Translations under genes and position numbers: made by a program
DNA from: an uncultured Pelagibacteraceae bacterium
GTDB taxonomy: Bacteria > Pseudomonadota > Alphaproteobacteria > Pelagibacterales > AG-422-B15
Direction of reading: 5' to 3'
NCBI GenBank assembly: GCA_902619105.1
Contig: CACNCV010000001.1
Location: forward strand, 1 to 64,000
DNA: 64,000 nt
In this document: piece after piece, positions 1 through 64,000 of the stretch
Layout of the letters: each line of letters begins with the position of its first letter
Position numbering within the stretch: the first letter of the stretch is position 1
The notes under the pieces: generated by a model
The model's database searches: none
What the model saw: only the letters and a program-made list of their open reading frames with translations
What the model was told of the DNA's origin: nothing

Positions 1-585
1 GATATTTCAAAAAAAATATCAAATTATGAAAACAGGAAAATTAACCTTAAGAATAAAATTAAGGAACTTGAGAATGATAATTCTGATCAAGCAATGAAAG
101 AGTTAAAAAAACTTTATAAATTGGATACCTATGGTGAACTAGATTTTGAAGCGTTGTTAATTTTTACACAAAGTTTTGATGAGTTATCAAACCTTAGCTC
201 TATACTTCCATATTACGATGTTGATCCAAAAAAAATACAATATGTAGGAAATTCGCTATGGGCTCAAAATTTGTCGTTGAAAGAACCTGGTTTAGATAAT
301 AGTTATTTCACATCACTTAATATAAATAACAAAAAAAAATTTGAAGAGGAATATTTCAATTTTTTTAAATCTCAACCTCATTCAATATCAACTTTAGTTT
401 ACGATATCGTTGGACTAATAAGTAAACTTCATTCAGAAAAAAAGATATTTAAAGTTGACCGACTATACACAAATAGTGGATTTATTGGCATCAACGGATG
501 GTTTAAAATGAGTGCAAATGGGAAGGTATTACGCAATCCGAATATATATAAAATTAAAAATCAAAAGTTTATTCTATTAAATTAA
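1..585 (+). CDS. LpoA-like penicillin-binding protein activator, 3' part (5' end outside window)
   Basis: The reading frame is open from base 1, so the ATG at 94 is internal and the gene begins left of the window. What is visible is a lysine/glutamate-rich helical stretch followed by a domain with the look of a type 1 periplasmic-binding fold. The C-terminus, a Gly-Phe-x-Gly-x-x-Gly-Trp-Phe-like segment and then a closing beta strand, resembles alphaproteobacterial LpoA/YraM-type proteins. In that family the protein is periplasmic and is thought to aid peptidoglycan synthases. Alphaproteobacterial relatives often lie near rph-rdgB, as here. The gene ends convergently with rdgB, sharing the four bases TTAA. 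The family call rests on the C-terminal pattern; a branched-chain amino-acid binding protein is the main alternative. Confidence 0.6.
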   Translation, partial: DISKKISNYENRKINLKNKIKELENDNSDQAMKELKKLYKLDTYGELDFEALLIFTQSFDELSNLSSILPYYDVDPKKIQYVGNSLWAQNLSLKEPGLDNSYFTSLNINNKKKFEEEYFNFFKSQPHSISTLVYDIVGLISKLHSEKKIFKVDRLYTNSGFIGINGWFKMSANGKVLRNPNIYKIKNQKFILLN

Positions 586-1196
586 AACTTATACTGCTTT
601 AAAAATCTTTTCATTTTCTTAAACGCAATTGATCTATGACTTATTCTCTCTTTATAATTAAAGTTCATCTCACCAAATGTCTTCTTGTACCCTTTTGGAA
701 TAAAGATTGGATCATATCCAAATCCGTTTATTCCTGATGCTGGGAATTGTATATGTCCATATTTTTTACCTTCAAATACCCTGAAATAATTATTAGGAAA
801 GTAAATTGACAAAGCGCAACAAAAAAATGCTCTTCTGGATGACTTATTAAATAATTTATTTTTGATCATCTTTTTTTCTATTTTTTCCATAGCATGATTA
901 AAGTTCTTTGATTTACCTGCCCAACGTGCAGAATAAATTCCTGGATCGTTGTTTAATGACAAAACACAAAGACCACTATCATCAGCTATAGCAGGAATAC
1001 CAGATTTTAATGAGGCATTTCTTGATTTAATTAGAGAATTTTCACTAAAAGTTTTACCATTTTCTATAGGTTCATTAATTTTAAATTTTTTTGCTGAATA
1101 AATTTTAAAACCTAGCGGCTTTAAAAGTGATCTTATTTCTTTTACCTTACCCTCGTTATGACTGGCAATAACTATTTCCTTAATAATTTTAACCAC
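582..1196 (-). CDS. rdgB: RdgB, XTP/dITP pyrophosphatase
   Basis: Ham1-family housecleaning enzyme that hydrolyses non-canonical purine triphosphates (dITP, XTP) to monophosphates, keeping them out of DNA. The N-terminus has the family signature SHNEGKVKEI. The DDSGL motif follows near residue 70, and the C-terminal half has GYDPIFIP and an SHRSIA-like segment, all typical of the family. Length (204 aa) is normal. The start used is a GTG eight bases inside the end of rph, so the two are translationally coupled; no ATG gives a better N-terminus. Its stop interlocks with the convergent LpoA-like gene. Confidence 0.95.
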   Translation of the reverse strand: MVKIIKEIVIASHNEGKVKEIRSLLKPLGFKIYSAKKFKINEPIENGKTFSENSLIKSRNASLKSGIPAIADDSGLCVLSLNNDPGIYSARWAGKSKNFNHAMEKIEKKMIKNKLFNKSSRRAFFCCALSIYFPNNYFRVFEGKKYGHIQFPASGINGFGYDPIFIPKGYKKTFGEMNFNYKERISHRSIAFKKMKRFLKQYKF

Positions 1197-1902
1197 TAAC
1201 TATTTTCTTTTGCATGTGAATAATTTCTTTAACTCCTGATTTTGCAAGTTGTAACATGGTATTAAAAGATTCCTCAGAACAAAGTTGTTTTTCTGAAGTC
1301 ATTTGTACCTCAACCAATTTACCAGTTTCCGTGATCACAAAGTTGGCGTCCACCCCTGCATTTTGATCCTCATCAAAATCTAAATCTAAAAGAGGCTCAC
1401 CATTTATAATACCACAACTAATTGCGGCAACACTTTCTCTTAGTGGATTTTTTTTTATAATTTTTTTATTTAACATCTTGTATATACAGAGTTGAAGTGC
1501 AACAAATGCTCCTGATATTGATGCTGTTCTAGTCCCTCCATCTGCTTGTATAACATCACAGTCAATTATGATTTGTAAGTCTTTTAACTCCTCTAAGTCA
1601 ATTACAGATCTAAGAGACCTTCCAATCAATCTTTGAATTTCTTGAGTTCTGCCTGACTGTTTACCTCTTGCAGCTTCCCTAGACATTCTCTCTGAAGTAG
1701 ATCGAGGTATCATTCCATATTCTGCAGTAACCCAACCTGAACCTGAATTTTTTAACCATCTTGGTATATTTTGATCTAGTGAAGCGCTACAGACGACATG
1801 GGTATTACCACACTTAATTAGACAGGAGCCTTCTGGATAAGGGGAGAAATTAGGGACTATTTCTATATCTCTCAGTTGATTGATATTCCTATTTTTTCTC
1901 AT
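1189..1902 (-). CDS. rph: RNase PH
   Basis: Phosphorolytic 3'-5' exoribonuclease that trims the 3' ends of tRNA precursors in the cytoplasm. The protein (237 aa, standard length) shows the whole PH-domain pattern: the GSGWVTAEYGMIPRST segment near residues 54-70, the RGKQSGRTQEIQRLIGRSLR segment that binds phosphate and RNA, and CDVIQADGGTRTASISGA in the second half. It is the first gene of a two-gene minus-strand unit with rdgB. It is divergent from grpE across a 73-base gap that must hold promoters for both sides. The common alphaproteobacterial neighbour hrcA is not here. Confidence 0.96.
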   Translation of the reverse strand: MRKNRNINQLRDIEIVPNFSPYPEGSCLIKCGNTHVVCSASLDQNIPRWLKNSGSGWVTAEYGMIPRSTSERMSREAARGKQSGRTQEIQRLIGRSLRSVIDLEELKDLQIIIDCDVIQADGGTRTASISGAFVALQLCIYKMLNKKIIKKNPLRESVAAISCGIINGEPLLDLDFDEDQNAGVDANFVITETGKLVEVQMTSEKQLCSEESFNTMLQLAKSGVKEIIHMQKKIVSG

Positions 1903-1925
1903 TTGAATTTAAATTATACAATGTA

Positions 1926-1954
1926 TTGACGAAAATAATATAGATCATTACATA
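1926..1954 (+). promoter_or_regulatory. Possible sigma-70-type promoter for grpE
   Basis: TTGACG (1926-1931) and TACATA (1949-1954) are separated by 17 bases and lie about 20 bases before the grpE ATG. The -35 hexamer matches five of six consensus bases and the -10 is weaker. No CIRCE inverted repeat is present. Mapping the 5' end of grpE mRNA would decide. Confidence 0.35.
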
Positions 1955-1975
1955 GACAAAAAATGTGTTTTTGCT

Positions 1976-2524
1976 ATGGCTAAAAATAAAAAGACCTTAA
2001 ATCAAAAATCTACAAAGGTGGATGTTTCTACTGAACAAAATGACGATAAAGAGACTATTAGCCCTGACGATAAAATTAAACAACTAGAAAGTAAGCTTTT
2101 AACTAGCCTCGCTGATAATGAAAATCTCAGAAAAAGATTTGATAGAGAAAAAGAGGATCTTAGTAACTATGTAATTTCTGAATTCGCTAAAGAAATACTT
2201 TCTGTACTTGATAATCTACAGAGGGCAATGGCAACAGCTAATCTTGAAGAAGTGAGAGAAAAATCGAGTGAAATATCACAATTATTAGAAGGTATAGAAC
2301 TTACTGAAAAACAAATTATTTCAACTTTTGAGAAATTTAAAATTGAGCAAGTTAAATCTATGGGTGAGCAATTTGACCCCAACATACACCAAGCAATGTT
2401 TGAAGTTCAGAAAGATGAGCAAGAACCGGGTACAATAGCAGAGGTAGTTCAAGAAGGTTATAAAATAGGTGAACGACTACTAAGACCAGCGCTGGTTGGG
2501 GTTATAAAGAAAAAAAACGACTAA
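1976..2524 (+). CDS. grpE: GrpE nucleotide-exchange factor
   Basis: Cofactor that releases ADP from DnaK. The first ~35 residues are polar and disordered-looking. A long charged helix follows (roughly residues 30-115, including ENLRKRFDREKEDL), then the compact beta domain with FDPNIHQAMF and a C-terminal segment ending RLLRPALVGV, all hallmarks of GrpE. At 182 aa it is of usual size. It heads the chaperone cluster grpE-dnaK-dnaJ with 112 bases before dnaK. An antisense open frame at 2167-2385 is only a shadow of this gene. Confidence 0.96.
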   Translation: MAKNKKTLNQKSTKVDVSTEQNDDKETISPDDKIKQLESKLLTSLADNENLRKRFDREKEDLSNYVISEFAKEILSVLDNLQRAMATANLEEVREKSSEISQLLEGIELTEKQIISTFEKFKIEQVKSMGEQFDPNIHQAMFEVQKDEQEPGTIAEVVQEGYKIGERLLRPALVGVIKKKND

Positions 2525-2585
2525 AATCAATAAGATAGCAAAAAAATGATTTTTTAAATCTTTATACACTTTTTTTTTGGAAGGG

Positions 2586-2613
2586 GTTGTATGAGTAAAA
2601 CAACTACCCATAT
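2586..2613 (+). promoter_or_regulatory. Weak candidate heat-shock (sigma-32-like) promoter before dnaK
   Basis: GTTGTAT (2586-2592), then 14 bases, then CCCATAT (2607-2613), about 24 bases before the dnaK ATG. The -10 part fits the sigma-32 CCCCATNT pattern, but the -35 part matches CTTGAAA poorly. The short words GTTGT and ACAAC could also pair into a hairpin here. Offered only as a candidate. Confidence 0.25.
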
Positions 2614-2636
2614 GTATTTCAAATATTTATTTAAAA

Positions 2637-4562
2637 ATGGCAAAAGTAATAGGAATAGATCTAGGTACAACAAATAGTTGCATCTCAATAATGGACGGCA
2701 AGGACCCTAAGGTTATTGAAAATGCTGAGGGTTCACGCACGACGCCATCTATTATTAGTTTCGGTGGTGATGACGAAAAATTAGTTGGTCAGCCTGCAAA
2801 AAGGCAAGGTGTGACAAACCCTGAGAATACGTTCTTTGCGATCAAGCGTTTAATTGGAAGATCTTTTGAGGATCCAATGGTCAAAAAAGATGCTGATATG
2901 GTACCATTTAAAATAATTAAATCTGAAAATGGTGATGCTTGGGTTGAATCTGGCTCTGAAAAATACTCACCATCACAAATTTCTGCGTTTGTATTACAAA
3001 AATTAAAGGAAGATGCAGAGCGATATTTAGGAGAAAAAGTTGAGAAGGCTGTTATTACAGTGCCTGCATATTTTAATGACGCCCAAAGACAGGCTACAAA
3101 AGATGCTGGTAAAATAGCTGGTCTTGAAGTTGAGAGAATTGTTAATGAGCCAACAGCTGCAGCACTTGCCTATGGTCTAGATAAAAAAGATGGTAAGACA
3201 ATTGCTGTTTATGATTTGGGCGGTGGAACTTTCGATATTTCAATTCTAGAAATTGGCGACGGTGTTTTTGAAGTTAAGTCAACAAATGGAGATACCTTTT
3301 TAGGTGGAGAAGATTTCGATACTCGCCTTTTAAATTACCTTGCTGAAGAATTTAAAAAAGAAAATAATATTGATCTTACTCAAGACAAGTTAGCGCTCCA
3401 AAGATTAAAAGAGTCAGCTGAAAAAGCTAAAATTGAATTATCTTCAACCTCTCAAACAGAAATTAATTTACCATTTATTACAGCTGACCAGTCAGGACCG
3501 AAACATTTAAATATCAAAGTAACAAGAGCAAAACTTGAAACACTTGTTGATGATTTAATTGAAAAAACGATTAAACCATGTGATGCGGCTCTCAAGGATG
3601 CAGGCTTAAGTGCAGGTGAAATTGATGAGGTAGTGTTAGTTGGTGGGATGACAAGAATGCCAAAAGTAATAGAAACTGTAAAAAACTTTTTTGGTAAAGA
3701 GCCTAATAAAGGAGTTAACCCGGATGAGGTTGTTGCGCAAGGAGCAGCGATACAAGCTGGTATTCTCCAAGGAGACGTTAAAGATGTATTATTACTTGAT
3801 GTTACACCTCTTTCTCTTGGTATTGAAACGCTCGGAGGAGTCTTCACAAAATTAATTGATAAAAATACAACAATTCCAACAAAGAAAAGTCAGGTATTTT
3901 CTACTGCTGATGACAATCAAACTGCTGTAACAATACGAGTGTGCCAGGGCGAGAGAGAAATGGCCGCTGATAATAAATTGCTTGGAAACTTTGACTTAAT
4001 AGGTATTCCACCTGCGCCCAGAGGTGTTCCTCAAATTGAAGTAACATTTGATATTGACGCTAATGGAATTGTAAATGTATCTGCAAAAGATAAAGGCACA
4101 GGCAAAGAACAACAAATTAAAATACAAGCATCGGGTGGATTGAGTGAAGAAGAGATCGACAAAATGGTCAAGGAAGCTGAAGCTAACGCGGAGGCAGATA
4201 AGAAGAAACGAGAAGGTGTTGATATTAAAAACCAAGCAGACACAATGATACACTCTGCTGAGAAAAATCTAAAAGAATTTGGTGATAAGGTTTCTGAGCA
4301 AGAAAAGAATACAATTGAAAATGATATCAAGACCTTAAAAGAAGCTGTTACTTCAGATGACACCGATAAGATTAAAATTGGACTTGAAGCATTAACTCAA
4401 TCATCTATGAAATTAGGTGAAGCAATGTATAAGGCTCAACAACAGGATGCTCCTAATCCAAATGAGCCATCTGACAAGACAGCTGCTGGATCTGACCAGA
4501 ATAATGAGAAAGTTGTTGATGCTGAATTCGAGGAAGTCAAAGAAGATAATAAGCAATCGTAA
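2637..4562 (+). CDS. dnaK: DnaK, Hsp70 chaperone
   Basis: ATP-dependent cytosolic chaperone, working with DnaJ and GrpE. The 641-aa protein is full length and canonical: phosphate-1 motif GIDLGTTNS near residue 6, the [15 protein letters not shown] segment, the phosphate-2 motif [12 protein letters not shown], the adenosine motif [11 protein letters not shown], the hydrophobic linker [13 protein letters not shown], then the beta-sandwich substrate domain and helical lid. It ends with the usual acidic tail [12 protein letters not shown]. The gene lies between grpE and dnaJ, and only 12 bases separate it from dnaJ. Several antisense and +1 open frames inside it are shadows. Confidence 0.99.
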
Positions 4563-4574
4563 GCAGGTAAGCTT

Positions 4575-5711
4575 ATGTCAAAAAGAGACTATTACGAAGT
4601 TCTTGGCGTTTCCAAGTCAGCTGATGACTCCGAAATAAAAAAAGCCTATAGAAAATTAGCAATGAAATATCATCCTGATCGTAACCAGGGTGATGCAGAT
4701 GCAGAGGTTAAATTCAAAGAAGCTAGTGAGGCATACGCTATACTTCATGACAAAGAAAAACGTTCAGCTTACGACCAGTTTGGTCATGCAGCAGTCGATG
4801 GTAATACAGGCCAGGGTGGTTTTGGTTTTGATTTTAATTCATCAGCTTTTCAAGATATTTTTGAAGACTTTTTTGGAGACTCATCCTTTTTTGGTGGTGG
4901 AGTAAATCGTAGAAGAAAAACAAATAATCGTGGCTCAGACTTAAGATATGATATTACTGTTAGTCTTGAAGAAGCGTTTAATGGTAAAAAATTTAAAGTA
5001 AAAATTCCAACTCAAGTTCAATGTGACTCTTGTTCAGGTTCTGGTGCATCTCAAGGAAGTCAGCCAGTAACTTGTCAGTCATGCGGAGGTAGGGGGCAGA
5101 TTCGCTCACAACAAGGTTTTTTTTCAATTCAACAAACTTGTCCAACCTGTCAGGGAAGTGGTTCAACTATTTCAGATCCATGCAGACCATGTAGCGGATC
5201 TGGGAGAACACAGAAAACAAAGAGTTTGATGGTGAAAATACCAAAAGGTGTTGATGACGGTTCTAGAATAAGACTATCTGGAGAAGGCGAAGCTGGTCTT
5301 AACGGCGGGCAGAAAGGGGACTTGTATATATTTGTAAATGTAAATGAGCATGAAATATTTGCTCGTGAAAATGAAAATTTATTTGCTGAGGTACCAATAT
5401 CTATGGTCGATGCTGCTGTTGGCGGCGCCATTGACATACCGACAATAGATGGCGGTAAAGCAAGGCTAAAAATACCTCAAGGTACTCAATCTGGTGATCA
5501 ATTCAGATTAAAATCAAAAGGCATGCCTAATGTTCGCAACGGTTATTTAGGTGATTTGTATATTCAGGCAAAAGTTGAAACACCAGTAAATTTAAGTAAG
5601 AAGCAAATTGAAATATTGAAATCCTTTCAAGAAACCAGTAATCAAAATGAGAGTCCTTTAGCATCGGCATTTTTTAAAAAAGCTAAGGATTTTTGGAAAA
5701 CAAAAGCTTAA
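4575..5711 (+). CDS. dnaJ: DnaJ, Hsp40 co-chaperone
   Basis: Class A J-protein that delivers substrates to DnaK and stimulates its ATPase. The J domain spans residues 1-70 with the HPD triad at residues 33-35. A Gly/Phe-rich linker (about 75-110) includes the acidic IFEDFFGD segment. The zinc domain has four CxxCxGxG-type repeats between residues 150 and about 210 ([32 protein letters not shown]), followed by the two beta-barrel C-terminal domains. Length 378 aa is standard. Confidence 0.98.
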
Positions 5712-5750
5712 AAAACTTACTTTTTCAATTATTTCGATTATCCTAAATTA

Positions 5751-6560
5751 ATGAAAAAAATAAAAATTGTCATAACTGGCGTAACCGGACGCATGGGAAT
5801 GCAAATTGCTAAAAGAGTTTTGAAAGATAAATCACTTGTTTTGTATGGTGCAACCGAGAGAAGCGGGCATAAAGCTATTGGCAAAGATTTAGGTCAACTA
5901 CTCAAAACAAAAAAATTAAAAATTAAAGTCACAGATAATATAATTCCATTATTTGCTAAAACTGACGCTGTTATTGACTTCACAACTCCTGAAGCAACTA
6001 TCATGCATACAAAATACGCAGCTCAAGCAAGAATAGTGCATATAATTGGAACTACAGGTTTTAATAGCTCTCAATTAAAAAAAATTAAACTCGCTGCGCA
6101 GCATGCAACAATCATAAAATCAGGTAATATGAGTTTAGGTATAAACCTAATAAATAAATTAATTAAAATAAGTTCCTCAAGTTTAAAAAATGATTTTGAC
6201 ACAATAATAAACGAAACGCATCATCGACATAAAGTTGATGCACCTTCAGGCACTGCAGTAATGATGGGGCAAGCTGTAGCAGAAGGTAAAAATAAAAAAT
6301 TTGAAAAAATTAAAAAAATCTCTCGTCTAAACATAAAGGCTAAAAGTACTAAAGATAAGATTGTAATCTCATCCTTCCGCAAAGGTGAAGTAATTGGTGA
6401 TCACGAAATTATTTTTTCAAGTAGGGATGAGGATATTACTATTAAGCATACAGCGAAAGATAGGGGTATTTTTGCTAACGGAGCAATACAAGCTGTGAAA
6501 TGGGGCATGAACAAAAAACCTGGCCTATTTGACATGTCGGATGTGCTAAATATAAGTTAG
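5751..6560 (+). CDS. dapB: DapB, 4-hydroxy-tetrahydrodipicolinate reductase
   Basis: NAD(P)H-dependent reductase of the lysine/diaminopimelate pathway. The N-terminal Rossmann motif VTGVTGRMG is followed by IDFTTPEA and the conserved IGTTGF loop. The catalytic segment ETHHRHKVDAPSGTA begins at residue 155, containing the His pair and Lys used for proton transfer and substrate binding. The end, with FANGAIQAVKW and GLFDMSDVL, is typical. It follows dnaJ by 39 bases, a common alphaproteobacterial arrangement, and precedes nth by 17 bases. Confidence 0.97.
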   Translation: MKKIKIVITGVTGRMGMQIAKRVLKDKSLVLYGATERSGHKAIGKDLGQLLKTKKLKIKVTDNIIPLFAKTDAVIDFTTPEATIMHTKYAAQARIVHIIGTTGFNSSQLKKIKLAAQHATIIKSGNMSLGINLINKLIKISSSSLKNDFDTIINETHHRHKVDAPSGTAVMMGQAVAEGKNKKFEKIKKISRLNIKAKSTKDKIVISSFRKGEVIGDHEIIFSSRDEDITIKHTAKDRGIFANGAIQAVKWGMNKKPGLFDMSDVLNIS

Positions 6561-6577
6561 GTTGAAAAAGAACCATA

Positions 6578-7231
6578 ATGTTAAAGGCTGATAAGGCAAA
6601 AAAAATTATTAGTATTTTAAATAAAATTTATCCCGAAACCCCAATTCCACTAAATCATAAAAATAATTTTGAATTATTAATTTCTGTTCTTCTAAGTGCG
6701 CAGTGTACAGATAAAAGGGTCAATGAAGTAACTCCATTGCTTTTTAAGAAAGCAAATAATCCTGCGAAAATGGAGAAGCTGCCAGTCAAAACCATTTATA
6801 ATATTGTGAGACCCTGTGGTCTTGCTCCACAAAAATCGAAAGCTATCTCAAAGCTATCAAAAATATTAATGAAAAATTATAGTGGTAAGGTTCCAGAAAC
6901 TTTTGAAGATCTAGAGGCGCTTCCTGGAGTAGGGCATAAAACAGCTAGTGTTGTAATGTCACAAGGTTTTGGTCACCCAGCATTTCCTGTTGATACTCAT
7001 ATTCATCGACTTGCCCAAAGATGGGGGTTAACAAATGGTAAGAGTGTAAAACAAACTGAACATGATTTAAAAAAAATATTTCCCGAAAAACTATGGAACA
7101 AGTTACATTTACAAATAATATTTTATGGAAGGGAATATTGTGAAGCTCGAAGTTGTTTTGGAATAGAGTGTAAAATATGTAAAACTTGTTATCCAACTAG
7201 AAAAAAGCCAATTAAAACAAAAAAAGCATAA
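6578..7231 (+). CDS. nth: Endonuclease III (Nth), DNA glycosylase/AP lyase
   Basis: Base-excision-repair enzyme that removes oxidised pyrimidines. The helix-hairpin-helix LPGVGHKTAS holds the catalytic lysine K121, and VDTHIHRLAQRWG supplies the catalytic aspartate D139, matching E. coli K120 and D138. Length is 217 aa. The C-terminal iron-sulfur loop is unusual: cysteines lie at 188, 193, 198, 201 and 204, whereas the standard spacing Cys-x6-Cys-x2-Cys-x5-Cys would need 188, 195, 198 and 204. Residue 195 is glycine. A cluster could still form with C201 or C193 as substitute ligand, but that is inference. Confidence 0.95.
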   Translation: MLKADKAKKIISILNKIYPETPIPLNHKNNFELLISVLLSAQCTDKRVNEVTPLLFKKANNPAKMEKLPVKTIYNIVRPCGLAPQKSKAISKLSKILMKNYSGKVPETFEDLEALPGVGHKTASVVMSQGFGHPAFPVDTHIHRLAQRWGLTNGKSVKQTEHDLKKIFPEKLWNKLHLQIIFYGREYCEARSCFGIECKICKTCYPTRKKPIKTKKA

Positions 7232-7290
7232 ATGGTTATAAAAATAAAACACCTTTAACTGTCTATTGTTTGCTGATAACTTTATTCATT

Positions 7291-8022
7291 ATGATTAATA
7301 AAGAAGTAGCACTCATTATTGGTGCGGGTGACAGCCTTGGTTCTGCGGTAGCGAGAGTATTTGCACAAAATAACTTCATTACAGTAGTTGCTAGAAGGAA
7401 CGGGGATCAATTATCACCACTTAAAGAAGAGATAGAAAAAAATGGTGGAAAGTGTTTCGCATATAGTTTAGACGCAAGAAAAGAAGAAGATGTAATTAAC
7501 TTTATTAATAAGATTGAAACAGAGATTGGTGAAATTAATGTGGCCGTATACAACATTGGAGCCAACATTCGTTTCAACATTTTAGAAACAACCTCAAAAA
7601 AATATTATAAAGTATGGGAAATGGCGACTTTTGGAGCATTTCTAATGGGAAGAGAAGTAACAAGAAAAATGATACCAAGAAAAAAAGGGACAATCATATT
7701 TACCGGCGCGACAGCAAGTATAAGAGGTAAAGAAGGATTTGCTGCATTCTCCGGTGCTAAACAAGCGAAAAGAGCTTTGGCGCAAAGTATGGCGAAAGAA
7801 TTAGCACCAAAAGGTATTCATGTCGCTCATGTTATTGTAGATGGAGCAATTGATACGCCGTGGGTGAATAAGCTTTTTCCTGAGTATGTCAAAGAAAAGA
7901 AAAAAATTGATGGTTTGATGAAGCCAGATGATATTGCGCAAAACTACTTGATGATACATAATCAACCAAAAAATGCGTGGACGTTTGAGTTAGATTTACG
8001 TCCTTGGGTGGAAACATGGTGA
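7291..8022 (+). CDS. SDR-family oxidoreductase with Phe in place of the catalytic Tyr
   Basis: Short-chain dehydrogenase/reductase fold, 243 aa. The cofactor motif GAGDSLGSAVA lies near residue 10, a YNIGANI segment replaces the classical NNAG, and an FTGATAS strand precedes the active site. At the classical YxxxK position the sequence is F153-S-G-A-K157, so the catalytic tyrosine is absent. From memory, alphaproteobacterial relatives of this subgroup also have Phe, suggesting a family trait rather than a mutation. An upstream TTG at 7270 would add seven residues; the ATG at 7291 gives the normal N-terminus. The stop overlaps the next gene, which suggests an operon. Substrate unknown. Confidence 0.85.
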   Translation: MINKEVALIIGAGDSLGSAVARVFAQNNFITVVARRNGDQLSPLKEEIEKNGGKCFAYSLDARKEEDVINFINKIETEIGEINVAVYNIGANIRFNILETTSKKYYKVWEMATFGAFLMGREVTRKMIPRKKGTIIFTGATASIRGKEGFAAFSGAKQAKRALAQSMAKELAPKGIHVAHVIVDGAIDTPWVNKLFPEYVKEKKKIDGLMKPDDIAQNYLMIHNQPKNAWTFELDLRPWVETW

Positions 8023-8969
8023 ATCAAGAATTTGACATTGTTGGTATAGGAAATGCAATTGTAGATGTAATCACCGATGTCAATGATGAATTTATAAATC
8101 AACAAGAGCTAAGAAAAGGACTTATGTCACTTGTAGATTTAGATACTATCAAATCCCTATCAAACAAAATTGAGATAAAAGCTAATGTCTCTGGGGGATC
8201 AGTCGCAAACTCAATCGTTGCATTAGCTCAAAATAATATCAAATCTGCTTTCATCGGCAAAGTAGGTAAAGACGAAGTTGGAAATTCGTTCATTCGAGGT
8301 CTTGAAAAAGAAAAAGTTGTTTTTGCAAATGAAGCCCGATCAGATGAAAGTGAAACTGGAAGATGTCTAGTAATGGTAACGCCAGATGCACAACGAACAA
8401 TGAGTACATATTTAGGAATTTCTCAAAAACTAAAATCAAATGATATCAATGAGGATGTTATAGCACAGTCAAAAATTACTTATCTTGAAGGATACCTTTG
8501 GGACCTTGATGATGCGCAAGAAGCAATTAAAAAAGCAATAAAAATTTCTAAAGAGGCAAACAGGTTGGTTGCATTTAGTGTGTCTGATGTTTTTTGTATT
8601 GAACGTTTTAGAGAAAGTTTTTTAAATCTAGTTAATAATGAAGCTGATATAATTTTTGCAAATGAAGAGGAAATTAAATCGCTTTATCAAAAGGATAGTC
8701 TTGATGATTGTCTCGAAATTATAAGTCAGCATGATAAAATATTTGCTATCACACTTGGTGAAAAAGGTGCGATGATTGCTAATAAAGATCAGCTTATACA
8801 AATAAAAGCTCAACAAATTGTAAATTTGGTCGATACTACTGGAGCAGGAGATCTATTTGCTGCAGGCTTCTTACTTGGATACATAAATGGTGAAAATTTA
8901 GAACAGTGTGGGAATGAAGGTGTAGCATTCGCCTCTAAAATAATTCAAATCTACGGAGCAAGGTTATGA
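8016..8969 (+). CDS. PfkB/ribokinase-family carbohydrate or nucleoside kinase (adenosine kinase-like)
   Basis: A 317-aa kinase of the PfkB superfamily. Near the N-terminus is the GIGNAIVDVI motif, then SGGSVANS (sugar binding) and a GKVGKDEVG segment. The C-terminal signature DTTGAGDLFAAGFL contains the catalytic Asp. The overall pattern resembles alphaproteobacterial adenosine-kinase-like members, but the substrate cannot be settled by eye. An ATG at 8016, preceded by a GGTGGA ribosome-binding site, is preferred over a TTG at 8004. It overlaps both neighbours, so the three genes 7291-9817 look like one transcription unit. Confidence 0.88.
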   Translation: MVNQEFDIVGIGNAIVDVITDVNDEFINQQELRKGLMSLVDLDTIKSLSNKIEIKANVSGGSVANSIVALAQNNIKSAFIGKVGKDEVGNSFIRGLEKEKVVFANEARSDESETGRCLVMVTPDAQRTMSTYLGISQKLKSNDINEDVIAQSKITYLEGYLWDLDDAQEAIKKAIKISKEANRLVAFSVSDVFCIERFRESFLNLVNNEADIIFANEEEIKSLYQKDSLDDCLEIISQHDKIFAITLGEKGAMIANKDQLIQIKAQQIVNLVDTTGAGDLFAAGFLLGYINGENLEQCGNEGVAFASKIIQIYGARL

Positions 8970-9817
8970 GCAAAAAATCTATTATGATAACAGGTGTCTC
9001 TACTGGTATTGGACTAGGAACACTTAGTTATTTTGTGAAAAACGGTTTTCACGTTTATGGAAGTATTCGTAATTCAAAAGATGCAAACAGATTAAAAAAA
9101 ATTTATAAAGATAATTTTACACCTCTAATCTTTGATGTAACAAAAGAAGCTCAGCTAAAAAAGGCTTTCACATTTTTGAAAAAAGATCTCAAGAGTTCAA
9201 ATCTTCTTGCTTTAGTTAATAACGCAGGTGTAGCAATATCTGGCCCCTTATTACATCAAAGGGTGAAAGATTTTGAAAAACAAATTGATATTAATTTAAA
9301 TGGTGCATTTAGAGTCATAAGATATTTTGCTCCATTGTGTGGAGCGGAAAAAAATAATAGTTCGAAGAAGGGTGTAATTTTTAATATAAGTTCAATTTCT
9401 GGAAAAATTGGAATGCCTGGCGTTGGAGCCTATACTGCATCTAAATTTGGTTTAGAGGGCTTAAGTCATAGTTTAAGAAGAGAATTGATTAGATACGGAG
9501 TTGATGTTGTAGTTATTGGACCAGGCCCAATAAAAACTGAAATTTTTGATAAAATTGATAAAAAATTTTTAAACAGCCTCAAAAAAACTGATTATGCAAA
9601 GGCAGCCAAAGGAATACCTAAAAGAATGAAAAATGCCAAAAAGATAGCTTTTCCAGCTGAGGAAGTTGGAAAATTAATATTTAATGCGCTTCATAATCCA
9701 AACAGAAAAACACGGTATGCCATCACGCCAAGTAGAATGATGTATTGGACACTTCCAATGTTATTACCCGACAGAGTCTTAGATCAATTAATCAAAAGAC
9801 GATCGGGAGAATTGTAA
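8966..9817 (+). CDS. Classical SDR-family oxidoreductase
   Basis: A 283-aa short-chain dehydrogenase with intact motifs: the TGVSTGIGLG cofactor loop near residue 8, NNAGVAISGP near 88, a serine in ISSISGKIG, and the catalytic YTASK. The longer C-terminal end (KTRYAITPSRMMYWTLPML) is like retinol-dehydrogenase or steroid-dehydrogenase type SDRs. It starts with an ATGA overlap with the kinase gene. It runs convergently into the glycosyltransferase gene, and the two share 30 coding bases. Substrate unknown. Confidence 0.88.
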   Translation: MSKKSIMITGVSTGIGLGTLSYFVKNGFHVYGSIRNSKDANRLKKIYKDNFTPLIFDVTKEAQLKKAFTFLKKDLKSSNLLALVNNAGVAISGPLLHQRVKDFEKQIDINLNGAFRVIRYFAPLCGAEKNNSSKKGVIFNISSISGKIGMPGVGAYTASKFGLEGLSHSLRRELIRYGVDVVVIGPGPIKTEIFDKIDKKFLNSLKKTDYAKAAKGIPKRMKNAKKIAFPAEEVGKLIFNALHNPNRKTRYAITPSRMMYWTLPMLLPDRVLDQLIKRRSGEL

Positions 9818-10786
9818 AATTTTATTTGATTCTTTTATAACATCATCCGCTGAAATTAAATTAATATTACTACCACCAAATTTGACCGATGAAATAAAAT
9901 GAATGTTTTCAAATTGATCATTTAGAAACTTAACAGCGCTGGTTGGACCACATATTTTCAGCAATGGACATAGATTTGTTGATAGCATTTGCCCAGTGCC
10001 ACTATCATTAGTAATTGCCATACTTAAATATTTTGTAGCACCCATTACTACCTCAAGTCCCGGAAAATTAGATAGTTCCTCCTCAGGAAACATTGGTTTT
10101 TTAATTTGATTAATTATATCTTCCTTTAAATGAGTCTCTTGTGGGCCAAGAAAAAAAACTATTTCGAACCCTTTTGCTTCAAAATATTTAGCCACATCTA
10201 TGAATTTTTTGTAGTCCCATATCCTCTTTGGCGTATTAGAGCCAAGTGAAATGCCAAAATACTTTTTATCTGCTTGGAAAACTTCTTGTAATTCTTTTAG
10301 TATTTCTTTTGGAATTGTTATAGATGATGCTTGTTGTTTTTTATAACTTGATACTAAATCAAGCATCTCAATAATATTATTTACATAAAATTCCCTTTTT
10401 GATTTTTTGTCCTTGGGTTTATAGTTTGAAAATATCCAATTAGCAGAGGCGGAGATGAATTTTGAACATTTAATTCTTCGCAACGCAATGGTGCGTAAAA
10501 CCGCTTTTTGTGTATCAATGATTATATCAAAATTTATATTTCTAAGATCATATTTTGAAGATATTCTTTTCCAAAAAAAAGGGCTTAAATTTACTTGCTC
10601 CCAAATTTTGTCAATATATGGCTCAGTAAATTTTTTTAAACGGGAATTATATTCAGTATAAATAGTATCAGTCATCCAATGGATTTCTGATGTTGGGAAT
10701 CTTTCTCTTAACTGGTGGACAATTTGAAGTTTTAATATTCCATCCCCAATTTGTTCACCATTACTGAAGATAAGAATCTTTTTCAT
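9788..10786 (-). CDS. Glycosyltransferase family 9 protein (heptosyltransferase-like)
   Basis: A 332-aa protein with the two-domain GT-B look of ADP-heptose:LPS heptosyltransferases. The N-terminus (MKKILIFSNGEQIGDGI) has the GT9 Gly-x-Gly-Asp pattern. The second half has GISLGSNTPKRIWDYKKF and a late NDSGTGQMLS segment, where GT9 enzymes bind the nucleotide sugar. A role in adding a sugar to lipopolysaccharide core at the inner membrane is the likely one, but acceptor and donor are unknown. It ends inside the convergent SDR gene and lies 11 bases after the oxidoreductase gene, with which it may be co-transcribed. Confidence 0.8.
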   Translation of the reverse strand: MKKILIFSNGEQIGDGILKLQIVHQLRERFPTSEIHWMTDTIYTEYNSRLKKFTEPYIDKIWEQVNLSPFFWKRISSKYDLRNINFDIIIDTQKAVLRTIALRRIKCSKFISASANWIFSNYKPKDKKSKREFYVNNIIEMLDLVSSYKKQQASSITIPKEILKELQEVFQADKKYFGISLGSNTPKRIWDYKKFIDVAKYFEAKGFEIVFFLGPQETHLKEDIINQIKKPMFPEEELSNFPGLEVVMGATKYLSMAITNDSGTGQMLSTNLCPLLKICGPTSAVKFLNDQFENIHFISSVKFGGSNINLISADDVIKESNKILQFSRSSFD

Positions 10787-10797
10787 GAAATTATGCG

Positions 10798-11805
10798 TTA
10801 GCTTTCTTCAGATACTTTTATAATTAATTTACCTTCGTTTTCGCCAGAAAATAACTTTTTGATTGCAGTGCCAGCATTTTCAATCCCTGGAATAATATGA
10901 TTTTTATACTTAATTTTGTCTTCTTTTAACCATTGTGTAATATCTTGGTAGGCTTCCATATATCTTTTGAAGTAATCAAAAACAATAAAGCCTTTAAGCT
11001 TAATTCTCTTTATCAATAAATTTCCCCAAGCAGGTCCCGGAACAATTGACTCAGCATTATATCCTGAAATCAAACCACAAAGACTTATTCTTCCATTGAT
11101 ATTCATGCGAGTTAATACTGCCTCAGTAATGCTACCACCTACATTTTCAAAATATATGTCAACTCCATCAGGACAAGTCTCTTTTAATTTTTGTCTAAGA
11201 TTTTCAGACTTATAATTAATAGCAGAGTCAATACCTAGTTTATCAACAAGCCATTTACATTTTGCGTCTGAACCTGCAATCCCTATTACCCTGCAACCTT
11301 TAATTTTTCCTATTTGACATACAATTGATCCAACAGCACCGGCTGCTGCAGAAACAACTAAAGTTTCGCCAGGTTTTGGATCAGTTATATCAAGCAAACC
11401 AAAGTAAGCTGTGAGGCCAGTCATTCCTAAAATACTCATGTAACAATCAAGAGGAAAACCTGTTCCTTGAGGAATTTGCCTTACTCCTTTCCCATCACTT
11501 ACACAGTATTGCTGCCATCCGCCCATACAGTTCACAATTTCACCTTTTTTAAATTTTTCATTTTTACTCTCTTCGATTATGCCTATTGTACCACCTCTCA
11601 TGGTGTCTCCAATTTGCATAGCATCAACATAAGATTTTTGTCCACTCATCCACCCGCGATTTGCAGGATCCAAAGAGAGATATATGTTTCTTATTAATAT
11701 TTGACTATCTGAAAGACTGGGAACTTCATTTTCCTCCAAAACTAAGTCCCCTTCACTAATTTCACCAACTGGAAATTTTTTTAAAATCCATTGTTTATTT
11801 TTCAT
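10798..11805 (-). CDS. NADP-dependent medium-chain oxidoreductase (CurA/PTGR-like)
   Basis: A 335-aa zinc-free MDR-family enzyme. The N-terminal catalytic domain has SLDPANRGWMS and MRGGTIG. The Rossmann part has SAAAGAVGSIVCQIGKIKGC, the AxxGxxG loop of leukotriene-B4 dehydrogenase/curcumin reductase-type enzymes, followed by YFENVGG. These enzymes reduce alpha,beta-unsaturated carbonyls with NADPH. The ATG at 11805 is chosen because GGAGA lies 8 bases ahead; an upstream ATG at 11817 would add four residues. The start overlaps the end of the thioesterase gene by 11 bases. Confidence 0.88.
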   Translation of the reverse strand: MKNKQWILKKFPVGEISEGDLVLEENEVPSLSDSQILIRNIYLSLDPANRGWMSGQKSYVDAMQIGDTMRGGTIGIIEESKNEKFKKGEIVNCMGGWQQYCVSDGKGVRQIPQGTGFPLDCYMSILGMTGLTAYFGLLDITDPKPGETLVVSAAAGAVGSIVCQIGKIKGCRVIGIAGSDAKCKWLVDKLGIDSAINYKSENLRQKLKETCPDGVDIYFENVGGSITEAVLTRMNINGRISLCGLISGYNAESIVPGPAWGNLLIKRIKLKGFIVFDYFKRYMEAYQDITQWLKEDKIKYKNHIIPGIENAGTAIKKLFSGENEGKLIIKVSEES

Positions 11806-12256
11806 TATTATCTCCAATCATTTTTTTAAAATTCACCTGAGGCATATCAACACTTACACAAGTTGATGTTGAGGTAACAATAGTCCTATTGTTTTGCTCC
11901 AATCTACCTTCCAAGAATACAATATTTTTTCCAGATTTCACCACTCGCCCATATCCTGTAACTTTCCCCGGTTTAGTTGGATACAAAAAATTTGTTTTCA
12001 GTTCTATTGTTGGCGGTCTTTTTTTGAAATGATTTTGAAATATAAACGCTAATGCAGATGCATCATCTACCATTCCACTAACAATACCTCCTTGGACGTC
12101 ACCTGCAGGATTACAATATTTTTTATCAATATCAAACTCAACTTTGATATCACCAGCTGTAGTATCAACTTCTAAAACAGTCATACTAAAAAGATCGAAT
12201 AATTTATTCTGATTAAACAGCTTGATGAGTTCAGAGTCTGAGATTTTTTCACTCAT
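11795..12256 (-). CDS. PaaI-type hotdog thioesterase
   Basis: A 153-aa hotdog-fold protein with the PaaI/YbgC-like signature NPAGDVQGGIVSGMVDDASALA, where Gly and Asp residues near 55-65 sit in the active site of acyl-CoA thioesterases. Later segments (TIELKTNFLYPTKPGKVTGYGRVVKSGK) continue the beta-sheet as in the family. It probably hydrolyses an acyl-CoA; the substrate is unknown. It lies five bases after the HIT gene and overlaps the oxidoreductase gene, so it sits in the long minus-strand run. Confidence 0.82.
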   Translation of the reverse strand: MSEKISDSELIKLFNQNKLFDLFSMTVLEVDTTAGDIKVEFDIDKKYCNPAGDVQGGIVSGMVDDASALAFIFQNHFKKRPPTIELKTNFLYPTKPGKVTGYGRVVKSGKNIVFLEGRLEQNNRTIVTSTSTCVSVDMPQVNFKKMIGDNNEK

Positions 12257-12261
12257 ATTGA

Positions 12262-12651
12262 TTATTTGTATTCAGGTTTTTCAGGAAATACCATTGGTCC
12301 CAATGGTCTTCCCGCGAGTAAATGAAAGTGTAAGTGAGGTACTTCTTGATGCGCATCCTTACCAGCATTTGCAATGAGCCTATATCCTCCTCCTCCAGAT
12401 TTTTCACTTATACCCAACATATCTGCCACGTTTGAAATAGCCCGATTGAAACCAACTATTTCTTCGTCCGAAGCATTCGCACTAAAATCATTTATGTCTA
12501 TGTATTCCCCTTTTGGAATTACTAAGGCATGTGAAGGTGCTTGCGGACGAATATCTTTGAATGACAGGACATATTCATCCTCATAAATTTTATCACAAGG
12601 GATTTCACCTCTTAAAATCTTAGCAAAAATATTTTCTTTATCATATGACAT
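12262..12651 (-). CDS. HIT-family nucleotide hydrolase (HinT-like)
   Basis: Histidine-triad protein of 129 aa. The N-terminus ENIFAKILRGEIPCDKIYED and the C-terminal triad HLHFHLLAGRPLG are diagnostic of the HinT branch, which hydrolyses nucleoside phosphoramidates and adenylates. It starts one base into the end of hisE and so is the tail of the his cluster. HIT genes next to hisE are common in Alphaproteobacteria; no functional link to histidine synthesis is shown. Confidence 0.94.
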   Translation of the reverse strand: MSYDKENIFAKILRGEIPCDKIYEDEYVLSFKDIRPQAPSHALVIPKGEYIDINDFSANASDEEIVGFNRAISNVADMLGISEKSGGGGYRLIANAGKDAHQEVPHLHFHLLAGRPLGPMVFPEKPEYK

Positions 12652-12962
12652 TAATCTCTTAGTCCTGTTTTACCCTCTCTTTTTTCTAACTCTTGATAGA
12701 CTTGATCAGGAGTAATATCAAATTTTTTCAACATGACTAACAAATGATAAATAAGATCTGCCGATTCATAAATTATTTGCTCTACATTATCTTCTTCAGC
12801 GGCTTCCACAGTTTCAAGTGATTCCTCTTTTAACTTTTCTATACATTTACTTTTACCTTCTGATATAAGTTTTGCCGTATAAGATTTTGAAGGGTCTTCA
12901 TTTGCATGTGAAATAATTGTATCAAAGAGCCGAGCTAATACATCAACTTTTTTACTGCTCAT
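12651..12962 (-). CDS. hisE: HisE, phosphoribosyl-ATP pyrophosphatase
   Basis: Second step of histidine synthesis, PRATP to PRAMP. The 103-aa all-helical protein carries KLKEESLETVEAA and YESADLIYHLLVML, the MazG-like helices that hold the acidic metal-binding residues, and ends with LEKREGKTGLRD as usual. The start overlaps the DUF1330 gene by four bases. HisI is separate and not in this window. Confidence 0.95.
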   Translation of the reverse strand: MSSKKVDVLARLFDTIISHANEDPSKSYTAKLISEGKSKCIEKLKEESLETVEAAEEDNVEQIIYESADLIYHLLVMLKKFDITPDQVYQELEKREGKTGLRD

Positions 12963-13246
12963 TCCACTCCCTCAACAATTGCAAAAATTCTATCCTTTTC
13001 GTCTCCCAAGATTTTTTTTGCATTTTGATATTCTTCTGAGTTATAAGCCTGTTTAGCTATTTCAATTGTCTCATACTCAACTATGACGTTTCTTTCAAAC
13101 TCTTTACCTTCCGTGGTTGTTTGTTCGCCACCCCGTACTAAAAATTTACCATTGTATTTTTTGACTGCCTCAGTTGCATACTCTGCATATAATTTTTGCT
13201 TGTCCGGATGTAACACATTGACTTTTACTACCCAATAACCTTTCAT
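12959..13246 (-). CDS. DUF1330-family small protein
   Basis: A 95-aa dimeric alpha+beta-barrel-type protein: GYWVVKVNV first strand, YAEYATEAVKKYNGKFLVRGG in the middle, and NVIVEYETIEIAKQAYNSEEY near the end, all typical of DUF1330. Molecular function is unknown for the family. It sits between hisF (three bases away) and hisE (four-base overlap), so it is co-expressed with histidine synthesis genes, though this does not prove a role there. Confidence 0.88.
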   Translation of the reverse strand: MKGYWVVKVNVLHPDKQKLYAEYATEAVKKYNGKFLVRGGEQTTTEGKEFERNVIVEYETIEIAKQAYNSEEYQNAKKILGDEKDRIFAIVEGVE

Positions 13247-13248
13247 AA

Positions 13249-14007
13249 TTAAATCCTAACTGCTATATTTTGTTCAGCAAGATAAGTTTTTACATCTTTA
13301 ATACTATATTCTCCGAAATGAAAAATAGAAGCAGCTAATAGAGCGCTAGCTCCCCCCTTTAATACCCCTTCAACAAAGTGCTCTAGGTTTCCAACGCCAC
13401 CTGAAGCAATAACAGGAATATCAATTGAGGATGAGACAGTACTCAATAATTCAGTGTCAAATCCTATTTTTGTTCCATCTCTGTCCATTGAAGTTAATAA
13501 TATCTCACCAGCTCCTAAATTAGCTACTTCAATGCAATATTCTATTGCATCAATATCTGTGGGCTTTCTTCCACCATGGGTATATATATTCCAACTTTTA
13601 TCTCCATTTTTTTTTGCGTCCACTGCTATAACTATTGTTGAGGAACCATATTTCTTTGCCGCTTTTCCAACCAGGTCAATGTTTTCAACTGCAGCTGTAT
13701 TTATAGACACTTTATCTGCTCCATGGTGAAGCAAACGAGATATATCATCAATGGTCCTAACACCTCCACCTACAGTGAGTGGTATGAAACAATTTTCAGC
13801 AGTTTTTTTAACCACTTCAAAGAGGGTTTCTCTATCGTCACTTGATGCAGTTATATCTAGAAAGCATAGTTCATCAGCTCCCTCAGAATTATAGATTTTT
13901 GCTTGTTCAACAGGATCGCCAGCATCAATTAAGTCAACAAAATTGACGCCTTTGACAACTCTCCCTCGATCAACATCTAAACAGGGTATGATTCTTTTTT
14001 TTAGCAT
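13249..14007 (-). CDS. hisF: HisF, imidazole glycerol phosphate synthase cyclase subunit
   Basis: TIM-barrel subunit that uses ammonia from HisH to turn PRFAR into imidazole glycerol phosphate and AICAR. The N-terminus [18 protein letters not shown] contains catalytic Asp11. A second conserved aspartate occurs in the [13 protein letters not shown] loop, and the phosphate loops GGGVRT and ASGGVG are intact. Length 252 aa is standard. It follows hisA by one base. Confidence 0.98.
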
Positions 14008-14008
14008 T

Positions 14009-14731
14009 CTATCTAACTATCTTTAATGCCTCAGCAATATCAATATTTTTGTCATAAATTGCTTTACCTACAATCACACCTTTTATTTGCGAGTAATTTT
14101 TTTTCTTTAAGTTCATAAGGTCCGAGATATTTGATACCCCGCCTGATGCAACACAGTCAATTTTTGTTTGAACCATTACATTTTCTAGCATTTCAAAGTT
14201 GATTCCTTGCTTCATACCATCCCTCATAACGTCAGTAATTATTATTGAGTTGATATTAAGATCTTCTATACTTTTTAAAAAATCAGAAATTTGTAAATCT
14301 TTTACCTCTTTCCAACCTTTTGTAGCAATTTGGTTGTGCTTAATGTCAAGAGCAATTGAAATTCTATCAGGATAATTGCAAACTGATTTCTCAAAAAAAG
14401 TTTTATTTTCAAACGCTGATGTTCCAATAATAACATTATTAACACCAATATTAATGAGTCTTTCAACTCTTTTTATATTCCTTACTCCGCCACCGAACTG
14501 AATCTTAAGATTTGTATTTTTTTTTATTTGCTCAATAGATTTAATATTTTCAAAATTGCCCTTAAGGGCACCATCTAAGTCAACGCAATGCAAATATTCC
14601 ACTCCAGAGTCTTCAAAAATTTTAGCCTGTTCTAACGGTGACTCATTATATGTTGTAGATTGTTTAAAATCACCTTGTATTAATCTTACACATTTACCGT
14701 CTTTTAAATCAATTGCTGGAAATAAAATCAT
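14009..14731 (-). CDS. hisA: HisA, ProFAR isomerase
   Basis: TIM-barrel isomerase converting ProFAR to PRFAR. The 240-aa protein starts with [17 protein letters not shown], catalytic Asp at position 8, then FGGGVRN and a second catalytic-site [12 protein letters not shown] loop. An in-frame extension to 14872 exists but overlaps hisH out of frame and adds unrelated basic sequence, so the ATG at 14731 is used. It forms an ATGA overlap with hisH. Confidence 0.97.
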
Positions 14732-15366
14732 GAAGGTTCCCACTCGAGAAAGTTTAAAATTATTTGTTTTCCGTTTATATGACTTTTTTCTGGATGAAAT
14801 TGTGTACCAAAAATATTTTCCTTGAGTACTGCTGCAGTAATTGGATTTGGATATTTTGTAGTTGCTATACAATTTTGATTTTTTTGAGTTCTAAAGTAGT
14901 AACTGTGCACAAAATAAAAATCAGTATTTTGTGAAATATTATTCATTAATTCATGTTTGCGAAAAGTGACTTCATTCCATCCCATGTGTGGAATTTTATA
15001 ATCAGCTGGAGCCTCGATCTTGATTACTTCTCCGGGTATCCATCCAAAGCCCTCACATTCACCAAATTCTAAAGATTTTTCTGCTAGTAATTGCATTCCA
15101 ACACAAATGCCCATAAAAGCTTTTTTTTCGCCAATTACCACTTGTTCAAGACTTTCAAATAGACCGTCTATTTTGTGAATTGCGTTCTTACAGTCTTGAA
15201 AAGCTCCAACTCCAGGAAGAACTAATTTATCGGCGTTCAATATTTCAGATGGTGTGTTTGTAACAATAATTTCATATGGATTTTCTAAGTTATTGTTTAC
15301 GGCTTCAAATGCCTTGTGTACTGAATGTAAATTTCCTGAGCCGTAGTTGATAATTACTAACTTCAT
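14728..15366 (-). CDS. hisH: HisH, imidazole glycerol phosphate synthase glutaminase subunit
   Basis: Class I glutamine amidotransferase that supplies ammonia to HisF. Visible features are IINYGSGNLHSVHKA at the N-terminus, the oxyanion strand LPGVGAFQDC, the nucleophile elbow MGICVGMQLL with the catalytic cysteine near residue 82, and the FHPEKS catalytic histidine/glutamate near the end. Length 212 aa. It overlaps bcp and hisA by four bases on each side. Confidence 0.97.
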   Translation of the reverse strand: MKLVIINYGSGNLHSVHKAFEAVNNNLENPYEIIVTNTPSEILNADKLVLPGVGAFQDCKNAIHKIDGLFESLEQVVIGEKKAFMGICVGMQLLAEKSLEFGECEGFGWIPGEVIKIEAPADYKIPHMGWNEVTFRKHELMNNISQNTDFYFVHSYYFRTQKNQNCIATTKYPNPITAAVLKENIFGTQFHPEKSHINGKQIILNFLEWEPS

Positions 15367-15821
15367 TTATTCATCTGTTTAATAGTATCAATAACTTCCT
15401 CTACATGATTATTTACTTTCACTTTTCTCCAAACCTTTACGACCTTGCCTTTCATAATAAGAAATGTAGATCTATCTATTCCCTTGTACGTTCTGCCATA
15501 CATACTTTTTTTAATCCATACACCAAATGTTTCACAGATTTTATCAGTCTCATCAGAAAGAAGATCAAATTTTAATTTGTATTTTTCAGCAAATTTATTT
15601 TGTTTTTGAACGGTATCTTTGGATATACCATAAACTCTTACCTTTAGATTGTTAAACTTTCGAAGATTGCTTTGGAAATCACAAGACTCTTTTGTACAAC
15701 CTGGAGTATCCGCTTTAGGATAAAAATAAATTACCGTGTCCTCTTTTGTAGGAAATTTAACTTCTTCATTTTTCTGATTTTTAAGTTTGAATGAAGGTAG
15801 TTTTTGGCCTTCTTTTATCAT
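15363..15821 (-). CDS. bcp: Thioredoxin-dependent peroxiredoxin, BCP/PrxQ type
   Basis: Thiol peroxidase (152 aa) that reduces peroxides. The motif DTPGCTKESCDF near residue 40 contains the peroxidatic cysteine and, five residues on, the resolving cysteine of atypical 2-Cys PrxQ proteins. The conserved peroxiredoxin strand YFYPKADTPG and a later Arg in TYKGIDRSTF are also present. It lies between hisB (two bases away) and hisH (four-base overlap), an unusual place for a peroxidase gene but typical of opportunistic operon packing. Confidence 0.93.
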   Translation of the reverse strand: MIKEGQKLPSFKLKNQKNEEVKFPTKEDTVIYFYPKADTPGCTKESCDFQSNLRKFNNLKVRVYGISKDTVQKQNKFAEKYKLKFDLLSDETDKICETFGVWIKKSMYGRTYKGIDRSTFLIMKGKVVKVWRKVKVNNHVEEVIDTIKQMNK

Positions 15822-15823
15822 TG

Positions 15824-16423
15824 TTAAAGTTGTCCTTTGGTAGAGGGAATGTTCATTCCCTCTCGCTCATTAATCGCAACAGCATTTCTTAAACTTCTTG
15901 CCAAAGCCTTAAAGCAAGATTCAATTATATGATGGTTGTTTTCTCCATAAATATTTTCCACATGTAATGTTGTTCCACTTGCTTGTGCAAAAGCTTGGAA
16001 CCATTCTTTAAATAATTCAGTATCAAAGTCACCTTGAGAAGATGTTATCTTTGGAGCACTAAATTGTACTTTCCAAATTAAATAAGGTCTATTTGATAGA
16101 TCAAGCGCGACTCTTGATAATGTTTCATCCATCGGAATATATGAGTGCGCATAACGTGTAATACCTTGTCGATTACCTAATGCTTTTGATAAACATTCGC
16201 CAATTGCAATGCCTGTATCCTCAGTTGTATGGTGATAATCAATGTGAGTATCTCCTGTTGCTTTTATCTTCATATCAATCAGTGAGTGCTTTGACAATTG
16301 TTCAAGCATGTGGTCAAGAAATCCAATGCCAGTCTTGATATCGTACTTACCTGTTCCGTCGATATTAATATCGACAGAGATAGAGGTTTCTTTCGTGTCT
16401 CTTTTATACTCTGCTGTTCTCAT
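15824..16423 (-). CDS. hisB: HisB, imidazoleglycerol-phosphate dehydratase
   Basis: Manganese-dependent dehydratase, monofunctional form (199 aa, no phosphatase domain). Metal-binding motifs are clear: [13 protein letters not shown] near residue 38, [17 protein letters not shown] near residue 62, and [12 protein letters not shown] in the second repeat. It is the promoter-proximal gene of the minus-strand his cluster and is divergent from hslV across 115 bases. hisG, hisD, hisC and hisI are not in the window. Confidence 0.98.
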
Positions 16424-16500
16424 AACAAAATCCAGTCGGTTTCTATCAATAAATCACTGAATTATCTATAAAAAATGTAATTTTTAATGAAAAGTCAGGA

Positions 16501-16528
16501 CTTGAAGTTAATAAATAAATAGCCACAT
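16501..16528 (+). promoter_or_regulatory. Candidate heat-shock (sigma-32-type) promoter for hslVU
   Basis: CTTGAAG (16501-16507) and GCCACAT (16522-16528) are separated by 14 bases, close to the CTTGAAA / CCCCATNT heat-shock pattern. hslVU belongs to the sigma-32 regulon in well-studied proteobacteria. The -10 ends only ten bases before the ATG at 16539, so a transcript from it would have almost no leader. Primer extension before and after heat shock would test it. Confidence 0.45.
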
Positions 16529-16538
16529 AACACTCAGC

Positions 16539-17090
16539 ATGGAAAATCAACAAAGCCAATCATGGCACGGTACAACTATTATTAGTGTAAGAAAAGGCAA
16601 TCAGGTTGTTGTCGCGGGAGACGGTCAAGTGAGTCTTGGAAATACAGTCATTAAAGGCACTGCCCAAAAGGTTAGAAAAATAGGTGATGGTAGTGTTATT
16701 GCTGGTTTTGCCGGAGCAACTGCAGATGCATTTACTTTATTTGAAAGACTGGAAGCGAAACTAGAAAAGCATCCTAAACAGCTTACCAGAGCATGTGTTG
16801 AACTGGCGAAAGATTGGCGCACCGACAAATATTTAAGGCGCCTAGAAGCACTTCTTACAGTTGCAGACTCTTCTACATCACTTCTGATTACTGGAATGGG
16901 TGATGTGTTAGACCCTGATGGGTCAATTATTGGAATTGGTAGCGGTGGTAATTATGCACTATCCGCTGCTAAAGCCCTTATTGATACTGATCTTACCGCT
17001 GAAGAAATTGCTTTAAAGTCACTAAAAATTGCTGGCGAAATTTGTGTTTTCACAAACAACAATGTTACACTTGAAAAAATTGAGTATTAG
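16539..17090 (+). CDS. hslV: HslV, ATP-dependent protease peptidase subunit
   Basis: Proteasome-beta-like threonine peptidase that assembles with HslU. The N-terminal [12 protein letters not shown] segment provides the catalytic threonine after removal of a short propeptide; Thr12, directly after His-Gly, is the expected new N-terminus. Also present are [11 protein letters not shown], the [10 protein letters not shown] loop and [14 protein letters not shown]. Length 183 aa is typical. It lies four bases before hslU. Confidence 0.98.
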
Positions 17091-17093
17091 ATA

Positions 17094-18398
17094 ATGCAAG
17101 CGTTTTCACCAAGGGAAATTGTCTCCGAACTTGATAGATATATTATTGGACAGGATGATGCGAAAAAATCTGTTGCTATCGCATTAAGAAATCGTTGGCG
17201 ACGTCAGCAATTGCCAGAAGATATGAGAGAGGAAGTTCTTCCAAAAAATATTTTAATGATTGGCCCTACTGGGATTGGTAAAACTGAAATTTCTAGAAGG
17301 CTCTCAAAATTAGCACAAGCACCGTTTATAAAAGTTGAAGCAACAAAATTTACAGAAGTCGGATATGTAGGTAGAGATGTGGAGTCGATTGTTCGTGATT
17401 TGATTGAAATAGCAATTACAATGGTTCGTGAGATAAAAAGAAAAGAAGTCAAAGCAAAAGCACAATTAGCTGCTGAAGAACGCGTACTGGATGCTTTAGT
17501 TGGACCAGGTTCTGGGCCTGCTACGCGAGAAAGCTTTAGAAAAAAACTCAGAAATAACGAACTCAATGAAAAGGAAATCGAAATAGCTGTTCAAGACACT
17601 GGATCATTTCCAACAATTGATCTTCAAGGTGGACAAGGTGGGGGCGTAGGAATGATAAATCTTAACGACATGCTTGGTAAAGCAATGGGACCAAAAACTA
17701 AGAAGAAAAAAACAACAGTTGCAGACTCCTATGAGATATTGGTTAATGAAGAGTCAGATAAGCTCATTGATACTGACCAAATTGTAAACGAGGCAAAAAA
17801 AGCTGTAGAGGATAACGGAATTGTATTTATAGACGAAATAGACAAAGTTTGTGCAAGAAGTGAAAGAGTTGGTGGTGACGTTTCAAGAGAGGGGGTGCAA
17901 AGAGATCTGTTACCTTTAATTGAAGGAACCACTGTTAATACAAAACACGGAACGATCAAAACTGATCATATACTTTTTATAGCTTCTGGAGCATTTCAGC
18001 TATCTAAGCCATCAGATCTATTACCAGAATTGCAGGGTAGACTTCCAATAAGGGTAAATCTCAAAGCACTTTCACAGGAAGACTTTAAACGTATCTTAAC
18101 AGAACCCAAGTATAGCTTGATAAAACAGTATGAGGCACTGATGGGTACTGAAGATGTAAAAATTAATTTCAGCGAAGATGGAATTGATGCAATAGCAACC
18201 TTGGCTGTAGACATTAACTCAACTATTGAGAATATTGGAGCTCGTCGTTTACATACAATTCTTGAGAGAGTATTAGAAGATATAAGTTTTTCTGCAGCTG
18301 ATAAAAGTGGAGAAAAAATTACAATTGATGCAAACTATGTGAAAGATAATGTAAATGAATTATCAAAAGATACAGATCTTTCTAAATTTATTCTTTAG
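17094..18398 (+). CDS. hslU: HslU, AAA+ unfoldase of HslVU
   Basis: Clp/Hsp100-type ATPase (434 aa) that unfolds substrates into HslV. Order of features: N-terminal [23 protein letters not shown] sequence, Walker [10 protein letters not shown] near residue 60, the pore-loop region [14 protein letters not shown], an inserted I domain of about 130 residues with a GQGGGVG linker, Walker B IVFIDEID, and sensor-2 arginine in [13 protein letters not shown]. It ends with the buried KFIL-type tail that activates HslV. Translation is probably coupled to hslV. Confidence 0.98.
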
Positions 18399-18403
18399 TT
18401 TAT

Positions 18404-18832
18404 ATGTCATTAAAAACTAAAAAGACTCATTTAAATAAAATAAAAGTACGTTACTCAGAAGTCGATTGTCAAAGAATAGTCTACAACTCTCATTACCTAA
18501 CATATTTTGATATTTCTTTGAGTGAAATGCTTGAAGATTGTTTCGATCAAGATGAATATGTAAAAAATACGAACAATGATTTTCATACAGTTGGCGTTCA
18601 GATGGATTTTAAAAGTCCTGCAAGACTAAATGATCAGCTTGAGGTTTACACAGGCGTAAAAAAACTTGGAAACTCAAGCATGACATTCATGCAAGAAATA
18701 TATAAGGCAGGTTCAGACGAAGTTTTAAATTCAGCTAATATTACTTGGGTCAACACAAATCAAAAGAGTATGAAGTCCGAGACTATTCCAGATGATATTA
18801 AATCAAAATTGAATAAATATTTAATTGATTAA
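18404..18832 (+). CDS. Acyl-CoA thioesterase, 4HBT hotdog family
   Basis: A 142-aa hotdog protein. VRYSEVDCQRIVYNSHYLTYFD near the N-terminus is the 4-hydroxybenzoyl-CoA thioesterase/YbgC signature with the catalytic-site aspartate in the EVD position. It likely cleaves a cytoplasmic acyl-CoA, chain unspecified. It follows hslU by five bases and may be transcribed with it. Its TAA stop interlocks with the stop of the convergent Tim44-like gene. Confidence 0.85.
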   Translation: MSLKTKKTHLNKIKVRYSEVDCQRIVYNSHYLTYFDISLSEMLEDCFDQDEYVKNTNNDFHTVGVQMDFKSPARLNDQLEVYTGVKKLGNSSMTFMQEIYKAGSDEVLNSANITWVNTNQKSMKSETIPDDIKSKLNKYLID

Positions 18833-19443
18833 TCGGAAGTCGCTGCTAACAGCCAGTTTGAACTTTTCTTATCTTTTATTTTTTCAAATGTCCAAACATC
18901 AGTAATTTTTTGAACCTGATTCAAGCTGCCTGAAACAACTTCGTCCTTACTGTTTTTAATACAGGTGATCATTTCAGATATAAATCTAACCGTCACCTCC
19001 ATTGGATTTTTCTTTAAATCTTTATGAACAATCTCTGACTTTTCAATTCCTATAAAATTAAATTCTACTGTTTCATTTTTACTATTTCTTTCATCAATAA
19101 CTGATGAAAAACTAATTAATACATCGTCAGAGAGTAGAGGCTTTAAAGCATCTTTATTGCCATTCTCAAAATTCGTAACAATGGTTTCATAGGCGTTAGC
19201 TGCGCCACGCAAGAAGTCGTCATTATTAAACCAACCTTCCTCGCGCGCACTAGACGAAGTTTTTTGTTCAATTGGGATGACTTTTTCCTCTTTAGAGGTT
19301 TGTGGTGTCTCATAATTATATGAGGTTTTGTCTGTTTTTTCGTGACCGGTGCGTCTTCCTAGGACACTTCTAAGACGCAGAAGGACGATGCCAGCAATAA
19401 TTGCTAGAATCAAAATGTCTATGTACTGAAATGCTTCACTCAT
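18829..19443 (-). CDS. Tim44-like (TimA-type) membrane-anchored protein
   Basis: A 204-aa protein with one N-terminal membrane helix (YIDILILAIIAGIVLL, residues about 7-22) followed by a polar linker and a C-terminal Tim44-like domain from about residue 70 (DDFLRGAANAYETIVTNF). Alphaproteobacterial TimA/Tim44-like proteins are bound to the inner membrane, and the mitochondrial homologue anchors the import motor. The bacterial role is not well defined. The neighbouring fxsA and secB form the class-typical Tim44-fxsA-secB set, which hints at protein export or quality control. Confidence 0.88.
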   Translation of the reverse strand: MSEAFQYIDILILAIIAGIVLLRLRSVLGRRTGHEKTDKTSYNYETPQTSKEEKVIPIEQKTSSSAREEGWFNNDDFLRGAANAYETIVTNFENGNKDALKPLLSDDVLISFSSVIDERNSKNETVEFNFIGIEKSEIVHKDLKKNPMEVTVRFISEMITCIKNSKDEVVSGSLNQVQKITDVWTFEKIKDKKSSNWLLAATSD

Positions 19444-19508
19444 TTATTTAAATATTATAGAGTCCTTATTTAGGGATTTAAACTAAACTTTCAACATTTA
19501 CTTATATT

Positions 19509-19946
19509 TTGTTTTTTATATTTATTGCAATTTTCATACTTATTCCGATCATTGAAATTAGCTTATTTATTGAAATTGGAAGCATTATTGGTTCCTTTTA
19601 TACAATTATGCTAATATTTCTTACAGCTATAGTTGGTGTATTCTTTGTCCGCCAGCAAGGTATTAGTACATTTCAGAAATTAGCCTCACAATTGCAAAAC
19701 CTTGAGGCACCTGTTCAAACAGTTTTTGAAGGGCTTGTTATCCTTATTTCTGGAATTCTGTTAATTACTCCCGGGTTCTTCTCAGACTCTTTAGGTTTTC
19801 TAGGTTTAATACCTGTTACGAGGGTGATTTTTATAAAGTTAGTAGCAAGTTACATTCTTTCTCGATATGGTGTGAAACAAAATCACGAAGATCATACATT
19901 AGAGGGTGACTTCGTCGAATTGGATGATGAGGACAAAATAAAATAA
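19509..19946 (+). CDS. fxsA: FxsA-family membrane protein
   Basis: Cytoplasmic membrane protein of 145 aa with the FxsA pattern: FILIPIIEISLFIEIGSIIG in the first helix pair, FLTAIVGVFFVRQQG in the next, and a later helix with SGILLITPGFFSDSLGFL, the most conserved FxsA segment. The start is a TTG because the first helix has no ATG. In E. coli FxsA relieves F-plasmid exclusion of phage T7; its normal role is unknown. The stop and the secB start share one base. Confidence 0.9.
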   Translation: MFFIFIAIFILIPIIEISLFIEIGSIIGSFYTIMLIFLTAIVGVFFVRQQGISTFQKLASQLQNLEAPVQTVFEGLVILISGILLITPGFFSDSLGFLGLIPVTRVIFIKLVASYILSRYGVKQNHEDHTLEGDFVELDDEDKIK

Positions 19947-20368
19947 TGGATGTAACCGCGAAAATTATTACTCAATTTATTAGAGATTTATCATTTGAAA
20001 ATCCACATGGACTTGAGTCTTTTAAGCCGGGTAGTGATCGTCCCATGATCAATGCTAATGTAGATGTAAAAGCAAAAAATAGAAAAGATACTGAAATTTA
20101 TGAGGTAGAATTAAACATCAGTGTCAATGCTATTCGAGATGAAAAAAAATTATATATAATTGATCTCAAGTATATAGGAATTTTTGAAATAAAAAATTTG
20201 ACTGATGATGTTAAGGAGCCATATCTTTTAGTTGAATGTCCAAGGCAATTATTTCCATTTGCAAGAAGAATTATTTATGACATGCACTCGGATGGGGGGC
20301 TTCCGCCTTTAATGTTGGATCCAGTAAATTTTGCTGACTTATATGAAAAAAGAAAAAAACAAAATTAA
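19946..20368 (+). CDS. secB: SecB, protein-export chaperone
   Basis: Tetrameric cytosolic chaperone that keeps precursors unfolded and delivers them to SecA. The 140-aa sequence has ITQFIRDLSFENPHG at the N-terminus, the YEVELNISVNAI strand, and the near-C-terminal ARRIIYDMHSDGGLPPLML segment, which is virtually diagnostic. It immediately follows fxsA and ends convergently with the Nudix gene, sharing TTAA. This fits with the many exported proteins in the window. Confidence 0.97.
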   Translation: MDVTAKIITQFIRDLSFENPHGLESFKPGSDRPMINANVDVKAKNRKDTEIYEVELNISVNAIRDEKKLYIIDLKYIGIFEIKNLTDDVKEPYLLVECPRQLFPFARRIIYDMHSDGGLPPLMLDPVNFADLYEKRKKQN

Positions 20369-21177
20369 TAACTAATTAATTTTGCCTCACCATTTACCAT
20401 TTCAAATATTGGCTCAACTTTAGGAATTGCATCTTTTGTTTTATTATTCATATCATCAAGAAGAGCTGATGTGTTTGTATACTCACTTATCATTTCTAGA
20501 TTTTTAATTGTTGGCATTATCATTGGAAACTTTCCATTTTTAGACTTTACTAGAGCATCTTTAGGATTAATCCATTTACTTTCTACACCTTCAGTGCCAT
20601 CGTGAATTGCTTCTTGTGCTGTCGTGCGTGCGATAAAAAATCTGGTGCTATATCTTCTTTTCTCAATTTTTGGAGTTATCCAATGAGAGATGTAAGCGAG
20701 TTCACTAGTAGCAAGTTCTAAATTTAATTTATTAATCATTTCGTAAAAAATATTTTCACCTTTATGAATTCTATTTTTGTAATGGTTTATGATTTTAAGG
20801 TCCTCGTCGTTAAAAACTGTATTTTTCAAATTTTCTCCCTTTTTATTCGCGAGAAGTATTCCACTTTCCTCGAAGCACTCTCTTATACATGCAATCCAAT
20901 ATGACAATCCGTTTTTATCTATGCCAAGTCTAGCTGAAGCTAAACAATCATCTAATTGAGGACTATATTTTGAATAATTATTTGAAATATCCTCATTATC
21001 TATCTTGCCTCCTGGAAATACCCATGCACCCCCAAAGTTAGTTTTCATAGATCTTTTGATCATAAAAACCTCTAATTGATTATTTGTGTCTCTTATAAGT
21101 AAAACTGAGGCGGCAGGTGTTGGAACTTTCTGATAATTGTCGCCATCACTGAGTGTATGATTGATTTGATTACTCAC
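20365..21177 (-). CDS. Nudix hydrolase with split Nudix box (NUDT19-like)
   Basis: A 270-aa hydrolase. VLLIRDTNNQLEVFMIKRS leads to FPGGKID, and after an insertion of about 35 residues the box resumes with ACIRECFEESGILLA, the REUxEExGU core. This insertion between the first Gly and the REUxEE helix is seen in the NUDT19/RP2 branch, some members of which act on CoA esters. The actual substrate is not known. It starts eight bases inside the end of dnaQ. Confidence 0.87.
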   Translation of the reverse strand: MSNQINHTLSDGDNYQKVPTPAASVLLIRDTNNQLEVFMIKRSMKTNFGGAWVFPGGKIDNEDISNNYSKYSPQLDDCLASARLGIDKNGLSYWIACIRECFEESGILLANKKGENLKNTVFNDEDLKIINHYKNRIHKGENIFYEMINKLNLELATSELAYISHWITPKIEKRRYSTRFFIARTTAQEAIHDGTEGVESKWINPKDALVKSKNGKFPMIMPTIKNLEMISEYTNTSALLDDMNNKTKDAIPKVEPIFEMVNGEAKLISY

Positions 21178-21865
21178 TAGATTGACTAATTTTATTCCAA
21201 ATAGAGTTCTTGCCTAGCGTTTGTATAAACGACCGATGCAACTCTTTTTCTTTTTCTGAAAGTCGAGAAGGTAGATTTCTATTTTTAATTTTTTCAGTAT
21301 TAAAAGTTACAGGTGAATTTTTTACTTCAACCGAGTTATTTAGATCTAGACTCAACTCTCTAGCATCCATCAATTCTATGTATACTCGTGCTAAAAGTTC
21401 AGTATCTACTGTTGCTGAGTGTTTTTCTCTTTGTGTATTATCTATTGCAAATCTCTTACAAAGAGCATCTAAAGAGACACTTTGACCAGGAAACTTTTCT
21501 CTTGCTATTGAAACAGTGTCAATTTTCTCATTCTTTAGAGGCTTCTTGCCACATGTGTTGAGTTCGTAATTTAGAAACCCAACATCAAAATCAACATTGT
21601 GAGCTATGATAGGGTCATTACCCACAAATTCTAAAAATTTATTTATAATATTTTCAAACAAGGGTTTGTCTTTCAAAAATTCATAACTCAAGCCATGAAC
21701 TTTGAAAGATGCTTCAGGCACATCCCTTTGGGGATTAATATATTGCTGATATATATTACCAGTAGGCAAATAATTAACTATTTCAATTGCAGCAATTTCT
21801 ATGACACGGTGGCCCTCTGATGGTCTTAATCCTGTAGTTTCTGTATCAAGAACAATTTGCCTCAT
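21170..21865 (-). CDS. dnaQ: DnaQ, DNA polymerase III epsilon subunit
   Basis: 3'-5' proofreading exonuclease of the replicase (231 aa). The three Exo motifs are intact: VLDTETTGL at the N-terminus (acidic metal ligands), HNVDFDVGFLNYEL in the middle, and HSATVDTELLARVYIEL (ExoIII with His and Asp). The last ~50 residues, with a short hydrophobic and basic C-terminus, are where epsilon binds the polymerase subunit. It overlaps coaE by four bases. Confidence 0.96.
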   Translation of the reverse strand: MRQIVLDTETTGLRPSEGHRVIEIAAIEIVNYLPTGNIYQQYINPQRDVPEASFKVHGLSYEFLKDKPLFENIINKFLEFVGNDPIIAHNVDFDVGFLNYELNTCGKKPLKNEKIDTVSIAREKFPGQSVSLDALCKRFAIDNTQREKHSATVDTELLARVYIELMDARELSLDLNNSVEVKNSPVTFNTEKIKNRNLPSRLSEKEKELHRSFIQTLGKNSIWNKISQSSE

Positions 21866-22485
21866 TTATTAAAAAAGGTATTCCAAGCTTTTGGATTAAT
21901 CAATTTAATTTTTGCGGCAACTTCTTTAACCTCGGATTTTGTTTTCTCAATATCACTCTCTGTGGAGATAATGTAATCAGCTTTCTTCAATTTTTCTCTG
22001 TCTGGCATTTGTTGACCCTTGATTGCATTAAAAATCTCTAAAGGAACTTTTCTTTCCGAAACGACCCTGGACTGCTGAATTTCCTCAGAGGCAGTAACGA
22101 CAACTGAGACGTCTACATATTTTTCTCCACCTGTCTCAAAAAGCAATGGTATATCCAAAACGCAGCCTGTCTTCCCCTCCTCAATTAATTTATTTATATA
22201 CATAATCTGATAATTCCTTGTAACAGGATGAACAATTTGCTCTAAGTCTCTAAATTTTTTTGGATCTTTATTTAAAATATCCCTTAATGCAATTCGGTTT
22301 ACAACCCCATCTTTAATAGAACCTGGAAACTTAGCTTCAACTTTTGCAATCACTTCTTTATCTTTTTCATAAATATAATGCACCGTATCGTCTGCGTTAT
22401 AAACGCCGTAACCGTGCTCTTGAAACATCTTAGCGACGGTTGATTTTCCCATTCCAATAGACCCCGTTACACCAACCAACAGCAT
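21862..22485 (-). CDS. coaE: CoaE, dephospho-CoA kinase
   Basis: Last step of coenzyme A synthesis. The P-loop GSIGMGKSTVAKMF is at residues 8-21, followed by YNADDTVHYIYE (dephospho-CoA binding Asp), an IVHPVTR segment and DIPLLFETGG. Length 207 aa is normal. It begins on the last base of aroE and overlaps dnaQ, giving the standard alphaproteobacterial order maf-aroE-coaE-dnaQ. Confidence 0.97.
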   Translation of the reverse strand: MLLVGVTGSIGMGKSTVAKMFQEHGYGVYNADDTVHYIYEKDKEVIAKVEAKFPGSIKDGVVNRIALRDILNKDPKKFRDLEQIVHPVTRNYQIMYINKLIEEGKTGCVLDIPLLFETGGEKYVDVSVVVTASEEIQQSRVVSERKVPLEIFNAIKGQQMPDREKLKKADYIISTESDIEKTKSEVKEVAAKIKLINPKAWNTFFNK

Positions 22486-23300
22486 TATTTTACTCCTAAT
22501 GCCAGCATTAAGTCTTTATCTATTGCAGGAGTTTTGTTATGCCACATATTGAAAGATTCTGCAGCTTGATTGACCAGCATTTGTAATCCATTTTGAACCG
22601 AACAACCATTTTTTTCAGCGTGTTGTAGAAAAGTTGTTTTACTTGGATTGTATATAAGATCGTAAACATGTGTGGATGAGTTGAGGTCATCAAAATTTAT
22701 AAGATTATTCTCTTCGCCTCTTTGTTGTCCAAGGCTTGTGGTATTAATAACCATACTTGAAGATCTAACAAAGTCCTTTAACGACAGTTCTGTTAAAATT
22801 GTTGCCTCCACACCCAGATCGTCGCACAGAGCTTTTACCTTTTCTTTGGTTCTATTAAATATACCAATTTCACACTTCATTTGTTGTAATGCATAAACAA
22901 CCGCCCTTGCTGACCCTCCAGCGCCTAGCACTAGGCACCGTTTATTGGTTAAATTTCTATTTTGAATTGATTTTTGGAAACCGACTGGGTCGGTGTTTTC
23001 ACCGTAAACACCATCTTCGTTTACGATTAGTGTGTTCACTGCTTTAAGAGCCCTAGCAACATCAGATGTCTTGTTACAGTATTTGTATGCATCTTCTTTG
23101 AGAGGGACGGTCACATTTAAGCCGCTAAAACCCTCTTCTATTAAACGATCAAGTTCTTTATTAAAGTTTTCTTTCTTTACATTTATTTTTTGATAAGCGT
23201 TAGAGTCAATACCTTCTCGTTCAATCCAGTGATTATGAATTTTAGGAGAAAGACTATGATCTATCGGATCTCCAATTACTGCTGTTTTTTTATGTATCAT
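22485..23300 (-). CDS. aroE: AroE, shikimate dehydrogenase
   Basis: NADP-dependent reductase of aromatic amino-acid synthesis. DPIDHSLSPKIHNHW binds shikimate, NVTVPLKEDAYKYC holds the catalytic lysine, ENTDPVGF the partner aspartate, and VLGAGGSARAVVYAL is the cofactor loop. The ATG at 23300 (271 aa) is preferred; a TTG at 23309 would add three residues. The start lies within the last bases of maf. Confidence 0.96.
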   Translation of the reverse strand: MIHKKTAVIGDPIDHSLSPKIHNHWIEREGIDSNAYQKINVKKENFNKELDRLIEEGFSGLNVTVPLKEDAYKYCNKTSDVARALKAVNTLIVNEDGVYGENTDPVGFQKSIQNRNLTNKRCLVLGAGGSARAVVYALQQMKCEIGIFNRTKEKVKALCDDLGVEATILTELSLKDFVRSSSMVINTTSLGQQRGEENNLINFDDLNSSTHVYDLIYNPSKTTFLQHAEKNGCSVQNGLQMLVNQAAESFNMWHNKTPAIDKDLMLALGVK

Positions 23301-23895
23301 TTTTTTCAAATAAAAGATTATTGTCCCAAAGAAACTGAGTTAATTGAATTAATGATATCCCTTGTATCGAGAAAAGGTCGCTTCCAATACTTTCAAAAAG
23401 TTTTATTCCTTCCTCTTCAATTGCATAGACTCCTACGAGACCAAGAATATTGTCATCGACATTGTTTAAATATTCATTTATCAATTTCTCGTTTAAGTCT
23501 CGCATTTGCATTTTAGACCTGTCTACATGTTTCCAGATAATGTTGTTGTTTTGGGCAACTACTGTAGCGGTTATAAGTGTGTGAGTAGATCCGCTCATTT
23601 CCATTAACTGTTCTTTTGCCTCATCTCTGTCTCGAGCTTTATTAATCAAAGTACCTTTCAGATCTAAACCTTGGTCTGATCCAATAACAAATGCGTCTTT
23701 GTTTGACATGGATGGTTTTAAGGCTTTCATTTCAGCAAGCTTAACTACGACTTCCTCTGGCGAGTTTTTGCTCATTGATAACTTTACCTCATCTTCATCC
23801 ACGCCGTGAGCAAATATCTCAAAGGTAATGCCAGCACTACGCAACAATTTAACCCTTGTTTCACTTTTAGATGCTAAAATTATATCTCTGTTCAT
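23290..23895 (-). CDS. maf: Maf-family nucleoside triphosphate pyrophosphatase
   Basis: Maf/YhdE-type house-cleaning pyrophosphatase (201 aa). The N-terminal ILASKSETRVKLLRSAGITF is a variant of the ASxSPRR signature, with Glu-Thr replacing the usual Pro-Arg. The GSDQGLDLKG segment supplies the catalytic acidic residue, and GLVGVYAIEEEG follows near the C-terminus. Some variation is common in the alphaproteobacterial YceF/Maf subgroup. It is the first gene leftward from the candidate origin. Confidence 0.92.
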   Translation of the reverse strand: MNRDIILASKSETRVKLLRSAGITFEIFAHGVDEDEVKLSMSKNSPEEVVVKLAEMKALKPSMSNKDAFVIGSDQGLDLKGTLINKARDRDEAKEQLMEMSGSTHTLITATVVAQNNNIIWKHVDRSKMQMRDLNEKLINEYLNNVDDNILGLVGVYAIEEEGIKLFESIGSDLFSIQGISLIQLTQFLWDNNLLFEKNDT

Positions 23896-24168
23896 AAATA
23901 TGTATAAATATCCTGGGGCCTGTGAGTACTTTTATTGTCTTCTACCATTTTTAATTTTTAACTCATTTTTCTATCTTTATTGAGAAATTTTGCAAACTTT
24001 GTTCACCTGTTGACAGTATCCTGGTTTTCTTTCACTGCGGTGGATAAGGCTAAAACCCATATAATTCAAAGCGATTGTTATGTGTATCGAATTGTGGGCA
24101 AAAGGGGACTTTTTATATATACACAATTCCACAAAGACATAAACAACTACAACTATATATATAATATA
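23896..24168. other. Candidate chromosomal replication origin (oriC)
   Basis: This 273-base gap between the divergent maf and hemE genes is among the longest in the window and is AT-rich next to hemE (24153-24168). It holds several words resembling the DnaA box TTATNCACA or its complement: GGTGGATAA at 24039-24047 (8/9), ATATACACA at 24117-24125 (8/9), TTGTTCACC at 23999-24007, TGTGTATCG at 24081-24089 and TGTGGGCAA at 24093-24101 (7/9 each). Caulobacter oriC lies beside hemE, and Rickettsia oriC is predicted there. Gene polarity flips at this gap, and parS-parA-parB lie about 10 kb away. No box is perfect, so this is inference. Confidence 0.6.
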
Positions 24169-25155
24169 ATGAGTATATTTATAAATACACTTAAAAGACA
24201 AAAAACAAGCCCAACACCAGTTTGGCTAATGAGACAAGCAGGAAGGCATTTACCTGAATATATAAATATCAGAAAACAGTTTGTAAATCTTATGGATATG
24301 TTTCTTGATCCTTTGACAATATTTGAGGTTTCTCTACAGCCCGTAAACAGATACGGCATGGATGCCTGTATTGTGTTTTCAGATATTTTAATAACCCCTT
24401 TTGCTGCGGGTTCAAGCGTTAGTTTTATTGATGGACAGGGTCCCGTAATAAGGTTCAATGAGAACATGAATTATAACCTTGAAAAAACCCTACCCCTTGC
24501 AACAGGAATAAAAAAAATAAAAGAGAATACAGATGTCCCCTTAATAGGATTTGCCGGCGGAGCATGGACGACACTGTTTTATTGTTTATATGAAAAGAAT
24601 GAACGTCAAAATCTAAAATTCGAAGATGTTGTAAAAAAAACTTCACGAATAGACAATTTAATCGAGCAAATGACACGTGCGATTATTCAACACGCAGAAA
24701 TGCAAATTGATTGTGGGATTGACGCTTTTCAAATATTTGAATCAGCAGCAGAACACTTGAATGATGAACGGTTCAACAAATGGTGTATTCAACCTACAAA
24801 AAAAATTATTGATAGTATAAAAAAAATAAAAGACATTCCTATTATTGGCTTTCCTAGAAATACTAATCTTGCGTGTTATAAAAAATATTCAAATATAGAT
24901 AAGCTTGACTGTATTACATTAGACTATAATTTTCCTCTAGATAAAATTAATGAGCTAAACGATAAAATTGTTTTTCAAGGAAACCTGGATCCTAAATACC
25001 TATTAAAAGACTCCCCAAACCTTAGTCAGAAAATTGAAGAAATATTATTTGCTTTTAGAGAAAGACCACATATTTTCAATTTAGGACACGGGGTTTTACC
25101 CGAGACATCAATTGAGAAGGTTGAGCAAATGCTCTTACAGATAAGGTCAAAATGA
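24169..25155 (+). CDS. hemE: HemE, uroporphyrinogen decarboxylase
   Basis: Converts uroporphyrinogen III to coproporphyrinogen III. Conserved segments: PVWLMRQAGRHLPEY near residue 20, CIVFSDILITPFA with the catalytic aspartate near residue 70, GFAGGAWTTLFYCL, and FNLGHGVLPETSIEKV at the C-terminus. With the ATG at 24169 the protein is 328 aa, slightly short but complete. The frame stays open up to 23980, but that extension has no family similarity and runs through the putative origin. It overlaps hemH by ATGA. Confidence 0.95.
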   Translation: MSIFINTLKRQKTSPTPVWLMRQAGRHLPEYINIRKQFVNLMDMFLDPLTIFEVSLQPVNRYGMDACIVFSDILITPFAAGSSVSFIDGQGPVIRFNENMNYNLEKTLPLATGIKKIKENTDVPLIGFAGGAWTTLFYCLYEKNERQNLKFEDVVKKTSRIDNLIEQMTRAIIQHAEMQIDCGIDAFQIFESAAEHLNDERFNKWCIQPTKKIIDSIKKIKDIPIIGFPRNTNLACYKKYSNIDKLDCITLDYNFPLDKINELNDKIVFQGNLDPKYLLKDSPNLSQKIEEILFAFRERPHIFNLGHGVLPETSIEKVEQMLLQIRSK

Positions 25156-26171
25156 AAACAGCGGTCGTTTTATTTAACTTGGGCGGTCCAGATAAACAAG
25201 AAAGCATAAAACCTTTTTTGTTTAATCTCTTTAATGATCCCAATATATTTAGACTTCCAAATCCCCTAAGGTACTTATTGGCAAGGCTTATATCTTCTCG
25301 TCGTACCAAAGAGGCTACTGAAATTTATGCAGAAATAGGCGGTAAATCACCTATTCTTGAAATTACAAACTCCCAAGCAGAGGCCCTTCAGAAAATGTTA
25401 AAAAACAAAGGCATCGAGAACAAAGTATTTGTTTGCATGAGATATTGGCACCCAATGACAGCCGAGGTTGTTTCAAAAGTCAAAGACTATAACCCGGACA
25501 AAATATTTTTGTTGCCCCTGTATCCACAGTACTCCACCACGACAACAAAATCATCTTTGGATGCTTGGTTTAAAGAAGCCCAAGATCAGAAATTAAATGC
25601 AAAAACAAAATATACCTGTTGTTACCCGTATGATACAAAGTTAATCAAAGCTCATCAAAAACTAATCCAGGATAAAATAAATCACGTAAAAGATAAGAAA
25701 GTAAGAGTTCTGTTTTCCGCCCACAGTTTACCTGTATCAATAATTAAAAAAGGAGACCCTTATCAGTGGCAAGTGGAGCAAACAGTTAAGGCGGTTATGC
25801 AGGGCATTCATGGCTATGAAGATCATGTCTTGGCTTATCAAAGTAAAGTTACCCCAGTTAAATGGCTTGAACCAACAACACCAAGTGAAATTGAAAATGC
25901 AATTAACGAAGATAGGGCGCTGGTTATAGTGCCAATTGCATTTGTCTCGGATCACTCAGAAACACTTGTTGAATTAGATATCGAGTACCAAGAACTCGCG
26001 AGTGAGTTGGGTTGTAAGCACTATTATAGATCTGAATCTTTAAATATTGATCAATTATTTATAGAGAGCTTATCTGAAATAGTTAGTGAATCAGAAAAAA
26101 TTGAGAGTGGTAATATAAGGCAAAAAATATGCCCAGCAACGTTTAAACAATGTGATCAAGAATTAAGATGA
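25152..26171 (+). CDS. hemH: HemH, ferrochelatase
   Basis: Inserts Fe2+ into protoporphyrin IX at the membrane. The N-terminus VVLFNLGGPDKQESI, GGKSPILEITNSQAEAL, MRYWHPM and the metal-site segment LFSAHSLPVSIIKKGDPY are all conserved, with the catalytic histidine in SAHSLP and a glutamate in VSDHSETLVELD. Length 339 aa. Placed directly between hemE and hemJ with ATGA overlaps on both sides, so the heme genes form one operon. Confidence 0.97.
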   Translation: MKTAVVLFNLGGPDKQESIKPFLFNLFNDPNIFRLPNPLRYLLARLISSRRTKEATEIYAEIGGKSPILEITNSQAEALQKMLKNKGIENKVFVCMRYWHPMTAEVVSKVKDYNPDKIFLLPLYPQYSTTTTKSSLDAWFKEAQDQKLNAKTKYTCCYPYDTKLIKAHQKLIQDKINHVKDKKVRVLFSAHSLPVSIIKKGDPYQWQVEQTVKAVMQGIHGYEDHVLAYQSKVTPVKWLEPTTPSEIENAINEDRALVIVPIAFVSDHSETLVELDIEYQELASELGCKHYYRSESLNIDQLFIESLSEIVSESEKIESGNIRQKICPATFKQCDQELR

Positions 26172-26611
26172 ATTCAATTTTTTTATATAACTTATTTCTT
26201 AGTTTACACATCATCAGCGTGATAGCATGGATGGCGGGCTTATTATATTTGCCAAGATTATTCGTGTATCACTGTAGTAAAGATGTGGGGTCTGATTCAT
26301 CAGAAACTTTTAAATTAATGGAACTACGTTTACTTAAAATTATTATGAATCCAGCAATGATATTCTCATGGTTGTTTGGTTTAGCGTTGATATCAAATTT
26401 AGGTGTTGATGCGCTGTCTCAATTATGGCTTCAATTAAAAATCATATTTGTGATCCTTATGTCTGGAGTTCATGGGTATTTCTCAAAACTAACAAGAGAG
26501 TTTCAAGAGGATAAAAGGCCAAAATCAGAGCGTTTTTTTAGAATTATCAATGAATTTCCAACAGTTTTGATGATAATTGTCGTATTTCTCGTTATTTTTA
26601 AACCAATATAA
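26168..26611 (+). CDS. hemJ: HemJ, protoporphyrinogen IX oxidase
   Basis: Integral membrane enzyme (147 aa, four predicted helices) that oxidises protoporphyrinogen to protoporphyrin in bacteria lacking HemG and HemY. The first helix has LHIISVIAWMAGLLYLPRLF with the conserved histidine, and KLIFVILMSGVHGY-like and PTVLMIIVVFLVIFKP segments follow. It completes hemE-hemH-hemJ, a typical alphaproteobacterial gene order before rho. Confidence 0.93.
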   Translation: MNSIFLYNLFLSLHIISVIAWMAGLLYLPRLFVYHCSKDVGSDSSETFKLMELRLLKIIMNPAMIFSWLFGLALISNLGVDALSQLWLQLKIIFVILMSGVHGYFSKLTREFQEDKRPKSERFFRIINEFPTVLMIIVVFLVIFKPI

Positions 26612-26688
26612 AACTTGCTAAATTTAACAATTACGGTTAGAAAGCACCTTCCAAACTATTTTCCACATTATCATCATCATTAAAACTA

Positions 26689-27954
26689 ATGGCTAAAAAC
26701 TTAAAACTAAGGGACCTTAAGAAAAAAACTCCACAAGAACTTCTTGTTTATGCAGAGGAACTTGGCGTTGAAAATGCCAGTTCAATGCGTACACAAGATA
26801 TGCTGTTTGAAATACTCAAAACTCTTGCAAGTGACAGCAAAGATATTGACGGTGAAGGAGTCTTAGAAGTTTTACAGGATGGATTTGGTTTTTTAAGATC
26901 AATGGAGGCCAATTATCTTCCAGGTCCTGATGATATTTATGTAAGCCCAAGTCAAATTAAAAGATTTGGATTAAGATCAGGAGACACTGTTGAAGGTCCA
27001 ATTAGAGCACCAAAGGACGGTGAACGTTATTTTGCATTATTGAAAATTGATACAATCAACTACGAAGCAACCGAAAAAAGTAGAAACAAAATTAATTTTG
27101 ATAACCTGACACCTCTTTATCCAGATGAGCAAATCAGATTAGAAACTGAAAAACCAGCAAGCGATCAAAGTTCAAGAGTAATTGACCTGGTGGCGCCAAT
27201 TGGTAAAGGTCAAAGAGCACTTATTGTCTCACCACCAAGAACTGGTAAAACAGTCTTACTTCAAAATATTGCACATTCAATTACTGATAATCATCCAGAA
27301 TGTTATTTAATGGTTCTACTAATTGATGAGAGACCAGAGGAAGTTACTGACATGCAACGCTCTGTAAAAGGAGAGGTTGTCAGCTCAACATTTGATGAGC
27401 CTGCATCACGTCACGTGCAGGTTGCTGAAATGGTGATCAATAAAGCAAAAAGATTAGTAGAGCATAAAAAAGATGTCGTTATTCTTTTAGACTCCATTAC
27501 AAGATTGGGTCGTGCTTACAATACGGTTGTTCCAAGTTCAGGAAAAGTATTAACAGGTGGTGTTGATGCCAATGCACTTCAAAGACCAAAGAGATTCTTC
27601 GGTGCAGCTAGAAACATTGAAGATGGTGGCTCATTAACTATTATTTCAACTGCTCTGATAGATACAGGAAGTAGAATGGATGAGGTAATTTTTGAGGAAT
27701 TTAAAGGTACTGGAAACTCAGAAATTATATTGGATAGAAAAGTTGCTGATAAAAGAATATATCCTGCAATTGATATTACTAAGTCTGGTACTCGAAAAGA
27801 AGAGATACTTCTCGATAAAGACGAGCTTCAGAAAATGTATGTCCTCAGACGCATTCTCAACCCAATGGGAACAATGGACTCTATCGAGTTTTTATTAGGT
27901 AAACTTAAAGAAACGAAGGATAACGCAGATTTCTTTCAATCAATGAATAAATAA
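26689..27954 (+). CDS. rho: Transcription termination factor Rho
   Basis: Hexameric RNA helicase that ends transcription. The 421-aa protein has the N-terminal helical domain and cold-shock-like RNA-binding domain ([20 protein letters not shown]), then Walker [15 protein letters not shown] near residue 183, Walker [15 protein letters not shown], the Q-loop and R-loop region and [10 protein letters not shown]. All look active. In this compact genome, where most convergent genes have no room for intrinsic terminators, Rho may carry much of the termination load. Confidence 0.98.
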
Positions 27955-27960
27955 TATTAA

Positions 27961-27993
27961 AATTTAGTATTAAAAATTTAGTATTAAAAATTT
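27961..27993. repeat. Short tandem repeat, two 14-base units plus partial
   Basis: AATTTAGTATTAAA occurs at 27961-27974 and again, perfectly, at 27975-27988, followed by the first five bases of a third copy. It occupies the gap between rho and the inverse-autotransporter gene. Most likely slippage in AT-rich sequence; no function is evident. Confidence 0.8.
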
Positions 27994-28021
27994 TTCAGTC
28001 CATAATTATTCTGCATAACGA

Positions 28022-28915
28022 ATGAGACGCGTCCTATTCATTATCACACTTTTTTGTTCATCCATTGCTTTTGGAAGCGAGGTTACAAATACACTTTTGA
28101 AAAAAGTGGCTAAAACGGCTGAGGAAAAAGCTGAATTAGCAGTGAATGATATTTTTAAAAATGTTGATGTTGACCTCTCAGGCTTTTACAAAGGTAAGCC
28201 GTCATACGGTATAAGTACCATTCTTCCTTTATATGAAAAAAATAATATCAATAATTTCTTTCAAGGTCATTTATCGACGCAAGCGGATATAGAAATATTG
28301 AACCTTGGTTTTGTTCAAAGAAGAAGTCTATTAGAAAATAAACTGATTGTTGGTTATAATTTTTTCTATGATCTTGATTTAGATAATTCTCATGAAAGAT
28401 TTGGTATTGGAGCAGATATGCTAACCAGTCTTGGAGATGTACATTTAAATTATTATGACGCAATAACTGACTATGTAGTTGTGAATGGCTTAAAGGAGTA
28501 TACGCTAGATGGATATGATGCACAGATTGCATTTCCCCTTCCGTATTTACCCTACTCAAAAATTTATGCTGAAGTATTTTCATGGAATGGCATTAACAGT
28601 TCAAGAGATCTTGAAGGCGAAACATTTAGTATAAAAAATAAACTTCCTTTCGGAATGAGTTTAGAATTTGGAAAAACGAGTTTTGATCAATTGTCTCGTG
28701 ACGAGGAGTTTGTGATTTTAAATATTAATCTTTTTGAATTTAAAAAAACTAAACAACCATTATCAAGTGAATTGAGAAAAATGTACTCAACCGTACCATA
28801 TGAATTGTACAATTTTACTGATGTGAGTGACCGTAAGTATGAAAAGGTCAGAAGAGAAAATAAAATAAAAAAACAAACAAACCGAACTGGAACAGTTAGA
28901 ATTGTAGGATATTAA
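28022..28915 (+). CDS. Inverse autotransporter beta-barrel protein lacking a passenger
   Basis: Exported protein of 297 aa with an N-terminal signal peptide (hydrophobic residues 3-17, ending SIAFGS). The body is like the beta domain of inverse autotransporters (intimin/invasin, type Ve secretion): LIVGYNFFYDLDLDNSHERFG, LNYYDAITDY, LDGYDAQIAFPLPYLPY and AEVFSWNG are typical strands, and the YEKVRRENKI ending matches the place where a passenger normally begins. Here the protein stops about 20 residues later, so no adhesin domain is attached. The next gene begins one base after the stop and encodes an exported protein that could be a separate partner (inference). Confidence 0.78.
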   Translation: MRRVLFIITLFCSSIAFGSEVTNTLLKKVAKTAEEKAELAVNDIFKNVDVDLSGFYKGKPSYGISTILPLYEKNNINNFFQGHLSTQADIEILNLGFVQRRSLLENKLIVGYNFFYDLDLDNSHERFGIGADMLTSLGDVHLNYYDAITDYVVVNGLKEYTLDGYDAQIAFPLPYLPYSKIYAEVFSWNGINSSRDLEGETFSIKNKLPFGMSLEFGKTSFDQLSRDEEFVILNINLFEFKKTKQPLSSELRKMYSTVPYELYNFTDVSDRKYEKVRRENKIKKQTNRTGTVRIVGY

Positions 28916-28916
28916 A

Positions 28917-29852
28917 ATGCAGAAAAAATTATTTTTCATAATATCCTTGTTAATTTTTTCAGGAATGTTTAACGGCAACCTCTTCGCTATAAATGGATAT
29001 GAAAACTGCCCTATGGTAGATGGAAAAATTGATGTATCAGAACTTGTAAATATCGTTCCTTTTTCTGGCAATTCAAGGACCTGCGATGCGCCGGTCACAA
29101 ATTACATTTTAAATTTCAACAAACTTGCTGTGTGTACTTCCGATCCTAATGATTATATTTTAGGCAATTCAACAGCTGACCCGTGCTATTATCTCTGGAA
29201 TACAGCTGAGGGGAATGAAGCCATTTCTGTTGGCATAGACAAACTAGGTAATGAATTTAGCTTTCCTGCCACTCTTCCACCATCAGGAACATATACTTCG
29301 GGTTATGCTGAAATTTCAGCCACAATTCCAATTTATGTGGAACTTGAATTTGACGAAGAATTGATGTTTGGTGGCAATAGCGCAGGAACAGGCTGGAGTA
29401 TACCTTCTCCATCAAAATTTATTGGTGGAGGTGATCGCAACATGTCTATGCAGGATGGTATTAATGGAAATTTGTTTGGTTTTACAGAGGCATTTTCAGA
29501 ATCACAGCCGTCATTTAATGATTATAGTTTTACATACAACTCTTTATCAACAACTGAATTTCTTAATACACGTATTAGTTACACTGCCCTATCTCATAAC
29601 GGTAATTATCGTTCAGTTTTCTTACTTAATGACAGTGGTAGACTTGCAAGCACATATAGTGATGTCTCGTCATTAATTATTAAAGATGAATTTTCCACAC
29701 CTATAACGATTACTGACCGAACAAGCACAGTTACCTATAAATATTCAACTGATTATGCGGCAAGAATTACAGTTGTGCCTTCAGGATCGGGCGGATGGTT
29801 TGTTACATCGATTTTATTTGGTGATACGCAATTTAGGATGGAATTTGAATAA
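28917..29852 (+). CDS. Exported protein of unknown function, possible partner of the preceding barrel
   Basis: A 311-aa protein with a clear signal peptide (LFFIISLLIFSGMFNGNLFA) and a mature region rich in Ser, Thr, Gly, Asn and aromatic residues, suggesting a beta-rich extracellular or outer-membrane protein. At least six cysteines fall in the first third of the mature part, including CPMVDG, TCDAP, CTSDP and DPCYY, and could form disulfides. I do not recognise a family. Its start is one base after the inverse-autotransporter stop, so the two must be co-expressed. It abuts the convergent apt gene with no spacer. Confidence 0.75.
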   Translation: MQKKLFFIISLLIFSGMFNGNLFAINGYENCPMVDGKIDVSELVNIVPFSGNSRTCDAPVTNYILNFNKLAVCTSDPNDYILGNSTADPCYYLWNTAEGNEAISVGIDKLGNEFSFPATLPPSGTYTSGYAEISATIPIYVELEFDEELMFGGNSAGTGWSIPSPSKFIGGGDRNMSMQDGINGNLFGFTEAFSESQPSFNDYSFTYNSLSTTEFLNTRISYTALSHNGNYRSVFLLNDSGRLASTYSDVSSLIIKDEFSTPITITDRTSTVTYKYSTDYAARITVVPSGSGGWFVTSILFGDTQFRMEFE

Positions 29853-30392
29853 TTATCCCTTAGCCTCTACAATTGAAGTAAGTTTATAATTCTTTCCTAT
29901 TTTCTTTGACCCTCCAATATTTTTTAGATCAATTATAAAATAAAACTCAATCGATTTAGCTTTACACTTCCTAACTAATTGTGCTGATGCGAGTGCAGTA
30001 CCTCCTGTTGCAATCAGATCATCAATTATCAGCACTCTATCTTGTTCATTGATAGAGTTTTTATGAATTTGTATTTCATCTATGCCGTACTCTAGTTTAT
30101 ATTTTTGTTTCAAAATTTTTCCAGGAAGTTTATCTTTTTTTCTGATGGGAACAAATGGGATCTCTGTTTTAAAAGAAACTGCAGAACCAAAAATAAATCC
30201 ACGCGCTTCAACTGCAGCAATTTTCGTAAACTTGTTTTTCTTAACATATTTGGAAATCTCAAGAACAACTTCTTTGAAAAGTTTCTTATTATCTGTAATA
30301 GATGTTATATCCTGAAACAGAATTCCCTTTTTTGGAAAATCAGGAATTACCCTAATTTTCTTCTTGAGTTTATTTTTTAGTTTTTTGTTCAA
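29853..30392 (-). CDS. apt: Apt, adenine phosphoribosyltransferase
   Basis: Purine salvage enzyme making AMP from adenine and PRPP. The 179-aa protein has IPDFPKKGILFQDIT at the N-terminus, AAVEARGFIFGSAV and the PRPP loop VLIIDDLIATGGTALASAQL, with the usual acidic pair. It overlaps the end of ogt by 23 bases, an unusually long same-strand overlap, and abuts the convergent exported-protein gene. Confidence 0.96.
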   Translation of the reverse strand: MNKKLKNKLKKKIRVIPDFPKKGILFQDITSITDNKKLFKEVVLEISKYVKKNKFTKIAAVEARGFIFGSAVSFKTEIPFVPIRKKDKLPGKILKQKYKLEYGIDEIQIHKNSINEQDRVLIIDDLIATGGTALASAQLVRKCKAKSIEFYFIIDLKNIGGSKKIGKNYKLTSIVEAKG

Positions 30393-30825
30393 TGTTCAGT
30401 AAATTTCTTTTGGTACTTAACCCGCCCACTGATGTAAATCCAGTGAGTTTGCCATCACTGCCCACGACCCTATGACATGGAACTGTCATCATCAGATTGT
30501 TTCTTCCCAATGCGCCCCCAACAGCTCGAGGCGAAGTTCTTAATTTCCTTGCAATGTCTCCATAAGTTGTTGTTCTACCATAAGGTATTCTTTGTAAATA
30601 ATTCCAAACACGGTTTTGAAATTTTGTGCCCATTTGTCTAGTTGGAAAATTAAGGGATCGTCTTTTGCGCGCAAGATACATTTTAATTTGAAGCGCAGAT
30701 CTTTTTAGAAGCTTATTTTCTGTCTTGTTAGGCTTTTTCCTTGTTCTATGAACTGCAATTATTCTATTTTTGCTTGAGACAAGCTCAATATTGCCAATGA
30801 TTGATTTGAAAACGTAGCTGCTCAT
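30370..30825 (-). CDS. ogt: Methylated-DNA--protein-cysteine methyltransferase (Ogt/Ada-C type)
   Basis: Suicide repair protein that removes alkyl groups from O6-alkylguanine. The PCHRVVGSDGKLTGF active-site motif, with acceptor cysteine, lies near residue 120. The helix-turn-helix region FQNRVWNYLQRIPYGRTTTYGDIA precedes it, with the arginine finger in RAVGGALGRN. At 151 aa it is short but complete. It is divergent from the ferredoxin-like gene across 30 bases and overlaps apt. Confidence 0.95.
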   Translation of the reverse strand: MSSYVFKSIIGNIELVSSKNRIIAVHRTRKKPNKTENKLLKRSALQIKMYLARKRRSLNFPTRQMGTKFQNRVWNYLQRIPYGRTTTYGDIARKLRTSPRAVGGALGRNNLMMTVPCHRVVGSDGKLTGFTSVGGLSTKRNLLNIEQKTKK

Positions 30826-30855
30826 ATATATAAGATATTATAATTTTTTGACCTT

Positions 30856-31176
30856 ATGACTAACAAATTTTTTGAAAGACACGTATTTTTTTGTACAAAC
30901 CAAAGACCTGAAGGTCACCCAAAAGGTTGTTGTGCTTCTAAAAATTCAACAGTGCTTCGAGCCTATATGAAGAAAAAAACAAAAGAATTAGTCTCCGATA
31001 AGAAAATAAGAATAAATGCATCAGGCTGTTTAGATCATTGTGAATTTGGTCCCACACTTGTTGTTTATCCAGATAATGTTTGGTACTCGTGTAAAACAGA
31101 AGGAGAGGTGGACCAAGTAATCAATGAACATCTTATTAATGACCGTATCGCTGAAAACCTCCAAATAAAAAAATGA
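30856..31176 (+). CDS. Thioredoxin-like [2Fe-2S] ferredoxin
   Basis: A 106-aa protein of the (2Fe-2S) ferredoxin family found in Alphaproteobacteria and cyanobacteria. The likely cluster ligands are in FFCTNQRPEGHPKGCCASK (Cys near residue 12 and the Cys pair near 24) and INASGCLDHCEFGPTLVVYP (Cys near 57 and 61). It is presumably a small electron carrier, partner unknown. It overlaps mnmE by ATGA. A link to tRNA modification is possible only by position. Confidence 0.88.
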   Translation: MTNKFFERHVFFCTNQRPEGHPKGCCASKNSTVLRAYMKKKTKELVSDKKIRINASGCLDHCEFGPTLVVYPDNVWYSCKTEGEVDQVINEHLINDRIAENLQIKK

Positions 31177-32468
31177 CAATTTTTGCACTATCGACTGCCA
31201 GTGGTGTTGCGGGGTTAGCGGTTGTAAGAGTCTCTGGACATCTAGCGCTCACAGCTCTTAAAACCATTTCTAGAAAGAGTCACTTCGATCCAAACGTCTT
31301 AACAAAATCAGAATTTTATGATCCAGAAAGCGGTAACTTAATTGACAAAGGTCTTGCTGTGTTTTTCTCAAAACCAAAAAGTTTCACAGGTGAAGATGTT
31401 GTTGAGTTTCATGTTCATGGCGGCCATACAACTGTTCAGCTTTTACTTAAATCGCTTTCTAATATTGATCAGTTGAGACTTGCTCAACCCGGTGAATTTT
31501 CAAAAAGAGCATTTGTGAATAACAAAATGGATCTTACAGCAATTGAAGCTATGGGTGATCTAATTAATGCGCAAACTGAAATCCAACATAATCAAGCACT
31601 GTCTCAGATGAATGGCTCACTGAATAAATTATATTTGTCATGGAGAAAGTCTCTAATAGAGTTAGTAGCTTATCTTGAAGCGGATATAGATTTTGCAGAT
31701 GAAGACATTCCTGAAAATGTTCTTAACAACATCAATTCGAAAATTGAAAAAGTTTTAGACGAAATGAATGAGCACTTAAAACAAAGTAATCAAGGAGAAA
31801 TATTAAGAGACGGTTATAAAGTCGCCATCATTGGATCTCCAAATGTTGGCAAATCAAGTTTGATAAATTCACTTGCCAATCGTGATGTTGCAATTGTGTC
31901 TGATAGGGAGGGCACGACCAGAGACGCGATTGAAGTAAGGCTAAATATTGCTGGATTTCCAGTCATTTTAACAGACACTGCGGGTTTAAGAGACACTGAA
32001 GACGAGATCGAAAAAAAAGGAATTGAAATAACTCAAAGTAAAATAAAAGAAGCAAATTTAGTTTTGGAATTATTTGATGATCCAAATGATGTTGAGTTAC
32101 ATCAGGATCGACTTACAGTTCTAAATAAATGTGACTTGTATAATAATTATAAAAAAGAAGGCTGTATCAATATCTCAGTTTCAAATGGAAGTGGTATTGA
32201 TAATTTAATCAATAAAATTGCTGAGCACGTATCAAGCAAATTCATAAGTTATACCGATACAATACCAACAAAGACTCGATACATTCTAGGTGTTCAAAAT
32301 TCAATACAAAGTTTACTCAGTGCAAAAAGTATAGATTTAAAAGTTAATTCTGAACTTATGGTTGAAGAGTTAAGATTAGCCATTCAAGAAATCGGAAAAA
32401 TAACTGGTCATGTTGATGTTGAAGAATATTTAGAAGTTATTTTTAAAGATTTTTGCATCGGTAAATAA
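31173..32468 (+). CDS. mnmE: MnmE, tRNA modification GTPase
   Basis: With MnmG adds the (carboxymethyl)aminomethyl group to U34 of certain tRNAs. The 431-aa protein has the folate-binding N-terminal domain (IFALSTASGVAGLAVVRVSG), a helical domain, and an inserted G domain with GSPNVGKSSLINSL (G1), GTTRD (G2), DTAGLRDT (G3) and NKCD (G4). It ends in FCIGK, the conserved catalytic cysteine tail. The gene is followed 48 bases later by mnmG. Confidence 0.98.
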   Translation: MTIFALSTASGVAGLAVVRVSGHLALTALKTISRKSHFDPNVLTKSEFYDPESGNLIDKGLAVFFSKPKSFTGEDVVEFHVHGGHTTVQLLLKSLSNIDQLRLAQPGEFSKRAFVNNKMDLTAIEAMGDLINAQTEIQHNQALSQMNGSLNKLYLSWRKSLIELVAYLEADIDFADEDIPENVLNNINSKIEKVLDEMNEHLKQSNQGEILRDGYKVAIIGSPNVGKSSLINSLANRDVAIVSDREGTTRDAIEVRLNIAGFPVILTDTAGLRDTEDEIEKKGIEITQSKIKEANLVLELFDDPNDVELHQDRLTVLNKCDLYNNYKKEGCINISVSNGSGIDNLINKIAEHVSSKFISYTDTIPTKTRYILGVQNSIQSLLSAKSIDLKVNSELMVEELRLAIQEIGKITGHVDVEEYLEVIFKDFCIGK

Positions 32469-32492
32469 AAAAATAATTGATTGCAATTAGTC

Positions 32493-32513
32493 TAAGTTAA
32501 TTTAATTAACTTA
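32493..32513. repeat. Inverted repeat just upstream of mnmG, copied after the porin gene
   Basis: TAAGTTAA (32493-32500) and TTAACTTA (32506-32513) are perfectly complementary with loop TTTAA, ending three bases before the mnmG ATG. A nearly identical element, with one more base in the loop, lies at 44244-44265 after the porin. It could form a weak hairpin covering the mnmG initiation site or bind a protein. Confidence 0.6.
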
Positions 32514-32516
32514 ATC

Positions 32517-34385
32517 ATGACTAGTTATGATGTTGTTGTAGTTGGAGGAGGGCATGCTGGCTGTGAAGCTGCGACTACTTCTGCACGTGTTGGTGCAAAA
32601 ACCCTCTTAATCAGCCATAAATTCTATACCATTGGTGAGATGTCCTGTAACCCTGCAATCGGTGGTCTTGGTAAGGGCCATTTAGTAAGGGAAATCGATG
32701 CCCTGGATGGAATAATGGGGCGTATAGCTGATTTATCAAGTATTCAATATAGATTACTCAATAGAACAAAAGGCCCTGCAGTAAGAGGACCAAGAGCTCA
32801 ATCGGATAGAAAGCTCTATAAAAAACACATGCAGGAGGAGATTGAAAATACACAAAATTTAGAACTTTTGTTTGACCCTGTAGAAGATTTAATTTTTGAT
32901 AATAATAAACAAATTGCTGGTGTGATTTGCGCAAGTGGTAAAAAAATATCTACCAAAAAAGTTATTATTACAACTGGTACATTTTTGAATGGTTTGATCC
33001 ACTTAGGTGACAAAACTATTCCTGCTGGAAGACATGGCGATTCTCCCTCAATAGGACTTGCAGACTCACTCTATAAAACTGGCTTTAATATTGGACGTTT
33101 AAAAACCGGGACACCTGCGAGACTGGATAAAAATACAATAGACTTTTCTAAGCTTGAAAAACAGGAGGCTGACGATGAGCACTCTTACTTTTCGTTCTTA
33201 ACCACAAAAACTCATAATGAACAATTACCGTGCCACATGACGTATACAAATGATGCAGTTCACAATATAATTCAAAAAAATATAACAAAATCAGCTATTT
33301 ACTCAGGTCAAATCAGCGGTACAGGGCCAAGATATTGCCCTTCTGTAGAAGATAAAGTTGTGAAATTTGCAGATAAATTGAGGCATCAAATTTTCTTAGA
33401 ACCAGAGGGACTTGATAGTGATTTAATATATCCAAATGGCATCTCAACTTCACTCCCGCCAGATGTACAGGACGAATTCATAAGTAAAATCAATGGTTTA
33501 GAGAATGCTAAAATAGTAAGGCACGGTTATGCAATTGAATATGATTTTATTGATCCACAAGAACTTTACCAAACATTGGAAACAAAAAGAACAAAAGGTC
33601 TTTATCTTGCTGGGCAAATAAATGGCACAACAGGTTATGAGGAAGCTGCTGCGCAAGGGCTTGTAGCAGGTTTGAATGCTGCAATCTCCCTAAGTAATAA
33701 AGAACATGTTTTTTCAAGAAACGACTCATACATTGGTGTAATGATTGACGACTTAACTCTAAAAGGGGTTACTGAGCCCTACAGAATGTTTACTTCTAGG
33801 GCAGAATATAGATTGTTATTAAGAGCAGATAATGCAGATTTAAGATTAACAGAGGTTGGGTACAATTTAGGGTTAGTTGAAGCTGGCAGATATGAAAAGT
33901 ATTCAGCTAAAAAAATTGAACTAGAAAAAGTCAATAAAATTGTTAAAAATCAATATGTTACGCCTAATGCACTTTCAAAGATTGGAGTTAAAATTAATCA
34001 AGATGGCAAAAAAAGATCAGCTTTTGACTTATTAGCTTATCCTAATATCGATATTGATAAAATAGATGAGATCTTTGACTTAAATCTAAAGCAATATAGC
34101 ACTGAAATTCTTGACCAAATAACAACAGAGGCTCATTACAAAGGCTATCTTAAGAAGCAAGAAAGTGAGATCATTTCACTTACTAAAGAGGAAAAAGTTG
34201 AAATCCCCACTAATCTGAATTACGAATTAATTCCCAGTTTATCAACAGAAATCGTTGAAAAATTGACAAAAATTAAGCCTAAAAACTTATCTCAAGCATC
34301 AAGAATTGATGGAGTTACGCCTGCAGCTCTCAGTGTTATTTTATCATATATAAAAACCAAAGCTAAACCACAAAAATTAGCTTAA
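32517..34385 (+). CDS. mnmG: MnmG (GidA), FAD-dependent tRNA modification protein
   Basis: Partner of MnmE in wobble-uridine modification. The N-terminal FAD-binding motif [14 protein letters not shown], the [23 protein letters not shown] signature, the [16 protein letters not shown] region, [11 protein letters not shown] and [21 protein letters not shown] are all intact. The C-terminal helical domain that binds MnmE ends at residue 622. It is followed 10 bases later by rsmG, the classic origin-proximal gid pair. Confidence 0.98.
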
Positions 34386-34395
34386 TATCAAAATA

Positions 34396-35019
34396 ATGAT
34401 TGATTCGCCTGATGCTCTAAAAGAGCTCTTGCCAAATGTTTCACGTGAAACAATAGAGAAATTGGCTGAATTCAGGGAAATGATTTTAGCAGAAGACCAA
34501 AACTTAATATCAAAGAATGATAAAAATTTTATCTGGATAAGACACTTTTATGATTCTTTAAGATTAGCTCAGTTTATAACTAGCAATGGAAATGATATCA
34601 TTGATATTGGAAGTGGTGCTGGCCTTCCAGGTATACCAGTTTCGATAATATTTGGCCCAAAAAATAAGGTTTTTTTATGTGAAAATAGACCTAAAAGAGT
34701 ATCGTTTCTTAACAAATGTATTGTTAACTTAGATCTTAAAAACACTGAAGTGATTCCCATTAAAGCAGAAAAAATTGAAAATAAAAAATTTGATATCATT
34801 TTAGCAAGAGCTGTTAGCCAATTAAATCACTTATTATCAATTAGTTATAATATATGCAAAAAAAACACTACATTGCTTTTGCATAAAGGTGTACATATAG
34901 AAGAAGAGATCGTGCAAGCTACTAAATGTTGGGATTTTACTCATATATTGCATGAAAATGAGAGAGAAAAGGGTTCTTTTATTTTGGAAATAAAAAATAT
35001 AATAAAATCAATAACTTAA
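34396..35019 (+). CDS. rsmG: RsmG (GidB), 16S rRNA m7G527 methyltransferase
   Basis: SAM-dependent methyltransferase acting on G527 of 16S rRNA. The sequence has WIRHFYDSLRLAQF, the SAM-binding IIDIGSGAGLPGIPVSI near residue 68, and FLCENRPKRVSFL. Length 207 aa. Codons 14-19 (NVSRET) encode a perfect parS site. Its last base is the first base of parA, so rsmG-parA-parB is one unit. Confidence 0.97.
   Translation: MIDSPDALKELLPNVSRETIEKLAEFREMILAEDQNLISKNDKNFIWIRHFYDSLRLAQFITSNGNDIIDIGSGAGLPGIPVSIIFGPKNKVFLCENRPKRVSFLNKCIVNLDLKNTEVIPIKAEKIENKKFDIILARAVSQLNHLLSISYNICKKNTTLLLHKGVHIEEEIVQATKCWDFTHILHENEREKGSFILEIKNIIKSIT
34437..34452. promoter_or_regulatory. parS: parS centromere site (perfect 16-base palindrome)
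   Basis: TGTTTCACGTGAAACA matches the universal ParB-binding consensus exactly. It lies within the start of rsmG, where it is translated as part of NVSRET, a position seen in many bacteria. It is 650-700 bases from parA-parB and about 10.3 kb from the candidate origin, the usual distance range for loading ParB and condensin. No second perfect copy was seen in the window. Confidence 0.95.
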
Positions 35020-35807
35020 TGAAAAATAAAATAATAGCTATCTCAAATCAGAAAGGTGGAGTGGGAAAAACTACAACAGCAATAAACTTATCCACAGCCT
35101 TAGCCGCTATTGGGGAAAAAGTTTTAATTATTGATCTCGACCCTCAAGGAAATGCTAGCACTGGCTTAGGCATAGATTATCAAAAGAGATCAAACTCAAT
35201 TTATGAAGTTCTGGCATCTCAAAGCAATTTATTTGATGCAATTCAAAATACTGAAATAGAAAATTTAAAAATCATTCCATCCACAGTGGATCTATCAGGC
35301 ATTGAACCTGAACTTGCTGAAGTAAATGATAGAGCTTTTACACTGAAAAAAATTTTAACAGACCAAAACTCATTAAATGATTTTAGTTTTGTTTTTATTG
35401 ATTGCCCACCAGCTTTAAGTCTTCTCACTGTCATGGCAATGACCGCAGCTGATTCTGTCATAGTCCCACTTCAATGTGAATTTTTTGCTTTAGAAGGTCT
35501 TAGTCAACTAATAAAAACAATTGATAGGGTTAAACAAAATCTAAATCAAAATTTAACAATCGATGGAATAGTGTTAACAATGTTCGATGCAAGAAATAAA
35601 CTTTCCTCACAAGTTGCTGACGATGTTAAAAAACATTTAAGTCAACAAGTATATGAAACCATAATACCCCGTAACGTAAGAGTTTCAGAAGCTCCTTCAT
35701 TTGGTATGCCTGCATTAATTTATGATCAAAAGGCTGCCGGTAGTCAGGCATATTTAAGATTAGCGGATGAGATCATAAGACAAAACAAAGAACAGGAAGC
35801 AGCTTAA
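35019..35807 (+). CDS. parA: ParA, chromosome-partitioning ATPase
   Basis: Walker-type ATPase that moves ParB-parS complexes on the nucleoid. The deviant Walker A NQKGGVGKTTTAINLS, with signature lysine, lies near residue 9. DLDPQGNASTGLG and the Walker B FIDCPPALSLL follow, and the C-terminal NVRVSEAPSFGMPALIYD is typical of chromosomal ParA/Soj. Length 262 aa with no N-terminal HTH, so the chromosomal type. Stop and parB start share one base. Confidence 0.97.
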   Translation: MKNKIIAISNQKGGVGKTTTAINLSTALAAIGEKVLIIDLDPQGNASTGLGIDYQKRSNSIYEVLASQSNLFDAIQNTEIENLKIIPSTVDLSGIEPELAEVNDRAFTLKKILTDQNSLNDFSFVFIDCPPALSLLTVMAMTAADSVIVPLQCEFFALEGLSQLIKTIDRVKQNLNQNLTIDGIVLTMFDARNKLSSQVADDVKKHLSQQVYETIIPRNVRVSEAPSFGMPALIYDQKAAGSQAYLRLADEIIRQNKEQEAA

Positions 35808-36667
35808 TGAGTTCATCAATTTCAAAAAAAGGTTTGGGTCGTGGACTTTCATCACTTATGGGTGATACTAAAGATGTCTCAATTCAAAATGAAACTTCAA
35901 ATCAAGAAACAAAAATTTCTATTTCAAATTTAAAACCAAGCCCGTCACAGCCCCGAAGGCTATTTGATAAAAATAGTATTAATGAACTGGCTGAGTCAAT
36001 AAAATCAAAAGGACTGGTACAACCCATATTAGTTAGACCTTCACCAACAGAGTCTGGAACATATGAAATCATTGCAGGTGAGAGAAGATGGCGAGCGGCC
36101 CAAATTGCACAACTTCACGAAATTCCTGCAGTTGTTAGAAAACTAGATGATGTAGAAGCGTTAGAAATCGCAATTATAGAAAATGTACAACGTTCTGATC
36201 TATCACCAATTGAGGAAGCTGCGGGATATAAAAGATTAATTGAAAACCACGGCCATACTCAAGAAGCACTTGCAGACATCGTTGGTAAAAGCAGAAGTCA
36301 TATTGCAAATATCATCAGATTACTTGGCTTACCTCAGTCCATTCAAGACATGATTTCTGAGGGAAAAATTTCATCAGGGCATGCCCGCGCTATTATGAAT
36401 AGTGCCTTCCCAGAACAACTAGCAGAAAAAATTGTTAGCGAAAATTTAAGTGTAAGGGCCGCAGAAGACCTTGCAAAACAAAGAAAGCAAGGTGTAAAGA
36501 AAGTTAAATTAAAAGATCCTGATACGATTGATCTAGAAAATAATTTAACAGCAAAGCTTGGATTAAACGTTTTGATTGATCACAAAGGAAAAAAGGGCGG
36601 TTCAATTAAAATAGAATACAAGTCTCTTGATCAATTAGAATTAGTGACTGCTAAATTAAAAAATTAA
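35807..36667 (+). CDS. parB: ParB, centromere-binding CTPase
   Basis: Binds parS and spreads as a CTP-dependent clamp. At 286 aa it has the N-terminal KGLGRGLSSLMGD, the CTP-binding boxes IKSKGLVQPILVRP, GERRWRAAQIA and IIENVQRSDLSPIEEA, and the helix-turn-helix TQEALADIVGKSRSHIANIIRLL. A C-terminal dimerisation region follows. Its TAA stop interlocks with that of convergent holA in the four bases TTAA. Confidence 0.97.
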   Translation: MSSSISKKGLGRGLSSLMGDTKDVSIQNETSNQETKISISNLKPSPSQPRRLFDKNSINELAESIKSKGLVQPILVRPSPTESGTYEIIAGERRWRAAQIAQLHEIPAVVRKLDDVEALEIAIIENVQRSDLSPIEEAAGYKRLIENHGHTQEALADIVGKSRSHIANIIRLLGLPQSIQDMISEGKISSGHARAIMNSAFPEQLAEKIVSENLSVRAAEDLAKQRKQGVKKVKLKDPDTIDLENNLTAKLGLNVLIDHKGKKGGSIKIEYKSLDQLELVTAKLKN

Positions 36668-37701
36668 TTTTTAAAATATTGTTTAGCACTGCTTGCAACA
36701 AGAAGTATTGTTTTTTCGCAATTAAGGATTGCTAGTTTACTATTTAATTTACAAATAATTTCTGCCTCTAATAGTTTATTCAAATTATGTTCGATACTTT
36801 TTAAAGGCCATTTAAGACAATGTCTTTGAAAACTTTCTTTGTCCTTCCAAAACAAAGGGGGCTTGAGATCTCTCACTGCATTCTCAAAATTGTTACCTTT
36901 TTTCATTTCAATTTTTGTTTTTTGTATTCTAATAATATAATTCATTAAACTTCGTACCAAACTTATTGGATTATTGCCCTCAGATAAAAGTCTACTAATT
37001 ATTTTAGAGCTTTTAGAGGTGTTACCATACATAACAGCTTCATTCATTTTATTCAAATTTTGTGAACTGGAGTCATTAAGTAAAAATTTAGCATCATCTA
37101 GAGAGAGTGTTTTATCTGTATTTCCTATAAAGAGATTAATTTTTTCAAGTTCATTATTGTTAATCATTCGATCATTACTTAAATTTTGCATGAGATAATT
37201 TTTAATATCTCGGTCTATATTTAAATTATTTTTAGAAATAAAATTTTCCACATGTTGCATTAGGGCTTTCGCATCATCATCATAACATGCAAGCGAAAAA
37301 CATGATTCATGACTCTCAAAAAATTTCCTTATTTTAGATGATTTAGTTAGGTTGCCCGCTTTGATTATAAGAACTGAGTTTTGAGGAGCATCATTAATGA
37401 CAGGTTCAATAAATGTTAAGTGTTTGTCTTTGGGTGTGTCGACGATCAAAATCCTTCCCTTAAAAAACATTGATACTGTCTTTAAATTACTATCTACAGC
37501 ATAATTGTCTTCATCCAATTCTCTACTGCTCAGGGCTAATTCTTCATATTCATTTTTTGAAGTTATGTTATGGATAATTTTTTTTATTTGATCTCTTACT
37601 AAGCCCTCATTTGGTCCATAAACCAGAAAACTTAAAAAGGAGGATTTATCAACATTAATTCTATCCAATTGAAATTCTTTAATCAGCATTTGATTCTGCA
37701 A
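36664..37701 (-). CDS. holA: HolA, DNA polymerase III delta subunit
   Basis: Clamp-loader subunit that opens the sliding clamp. The 345-aa protein has the N-terminal LVYGPNEGLVRDQIKKI degenerate P-loop, a central VLIIKAGNLTKSSKIRKFFE segment and the C-terminal AAA+ collar region with NNPISLVRSLMNYIIRIQKTK. No functional Walker A is expected in delta. It starts 23 bases inside lptE, so these are coupled. A plus-strand frame at 36974 is a shadow. Confidence 0.92.
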   Translation of the reverse strand: MQNQMLIKEFQLDRINVDKSSFLSFLVYGPNEGLVRDQIKKIIHNITSKNEYEELALSSRELDEDNYAVDSNLKTVSMFFKGRILIVDTPKDKHLTFIEPVINDAPQNSVLIIKAGNLTKSSKIRKFFESHESCFSLACYDDDAKALMQHVENFISKNNLNIDRDIKNYLMQNLSNDRMINNNELEKINLFIGNTDKTLSLDDAKFLLNDSSSQNLNKMNEAVMYGNTSKSSKIISRLLSEGNNPISLVRSLMNYIIRIQKTKIEMKKGNNFENAVRDLKPPLFWKDKESFQRHCLKWPLKSIEHNLNKLLEAEIICKLNSKLAILNCEKTILLVASSAKQYFKN

Positions 37702-38167
37702 TGCTACTTTCTACTTTTGATGTCATAATTTGAAGAGCATTTTTAGTTGCATTTTGGGTCATGCGCTTTTTTATGTCTTCATTGTTGAACTCAGACTCAC
37801 CAACATCATATTGTGCAAAGCCTCGACTTATACCTGAGGAAATCATACTGCCGTTATCGGTCTGAATAATCTCGAATTTTATGGATACTTCGATTCTATA
37901 TTTAGCTACAGTTCCGTTCGTATTAATAATCAGAGGTGTTTGTTCCTCTTGAACGTTCAATAAAACTTCATAGGGAGGATTATCTTTTGAATAAACAGAT
38001 TTACTGACTTCATCCTGTATTTCTCGTGATACCTGATTAACAATTTTAAAAGTATAGTTTCTTACACCTAAGTCGCCATCTGCAAACTTATACATTGGTT
38101 GGAAACCACAACTATTTAATAAAAGAAATGCTGTTACAACAAATACTATAGAAATACCTTTACCCAT
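37679..38167 (-). CDS. lptE: LptE-like LPS-assembly lipoprotein
   Basis: A 162-aa lipoprotein whose signal peptide (FVVTAFLLLNSCGFQPMY) has a lipobox ending at Cys21, followed by GFQPMY, the characteristic LptE start. LptE plugs LptD and delivers LPS to the outer surface. Sequence conservation in this family is low, and the call rests on the lipobox, length and its position between leuS and holA. It overlaps both neighbours. Confidence 0.85.
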   Translation of the reverse strand: MGKGISIVFVVTAFLLLNSCGFQPMYKFADGDLGVRNYTFKIVNQVSREIQDEVSKSVYSKDNPPYEVLLNVQEEQTPLIINTNGTVAKYRIEVSIKFEIIQTDNGSMISSGISRGFAQYDVGESEFNNEDIKKRMTQNATKNALQIMTSKVESSIAESNAD

Positions 38168-39899
38168 TTTTATCTAATATCTCCATCATTTCTGTCAAAT
38201 GTGTTTTGTAATTTACCCAAGCGCCAATTGACTTTTTATTTATTGGTTGCCTTACTTGCTCTAAACTAGCTGTCCTTACCTGTCGTCTGTTTTTGTAAAA
38301 TTCCATACAACTATCCTCCCAATCTAAACCACAAAACTTTAGTAATTCAATTGTTATATTTTTTTGATTATTGACTAATTCCTCATTATCAAGAATAAAA
38401 ATCTCTTGGTTAAACCTTTTTAACCATACATTCATTAGGTTTTCATGAAATTGATAGTATTTAGCAAGAGTTTTCTGATTATAGCAATAAAGGTGTCTTC
38501 CTTCCACAAACCTTTGTGTTAGTAAAGAAAAACAATTGTCTGCAGGCTGCCTTTTGCAGTAAATTATTTTTGATTCTGGAAAAATATATCTTATCAAATC
38601 TATTAATAGAAAATTATGAGGCATTTTATCACAAATGTATTTTTCACCATGCCTATTTATATTTGTTATTGAGTTAAGATACTCTCTTCTAATATCTACA
38701 AGACTTTTACTCGATTCTAAGCTCTCAAAGTATTTCCTTATATTTTCTGTACTGGGCATGTTTATTACATCCTGTAATTTTGTTAAATGTAATAAATAGC
38801 GTAGTTCACCAGCTCCATATACCTCGGAATGAGCTGACAAAATTTGTTCACATAAAGTTGTGCCTGACCTAGGCATACCGCAAATAAATATTGGAATTAC
38901 GGAATTTTTTTTTATTTGGATTTTGGGATAACTTCTGTTTTCTGCAAGCTTTTCAAATAAAACCTCATCTTTTTTGATATCAAAATCTACAATTTGAAAA
39001 CATAATTCATTCATTATTTCTAAGTATTTATATGACTCATCAAAATTTTCTATATTTCTAAAGTACTCAAAGAATCCTCTAGCTATAGTTATTTTTTGAT
39101 CAATATTTAGATCAGAGCTAGCCAACCTATCTGAAAAAAATTTTATTTCTTGAGCACTCAATAAATTTTTTTTGTCACTTGCGTACTGAGCAAAAAATTG
39201 AATGAGATTTTTGACTGGTTCATTATTCAAGCGTTTTTTGAATAGGTTTTTAAATCCAACATCAATAATTTCTTTTGATTTTTTGAAATCCCCAATTTCT
39301 TTGTAAGCAGTACCTAAATTAATTTGAAACTCTTCATTATTTGGATGTTTTTTTACAAGTCTTTTCATCAAATCAAGAGCTTTATCAATTTCATGATTAA
39401 GAACAAGTGCTTTAGCATGAGTACTAATTGTATTTGGATTATCAGGATCAATTGCAAGTAGTGTGTTTGAATACTTTAGGGAACTTTCGCCATCACCTCT
39501 TCGCGCATATAATTCAGCAAGATTCTTTACTGCGGGATAATAATTATCTGATATTGATAATGCTTTATTAAAACATTTTACAGCAAGCTCATATTCCTTA
39601 GCAATAATATAAGATGTACCCATATTGTTATAAGCTTCAAAACCATTTGGATTTTTTTTTAAACACTTAACAAAGAAATTAAATGAGTCTTCCACTCTAC
39701 CGGTGTCCTGATAAAGAATACCTATATGTCTATTTAATTCATAACTTTCAGGGTATGAAATGAGAAGTTTCTTATATAATTTTTCAGTTTCAGTAAAATT
39801 TTTTGATTTATGAATATCTATTGCTTTAGCTAATTTATTATAAAATGTTGCATCCTCTAACCCTTTAGACTTATTCTTTCTTCTTTCGTGTCTATTCAT
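38160..39899 (-). CDS. TPR-repeat protein fused to a sulfotransferase domain
   Basis: A 579-aa two-part protein. Residues about 20-250 are tandem tetratricopeptide repeats (for example [29 protein letters not shown]). From about residue 310 there is a sulfotransferase domain with the PAPS 5'-phosphosulfate loop [17 protein letters not shown] and the [10 protein letters not shown] segment, plus a later [13 protein letters not shown]-like 3'-phosphate loop. Such fusions are common in marine Alphaproteobacteria and are thought to sulfate surface or secreted molecules. The acceptor is unknown. It overlaps both leuS and lptE by eight bases, so it has been fully absorbed into the operon. Confidence 0.87.
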
Positions 39900-42468
39900 T
39901 TTTTTCTATTACGATATTCAAAATTTTATTAGGCACATAAATCCTCTTTATAATTTTAGAATCTTCAACATGTTCACTAACATTTTTAATATTTTTTATT
40001 TTTTCTATAACCTCTGCCTCTGTAGCCCCTAAATTTGTTTCTATTTCCGCTCTTCTTTTTCCATTTACTTGAATTACAATTGTTGCTTTTTCTCTAACAA
40101 TAAATTTTTTATCTGTTTTAGGCCATGGCTCAGAAGTAAGCGAATTTGTATTGCCACATAAATTCCAACATTCTTCAGCTAAATGCGGAACCATTGGTTC
40201 AATTATGCGGATTAATATCTTTAGTGATATCTTTAAGGCATGTTTTTCACTGGACTGGGTTGGTTGAAATTTTGATATGTGGTTGATGAGTTCATAGATT
40301 TTTGCAACACCGACATTCATTTGAAATTTTTCTATACTATTTGTAACAGCATCAAGAGATTGATGTGTTTTTTGAAGTAGTAATTTGGCACTTGTTGAGT
40401 ACTCATTTGTGTCATTCTCCGTATCATTTTCTCTTAATAAGTGGATATTTGAAGTAATTGTGGTCCATATTTTTTGACAGAATCGCCATGAGCCATGAAT
40501 ACCAGAGTCTGACCAATTTATATCTCTTTCTGGTGGACTATCAGATAACATAAACCATCGTGCGGAGTCTGAGCCGTAGTTTTTTATAATTTCTTCAGGG
40601 TCTATTACATTTTTTTTTGATTTAGACATTGATTCGTTTGGACCCATCGTTACTTCTAAACCATTTGAAGCTTGATACAGCTTTCCATCTCTATGTTCAA
40701 CATCACTTGGAAATACCCATGCGCCCTCTTCGTTCTTAAATGTCGCATGACATACCATTCCTTGAGTGAAAAGAGATTTAAATGGCTCTTTAATGGCCTC
40801 TATGTTTAATGCCTTAGAGAAAAATCTTGAGTACAACAAATGTAAAATAGCGTGTTCAATACCTCCCACATATTGATCAACCGGCATCCAATAATTTATT
40901 TCATTTTTATCAAATGGGTTTTCGCATTTCGGAGAACAAAATCTTAGAAAATACCATGCGGAGTCAACAAAAGTATCGAGTGTGTCAGTTTCCCTTATGG
41001 CTTTCATTCCAGTCTCAGGGCAAGTGGTATATTTCCATGTAGGGTGATTTGCTAGTGGATTTCCAGATTTAGATAAATCAACTTCACTTGGTAACTCAAT
41101 GGGTAAATCCTTTTCAGGTACAGGAATTATTTCTCCATCTTCTCGATACAATATGGGTATCGGGCAACCCCAATAGCGTTGTCTTGAAATGCCCCAGTCC
41201 CGAAGTCGATAGTTTATTGTTTTTTTTCCAATTTTCTTTTTTTCTAATTCATTAATCACTGTTTCTTTTGCTTCTTCAATTGTTTGCCCATTGAGAAAAG
41301 AGGAATTAATTATTGAACCTTCACCGGTATACGCTTCATCAACATCAGTGTTATTGATACCATCGGGTTTTATAACTTGAATTATTTCAAGGTTATATTT
41401 TTTCGCAAAATCCATATCTCTTTGATCATGTGCAGGACAGCCATAAATTGCTCCTGTCCCATAATCCATTAATATGAAGTTTGCAATAAACAAGGGAAGT
41501 TTCTTGTTTTTTAAAAAGGGATGAGGCACTTCGAGTCTAGTTGAAATACCAATTTTTTCATTTTTGGAAATACTCTCCTCGTTTAATTTTTGTGATTGTA
41601 ATTTTTTTACTTCATTAGAAATATCTTGATCATTCTCTAAAATATCCTCAACAAGGGGGTGAAAAGGAGAAATTGCAATAAATGTTGCCCCAAAAATAGT
41701 ATCCGGCCTCGTTGTAAAAATTTTTAATTGCTTTGTATTAAAGTTTTTATAATTTGAGTGAATATCAAAATTTATCTCGCAACCAAGAGATCTTCCAATC
41801 CAGTTTTTTTGCATTAACTTTACCTTTTCAGGCCAATCTGGCATTTCCTCTAAGCACTCTAGTAGTTCGTTTGCGTGAGAGGTAATATTAAAAAACCACT
41901 GCGATAGTTTTTTTTGTTCCACTTCGACTCCCGATCTCCAGCCTCTACCGTCAATCACCTGTTCATTGGCCAGCACAGTGTTTTCAACTGGATCCCAATT
42001 TACCATTGACTCTTTCTTGTAAATTAAATTTTTTTTATAAAACATCAGAAATAGTTTTTGTTGCTGGTGGTAATATTCTTTATCACATGTTGCGATTTCT
42101 CTTTCCCAGTCTATTGATAAACCCATAGACTTAAGTTGCGATCGCATTGTGCTGATATTTTCATATGTCCACTTACTAGGAGAAATGTTGTTTTCAATTG
42201 CTGCATTTTCAGCTGGTAAGCCAAACGCATCCCAACCCATCGGATGCATTACATTATAGCCTTTTGCTCTTTTGTATCGTGCAATGACATCTCCAAGAGT
42301 ATAATTTCTAACATGGCCCATGTGAATTTTTCCAGACGGATATGGAAACATTTCCAAAATATAATATTTCTTTTTTTTAGGATCTAGTTCACTGTGAAAT
42401 GTTTTATTCTCACTCCAATACGACTGCCACTTAGTTTCAATTGTTCTCGGATTATACTTTTCTGACAT
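39892..42468 (-). CDS. leuS: LeuS, leucyl-tRNA synthetase
   Basis: Class I synthetase charging tRNA-Leu (858 aa, standard). The HIGH-type motif is HMGH in [17 protein letters not shown] near residue 50. A large CP1 editing domain (about 220-420) contains [12 protein letters not shown] and [21 protein letters not shown]. The second ATP motif is [11 protein letters not shown] near residue 610, and the anticodon-binding and C-terminal domains follow. It is 21 bases downstream of the DUF3576 gene and starts the lipid/replication run to holA. Confidence 0.98.
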
Positions 42469-42489
42469 AAAAATAAACTAAGTTATTTA

Positions 42490-43053
42490 CTATGATAAGT
42501 CGACAGCGGTTTTCAGTGAACGAGCTTTAGTTAAAATACTTTCTTTTATTTTATTTGCCTTTTCATTATCTTGGCCTTGATCGATCCAATTTGAACCATC
42601 AAATTTTTGAGTAAACATTTGAACAGAGATCGAATTGTCGTTAAGTTCATTGTCTAATAATCTGACATTAATCTTAATTCTTAATTCATTTTTATTGATT
42701 GTATGCCAGTCGGTTATAATGATGCCTGATGATGAATCAACAGAGGCCAACGGCATAAAACTTAATTTATCTAAAATGACATTAAAAGTTAGACTGTCCA
42801 ATGAAGCTTGATAATTTGAGCTATCCTCGCCTAATACTAATTCTCTAAGCGTTGGAGTTTTTCTATCTTCGTCGAAAAGCGTCGTATGATTTGCTTGACC
42901 ATCTCTCATGTTATCTTTCACTAAATCTTCATGAGTGGTTCTATTTGGTTCAATATCGAGTTGGCTGCAACCTGTCAAAATTAACAAAGCTAACGTTAAT
43001 AAAGATGGTATGGTGAAAATGAGATTAATTTTGTCAAAAACAATGGTTTTCAT
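42490..43053 (-). CDS. DUF3576 lipoprotein
   Basis: A 187-aa protein from the ATG at 43053, with signal sequence IPSLLTLALLILTGCSQ giving a lipobox cysteine near residue 28. Downstream, REIVLGEDSS-like (here RELVLGEDSS), LDSLTFNVILDKLSFMPLASVD and SGIIITDWHTI are characteristic of the alphaproteobacterial DUF3576 family. Function unknown; it probably sits in the outer membrane. The frame stays open to 43185, but that part would place a second hydrophobic region ahead of the signal peptide, so the shorter start is used. DUF3576 followed by leuS is a recurring alphaproteobacterial pair. Confidence 0.85.
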   Translation of the reverse strand: MKTIVFDKINLIFTIPSLLTLALLILTGCSQLDIEPNRTTHEDLVKDNMRDGQANHTTLFDEDRKTPTLRELVLGEDSSNYQASLDSLTFNVILDKLSFMPLASVDSSSGIIITDWHTINKNELRIKINVRLLDNELNDNSISVQMFTQKFDGSNWIDQGQDNEKANKIKESILTKARSLKTAVDLS

Positions 43054-43233
43054 AGAATTTTTAATGATATTTAGCATTAATATATTGAAAAAGAATAATA
43101 ATTCAAATTTACTGAAAAATAATGATTTTTGAGAGATTATCTTATGTGATATAAATGCAACATATATAATTAAAAATAGTGTCATTTATACAAAATCGTT
43201 AATTTTTTGAGCTTTTTTGGTTATATTACTGTC

Positions 43234-43247
43234 AGTTAAATTTAACT
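43234..43247. promoter_or_regulatory. Perfect 14-base palindrome upstream of the porin
   Basis: AGTTAAATTTAACT is a perfect palindrome 33 bases before the porin ATG, within the 227-base gap between the DUF3576 and porin genes. It could be an operator for a dimeric regulator, although AT-rich palindromes of this size also arise by chance. The rest of the gap is AT-rich with no clear promoter pair. Confidence 0.35.
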
Positions 43248-43280
43248 ATGATCAACTATCATAATGAAAGGAAAAAATTT

Positions 43281-44246
43281 ATGAATAGATCAAAAATCTT
43301 AGGCGCATCTGCGTTGGCATCTTTGATGGCCGCTGGTGCAGCACAAGCAGAAATGTCCGTGAGTGGATATTTGCTAGGTGCTTTTGCTGATAGTGATGGT
43401 GGTGGATTAGCGGTTTCTAATACATCAGAAACAGTTACAGTATCATACTCAGACTCATTAGATAATGGTATGGGACTTGCTGTTGGAATGGATATCACTG
43501 ACTCATTAGGCACTGTAGTAACAATCGACACTGGCATGGGATCAGTAACTTTTAGTGCAGATGGAAAAGGAGACTCAGCTCTTGATAAAGTTGACGGGTC
43601 TACTGTTTGCTTCAGCATGTATTACTGTGGAGCTGCTTACAATGCGTCATATAACGATGGTGATACTGTATCAGGTAATTCAATCAGATATGTATCTCCA
43701 GCAATCAACGGCTTTACTATCCAAGCATCAATGGGTCTAGAGGGTACTTACGATAACTCTGGCAAAACTGGTGCTGGTGGAACAGCTGCATCTCCTGCTA
43801 ACGGATCTGCGACTGAAAAAGTTCTAGGAACTGATTCAATCGGTATTACTGGTTCAATCATGGGTGTAACTGTAAAAGCTGGTATGGCTGACATTAACTA
43901 TGACCAAGGTGGAGGAAGTACATCAGTTGACCAAACTCCATCTATGTACGGCTTGGGTTATTCTATAGCTGGATTAGATCTTGGTTATAATGTCTATGAC
44001 TCTGATGACACTGCAAGTTCTGAGGAAACTCAGTACGGTGTAGGTACATCGATGATGGGAGTGTATCTAGGTGCACAGTTTGCTACACACGATACTACTG
44101 GAAACGACACAGATTACATGACTTTGAGTGCAATCAAAAGCATGGGAGCTGCATCGTTCTCATATGAGTATGTTGAAGTAGATGAAGCTGGTGGTACGAG
44201 CAATGACTCTGATGCTCACTACCTCGGTTACTCAATCGGTTTCTAA
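43281..44246 (+). CDS. Outer-membrane porin
   Basis: A 321-aa beta-barrel protein. The signal peptide is ILGASALASLMAAGAAQA, with cleavage before EMSVSGYLLGAFADSDGGG, the usual first strand of alphaproteobacterial porins. The mature part is Gly/Asp/Ser/Thr-rich with alternating hydrophobic strands and ends SDAHYLGYSIGF, a C-terminal phenylalanine as recognised by BamA. A Cys pair near the middle (VCFSMYYCGAAY) might form a disulfide in a loop. The ATG at 43281 has an AAGGA ribosome-binding site; an upstream ATG at 43248 is not used. A strong terminator follows, and GC content and codon use look like a highly expressed gene. Confidence 0.88.
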   Translation: MNRSKILGASALASLMAAGAAQAEMSVSGYLLGAFADSDGGGLAVSNTSETVTVSYSDSLDNGMGLAVGMDITDSLGTVVTIDTGMGSVTFSADGKGDSALDKVDGSTVCFSMYYCGAAYNASYNDGDTVSGNSIRYVSPAINGFTIQASMGLEGTYDNSGKTGAGGTAASPANGSATEKVLGTDSIGITGSIMGVTVKAGMADINYDQGGGSTSVDQTPSMYGLGYSIAGLDLGYNVYDSDDTASSEETQYGVGTSMMGVYLGAQFATHDTTGNDTDYMTLSAIKSMGAASFSYEYVEVDEAGGTSNDSDAHYLGYSIGF

Positions 44247-44265
44247 GTTAATTTAATTTAACTTA
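44244..44265. repeat. Inverted repeat after the porin, near-copy of the element before mnmG
   Basis: TAAGTTAA (44244-44251) and TTAACTTA (44258-44265) with loop TTTAAT. The first TAA is the porin stop codon. The extended sequence from 44242 matches that at 32491 in 24 of 25 aligned positions, allowing one inserted base. It stands just before the intrinsic terminator. Confidence 0.6.
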
Positions 44266-44275
44266 AGCCTATTAA

Positions 44276-44309
44276 ACACCCTACGCATTGTTGCGTAGGG
44301 TGTTTTTTT
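44276..44309 (+). terminator. Intrinsic terminator of the porin gene
   Basis: A perfect 12-base-pair stem (ACACCCTACGCA at 44276-44287, TGCGTAGGGTGT at 44292-44303) with a TTGT loop, followed by a run of T to 44309. It is the only strong rho-independent terminator I found in the window, fitting the high expression expected for the porin. Confidence 0.95.
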
Positions 44310-44326
44310 ATGTATAGACTAAAATT

Positions 44327-44974
44327 ATGTATAAAAGTTTCTTAGTTCAATTTAACAAAGCCGTATTAGAAGCTGGGCGTGATATTGATGAAATTGAGTT
44401 GATTGCAGTAAGTAAAAAAAAGCCACTCAATGATATCGAAAAAGTATTTAATGAGGGGCAACTGTCTTTTGGTGAAAACCAAATTCAAGAGATTGAAACT
44501 AAATGGACTAATTTTAAAAAAGAAAATAAAAATATTTCTCTTCATTATGTTGGATCAATACAAAGTCGTAAAACAAACTCCATACTTAAGCATTGTGATG
44601 TAATTCACTCTGTAGACAGAATAAAGATTGTAAAACTTATTAGACAATTTGAAGAAGAAACAGGTATCAAAAGAAAATATTTTCTTCAAATCAATACAGG
44701 AGATGAACCACAAAAATCAGGAGTACTATTAAAAGAATCGGATAGCTTTATTGAAGAGTGTAAAAATATTCATAATTTTAATATTTCTGGTTTAATGTGC
44801 CTTCCTCCAATTGATGAAGATCCTGCTAAGCACTTTAATATTTTGAAGAGTCTTGCTAACAATCACAAAATATCTTCACTCAGCATGGGCATGTCCCATG
44901 ATTTTAAAACTGCTATTAAGTGTGGTGCAACGCACATTCGAATAGGAACCTCAATATTTGGTGAGAGGACTTAG
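44327..44974 (+). CDS. yggS: YggS/PLPBP-family pyridoxal-phosphate homeostasis protein
   Basis: PLP-binding TIM-barrel protein without known catalysis. LIAVSKKKPLNDIEKVFNEG contains the PLP lysine near residue 27, and FGENQIQEIETKW, HYVGSIQSRKTN, INTGDEPQKSGV and LSMGMSHDFKTAIKCGATHIRIGT are the family hallmarks. Length 215 aa. Its TAG stop interlocks with the TAA of the convergent L,D-transpeptidase gene. Confidence 0.95.
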   Translation: MYKSFLVQFNKAVLEAGRDIDEIELIAVSKKKPLNDIEKVFNEGQLSFGENQIQEIETKWTNFKKENKNISLHYVGSIQSRKTNSILKHCDVIHSVDRIKIVKLIRQFEEETGIKRKYFLQINTGDEPQKSGVLLKESDSFIEECKNIHNFNISGLMCLPPIDEDPAKHFNILKSLANNHKISSLSMGMSHDFKTAIKCGATHIRIGTSIFGERT

Positions 44975-45465
44975 TTTTTGATATCAATAATCGTATCTTT
45001 ATTTATTTGAGGGGCAATTTCTAGCAAATCATTTTTAGATACTGCGACACAGCCCTGAGTACCCCTATAATCTTTATGAGCGACGTGTAAAAATATCGCG
45101 CTTCCTTTACCAGGTAAAGTAGGATTTAAGTTATAGTCAATAACACAGATGATGTCGTATAAATCATCATCTCGAAATAGTTTTTCTGCACTTTGCGTAA
45201 ATGGAAATTTTACGAATTTATTATAAAACTTGCTTTCTGGGTCATCACACCAGCCGTCATCTGGTTGGATTTTTATTGATTTATTAAAAAAATTGATTTC
45301 ACCTAACTTATCTGCTCTATAGTAAATTTCTTTAAATTTAAACTTCCCATATGGTGTACAGCCGTCACCTTCCACTTTACTATTTGTAATACCATTACTT
45401 CCAATCGCGCAGGTAAATCTCTTTCCATTTATATTTAAGAAGTTTTTTTGTACTAAGAGTTTCAT
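44971..45465 (-). CDS. YkuD-type L,D-transpeptidase
   Basis: A 164-aa catalytic domain. IFLHVAHKDYRGTQGCVAVSKNDL contains the conserved histidine and the TQGCVAV catalytic cysteine motif of the YkuD fold, which cross-links or modifies peptidoglycan via L,D bonds. Earlier GDGCTPYGKFKF is also conserved. I see no obvious signal peptide, as is usual for this small proteobacterial subgroup; how it reaches the periplasm is unclear. It is divergent from the winged-helix gene across 23 bases. Confidence 0.88.
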   Translation of the reverse strand: MKLLVQKNFLNINGKRFTCAIGSNGITNSKVEGDGCTPYGKFKFKEIYYRADKLGEINFFNKSIKIQPDDGWCDDPESKFYNKFVKFPFTQSAEKLFRDDDLYDIICVIDYNLNPTLPGKGSAIFLHVAHKDYRGTQGCVAVSKNDLLEIAPQINKDTIIDIKN

Positions 45466-45488
45466 TCAATGTTATATTATTAAGTTAA

Positions 45489-46136
45489 ATGCAAAATGTA
45501 CCAATAATTATTTCTGAAAAGGTATTAAAAAGAATATTTTTTGAAGTAATTGATGAAATAAATAATTTATATACTCATAAATATGAAATTATTGATCAAT
45601 ATACAAAACAAATTCAAAGCTCATCTACTTTAATTATGGATACCGAAGCTTTTGAGAAAGTCGGGATATCAGAAATAAAAAATCAACAATTATTCATTAT
45701 CAATGATAATTCTAAGAATATGTCTGTCAATCAAAGCAATCAAATCTTGATTAATACACCATTTAAAATTCATGACCTATTTCTCGTTGTTGATAATAAT
45801 ATTGTTCAATCAAAAAAGAGGGAGCAAAAAAAAATTAAATTTAAACAACATATTTTTGATCCTTTGGGAAGAATATTATATCGAGGTCAAAAATTTATTC
45901 GACTGACAGAAAAAGAATGTGAAATATTTATAAGTTTAGTGGAGAATGAAAAAAATTATCTGAGCAAAAAATTTTTACTCGAGAAAGTATGGCAATATAA
46001 TCAAGAAATAGATACCCATACCTTAGAGACTCATTTGTACTCACTTAGAAAAAAAATTGATAAAAATCTTGGTACTAAAAATTTGATAATTTATGAAGAG
46101 AAAAAAGGTTATTTAATTAACCGAGAATTATTATAA
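45489..46136 (+). CDS. Winged-helix DNA-binding protein (OmpR/PhoB-type output domain, degenerate N-terminus)
   Basis: A 215-aa protein. The C-terminal ~95 residues form an OmpR-type winged helix: IRLTEKECEIFISLVENEKN, SKKFLLEKVW, TLETHLYSLRKKIDK and IIYEEKKGYLI match the transactivation loop, recognition helix and wing. The N-terminal half looks like a response-regulator receiver that has lost its phospho-acceptor region; no DD or D/T/K set is apparent. No sensor kinase lies nearby. It may therefore act without phosphorylation. Target genes unknown. Confidence 0.8.
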   Translation: MQNVPIIISEKVLKRIFFEVIDEINNLYTHKYEIIDQYTKQIQSSSTLIMDTEAFEKVGISEIKNQQLFIINDNSKNMSVNQSNQILINTPFKIHDLFLVVDNNIVQSKKREQKKIKFKQHIFDPLGRILYRGQKFIRLTEKECEIFISLVENEKNYLSKKFLLEKVWQYNQEIDTHTLETHLYSLRKKIDKNLGTKNLIIYEEKKGYLINRELL

Positions 46137-46140
46137 TTTC

Positions 46141-47499
46141 TTATACATTCAATAACAAATGTTCACGTTCCCATGCGCTTATAACGTTTTGATAAGCATC
46201 ATGTTCTGTTTGCTTCACTTCAGTAAAGAGTGTAACAAATTCCTTTCCAAGTGTTTCAGAAAGTTCATTACTAACTTTTAGTCTTTTCAAAGCATCGGGA
46301 AGATATTTTGGAATATTATGTCTTCTTTCAAAGGCATCTCCTGCAATAGGTTTTTCTGGTTCTAGTTTTTCCTTAATGCCTAGCATACCGCATGCAAGTG
46401 AAGCAGCGATTGCCAGATATGGATTAGTATCAGCGCCAGGGATTCTATTTTCAATTCTTCTGGCATTACTTTGGGAAGTAGGAACACGAAATGCAACTGT
46501 TCTGTTTTCAATACCCCAGTGGGTGTTTATTGGTGCCGATGCATCAATTACAAACCTCCGATAAGAATTGACATATGGCGCAAACAATAGCATTGCATCT
46601 GGAAGGTAATTTTGAAGCCCACCAATAAAGTGTAAAAATTCTTTTGTATTATTCCCACCTTCATCTGAAAAAAGATTTATGTCTTTTTTTGTGCATACAA
46701 GGTTTTGGTGAATATGCATAGAGCTACCTGGTTGCCCCTGATATGGTTTTGCCATGAAAGTTGCGTGTATTCCATGTTTCAAAGCAACTTGTCTAACAGC
46801 ACGTTTAAACATAAATGCCTGGTCAGCTAATGCAAGTGGATCGCCATGATTTAAATTAATTTCTATTTGAGATGGACCTGACTCATGGACTAAGGTATCA
46901 ACACCAATATCCATTAATTCGCAGTAATCATAAATATCATCAGTAAGAGCGTCAAATTCATTAACAGCATCAATGCCAAAAACTCTACTGCCAGTTTCAC
47001 GTCTCCCAGATTTTCCAACTGGTGTTTTTAACGGCAGGTCTGGATCTAAACTCTGTTCACATAAATAAAACTCTAATTCGGGAGCAACTACTGCCCTTAG
47101 ATTTTCCTCTTTTAATTGATTGATAATATTATTTAAGACTTGTCGAGGTGCAATTTCAGATGGTTCTCCTGTACCATAATTTAAATCACATATAATTTGC
47201 GCAGTAGGTTCTTTGTTCCATGGAATTTTTCTTATAGTAGACAAGTCGGGTGTCATGAAAAGATCTTCCTCTACATAATTAATTACTTCACTTTCGTAAA
47301 CCCACTTACCAGAAACTGTTTGACCAAATACTGAGTCAGCAAGCTTCAAACTTTGGTCTTCAATTGATTTGATAAAACGCTGTACTGGTAAAATTTTTCC
47401 TTTAGAAGAGCCTGCCATATCTGGAAATATACACTCGACTTCTGATATTTTATTTGACACAAGCCATTGCTTGAGCTCGTTAATTGAACTAACAGTCAT
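46141..47499 (-). CDS. Glutamine synthetase-family enzyme (gamma-glutamylpolyamine synthetase-like)
   Basis: A 452-aa GS-fold ligase. The N-terminal ECIFPDMAGSSKGKILPVQRF and ATP/metal segments APELEFYL, HESGPSQIEINLNHGDPL, GSSMHIHQNL and SYRRFVI are well preserved, as is the RIENRIPGADTNPYLAIAA region near the C-terminus. The lack of a GlnA adenylylation-tyrosine loop and the overall length fit the PuuA/GlnT-like branch, which glutamylates amines such as putrescine or ethanolamine. The exact amine is unknown. It is flanked by unrelated genes, ending four bases from the convergent winged-helix gene. Confidence 0.85.
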   Translation of the reverse strand: MTVSSINELKQWLVSNKISEVECIFPDMAGSSKGKILPVQRFIKSIEDQSLKLADSVFGQTVSGKWVYESEVINYVEEDLFMTPDLSTIRKIPWNKEPTAQIICDLNYGTGEPSEIAPRQVLNNIINQLKEENLRAVVAPELEFYLCEQSLDPDLPLKTPVGKSGRRETGSRVFGIDAVNEFDALTDDIYDYCELMDIGVDTLVHESGPSQIEINLNHGDPLALADQAFMFKRAVRQVALKHGIHATFMAKPYQGQPGSSMHIHQNLVCTKKDINLFSDEGGNNTKEFLHFIGGLQNYLPDAMLLFAPYVNSYRRFVIDASAPINTHWGIENRTVAFRVPTSQSNARRIENRIPGADTNPYLAIAASLACGMLGIKEKLEPEKPIAGDAFERRHNIPKYLPDALKRLKVSNELSETLGKEFVTLFTEVKQTEHDAYQNVISAWEREHLLLNV

Positions 47500-47536
47500 A
47501 TTTTTGTGAAGTTTTTTTTATTAACCTGCCTGTGGC

Positions 47537-48112
47537 TTAATTTTGTTTGTATTTAACCACGAATAATTTCTCGCTTATAAATATATTTTTTTTAATCTTT
47601 GTAAACTCTAAAACTGTTTTATTTTCAAATTCATCTATTAATTCCCATTTTTTTAAGTCAAGCGTATTCTTATCAAAGTATAATATTGCACGACCAGTCT
47701 CATCTTCCCTATCAATGAACAAGTCGAGTTCATAAAATTCACTATTCTCCCTGATATCCCTGATATCAAACACTTCATTGATATTAATCTCATGAGATAA
47801 GATTTTTTTTATTATATTGTTGCCAATTGGATAGCTATCAATTTGGTAGCCTTCGCTATCAACAATTCTGAGTAAACTCTCATTAGTAATGATATTTTCT
47901 GGTTGATTATCATATTCAAACTTTGACTGATAAGGTTTTAAAAAATAAAATTTACCTGATACAACATTTCCTTCAAGGTCAGTTTGTTGAAATGTACCAG
48001 ACATCGTTTTTATCTGGTTCCAATTTTTTGAAATCTCAAAAGTTATTTCATCAGTTAACGCATGACTTAGCAGAATAAAAAATAAAAATAAGCCAATATA
48101 AATGTTTTTCAT
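47537..48112 (-). CDS. lolA: LolA, outer-membrane lipoprotein carrier
   Basis: Periplasmic chaperone that ferries lipoproteins from LolCDE to the outer membrane. A signal peptide (IYIGLFLFFILLSHALT) is followed by a LolA-like body: WNQIKTMSGTFQQTDLEGNVVSGKFYFLKPYQSKFEYD in the first sheet and ILYFDKNTLDLKKWELIDEFENKTVLEF near the end. Length 191 aa. It starts on the last base of ftsK; ftsK-lolA is a common alphaproteobacterial pair. Confidence 0.92.
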   Translation of the reverse strand: MKNIYIGLFLFFILLSHALTDEITFEISKNWNQIKTMSGTFQQTDLEGNVVSGKFYFLKPYQSKFEYDNQPENIITNESLLRIVDSEGYQIDSYPIGNNIIKKILSHEININEVFDIRDIRENSEFYELDLFIDREDETGRAILYFDKNTLDLKKWELIDEFENKTVLEFTKIKKNIFISEKLFVVKYKQN

Positions 48113-50388
48113 TATTTATTGAACTTTTCAAAATTAATCTCTCGTTTCCCTACATGGTTTGCTTGACTAATGTAATCTTGCTCCTCTAGTTGATCCATAA
48201 TTCTTGCAGCTCGGTTGTATCCAATTTGTAGTTTTCTTTGAAGCAAGCTCGTAGATGCTTTGCCTTCTCTTTTTATTATTTCTAAGCACTCTTGAAATAA
48301 CTCATCTTTTTCAGCATCAGAAATTAAGTTATTTTCACTTTCTAAGTTTTCTTCTCTTAAAATATCATCATCGTATTCTGGGTGACCTTGCTTTCTTAGT
48401 GATTTAACAATATCTTCAATTTCTTTATCTGAAATAAAAGGCCCGTGAATTCTTGTAGTCATACCTCCAGCAGTCATCATCAACATATCACCTTTACCTA
48501 AAAGTCTCTCCGCTCCTTCGTCGCCCAAAATAGTTCTACTATCAAATTTTGAACTTACCTGAAAACTTATTCTACTTGGAAAATTCGCCTTAATGGTTCC
48601 AGTAATTACATCAACGCTTGGTCTTTGTGTGGCCATCAGCAGGTGAATGCCAGCAGCTCTTGCCATTTGAGATAATCTTTGAATTGCATGTTCTATTTCT
48701 TTTCCAGCCACCATCATCAAGTCAGCCATTTCATCAACGACCACAACAATGAAAGGCATTTTTTTATTCTCAATTTCCACGTCCTTTGATTGAGGTTGAC
48801 CAGTTTCAGGATTAATCCCGGCCGGGATAGATCTGACTATTTTTTCAGATTTATTAATAGCTTCCGTTATTCTCTGGTTGTAATTTTCAATATTTCTGAC
48901 CCCTAATAAAGACATTTTTTTATAACGAGCCTCCATCTCTCTGACTACCCATTTAAGTGCAACGATTGCTTTTTTAGGGTCAGTTACTACGGGAGTTATA
49001 AGATGCGGTACACCTTCATAGACTGATAACTCAAGCATTTTTGGATCAATGAGAATAAATTTACAGTCCTCTGGTGAATGCTTGTATAAAATTGAGGTAA
49101 TCATCACATTTATTCCAACTGATTTTCCTGAACCTGTTGTACCTGCGATTAATAAATGAGGCATATTTTCTAAATTTGCAAAAATAGCATTTCCACTGAT
49201 ATCTTTTCCAAGTGCAAGAATAAGATTTTTGTCATTATTAATAAATTCTTGATTTTTAAAGAGTTCGCTTAAGTAGACGGGATTTTTTATTTTATTAGGT
49301 ATCTCAATCCCAATTACATTTTTTCCAGGAATAATCGCCACACGTGCTGACATTGCACTCATATTCCTTGCTATATCATCAGAAAGAGAAATAATTTTAG
49401 AAGCCTTGATACCAGGCGCTGGCTGCAATTCATACATAGTAACAATTGGACCAGGTGAAACTTTTATAATTTCTCCTTCTATTTTAAAGTCAGTTAATAC
49501 ACTCTTAAGTTGCTCAGCATTTAAATTTAATTCATCTTGGTCAACTATACTTTCTTTACTCATTTCAGGTTTTGATAAAAAATTTATGTCAGGAGCTCTA
49601 TAAGAATTATCTTCAAAATATATCTCATCTTGAAGATCTACTTTTTTACTAATCTCATTTTTCTCAATAAATGACGATACAGTTTGATTTTTCAAATTAT
49701 CAAAATCAATTTTAGGTTCTAGGTTTTTAGAATTTATTGTTTCTTTTAAATTAGATTTTTTATTTAATATTTTGCCTAAATAAAACTTTATTAAATATGT
49801 TAATTTGAAAATAAATAAAATACAGATTTTAGTAAGTTTCTTTATAAATTGAAAAATATTATTCCACTCATTTAACTTTAATCCTACTGTGAAATAAAAT
49901 GAGATAAGAAATAAAATAAAAATTAAAAAAACAAACAAATAATTAATATAACTATTTGAGATTAAATTTAATTCACTAATAAATATAAGAGATTGGGATG
50001 CGAGAAAGCCATTTGATAAAGGAACATTTAATGTCCCAAAAAAAAGAGCAAGTAAATAAATAGTTAATGGCATTAATAAAAAATTCAGTCCAAAAAGCTC
50101 TAAATTTTTCGAAAAAAATAATTTATAAGACCAACTGGTTAAAATAAAAAAAATTAAAATACTACTGTATCCAAAAAATTGTATCAGAATTTCAGAAATA
50201 TTTGCTCCAAGACGACCACCTAAGTTTTTAGGTTCATAATTGTTTAAATTGAAAACATTTGGATCATAACTTGAATGGCTTACTACCGATATAAGAATGA
50301 ATAAACCCAACAAAACTAAGCTAATACCAATTATTTCAAGTAATCGATTAACTATAAAAAGTCTGATGGAGTCGGGTACAATCTTCAT
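48112..50388 (-). CDS. ftsK: FtsK/SpoIIIE DNA translocase
   Basis: Septal DNA pump (758 aa). Four hydrophobic helices in residues about 15-175 form the membrane anchor. The linker is short (about 100 residues), so this is a compact FtsK. The motor has Walker A GTTGSGKSVGIN, ILIDPKMLELSVYEGVPHL, Walker B PFIVVVVDEMADLMM and ATQRPSVDVITG. The C-terminal gamma winged helix (TSLLQRKLQIGYNRAARIMDQLEEQ), which reads KOPS, is present. It is divergent from the monooxygenase gene across 104 AT-rich bases. Confidence 0.97.
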   Translation of the reverse strand: MKIVPDSIRLFIVNRLLEIIGISLVLLGLFILISVVSHSSYDPNVFNLNNYEPKNLGGRLGANISEILIQFFGYSSILIFFILTSWSYKLFFSKNLELFGLNFLLMPLTIYLLALFFGTLNVPLSNGFLASQSLIFISELNLISNSYINYLFVFLIFILFLISFYFTVGLKLNEWNNIFQFIKKLTKICILFIFKLTYLIKFYLGKILNKKSNLKETINSKNLEPKIDFDNLKNQTVSSFIEKNEISKKVDLQDEIYFEDNSYRAPDINFLSKPEMSKESIVDQDELNLNAEQLKSVLTDFKIEGEIIKVSPGPIVTMYELQPAPGIKASKIISLSDDIARNMSAMSARVAIIPGKNVIGIEIPNKIKNPVYLSELFKNQEFINNDKNLILALGKDISGNAIFANLENMPHLLIAGTTGSGKSVGINVMITSILYKHSPEDCKFILIDPKMLELSVYEGVPHLITPVVTDPKKAIVALKWVVREMEARYKKMSLLGVRNIENYNQRITEAINKSEKIVRSIPAGINPETGQPQSKDVEIENKKMPFIVVVVDEMADLMMVAGKEIEHAIQRLSQMARAAGIHLLMATQRPSVDVITGTIKANFPSRISFQVSSKFDSRTILGDEGAERLLGKGDMLMMTAGGMTTRIHGPFISDKEIEDIVKSLRKQGHPEYDDDILREENLESENNLISDAEKDELFQECLEIIKREGKASTSLLQRKLQIGYNRAARIMDQLEEQDYISQANHVGKREINFEKFNK

Positions 50389-50492
50389 TATCTATCAAAA
50401 AAAATAAAATTTTCAGATTCTATTAGTATTTGATTCATCATGTATTATATAGCTTCTTATAAAATTAACTGACTAAATTATTGAGTTAGCAT

Positions 50493-51668
50493 ATGAAATA
50501 TGAATTTACTATATTTGGGTCTGGTATTTCAGCCAAAATAACATCTTACCTTTTAGCAAGTGAAGGCTATGAGGTATGTTTAGTTCTAGATAAAGAAAAA
50601 AACCAGGGTACGCCAAGTACAAATCTAGTTACTTTTTTATCTAACGGATCACTAAATTATTTATACTCAAAATTTCCAAAGATGAGTTCTTTATTTGCTA
50701 AATACTCAGATATTGAAACAATTAATTGTCAACTAATCAGTGTAAATAAAAATAAAAGTGAGTCGATTTATTTTGAGGATGATAAAAAAGAAACTTTAGG
50801 AAAAATTGTTAAAAATATAGAGTTGGAAGATATTCTTAATGAATACATTAACCAATCAGTCAATTTAACTATTATAAATTCTAACCCACTCAGTTTAATT
50901 GAAAATACTACTGATGGTGTTACTTTAAAACTTCAAAATAGTGATCGTATATACTCTGATCTATTTATTCTATCATCCTCACAAGCAAATATTACAAAAC
51001 AGCTGAAAATTAAATTTATTAATAAAGATTTAGAACAACACGCATTATCCATAGATGTAAAAGGTAATATTAAAAATAAATTTTCTGCATTTCAAAAATT
51101 TACATCTGATGGCCCGTTGGCATTATTGCCCTACTCTGATGATGAGGCTTCAGTTGTGTGGTCACTTAGAAATAATTCTCAGATATTACAAAAAGATAAT
51201 GATGAGCTTGCTAAGATTATAAGCAATCATCTAAATGAACATGTTGCTTCATTACAGCTAATAAATATCGAAAAACACAGACTGCAATTTACTTTTGCAA
51301 AAAATCTGTTTTATAAAAACACTGTATTGATTGGAAACATTGCCCATAATATCCATCCTATTGCTGGGCAAGGACTCAATCTAACTATTAAAGATATTGC
51401 TGAATTTATGAACCAAACATCAAAATATACATCTCTGGGATATAAATTTAATGATCAAATGGTTTTGAAAGAATTCGAAATGAAAAGAAAAATAGATAAC
51501 ACCGCTTTTTCTTTTGGAACTATTTTACTTGATGATATTTTATCGAGTAATAACAAGTTTATAAATTATTCGACACGCAAAGGTTTTGGCTTGATTAAAA
51601 AAAGTGGAGCCTTTAAAAAGTTTTTTACTAGAAGAGCTACAGGAGAAAATTTTTTTCGATCATTTTAA
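50493..51668 (+). CDS. UbiH/UbiF-family FAD-dependent monooxygenase
   Basis: A 391-aa flavoprotein hydroxylase. The N-terminal FTIFGSGISAKITSYLLASEGYEV is the dinucleotide loop, in a shortened form lacking the usual second glycine. The second FAD motif is VLIGNIAHNIHPIAGQGLNLTIKD (family GDAAHxxxPxxGQGxNxG), with Asn for the usual Asp. These enzymes hydroxylate the ubiquinone ring. Which position it acts on cannot be told. Alphaproteobacteria often use a single broad enzyme (UbiL or UbiM). The stop interlocks with the convergent Lon-N gene. Confidence 0.85.
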   Translation: MKYEFTIFGSGISAKITSYLLASEGYEVCLVLDKEKNQGTPSTNLVTFLSNGSLNYLYSKFPKMSSLFAKYSDIETINCQLISVNKNKSESIYFEDDKKETLGKIVKNIELEDILNEYINQSVNLTIINSNPLSLIENTTDGVTLKLQNSDRIYSDLFILSSSQANITKQLKIKFINKDLEQHALSIDVKGNIKNKFSAFQKFTSDGPLALLPYSDDEASVVWSLRNNSQILQKDNDELAKIISNHLNEHVASLQLINIEKHRLQFTFAKNLFYKNTVLIGNIAHNIHPIAGQGLNLTIKDIAEFMNQTSKYTSLGYKFNDQMVLKEFEMKRKIDNTAFSFGTILLDDILSSNNKFINYSTRKGFGLIKKSGAFKKFFTRRATGENFFRSF

Positions 51669-52321
51669 TGAAGCTGATCGCTTTTTTCTCCAGAAAGATC
51701 AAAAATGTATGATTGATAGAGCGCTTCAAGTGCATGACCTCTTGTAATTAGTGTTTTTGCTTCAAGAAGAAGTTGTTTTTCTTCTGGAGTAAAAGGAACC
51801 AATATTCCTGAATAATTTATCAACTGCTCAGTTGGAGTTTGTTTAATAATTTCCCAGTCAGCTAGGATCTTTCTATGTTCTAGATATCTTTTAACCAAAG
51901 CCAAAAGTTTTGATCTATCGATACTGTCACTGTTTTGATTTTCAGTATCTGTCTTGTAGTTATCGTAATTGGCTAGAACTTGCCTGTAAGGCGTGGTTAC
52001 ATCTAACTCCTCATCAACTTCAAATCGTACAACACCAGATAATGTAATTAAATATCTGTTGTCTTCAGCTTCATTAAATGACGAGATACGACCAACACAC
52101 CCAACTTTTTTTAGAGATTTATTACCAGCTTCTTGACTTTGCGAAGCGGGCTGTATCATACCTAAAAGGCGGCCTGGGCTTGCAAGTGCATCATCTATCA
52201 TTTGAACATAACGTGGCTCAAAGATATTTAGGGGCAGCTGCGTGCCTGGAAAAAGAACTGCTCCAGTAAGAGGAAATATTGGGATTTTTCTTGATAGTTC
52301 CTGAATATTGATGTTTTTCAT
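51665..52321 (-). CDS. Lon N-terminal-domain (LON substrate-binding) protein
   Basis: A 218-aa stand-alone Lon-N (PUA-like) domain protein without an ATPase or protease part. IPIFPLTGAVLFPGTQLPLNIFEPRYVQMIDDAL is the signature, and VGCVGRISSFNEAEDNRYLITLSGVVRF continues the beta domain. A helical region then ends PFTPEEKQLLLEAKTLITRGHALEALYQ. Function is unproven; perhaps an adaptor that binds unfolded or tagged proteins. It lies across 93 bases from the tRNA gene. Confidence 0.9.
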   Translation of the reverse strand: MKNINIQELSRKIPIFPLTGAVLFPGTQLPLNIFEPRYVQMIDDALASPGRLLGMIQPASQSQEAGNKSLKKVGCVGRISSFNEAEDNRYLITLSGVVRFEVDEELDVTTPYRQVLANYDNYKTDTENQNSDSIDRSKLLALVKRYLEHRKILADWEIIKQTPTEQLINYSGILVPFTPEEKQLLLEAKTLITRGHALEALYQSYIFDLSGEKSDQLH

Positions 52322-52414
52322 ATTATTTTTGATAGTACATTACTTATTAAGATAATGAAATAATCCGCTTATCTTGAAAAACAAGGGATTTTCTATTAGA
52401 AACTTGTCTATTAC

Positions 52415-52489
52415 GCGAGTGTAGCTCAGTGGTAGAGCGAAACGTTGCCAACGTTTAGGTCGAGGGTTCGACTCCCTTCACTCGCTCCA
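52415..52489 (+). tRNA. tRNA-Gly (GCC)
   Basis: A full cloverleaf: acceptor stem GCGAGTG (52415-52421) pairs with CACTCGC (52479-52485). The D arm contains AGCTCAGTGGTAGAGC, the anticodon arm AACGTTGCCAACGTT places GCC in the loop, and the T arm GAGGGTTCGACTCCC is canonical. Discriminator base T at 52486, usual for bacterial tRNA-Gly, is followed by an encoded CCA (52487-52489). It is the only tRNA in the window. Confidence 0.97.
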
Positions 52490-52502
52490 TGAGTCAAATT
52501 TT

Positions 52503-53273
52503 GTGAGAATTCATCAACAGAAAAAATTAGAATTTCTATTTAAAAAGCTATTCGGCTTTTCAGAGCCTTATTTATTAAAGCGAAGAGCAAAAAGATTTTT
52601 AAGAAAAAATACTGAAAAAGAAATAAAACTTTTAGAGAAATTAGTAGATCATTCAAAAGCTTCTATTGATATAGGTGTTTATAGAGGAGTATATTCTTAT
52701 TTTTTATCACACTTATCTGAATACGTTTATGCTTTTGAGGCAAATCCACTTTTACATTCAAAATTAGTGAAAGGTTTTCAAAATAAAAAAAATATCAAAA
52801 TAGAAAATATGGCAGTTTCTTCAGAAAGTGGTGAAACCGAACTCAGAGTACCTATTAGGGACATAAAAGCCAATTTCGATTATGAAGAGAAGTATAAGTT
52901 AGGCACTGCTACAATTCATAAAACCAATAATTTAAATAATGAAAAATTTGAGACTATAAAATCTATAAATAAAATTTCATTGGATGAGTATAACTTTAAA
53001 CATCAAATTGGTTTTTTAAAAATCGATGTTGAGGGACATGAATTGGATATTTTACGTGGCGCAAAAAAATTTATCTCAAAAAATATGCCAACAATGTTAA
53101 TTGAAATTGAGGAGCGCCACTCTGGTGTTCGGCCTGATATTGCAATTAATGAAATAAAACAATTTGGATACGATTGCTTTTTTGTTGATGATAATTTTGG
53201 TCTACAGCTTGTTCAAAACCCTGTAGAACTAATAAATAACAACTTTATTTTTATTCCATACAAAAAAAATTAA
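52503..53273 (+). CDS. FkbM-family methyltransferase
   Basis: A 256-aa SAM-dependent methyltransferase of the FkbM type. SIDIGVYRGVYSYFLSHLSEYVYAFEANP is the SAM-binding region (motif I is DIGVYRG rather than the common DVGANIG). The FLKIDVEGHELDILRGA strand is the FkbM signature, followed by MLIEIEERHS. The start is a GTG at 52503, only 13 bases after the tRNA, and no in-frame ATG is available early. FkbM enzymes methylate sugars or polyketides; the substrate here is unknown. A second FkbM gene lies at 55153. Confidence 0.82.
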   Translation: MRIHQQKKLEFLFKKLFGFSEPYLLKRRAKRFLRKNTEKEIKLLEKLVDHSKASIDIGVYRGVYSYFLSHLSEYVYAFEANPLLHSKLVKGFQNKKNIKIENMAVSSESGETELRVPIRDIKANFDYEEKYKLGTATIHKTNNLNNEKFETIKSINKISLDEYNFKHQIGFLKIDVEGHELDILRGAKKFISKNMPTMLIEIEERHSGVRPDIAINEIKQFGYDCFFVDDNFGLQLVQNPVELINNNFIFIPYKKN

Positions 53274-53309
53274 CATACAGAATTACTTTAATTGTGTATC
53301 TTATAAATT

Positions 53310-54653
53310 ATGAGAGCCTCAAAACTAGGACGATATTCATGGACCATGTTTGATTGGGCAAATCAGCCTTTCTATACATTGATCATGACATTCGTTTTCT
53401 CTGTCTACTTTACAGATGTCTTTATTACTGGTGATGACGGTGCTCAAAAATTAACACTCACGCAAACAATTTCAGGTCTGGCTATTGCTCTTTTAAGTCC
53501 CGTTCTTGGGTCAATTACGGATATAAAAGGAAACCGAAAACTATTAATGGGAATAACATCTGCACTGTTTGTGCTTGGTATGGCGTTGCTTTGGTACTCA
53601 CCTCCAGGCGCTCCTGACGGTATTTGGCTTGTTATGTTTGGATTAATACTTGCGTCTGCAATGGTTGGATTTTCAGAAGTCTTTAATAACTCAGTTCTAG
53701 CAACGATTGAAACTCCTGAGAATTCTGGTTGGTTAAGCGGTATGGGTTATGGAGTTGGTTATATTGCAGGTCTTATCGCATTAATTTTATTTTTAATAAT
53801 ACTTGTTTGGCCTGGTGGTGAAACTGAAAATTTATATGGTTTGAATACGAGTGAATATGAACACATAAGAATTGTAGGACCACTATGCGCAATATGGTAT
53901 GCTGTTTTCATTATTCCTTTGTTTTTATTTACCCCAGATCTTAAAAAAAATGACGTTACTGTTATCAATTCAGTAAAGATTGGTCTTACAAATTTTATTA
54001 ATACTTTTAAAGAAGCTAGAAAGTATAGAAATATATTCACGTTCTTAATAACAAGAATGTTTTATCAGGATGCTTTGAATGCCCTGTTTGTAGTGGGTGG
54101 GGTTTACGCAAGCCTTGTTGTTGGAATGTCGCTCACACAGGTTTTAATACTTGGTATCATCTTAAACATATTGTCGGGACCTAGCTCAATTTACGGAGGC
54201 TATTTGAATGATTTGATTGGTTCAAAAAATGTAATAATTCTATCGCTATGGGGGTTATTGGTCTCGGGACTTTTGGGGCTATCAATTGATAAAGATACAA
54301 TATTTTATTTCTTTGCAGTAAGTGAATACTCAGCGGGTGTAGAAGAATTAACATTTGGTATCTTTAATTCTGTAAGTCAGATTACATACATTTGTGTTGT
54401 TATTGGTATTTCAATTTTCTACGGCCCTGCACAAACCGCTTCACGGGCATTAATGGTAAAACTTTCCCCCCAAGAAAAGATGACTGAATTTTTTGGTCTT
54501 TACGCCTTTGCCGGAAAGTCAACAGCTTGGCTGGTACCAGGATTAATGTCACTAATACTCGCTTTCACTGATAGTCTTCAATATGCAATGATCTCAATAG
54601 TATTTTTTAATTTGATTGGCATAATTGGCATGTATTTTGTGTCAGAAAAATGA
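53310..54653 (+). CDS. UMF1/Atg22-like MFS transporter
   Basis: A 447-aa integral membrane protein with about twelve hydrophobic helices. YSWTMFDWANQPFYTLIMTFVFSVYFTD at the N-terminus is the characteristic DWANxxF motif of the UMF1 (Atg22-like) family. PVLGSITDIKGNRK is the MFS loop-2 motif, and SRALMVKLSPQEKMTEFFGLY near helix 11 is also conserved. Atg22 exports amino acids from yeast vacuoles; bacterial substrates are not established. It overlaps the next gene by ATGA. Confidence 0.88.
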   Translation: MRASKLGRYSWTMFDWANQPFYTLIMTFVFSVYFTDVFITGDDGAQKLTLTQTISGLAIALLSPVLGSITDIKGNRKLLMGITSALFVLGMALLWYSPPGAPDGIWLVMFGLILASAMVGFSEVFNNSVLATIETPENSGWLSGMGYGVGYIAGLIALILFLIILVWPGGETENLYGLNTSEYEHIRIVGPLCAIWYAVFIIPLFLFTPDLKKNDVTVINSVKIGLTNFINTFKEARKYRNIFTFLITRMFYQDALNALFVVGGVYASLVVGMSLTQVLILGIILNILSGPSSIYGGYLNDLIGSKNVIILSLWGLLVSGLLGLSIDKDTIFYFFAVSEYSAGVEELTFGIFNSVSQITYICVVIGISIFYGPAQTASRALMVKLSPQEKMTEFFGLYAFAGKSTAWLVPGLMSLILAFTDSLQYAMISIVFFNLIGIIGMYFVSEK

Positions 54654-55144
54654 TCAAAAAATATCTTCACCTAGTTTCTTCCTCTAAATCCCAAATTATC
54701 ATATTTTTACTACTTAATATCTGTGGTCTAGTTTTTCTTTTTCTTCCACACAACATTTTTGCAAATATGCTCGATCTTGAGCTTTATTACGGAAAAGAGA
54801 ATGTTGTCAGAAATTTCAATGCAATAGGTTCTAATGGTCGAAGTGTCTATGTTCTCTCCTCACTTATACTGGATACACTTTATCCTATTTTATATACTTC
54901 ATTAATTCTTGGGGCTTACGTCAAATTATTCAAAAGTCCAGGAGTAATTTTATATATACCATTAATAGCTTTTAGCTTTGATATCTTAGAAAACCTTCAG
55001 ATTACGAGATTAATTTTAAACTTTCCAAATGTAAACGAAACACACGTGTCTCTGGCTAGCACAGCTACTTCATTTAAGTGGATTGCTATTTTAGTAACTA
55101 TTTCAGTTTTAATTTATGGAATAATAAAAAAAAGAAAGAAATAG
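54650..55144 (+). CDS. Four-helix membrane protein, function unknown
   Basis: A 164-aa protein with four predicted transmembrane helices (about residues 17-38, 66-90, 98-118 and 140-158). The FDILENLQITRLIL segment lies in the third, a motif I have seen in unannotated bacterial membrane proteins. The C-terminal KKRKK puts the tail in the cytoplasm by the positive-inside rule. No function can be given. It overlaps the transporter gene upstream, so is probably co-expressed. Confidence 0.7.
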   Translation: MIKKYLHLVSSSKSQIIIFLLLNICGLVFLFLPHNIFANMLDLELYYGKENVVRNFNAIGSNGRSVYVLSSLILDTLYPILYTSLILGAYVKLFKSPGVILYIPLIAFSFDILENLQITRLILNFPNVNETHVSLASTATSFKWIAILVTISVLIYGIIKKRKK

Positions 55145-55152
55145 ATTTCTCA

Positions 55153-55902
55153 ATGTTTAAAAAACAAATCCAGAAGTTACGAAAAAGTTTTTTAAGACGA
55201 TTTTTATTTTTAACAAATAAAGAGAAATTGTTATTTAAACTAAATGATATTAAACTTAACCTTGATATAAGAGACTCAATCGACCGTGAAATTTATTTTA
55301 CTAATCGCTATGAGGAAGAACAAATAAAACTCTTAATAGATAGTATTAAAAAATTTAAAATTACACATTTTATTGATGTTGGTGCAAATATTGGAATTTA
55401 TGCATTAAACATTGCAAAGAATTTTCCAAATATAAAAATAGATGCTTTTGAGCCGCACAAAGGGGCCTTTGAGAGAATGAAAGCAAACATTCATCAAAAT
55501 GGTTTTTCTCAAATTATTCAATCTCATAATTTGGCTTTATCAGTCGAGAACAAAAATGGTTATTTGCAAGCTAGTACAAGATTTGGCACTTATCAGTCTG
55601 GTGGTGCCAGCATTTCTCCTGAAGGGGAGATGAAAATTTCACAAGTGCGAGGGGATGATTTAATTAAAGATGTAGATAGTTTCATTGCTATAAAAATAGA
55701 TGTTGAGGGTTTTGAATTGTCTGTACTGCAAGGTATTGAAAACTTAATTAAAAATAATAAAATCTTCTTACAAATAGAAATTTTTGATGAAAAGCTGAGT
55801 GAGACTTCAAAATTTCTAGAAGACTTTAATTTCAAATTAATTGAGAAGGGTACGTTCACTCATCAGGATACAGTAAAGGATTACTTCTATATTAATTTTT
55901 AA
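55153..55902 (+). CDS. FkbM-family methyltransferase (second copy)
   Basis: A 249-aa methyltransferase with the usual FkbM elements: the SAM motif FIDVGANIGIYALNIAKNFP, DAFEPHKGAFERMKANIHQNG, and AIKIDVEGFELSVLQGIENL. The N-terminal ~40 residues are basic and helical (KQIQKLRKSFLRRFLF). The ATG at 55153 is chosen; the frame is open back to 55078, but that part overlaps the membrane-protein gene. It is not a recent duplicate of the gene at 52503: only the shared motifs align. Confidence 0.85.
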   Translation: MFKKQIQKLRKSFLRRFLFLTNKEKLLFKLNDIKLNLDIRDSIDREIYFTNRYEEEQIKLLIDSIKKFKITHFIDVGANIGIYALNIAKNFPNIKIDAFEPHKGAFERMKANIHQNGFSQIIQSHNLALSVENKNGYLQASTRFGTYQSGGASISPEGEMKISQVRGDDLIKDVDSFIAIKIDVEGFELSVLQGIENLIKNNKIFLQIEIFDEKLSETSKFLEDFNFKLIEKGTFTHQDTVKDYFYINF

Positions 55903-55917
55903 AGTAATAACTATACA

Positions 55918-56511
55918 TTGAACAAAATTATACCTCAGTTTGTTTTTTTTATTCCTGTATTAACAGTTATTATTTCATATTTTATTTCTTCTTTTGGGGG
56001 ATTTGTTGATTGGTGTATGCCGTTACTAGATGGCTGCACATCAATCAGTAAGGTTGGTAGATATGGTATTTCTTTCTATCTATATAAAATATTTATTATT
56101 CCATCAGTCATCTTAATGATAATTTTTTGGTATCAAGTAAATAAGTATATTTATAAAAGTAACTTACTTTTATTTCTAGGCATCACTTCTTGTATTTTTT
56201 TAATTATATATCTTTTTGCTTTAGGATTTGATGGAAAAATTTACCGGTTTATGAGAGAAATTGGAATATTTATATATTTTATACTCACACCGATGTGTCA
56301 AACTTTTTTAGCATTTTCAATTTCTAATAACAAAATAAGATCAAAGTTTTATCTTTACACACTCCTTTCTATGTATCTTGTTTGTGTTGGAGGCTATTTA
56401 TTTATTTTACCTCTTGATAACTCTAATTATGAAAATGTGATTGAGTGGAACTTCGCACTTTTAATATTTTTATTCTTCCCTTTATTTTCAGGTTTATTAA
56501 AGAAAAACTAA
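55918..56511 (+). CDS. Six-helix membrane protein, Frag1/DRAM-like, function unknown
   Basis: A 197-aa protein with about six hydrophobic helices. The TTG at 55918 is used because no early ATG exists. An extracytoplasmic loop after the first helix has WCMPLLDGCTSISKVGRYG, whose cysteines and Cys-Thr-Ser-Ile-Ser pattern, together with the helix arrangement, recall Frag1/DRAM/Sfk1-type proteins. That similarity is only impressionistic. The TAA stop interlocks with the purH TAG in CTAA. Confidence 0.6.
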   Translation: MNKIIPQFVFFIPVLTVIISYFISSFGGFVDWCMPLLDGCTSISKVGRYGISFYLYKIFIIPSVILMIIFWYQVNKYIYKSNLLLFLGITSCIFLIIYLFALGFDGKIYRFMREIGIFIYFILTPMCQTFLAFSISNNKIRSKFYLYTLLSMYLVCVGGYLFILPLDNSNYENVIEWNFALLIFLFFPLFSGLLKKN

Positions 56512-58073
56512 TGTCTGAAGTGACGAGTTCCTGTAAACACCATTGAAATACCAGCTTTATTCGCAGCTTCAATCACTTCATCATCTTTCACAGAGCCCCC
56601 AGGCTGAATAACTGCTTTAGCTCCAGATGAAATTGTAACCAGCAATCCATCGGCAAATGGAAAAAACGCATCTGATGCAACTACTGAATTTTCAAGCGAG
56701 TTTTCTTCAGACTTTTCCATTTCGCTATTTTTTTGCGAGGCAATTTTAGCACTATCAACTCTGCTCATTTGTCCGGCACCAATACCAATTGTTTTTTTGT
56801 TTTTGACATAAATAATCGCATTTGATTTAACGTGTTTACAAACTTTAAAAGCAAATAACATATCTTCAATTTCACTATCACTTGGTTTTTTTTCTGTAAC
56901 AACTTTTAAGTCGGATTTGTTTGTATCCTTATCATCGTTTGATTGGATTAGAATCCCCCCTTCAATACTTTTAAAATTTTGCGAGCTATTTTTTTCGTGT
57001 AATGAAGACAAAAGTAAAACACGCAAATTATTTTTTGTTTTGAGAATTGCTTTAGCTTCATCTGTAATACCTGGCGCTATAATAACTTCGGTAAATATTT
57101 TTATGATTTGTTCAGCGGAGTCTTTATCAATTTTTTGATTGAGTGCTATGATGCCACCAAATGCACTCGTCGTATCACATGAAAACGCTTTTGTGTACGC
57201 CTCATGCAAAGTCGATCCACTAGCAACGCCACATGGATTTGCGTGTTTGATAATAGCGACAGTTGGAGTTGCTTTCTCAAATTCTTTAATTAATTGTAAA
57301 GCAGCATCAGCATCATTAATATTGTTATAACTTAATTCTTTTCCTTGCAGCAATGTTGCTTGAGGAATACCCGAATTTTGCATTGATGACTTGTAGAGAC
57401 TTGCAGATTGATGCGGATTTTCACCATATCGAAGCGTAGATGATAATTTTCCTGCAGCTGAAAATTTTCCTACCTCTTCATTTCTATCTTGATAAAACCA
57501 ATTACTAATAAGAGAGTCGTAGTAAGCTGTAGTTGAAAAAGTTTTCGCTGCAAGTTTTTTTCTAAATTCTAAAGTTGTCGATCCTTTATTTTTCTTTATT
57601 TCATCAATTAGTTCGTCGTAATCGTAAGTATCAGTTACTACTGTGACAAATTTATGGTTTTTAGCAGCTGATCTCAACATAGCTGGGCCACCAATATCAA
57701 TATTTTCTATACAAATTTCATCATTTTTCTCTGATTTTATCGTTTCTTCAAATGGGTAAAGATTTACAATTATTAAGTCAATATCTCCTATCCCATGTTC
57801 CTCTTGAGACTGTACATGGTTCTTGTTATCTCTTATTGAAAGCAAACCACCATGCACATTTGGGTGTAAAGTTTTAACACGCCCATCCATCATCTCAGGG
57901 AAATTGGTTAAAGAAGATATATCCGTCACATCAGCATCCATGGCTGCAATTGCTTTTGCGGTACCGCCTGTTGAAACTATTTTAATATTATGCTCTTTGA
58001 GAGATTGAACAACTTTATCTAAACCTGATTTATCTGAAACAGAAATCAGTGCAGTTTTAATTTTTATGTCCAA
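56508..58073 (-). CDS. purH: PurH, bifunctional AICAR transformylase/IMP cyclohydrolase
   Basis: Final two steps of IMP synthesis (521 aa). The N-terminal cyclohydrolase (MGS-like) domain has ALISVSDKSGLDKVVQSL, VSTGGTAKAI, FPEMMDGRVKTLHPNVHGGL and NIDIGGPAMLRSAAKNH. The transformylase domain has LRYGENPHQSASLY, the catalytic-site IIKHANPCGVASG (with Lys-His) and DAFFPFADGL near the end, finishing MVFTGTRHFRH. It starts one base after rpe, so rpe-purH is a two-gene unit. Confidence 0.98.
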   Translation of the reverse strand: MDIKIKTALISVSDKSGLDKVVQSLKEHNIKIVSTGGTAKAIAAMDADVTDISSLTNFPEMMDGRVKTLHPNVHGGLLSIRDNKNHVQSQEEHGIGDIDLIIVNLYPFEETIKSEKNDEICIENIDIGGPAMLRSAAKNHKFVTVVTDTYDYDELIDEIKKNKGSTTLEFRKKLAAKTFSTTAYYDSLISNWFYQDRNEEVGKFSAAGKLSSTLRYGENPHQSASLYKSSMQNSGIPQATLLQGKELSYNNINDADAALQLIKEFEKATPTVAIIKHANPCGVASGSTLHEAYTKAFSCDTTSAFGGIIALNQKIDKDSAEQIIKIFTEVIIAPGITDEAKAILKTKNNLRVLLLSSLHEKNSSQNFKSIEGGILIQSNDDKDTNKSDLKVVTEKKPSDSEIEDMLFAFKVCKHVKSNAIIYVKNKKTIGIGAGQMSRVDSAKIASQKNSEMEKSEENSLENSVVASDAFFPFADGLLVTISSGAKAVIQPGGSVKDDEVIEAANKAGISMVFTGTRHFRH

Positions 58074-58074
58074 T

Positions 58075-58731
58075 TTAATGGCCTCTTAGTTTTTCAATGT
58101 TATTTGCATACTCACTTGGGCCACCTTTAAAAGTTGTGGTACCTGCCACAATCATATTGGCTCCTGCATCAATTACGGATTGCACATTATCAAAGTTAAT
58201 GCCGCCATCAATTTCTAAATCAATTTCTCTACCAGACTTATTAATTTCTTCTCTAAGTCTTGATAATTTATCCAAAGCAGTTGGAATAAATTTTTGACCG
58301 CCAAAACCTGGATGAACACTCATGACTAAGATGAGATCAAGTTTGTCCATAAAAGGTTTAACAACTTCCCATTCTGTATCCGGATTAATGGCCAGTCCCG
58401 CTTTCACATTTAAAGATTTAATTTTACTTAAACATGCCTCCGTATCATCATTTGCTTCTGGATGAACTGAAACAATGTCCGCTCCAGCTTCGATAAATTT
58501 TTCAATATAGGGTTGTACAGGATCGATCATTAAATGAACATCGAAAGGCAATGAAGATTTATCTCTTATAGACTTAACAACATCTGGACCTATTGTGAGG
58601 TTAGGAACAAAGTGTCCATCCATTACATCTACGTGAATGTAGTCAGCTCCAGCTTGAGTGATATTAATGACCTCATCTCCTAATGATGAAAAGTCTGATG
58701 CTAGTATAGAAGGTGATATTTTAACCGACAT
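58075..58731 (-). CDS. rpe: Rpe, ribulose-phosphate 3-epimerase
   Basis: TIM-barrel epimerase of the pentose phosphate pathway. ISPSILASDFSSLGDEV, HVDVMDGHFVPNLTIGP with metal-binding His and Asp, FDVHLMIDPVQPYI, LVMSVHPGFGGQKFIP and LEIDGGINFDNV carry the full set of active-site residues. Length 218 aa. It is the promoter-proximal gene before purH. Confidence 0.97.
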   Translation of the reverse strand: MSVKISPSILASDFSSLGDEVINITQAGADYIHVDVMDGHFVPNLTIGPDVVKSIRDKSSLPFDVHLMIDPVQPYIEKFIEAGADIVSVHPEANDDTEACLSKIKSLNVKAGLAINPDTEWEVVKPFMDKLDLILVMSVHPGFGGQKFIPTALDKLSRLREEINKSGREIDLEIDGGINFDNVQSVIDAGANMIVAGTTTFKGGPSEYANNIEKLRGH

Positions 58732-58828
58732 TATTGTGAAGCATTATTTCCTTGTATAACAGAAAGGTTTGTTGTTTCCCACTTTTTTCATACTTTGATT
58801 AGCGATAAATAGAGATTACATTATATAT

Positions 58829-58984
58829 ATGAAAGATGAAAAAACAGAGGTCGTCGAAGACAAAGAAGGCAAGAAAACTGACTCAAAACTGCCTAAAAAG
58901 AAAAAAGAAATAGGTGGCGCAGATGGTCCAGAACCGACCCGTTTCGGAGATTGGGAAAAAAAGGGAATTACCTCAGACTTTTAG
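58829..58984 (+). CDS. DUF1674 / SdhAF4-like small protein (51 aa)
   Basis: A 51-codon gene, too short for most ORF lists. The first 25 residues are charged (KDEKTEVVEDKEGKK), and the conserved C-terminus KEIGGADGPEPTRFGDWEKK with ITSDF ending is the DUF1674 signature. The eukaryotic homologue SDHAF4 helps assemble flavinylated succinate dehydrogenase subunit A. The alphaproteobacterial version probably does the same in the cytoplasm. No sdh genes are nearby. It lies 97 bases from rpe on the opposite strand and six bases from the convergent cupin gene. Confidence 0.92.
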   Translation: MKDEKTEVVEDKEGKKTDSKLPKKKKEIGGADGPEPTRFGDWEKKGITSDF

Positions 58985-58990
58985 AATATC

Positions 58991-59407
58991 TTAGAGCTCT
59001 TGATCAAATTTTGATGGTTTCCAATCCTTTGGAGCCAGTTCTAAATCTTCAAATTCAAAAGCGGGTGCAACGCTGCATCCAATTAAGCTATATGCTCCAG
59101 TAGATTTCAAAGCAAACCAAGTTCCTTTTTCTACAGTGTACATAAAATTATTATTAGATCCTATCTGATCAATTTGGAATCCTACGCCGTCCTTTGATGT
59201 ATATACGTTTAATGGACTGCCTGAGTAAAAATGTAAAGTTTCAGTTTTTGTTATTCTGTGCCAGTGAGAGTTTTCGTGTTCTTCAAGTAAGAAATATATA
59301 TGAGTGACATCACCATTTCTAAAAATTTCAACGTAATGACCACCCTCAGGATGTGGAGTCATTTTGTGTTCTTCAATTAAACTTTTAATAAGATTTTTAT
59401 CACTCAC
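58991..59407 (-). CDS. DUF985 cupin-domain protein
   Basis: A 138-aa RmlC-like cupin of the DUF985 family. HKMTPHPEGGHYVEIFRNGD opens the domain. IYFLLEEHENSHWHRITKTETLHFYSGSPL contains the histidines and glutamate of the first cupin motif, and KGTWFALKSTGAYSLIGCSVAPAFEFEDLEL is the second. Family function is unknown; a sugar epimerase or isomerase ancestry is suspected. It is divergent from the exported-protein gene across 140 bases. Confidence 0.9.
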   Translation of the reverse strand: MSDKNLIKSLIEEHKMTPHPEGGHYVEIFRNGDVTHIYFLLEEHENSHWHRITKTETLHFYSGSPLNVYTSKDGVGFQIDQIGSNNNFMYTVEKGTWFALKSTGAYSLIGCSVAPAFEFEDLELAPKDWKPSKFDQEL

Positions 59408-59547
59408 GGTTAGTAAGCTTACACAAGAGATATGATTTATCCAACCACCTTTTCTATAATTAATTTAATGAACATAAAGAAACCATATTCTCAACAAAAT
59501 AAAGGCGGGTATATCACTTAGAATTTCTCTAACTGAAAGGAATCATA

Positions 59548-60171
59548 ATGAATCAAAAAAACAAATCTAATCATCCAAAAATAGTTTTCAGTTTCTTTAT
59601 TGTTCTTATTTTCTTTTTGCTCATGTTGAGTTTTACAGCAATTGCTGAAACAAAATCTAAAGGGTGGGAAGTATGGAATGATGATAAAAATGAATACATA
59701 TACATAGATAAGTTTGGATCTATTTCACAAGCAGATTTAATGGCTTTAACATTGAAGCGTGACGATTGTGATACGATAAAAGCAAATATTTACATTACAA
59801 GTTTTGGCCTTCCAATTGCTGAAAACGGAAGAAGATTTAATGTAGAAATTACAGAGACGGACTATGAAGATAATTCGGAAGAATATAAAAACGAAGTTTA
59901 TATAAGCTACTCTGAAATGCATCATGGCAATATTGTCTATGTTTTATCCTTTGATGATGAATGGAAAACTCAAGATTGGATTAATCGACTTGATGAATTT
60001 GGACCCTACTACTTCCACTTAGAACTCTCTGAGCATACTGAAGAAGAATTAGAACCATCTATATATTTTGAACATACTGCAAACCTATGGGATATGGGTG
60101 ACCTTCAAAAAATATTGGTTAATGAGTATCGAAATTGCCGATTTAAAGTTAACGAAAACGAATCTGTTTGA
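59548..60171 (+). CDS. Exported protein of unknown function (A)
   Basis: A 207-aa protein with an N-terminal membrane or signal segment (IVFSFFIVLIFFLLMLSFTAIAE, residues about 11-33) and an acidic, aromatic-rich mature part of about 175 residues. Two cysteines (in KRDDCDTIKA and YRNCRFKV) at opposite ends could pair. I recognise no family; the alternation of hydrophobic residues suggests beta structure, such as an inhibitor or lipocalin-sized domain. The ATG has a GAAAGGA ribosome-binding site. It is followed by a second unknown exported protein of similar size. Confidence 0.68.
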   Translation: MNQKNKSNHPKIVFSFFIVLIFFLLMLSFTAIAETKSKGWEVWNDDKNEYIYIDKFGSISQADLMALTLKRDDCDTIKANIYITSFGLPIAENGRRFNVEITETDYEDNSEEYKNEVYISYSEMHHGNIVYVLSFDDEWKTQDWINRLDEFGPYYFHLELSEHTEEELEPSIYFEHTANLWDMGDLQKILVNEYRNCRFKVNENESV

Positions 60172-60245
60172 AATTTATAATATGTCCGAAATTATAGAGC
60201 TACTAAATATTGTTTTTATTATTTCATTATGGAGCAACTGATTAA

Positions 60246-60824
60246 ATGATAAATAAAAATCCCATTAGTTTTCTACTTCTCTTTGCTTTACTTTTATTTT
60301 TTAATACTACAATATTAATTGCCCAAGATAAAAATGACTTTCCATATTTTTGTGATCTTTATATCAGTTACTATCCTGGATTTGATGGACAATCACACGA
60401 AGAATTTCATAAAATCAGCAATTCGGTAAGAGCTAAGACTGTAATCTTTCATGGAGAACATCCATCGCACGGCCCGTTTGAGCAACTGGGAGTAAAACTC
60501 ATGGCTGATGTTTGTTATAAAAATGAAAACACAGGTCAGGTATATGTTGAGGATCCCGATGATATATGGATAAAGCACTCAAATATAAATGTTAAAAAAC
60601 ATCAATACTCCCTTACAGATTTTATTTTAATATTCCTTGATGATAATAAAACAAATGAAGAAAATGATGAATGTAAAGATAAATGGTGGACTTCTTTTGA
60701 AGAAGATAAAAGAGTCATAATTAAAGTTGCAGATATTTGGCAAGGAACGACCGCCCATTACTCCACAGCTTATGCTATCTCACCCGAGGACATCATGATC
60801 AATGGAAAGTGGATTTGTTCTTAA
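60246..60824 (+). CDS. Exported protein of unknown function (B)
   Basis: A 192-aa protein with a signal peptide (PISFLLLFALLLFFNTTILIAQ) and a mature domain rich in Asp, His, Tyr and Trp. It has four cysteines (PYFCDLYISY, DVCYKNE, NDECKDKWW, KWICS), spaced as if for two disulfides. No recognised family. It does not align with protein A at 59548, yet the two are neighbours of like size and topology and probably share a function or a transcript. Confidence 0.68.
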   Translation: MINKNPISFLLLFALLLFFNTTILIAQDKNDFPYFCDLYISYYPGFDGQSHEEFHKISNSVRAKTVIFHGEHPSHGPFEQLGVKLMADVCYKNENTGQVYVEDPDDIWIKHSNINVKKHQYSLTDFILIFLDDNKTNEENDECKDKWWTSFEEDKRVIIKVADIWQGTTAHYSTAYAISPEDIMINGKWICS

Positions 60825-60951
60825 CATGGAAGAATTAGATGCTGTTTTAAACTTAGTATTTTTTATAATGACAATTTTTGATCTAGTAGATGTCAATATT
60901 TATACAGTTCTAGTATAGAAACATACGGGAATAAGATAATCTATGTCCAAA

Positions 60952-62742
60952 CTAATTATTAAAGTGATTTTTAATATAAGTATAAATTTCTTGTCCTTTT
61001 AGTTCGTCTGTAGCTACACTCTCTCTGACATAAAACTTATCTTCAGTGAATATTGGTTCTTTAGATTTTTCACACTCAATCAATATGATGTCTTTTCCAT
61101 CAATATTAATAATCCGAGTACTGTATAAGTCATAATTGCCAGCTCCTAATTTTGCTTTAAATTTATTTTTCATATGATTTAAGAACTTATCATTACTCTT
61201 CTTGTGCAGCTTTTCTACTTCTTGTTCAATACCTAAGATTTCCCCATTATCATTAACACCTATTAAAAGTTTCCCACCTTCACTGTTAAAAAAGCCGGCA
61301 AGAGTTTTTATGCATCCTTGCTGAAGATATTCACCTTGTTCCTTTTTAGCTACATCCCAGCCAAATGTTTCTTTAAATTCTAAAGTTTGGCTCTCACCCC
61401 ATTTCCTTATGAGGCTTTTAATTTTGTCAGCTTCAGTTAATTTTCCTAAAGCATCAATTATTGAGTCTAGTCTATCTATGTCTTCTTTTGATGTTGGATT
61501 CAACAGTAAATTTTTCTGAAATAATCCAAACTCTGAATATGCTTGAGAGATTTTCTTAACCGTTTCTAATATTTTAATTTGTTCATTTATATTAGGTAGT
61601 GGTACTTGAATTTTTGTTAGATTAGATTTGATAATTTTTGAAATCAGAGAGCCAGTCTTTATTGAATTAAGAAGGATTTTGCCTGTTTCACTATTAAGAT
61701 AAGCTACTAAGTATTCAGGCTCGACTTTCTCCTGAATAACATTAACTTGAAAAATATTTTGTGATTTAAGTATTTCTTTATCAAATGGCAAGCTTCTACA
61801 ATCTTGAGTTCCTAAAGCTGGTATATAAATTGAGTTTTCTTTATGAATAAATTCCTTTTCGAATACACCTTGTCTAATTTCATTACTTATTTCATCAAGA
61901 AAGACGTGATCATACTTATTGTAACTCGTTTCAATGCTTTTCATGTCATATAAACCGTTTATTAACTCAAACGATTGGAACTCACTAAGTTCCTTGTGAA
62001 TTCCATGCCGTAAATCATATTCTATATTTTCTCCTAATCTTTTATTATTAGTTTCACTACTTTGACTCTTCGATATTCTAAAACTAGATACATTCTGATT
62101 TACTATCTCTTGCGAAACATGTTGCATTTGATCGTCATGTGGGTAAATTTCACTAAATTCTGCAAAATAAGACTGATTGTGTATTTTTTTATCTACAAAA
62201 ATTATAACTCCATCTATTCCGGTAATTGGCTCTCCAAATCCTTTAGGTAATTTAATGATTGAATTTATTGAGTATCCTTTCTCTCCAATCATATTTTGCA
62301 AGTTGTCGATTTTATTTTTATAAAAATTTGGGTAGTAAAATATACCCAATCCTGAATCGTTTATTAAGTCTACGCTGTCAAAGATAAAATTATTATCTGA
62401 CTGAATACCATTTTTTTTTAATCCCCAAGGAAAAAACTTTATTAAAAGATCCCATTTCGTTTTTCTGTAGAGTTCTAAATCATCTTCAACTTCAATCAAA
62501 TCAAAATCTATATTATGAAGAAGAACTTCAGGTATGAATAAATGGGCATAATTTAATAATAGTTTTGATTTGGGTTTCTTTATTTCAATTAGTTTTTTAA
62601 AAAATTGATAGAGTAATCTGTGTGCATCAAATCCATATTTATAGGTATGATAAAATAGTTCCTTAGGATCCGAATATTGTTTTTGTTTATCAATTATATT
62701 TTCTTTTAATCTTTCTAAGTAAAATAAATTTAATTCTTTCAT
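60952..62742 (-). CDS. Type I RM-like fusion: methyltransferase-like remnant, HsdS-type recognition domain, AlbA_2 domain
   Basis: A 596-aa multidomain protein. Residues about 60-190 resemble the back half of an HsdM/N6-adenine methyltransferase (KWDLLIKFFPWGLKKNG at 96-112 where NPPF motif IV would be, IKLPKGFGEPITGIDGVII at 163-181), but no SAM motif or NPPF is seen. Residues about 220-405 look like one HsdS target-recognition domain, ending with LTKIQVPLPNINEQIKIL. Residues about 448-580 are an AlbA_2 (Schlafen-type) domain: SQTLEFKET, IKTLAGFFNSEGGKLLIGVN and DGKDIILIECEKSKEPIF. It lies 20 bases after an EcoEI-type hsdR, clearly one operon. Probably a DNA-recognition subunit; methylation activity seems unlikely. 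Confidence 0.7.
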   Translation of the reverse strand: MKELNLFYLERLKENIIDKQKQYSDPKELFYHTYKYGFDAHRLLYQFFKKLIEIKKPKSKLLLNYAHLFIPEVLLHNIDFDLIEVEDDLELYRKTKWDLLIKFFPWGLKKNGIQSDNNFIFDSVDLINDSGLGIFYYPNFYKNKIDNLQNMIGEKGYSINSIIKLPKGFGEPITGIDGVIIFVDKKIHNQSYFAEFSEIYPHDDQMQHVSQEIVNQNVSSFRISKSQSSETNNKRLGENIEYDLRHGIHKELSEFQSFELINGLYDMKSIETSYNKYDHVFLDEISNEIRQGVFEKEFIHKENSIYIPALGTQDCRSLPFDKEILKSQNIFQVNVIQEKVEPEYLVAYLNSETGKILLNSIKTGSLISKIIKSNLTKIQVPLPNINEQIKILETVKKISQAYSEFGLFQKNLLLNPTSKEDIDRLDSIIDALGKLTEADKIKSLIRKWGESQTLEFKETFGWDVAKKEQGEYLQQGCIKTLAGFFNSEGGKLLIGVNDNGEILGIEQEVEKLHKKSNDKFLNHMKNKFKAKLGAGNYDLYSTRIINIDGKDIILIECEKSKEPIFTEDKFYVRESVATDELKGQEIYTYIKNHFNN

Positions 62743-62762
62743 AGTTACTAAAAGTTTATAAT

Positions 62763-64000
62763 TTAATATAAATACCTCTGAAAATTTATAAAACTTTCCT
62801 TTATGTCTTCAGCATTCCCCATTTGAACTTGAGCGTCATGGATACTTTTATATTTAATTATCAATAATTCACTCAAACGGTCCAGATCAAGCTCTTCAAT
62901 ACCTGACTCAACATATTTGCCTAAGACAAAATCAATGAACTCTTTGTGTTCAGGATTTAAATTATCTTTCATTAATTCTTCTGATTGTTCAACTCTCTGT
63001 GTTCTTGAAATAGGTTTCTTTGTGTAGGCAATATACTCTAATACATCATATATATCACTGTCTTCTGCTTCTATAAGAGATTGTATAGACCTCAAATCAC
63101 TCAGAGTGAAGCCGTTCTCCTTAAGTTTCTTTAAAAGTTCATTTCTGGTAATTGGGGAGCGCCATAGTTCTCTTAATTCTTCTTCACTTTTAAGTATGTT
63201 CGGTAATGTAATAGTATTAAATAATTTTTTAATAAACTCTTCAGCTGTTACTGGTTGGCCTTGAAAATAAAAAAGAGATGTGGACATAGATTTAATTGTA
63301 AGTTCTTTTCCTTCAGCCAGTTTGATTACTATTTTTTCTTTAGGCTCTTGGGGTTCTGGATCTTCTCCTGGATCATCAATTAGTCCTTGATCTGGTTCTC
63401 GATCATCGCCAGGTTTTGTGCCAGTCTCGTCTTCTGGAATTGGATCTCCATCCCACTCAGGATCGGAAAAATTAGCTGAAGCACCTACAAAATCAACAAC
63501 TGTGAAATAGAATTTATCCTCAAATAGCCTTGTGCCTCTGCCTATGATTTGTTTGAATTCAATCATATTGTTAACAGGTCTCATTAATACGATGTTGCGA
63601 ATATTAAGCGCGTCCACACCTGTGCTTAGTTTTTGACTGGTTGTTAAGATTGTTGGTAAAGTTTTTTCATTATCTTGGAACTGTCTAAGATGTGTATCAC
63701 CTGTTTCAGTATCTTTAGAAGTTACTCTGACACAATAATCAGCAGGAGGATTAACTGATAATTGATTAATTAAATCTCTAACCATTCCTGCATGGGCAAT
63801 ACTTGCACAAAAAACGAGTGTTTTTTCTTTTGTATTTATACTGTCCAACATTAGTTGAACCCGTTTTTTTTCTCTCTCTTCAATAACAATTTTTTTATTA
63901 AAATCCTTCTCTTTAAATACTTCGCCTTCTTCAAGTTGTTCCTCACCCGATAAGACTTCATCATCACCTGTATATACATACTCATCCATTGTTGTTTGAA
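62763..64000 (-). CDS. hsdR: Type I restriction enzyme HsdR, EcoEI family (3' part, start outside window)
   Basis: The frame is open to the right window edge, so the true start lies beyond it; the ATG at 63989 is internal. Visible is the second RecA-like helicase lobe: EKTLVFCASIAHAGMVRDLI, ILTTSQKLSTGVDALNIRNI (motif V) and IEFKQIIGRGTRLFE (motif VI), then FSDPEWDG. An acidic Pro-rich linker (PGDDREPDQGLIDDPGEDPE) follows, and last the EcoEI_R_C domain of about 170 residues. The nuclease and DEAD parts must lie outside. It is a strong match to the translocating restriction subunit of EcoEI-type systems. Confidence 0.92.
   Translation of the reverse strand, partial: QTTMDEYVYTGDDEVLSGEEQLEEGEVFKEKDFNKKIVIEEREKKRVQLMLDSINTKEKTLVFCASIAHAGMVRDLINQLSVNPPADYCVRVTSKDTETGDTHLRQFQDNEKTLPTILTTSQKLSTGVDALNIRNIVLMRPVNNMIEFKQIIGRGTRLFEDKFYFTVVDFVGASANFSDPEWDGDPIPEDETGTKPGDDREPDQGLIDDPGEDPEPQEPKEKIVIKLAEGKELTIKSMSTSLFYFQGQPVTAEEFIKKLFNTITLPNILKSEEELRELWRSPITRNELLKKLKENGFTLSDLRSIQSLIEAEDSDIYDVLEYIAYTKKPISRTQRVEQSEELMKDNLNPEHKEFIDFVLGKYVESGIEELDLDRLSELLIIKYKSIHDAQVQMGNAEDIKESFINFQRYLY

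Follow-up and report, generated by a model that had tools for sequence, protein, structure and literature searches.

A putative Schlafen-type RNase domain joined to a degenerate methyltransferase-like domain and a single recognition domain, encoded behind a complete type I restriction operon

Several animal Schlafens are antiviral RNases; in Schlafens, two lobes joined inside one chain form the cleft for RNA. SLFN13 needs three acids for full tRNA cleavage (PMC5862951), and two matching acids of SAMD9L are needed for its antiviral, AlbA_2-dependent block of translation (PMC11221667). SLFN5 keeps the triad, yet tested tRNA was left uncut, an example of the fold binding with no cleavage (PMC8789055). 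A recent preprint, cited by PMC12839542, is reported to show bacterial Schlafens active against phages, and in BREX and related loci Schlafen RNases are suspected to be backup effectors (PMC12839542). A translation-blocking nuclease of another kind, PrrC, is encoded together with the type IC enzyme EcoPrrI and is freed on inhibition of that enzyme by a phage peptide (PMC12707154). We found no account, in the open-licence literature, of the architecture of the fusion protein described here.

The fusion gene lies near the right end of the window, the whole stretch of 64,000 nucleotides that was analysed. The gene and the parts of its product are as follows.

60952..62742, minus strand: accessory fusion gene, 596 aa, consisting of a pseudo-methyltransferase, one target recognition domain (TRD) and an AlbA_2/Schlafen domain
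62056..62742, minus strand: N-terminal domain, aa 1-229, a contracted putative methyltransferase remnant
61528..62055, minus strand: single HsdS-type TRD, aa 230-405 (Pfam match aa 258-400)
61408..61527, minus strand: conserved linker, aa 406-445
60955..61407, minus strand: AlbA_2/Schlafen domain, aa 446-596

The 596-aa frame is intact, with no internal stops, and the gene is present in a single copy in its own genome. A sequence-only reading had proposed a chain of methyltransferase-like, HsdS-like and AlbA_2 parts; Pfam agrees with it for the AlbA_2 and HsdS-like parts, and profile comparisons, more weakly, for the methyltransferase-like part. Two plus-strand neighbours with signal-peptide-like starts, 59548-60171 (207 aa) and 60246-60824 (192 aa), are convergent with the fusion gene. 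Farther to the left, two look-alikes of FkbM-type methyltransferases (52503-53273 and 55078-55902) lie within 3 kb, judged on sequence alone.

The operon was read beyond the right edge of the window, along the contig of 467 kb. The finding of hsdM, hsdS and the rest of hsdR there settles the earlier question of the operon context of the fusion gene.

62763..64000 in the window, minus strand: 3' part of hsdR (EcoAI/EcoEI type); the gene runs to contig position 65099
65096-66304 of the contig: hsdS, 402 aa, two recognition domains
66301-67755 of the contig: hsdM, 484 aa, N6_Mtase and HsdM_N domains, NPPF present

The full hsdR product has 778 aa and contains the ResIII, SWI2_SNF2, HSDR_N and EcoEI_R_C domains. 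The start and stop codons of hsdM, hsdS and hsdR overlap, and the gene order is hsdM-hsdS-hsdR followed by the fusion gene, whose ATG at 62742 is separated from the hsdR stop at 62763 by 20 bases on the same strand. The fusion gene is the fourth and last gene of a complete EcoAI/EcoEI-type type I operon. The spacing of 20 bases given in the sequence-only reading stands, while its 'HsdR fragment' is ruled out, since the full gene continues outside the window and was merely cut by the window edge. Its caveat that a genuine hsdM could lie to the right proved justified: extension of the contig reveals hsdM with NPPF, together with hsdS. The main proposal of that reading, a subunit that takes the place of HsdM and recognises DNA for a nuclease independent of methylation, is not supported: hsdM is present in the operon, the complete hsdM-hsdS-hsdR set lies directly upstream and the gene is missing from sister operons. 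Its alternative, in which the protein is an accessory to a defence operon, gains support from the position of the gene behind that set, and we have little doubt that the product is an accessory protein of the pseudo-methyltransferase/TRD/AlbA_2 kind.

Close hsdM relatives (81-82% identity) were found in three other genomes among the 197 genomes of the same taxonomic order that were searched. The three sister operons (L034, L035 and L036) occupy different chromosomal places; their hsdR genes are 69-84% identical to that of the window operon, and hsdS is only about 25% alike. Similar hsdM and hsdR, diverged hsdS and varied locations mark the operon as portable, with exchange of its specificity gene. 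Each sister operon ends at hsdR, and a counterpart of the fusion gene is absent from all three. The G+C content of the fusion gene is 28.4%, versus 35-36% for hsdM, hsdS and hsdR. This absence and the lower G+C content suggest that the fusion gene was acquired separately and that the core enzyme can dispense with it.

The C-terminal domain is matched by PF04326 (SLFN_AlbA_2) at aa 450-575 with an E-value of 4.5e-20 (72.8 bits versus a cut-off of 25.3). A profile built from eight domains of this AlbA_2 subfamily matches SLFN11, SLFN13, SLFN12 and SLFN14 in PDB, with best E-values from 2e-9 to 5e-7. The SLFN13 structure is the rat entry 5yd0, deposited as Schlafen 8, and catalytic residues were assigned by counting on the 5yd0 alignment. 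Residues E450, E455, K457 and D498 correspond to E205, E210, K212 and D248 of SLFN13, and the E-E-D carboxylate triad with the lysine is complete in the window protein. Both glutamates and the lysine are invariant in all eight domains; at the position of the third acid, six have D and two have N, and one of these two belongs to a full-length member. Placement of the third acid at the NSEGG/NTDGG position was rejected, as the 5yd0 alignment puts it in the following GVxD loop. We infer that the domain is a putative Schlafen-type endoribonuclease. There is one AlbA_2 domain per chain, and with only one lobe dimerisation would be needed. An AlphaFold model from the single sequence reached a pLDDT of 34.

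The same AlbA_2 subfamily occurs in other settings. In one genome (G1053) it forms the C-terminal part, aa 1025-1154, of a 1170-aa HsdR (L027:12747-16259, minus strand), and the operon also holds hsdM, hsdS and a 199-aa PD-T4-4_B-like gene. In another (G952, L021:4948-12140) a fusion of GmrSD_N (DUF262) with AlbA_2 is encoded between hsdS and hsdR, and its stop codon overlaps the hsdR start. Stand-alone AlbA_2 relatives on plasmids have efflux, metal and transposon genes as neighbours, which indicates that the domain is not specific to defence.

The TRD is matched by PF01420 (Methylase_S) at aa 258-400 with an E-value of 5.6e-6, above the curated cut-off and in a single copy, and many type I S-subunit profiles of NCBIfam and PADLOC agree with this assignment. 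The fusion protein has one recognition domain, whereas the operon's own HsdS has two; the TRD is 28.7% identical to that HsdS over 87 aa (E 5e-5). Half-S proteins with a single recognition domain act as dimers. The best NCBIfam match of the TRD is MAD5, and its 45.1 bits are far under the equivalog cut-off of 400 bits; membership in MADS was rejected. Among phage records, the window protein has one match, to the TRD only.

The N-terminal domain taken alone (aa 1-229) matches no Pfam model. Its profile aligns with the part of N6-adenine methyltransferases that begins at motif IV, their second half, with an E-value of 0.008 against PDB 2f8l. The PADLOC profile mad2 matches the domain in two relatives, and hhalign comparison with HsdM gives an E-value of 2e-4, yet a probability of only 46%. 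In the 2f8l, mad2 and HsdM matches alike, the same stretch falls on this second half, and this concordance hints at a methyltransferase-derived domain.

Relatives with the same domain order were sought, together with their neighbours, in about 1,900 genomes and 72,556 plasmids, as the sequence-only reading had suggested. Three further full-length proteins were found, each beside defence or candidate-defence genes; the family is rare, and few members are known. The first relative (G1034, same phylum) has 552 aa and adjoins an Hhe helicase and a Gabija pair, with no hsd genes over the 20 kb that were read and no matches in phage records. The Hhe helicase gene (L019:4157-10173) comes in two overlapping frames of 1709 and 318 aa, which indicates that it is frameshifted or misassembled. 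The second relative (G441, same class) also has 552 aa and adjoins a PDC-S31 candidate and a transposase-like gene, with no hsd gene beside it. The third, 783 aa and annotated as 'N-6 DNA methylase', is encoded on the P. nigrifaciens plasmid NZ_CP011038 directly upstream of an hsdM-hsdS-AlbA_2/HATPase-hsdR set that is unrelated to the hsd set of the window. The plasmid region L006:4983-19692 contains a Mrr_cat-like gene, the fusion, hsdM, hsdS, a second AlbA_2/HATPase protein and hsdR; beyond hsdR lies a CBASS-like locus with SAVED, JAB, ThiF and nucleotidyltransferase genes. Thus, hsd genes adjoin only two of the four full-length members.

Two single-protein scans of genome contigs yielded no relatives; overly strict patterns are the probable cause. 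Of five queries against viral contigs, four had no match and the fifth found only an HTH-AlbA_2 protein. The predicted viral contig IMGVR_UViG_2840619991_000002 encodes (L037:7599-9191) a protein of 530 aa that combines an apparent N-terminal HTH with an AlbA_2 part (EFKETFGW).

The methyltransferase part is degenerate in all four full-length members, with the methyltransferase motifs lost. In the window protein, motif I (GxG/DPxxGSG, for SAM) and NPPF/Y were looked for and neither was found, and this statement of the sequence-only reading extends to all four members. The position of motif IV, NPPF in HsdM, reads KFFPWG in the window protein and VDIPLG, GDLPFG and SFPPI in the three relatives. 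The window protein and the two 552-aa members are contracted, and the stretch ahead of motif IV is too short in them to hold a normal SAM half. The P. nigrifaciens fusion represents an intermediate form with a nearly full-length methylase fold, which agrees with descent from a methyltransferase: it matches N6_Mtase with an E-value of 3.7e-55, is 24% identical to its own HsdM, and has DPSFCIG where that HsdM has DPTCGSG. The full RNase triad is kept in two of the three further members. Compared with the two 552-aa relatives, the window protein is 22% identical in the N-terminal domain, 25-26% in the TRD, 40-45% in the linker and 42-43% in the AlbA_2 domain. A conserved effector with a diverging sensor would be a pattern expected of a defence protein. 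We consider a defence role highly likely.

The likeness of the TRD to the operon's own HsdS, and the frequent occurrence of such recognition domains in S subunits, would also suit a modulator of the type I enzyme that has no RNase activity. The M- and S-like parts of such a protein would join HsdM or HsdS and add a half-S TRD, and the AlbA_2 domain would only bind nucleic acid or multimerise, altering specificity or restraining HsdR; SLFN5 provides the precedent for binding without cutting (PMC8789055). This explanation is possible but doubtful, as the RNase triad and the lysine are complete in the window protein, the conserved part of the family is the effector end and not the docking end, and one member has no hsd genes over the 20 kb that were read. 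The latter member and the one in G441, both with no adjoining hsd gene, speak for an independent one-gene system of defence islands, in which the TRD reads DNA and triggers AlbA_2 alone and the hsd operon is a chance neighbour. The low G+C content and the absence from sister operons fit such a system as well. We nevertheless consider it unlikely, given that the gene lies on the same strand merely 20 bases behind hsdR, that a second, unrelated hsd operon also has the fusion as its neighbour, and that the same AlbA_2 subfamily is joined to HsdR in G1053.

A functionless, decaying remnant of an M-S fusion could explain the degenerate methyltransferase part and the single copy known in the taxonomic order. 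The sequence-only reading had named a complete hsdM-hsdS pair upstream of a decayed single case as grounds against its own proposal; the pair is indeed there, but the gene is intact, and its domain order recurs in three other, distant genomes or plasmids, which led us to reject the single-case reading. With a frame of 596 aa free of stops and with the C-terminal active-site residues kept, decay, already disfavoured, is very improbable.

The model that we favour, an RNase guardian of the restriction enzyme, combines a sensor mimicking the M.S core with a Schlafen-type RNase as the backup effector, similar to PrrC/EcoPrrI; in its full form its chances are about even. The gene would descend from a fused M-S protein, and the methyltransferase part, with its SAM and catalytic motifs lost, may serve as a docking or mimic domain. 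The single recognition domain could bind DNA, probably as a half-S-type homodimer, which would bring two AlbA_2 lobes together. The protein would be silent during normal restriction and might be set off by target DNA that is foreign or lacks modification, or by a phage protein that puts the M.S core out of action. Once triggered, the AlbA_2 domains might pair and cut tRNA or other RNA, stopping growth as in the PrrC/EcoPrrI case. We further speculate, with little confidence, that the protein is an integrated-decoy immune sensor: the dead M and half-S parts, imitating HsdM.HsdS, would be bound by unmodified sites or by anti-restriction proteins of phages, either DNA mimics or M.S binders, and this would switch on the Schlafen RNase of the same chain. 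Such a decoy would convert a restriction-enzyme core into a trigger of cell shutdown. In the fusion protein, an AlbA_2 domain with RNase residues is attached to a domain that ancestrally reads DNA sequence; if the RNase-guardian model is true, sequence-specific restriction is tied to RNA-level cell shutdown within one chain, as a simple sensor-effector pair.

Among known systems, PrrC/EcoPrrI resembles the fusion gene in that a predicted translation-blocking nuclease is an extra gene with a type I operon (PMC12707154). PrrC is an ABC-ATPase/HEPN protein embedded in its locus, whereas the fusion has an M-S-like sensor and an AlbA_2/Schlafen nuclease fold, and its regulation by the restriction enzyme is proposed here by analogy. 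The BREX-type SLFN-histidine kinase-wHTH proteins share with it an AlbA_2/Schlafen domain suspected to be a backup effector beside a methylation-based defence (PMC12839542). They are separate proteins with C-terminal HATPase and wHTH, as is the P. nigrifaciens neighbour, while the AlbA_2 domain of the fusion is C-terminal to the pseudo-methyltransferase and TRD. Type I HsdM/HsdS and single-chain M-S enzymes show the same order of an M-like and then an S-like part, with one TRD; in contrast to these enzymes, the fusion has no SAM motif, no NPPF and only half of the methyltransferase fold, and AlbA_2 is added. The MADS system is similar in the MAD5 match of the TRD and the MAD2 match of the N-terminal domain in two relatives, but the score is 45 bits against a cut-off of 400 and no MADS gene set is present. 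The GmrSD_N (DUF262)-AlbA_2 fusions have the same C-terminal AlbA_2 subfamily behind GmrSD_N instead of M-TRD. Finally, SLFN11/12/13/14 and SAMD9/9L are linked to the fusion by significant profile matches to SLFN structures and by aligned catalytic residues, and differ from it in that the fusion has a single AlbA_2 lobe and bacterial sensor domains.
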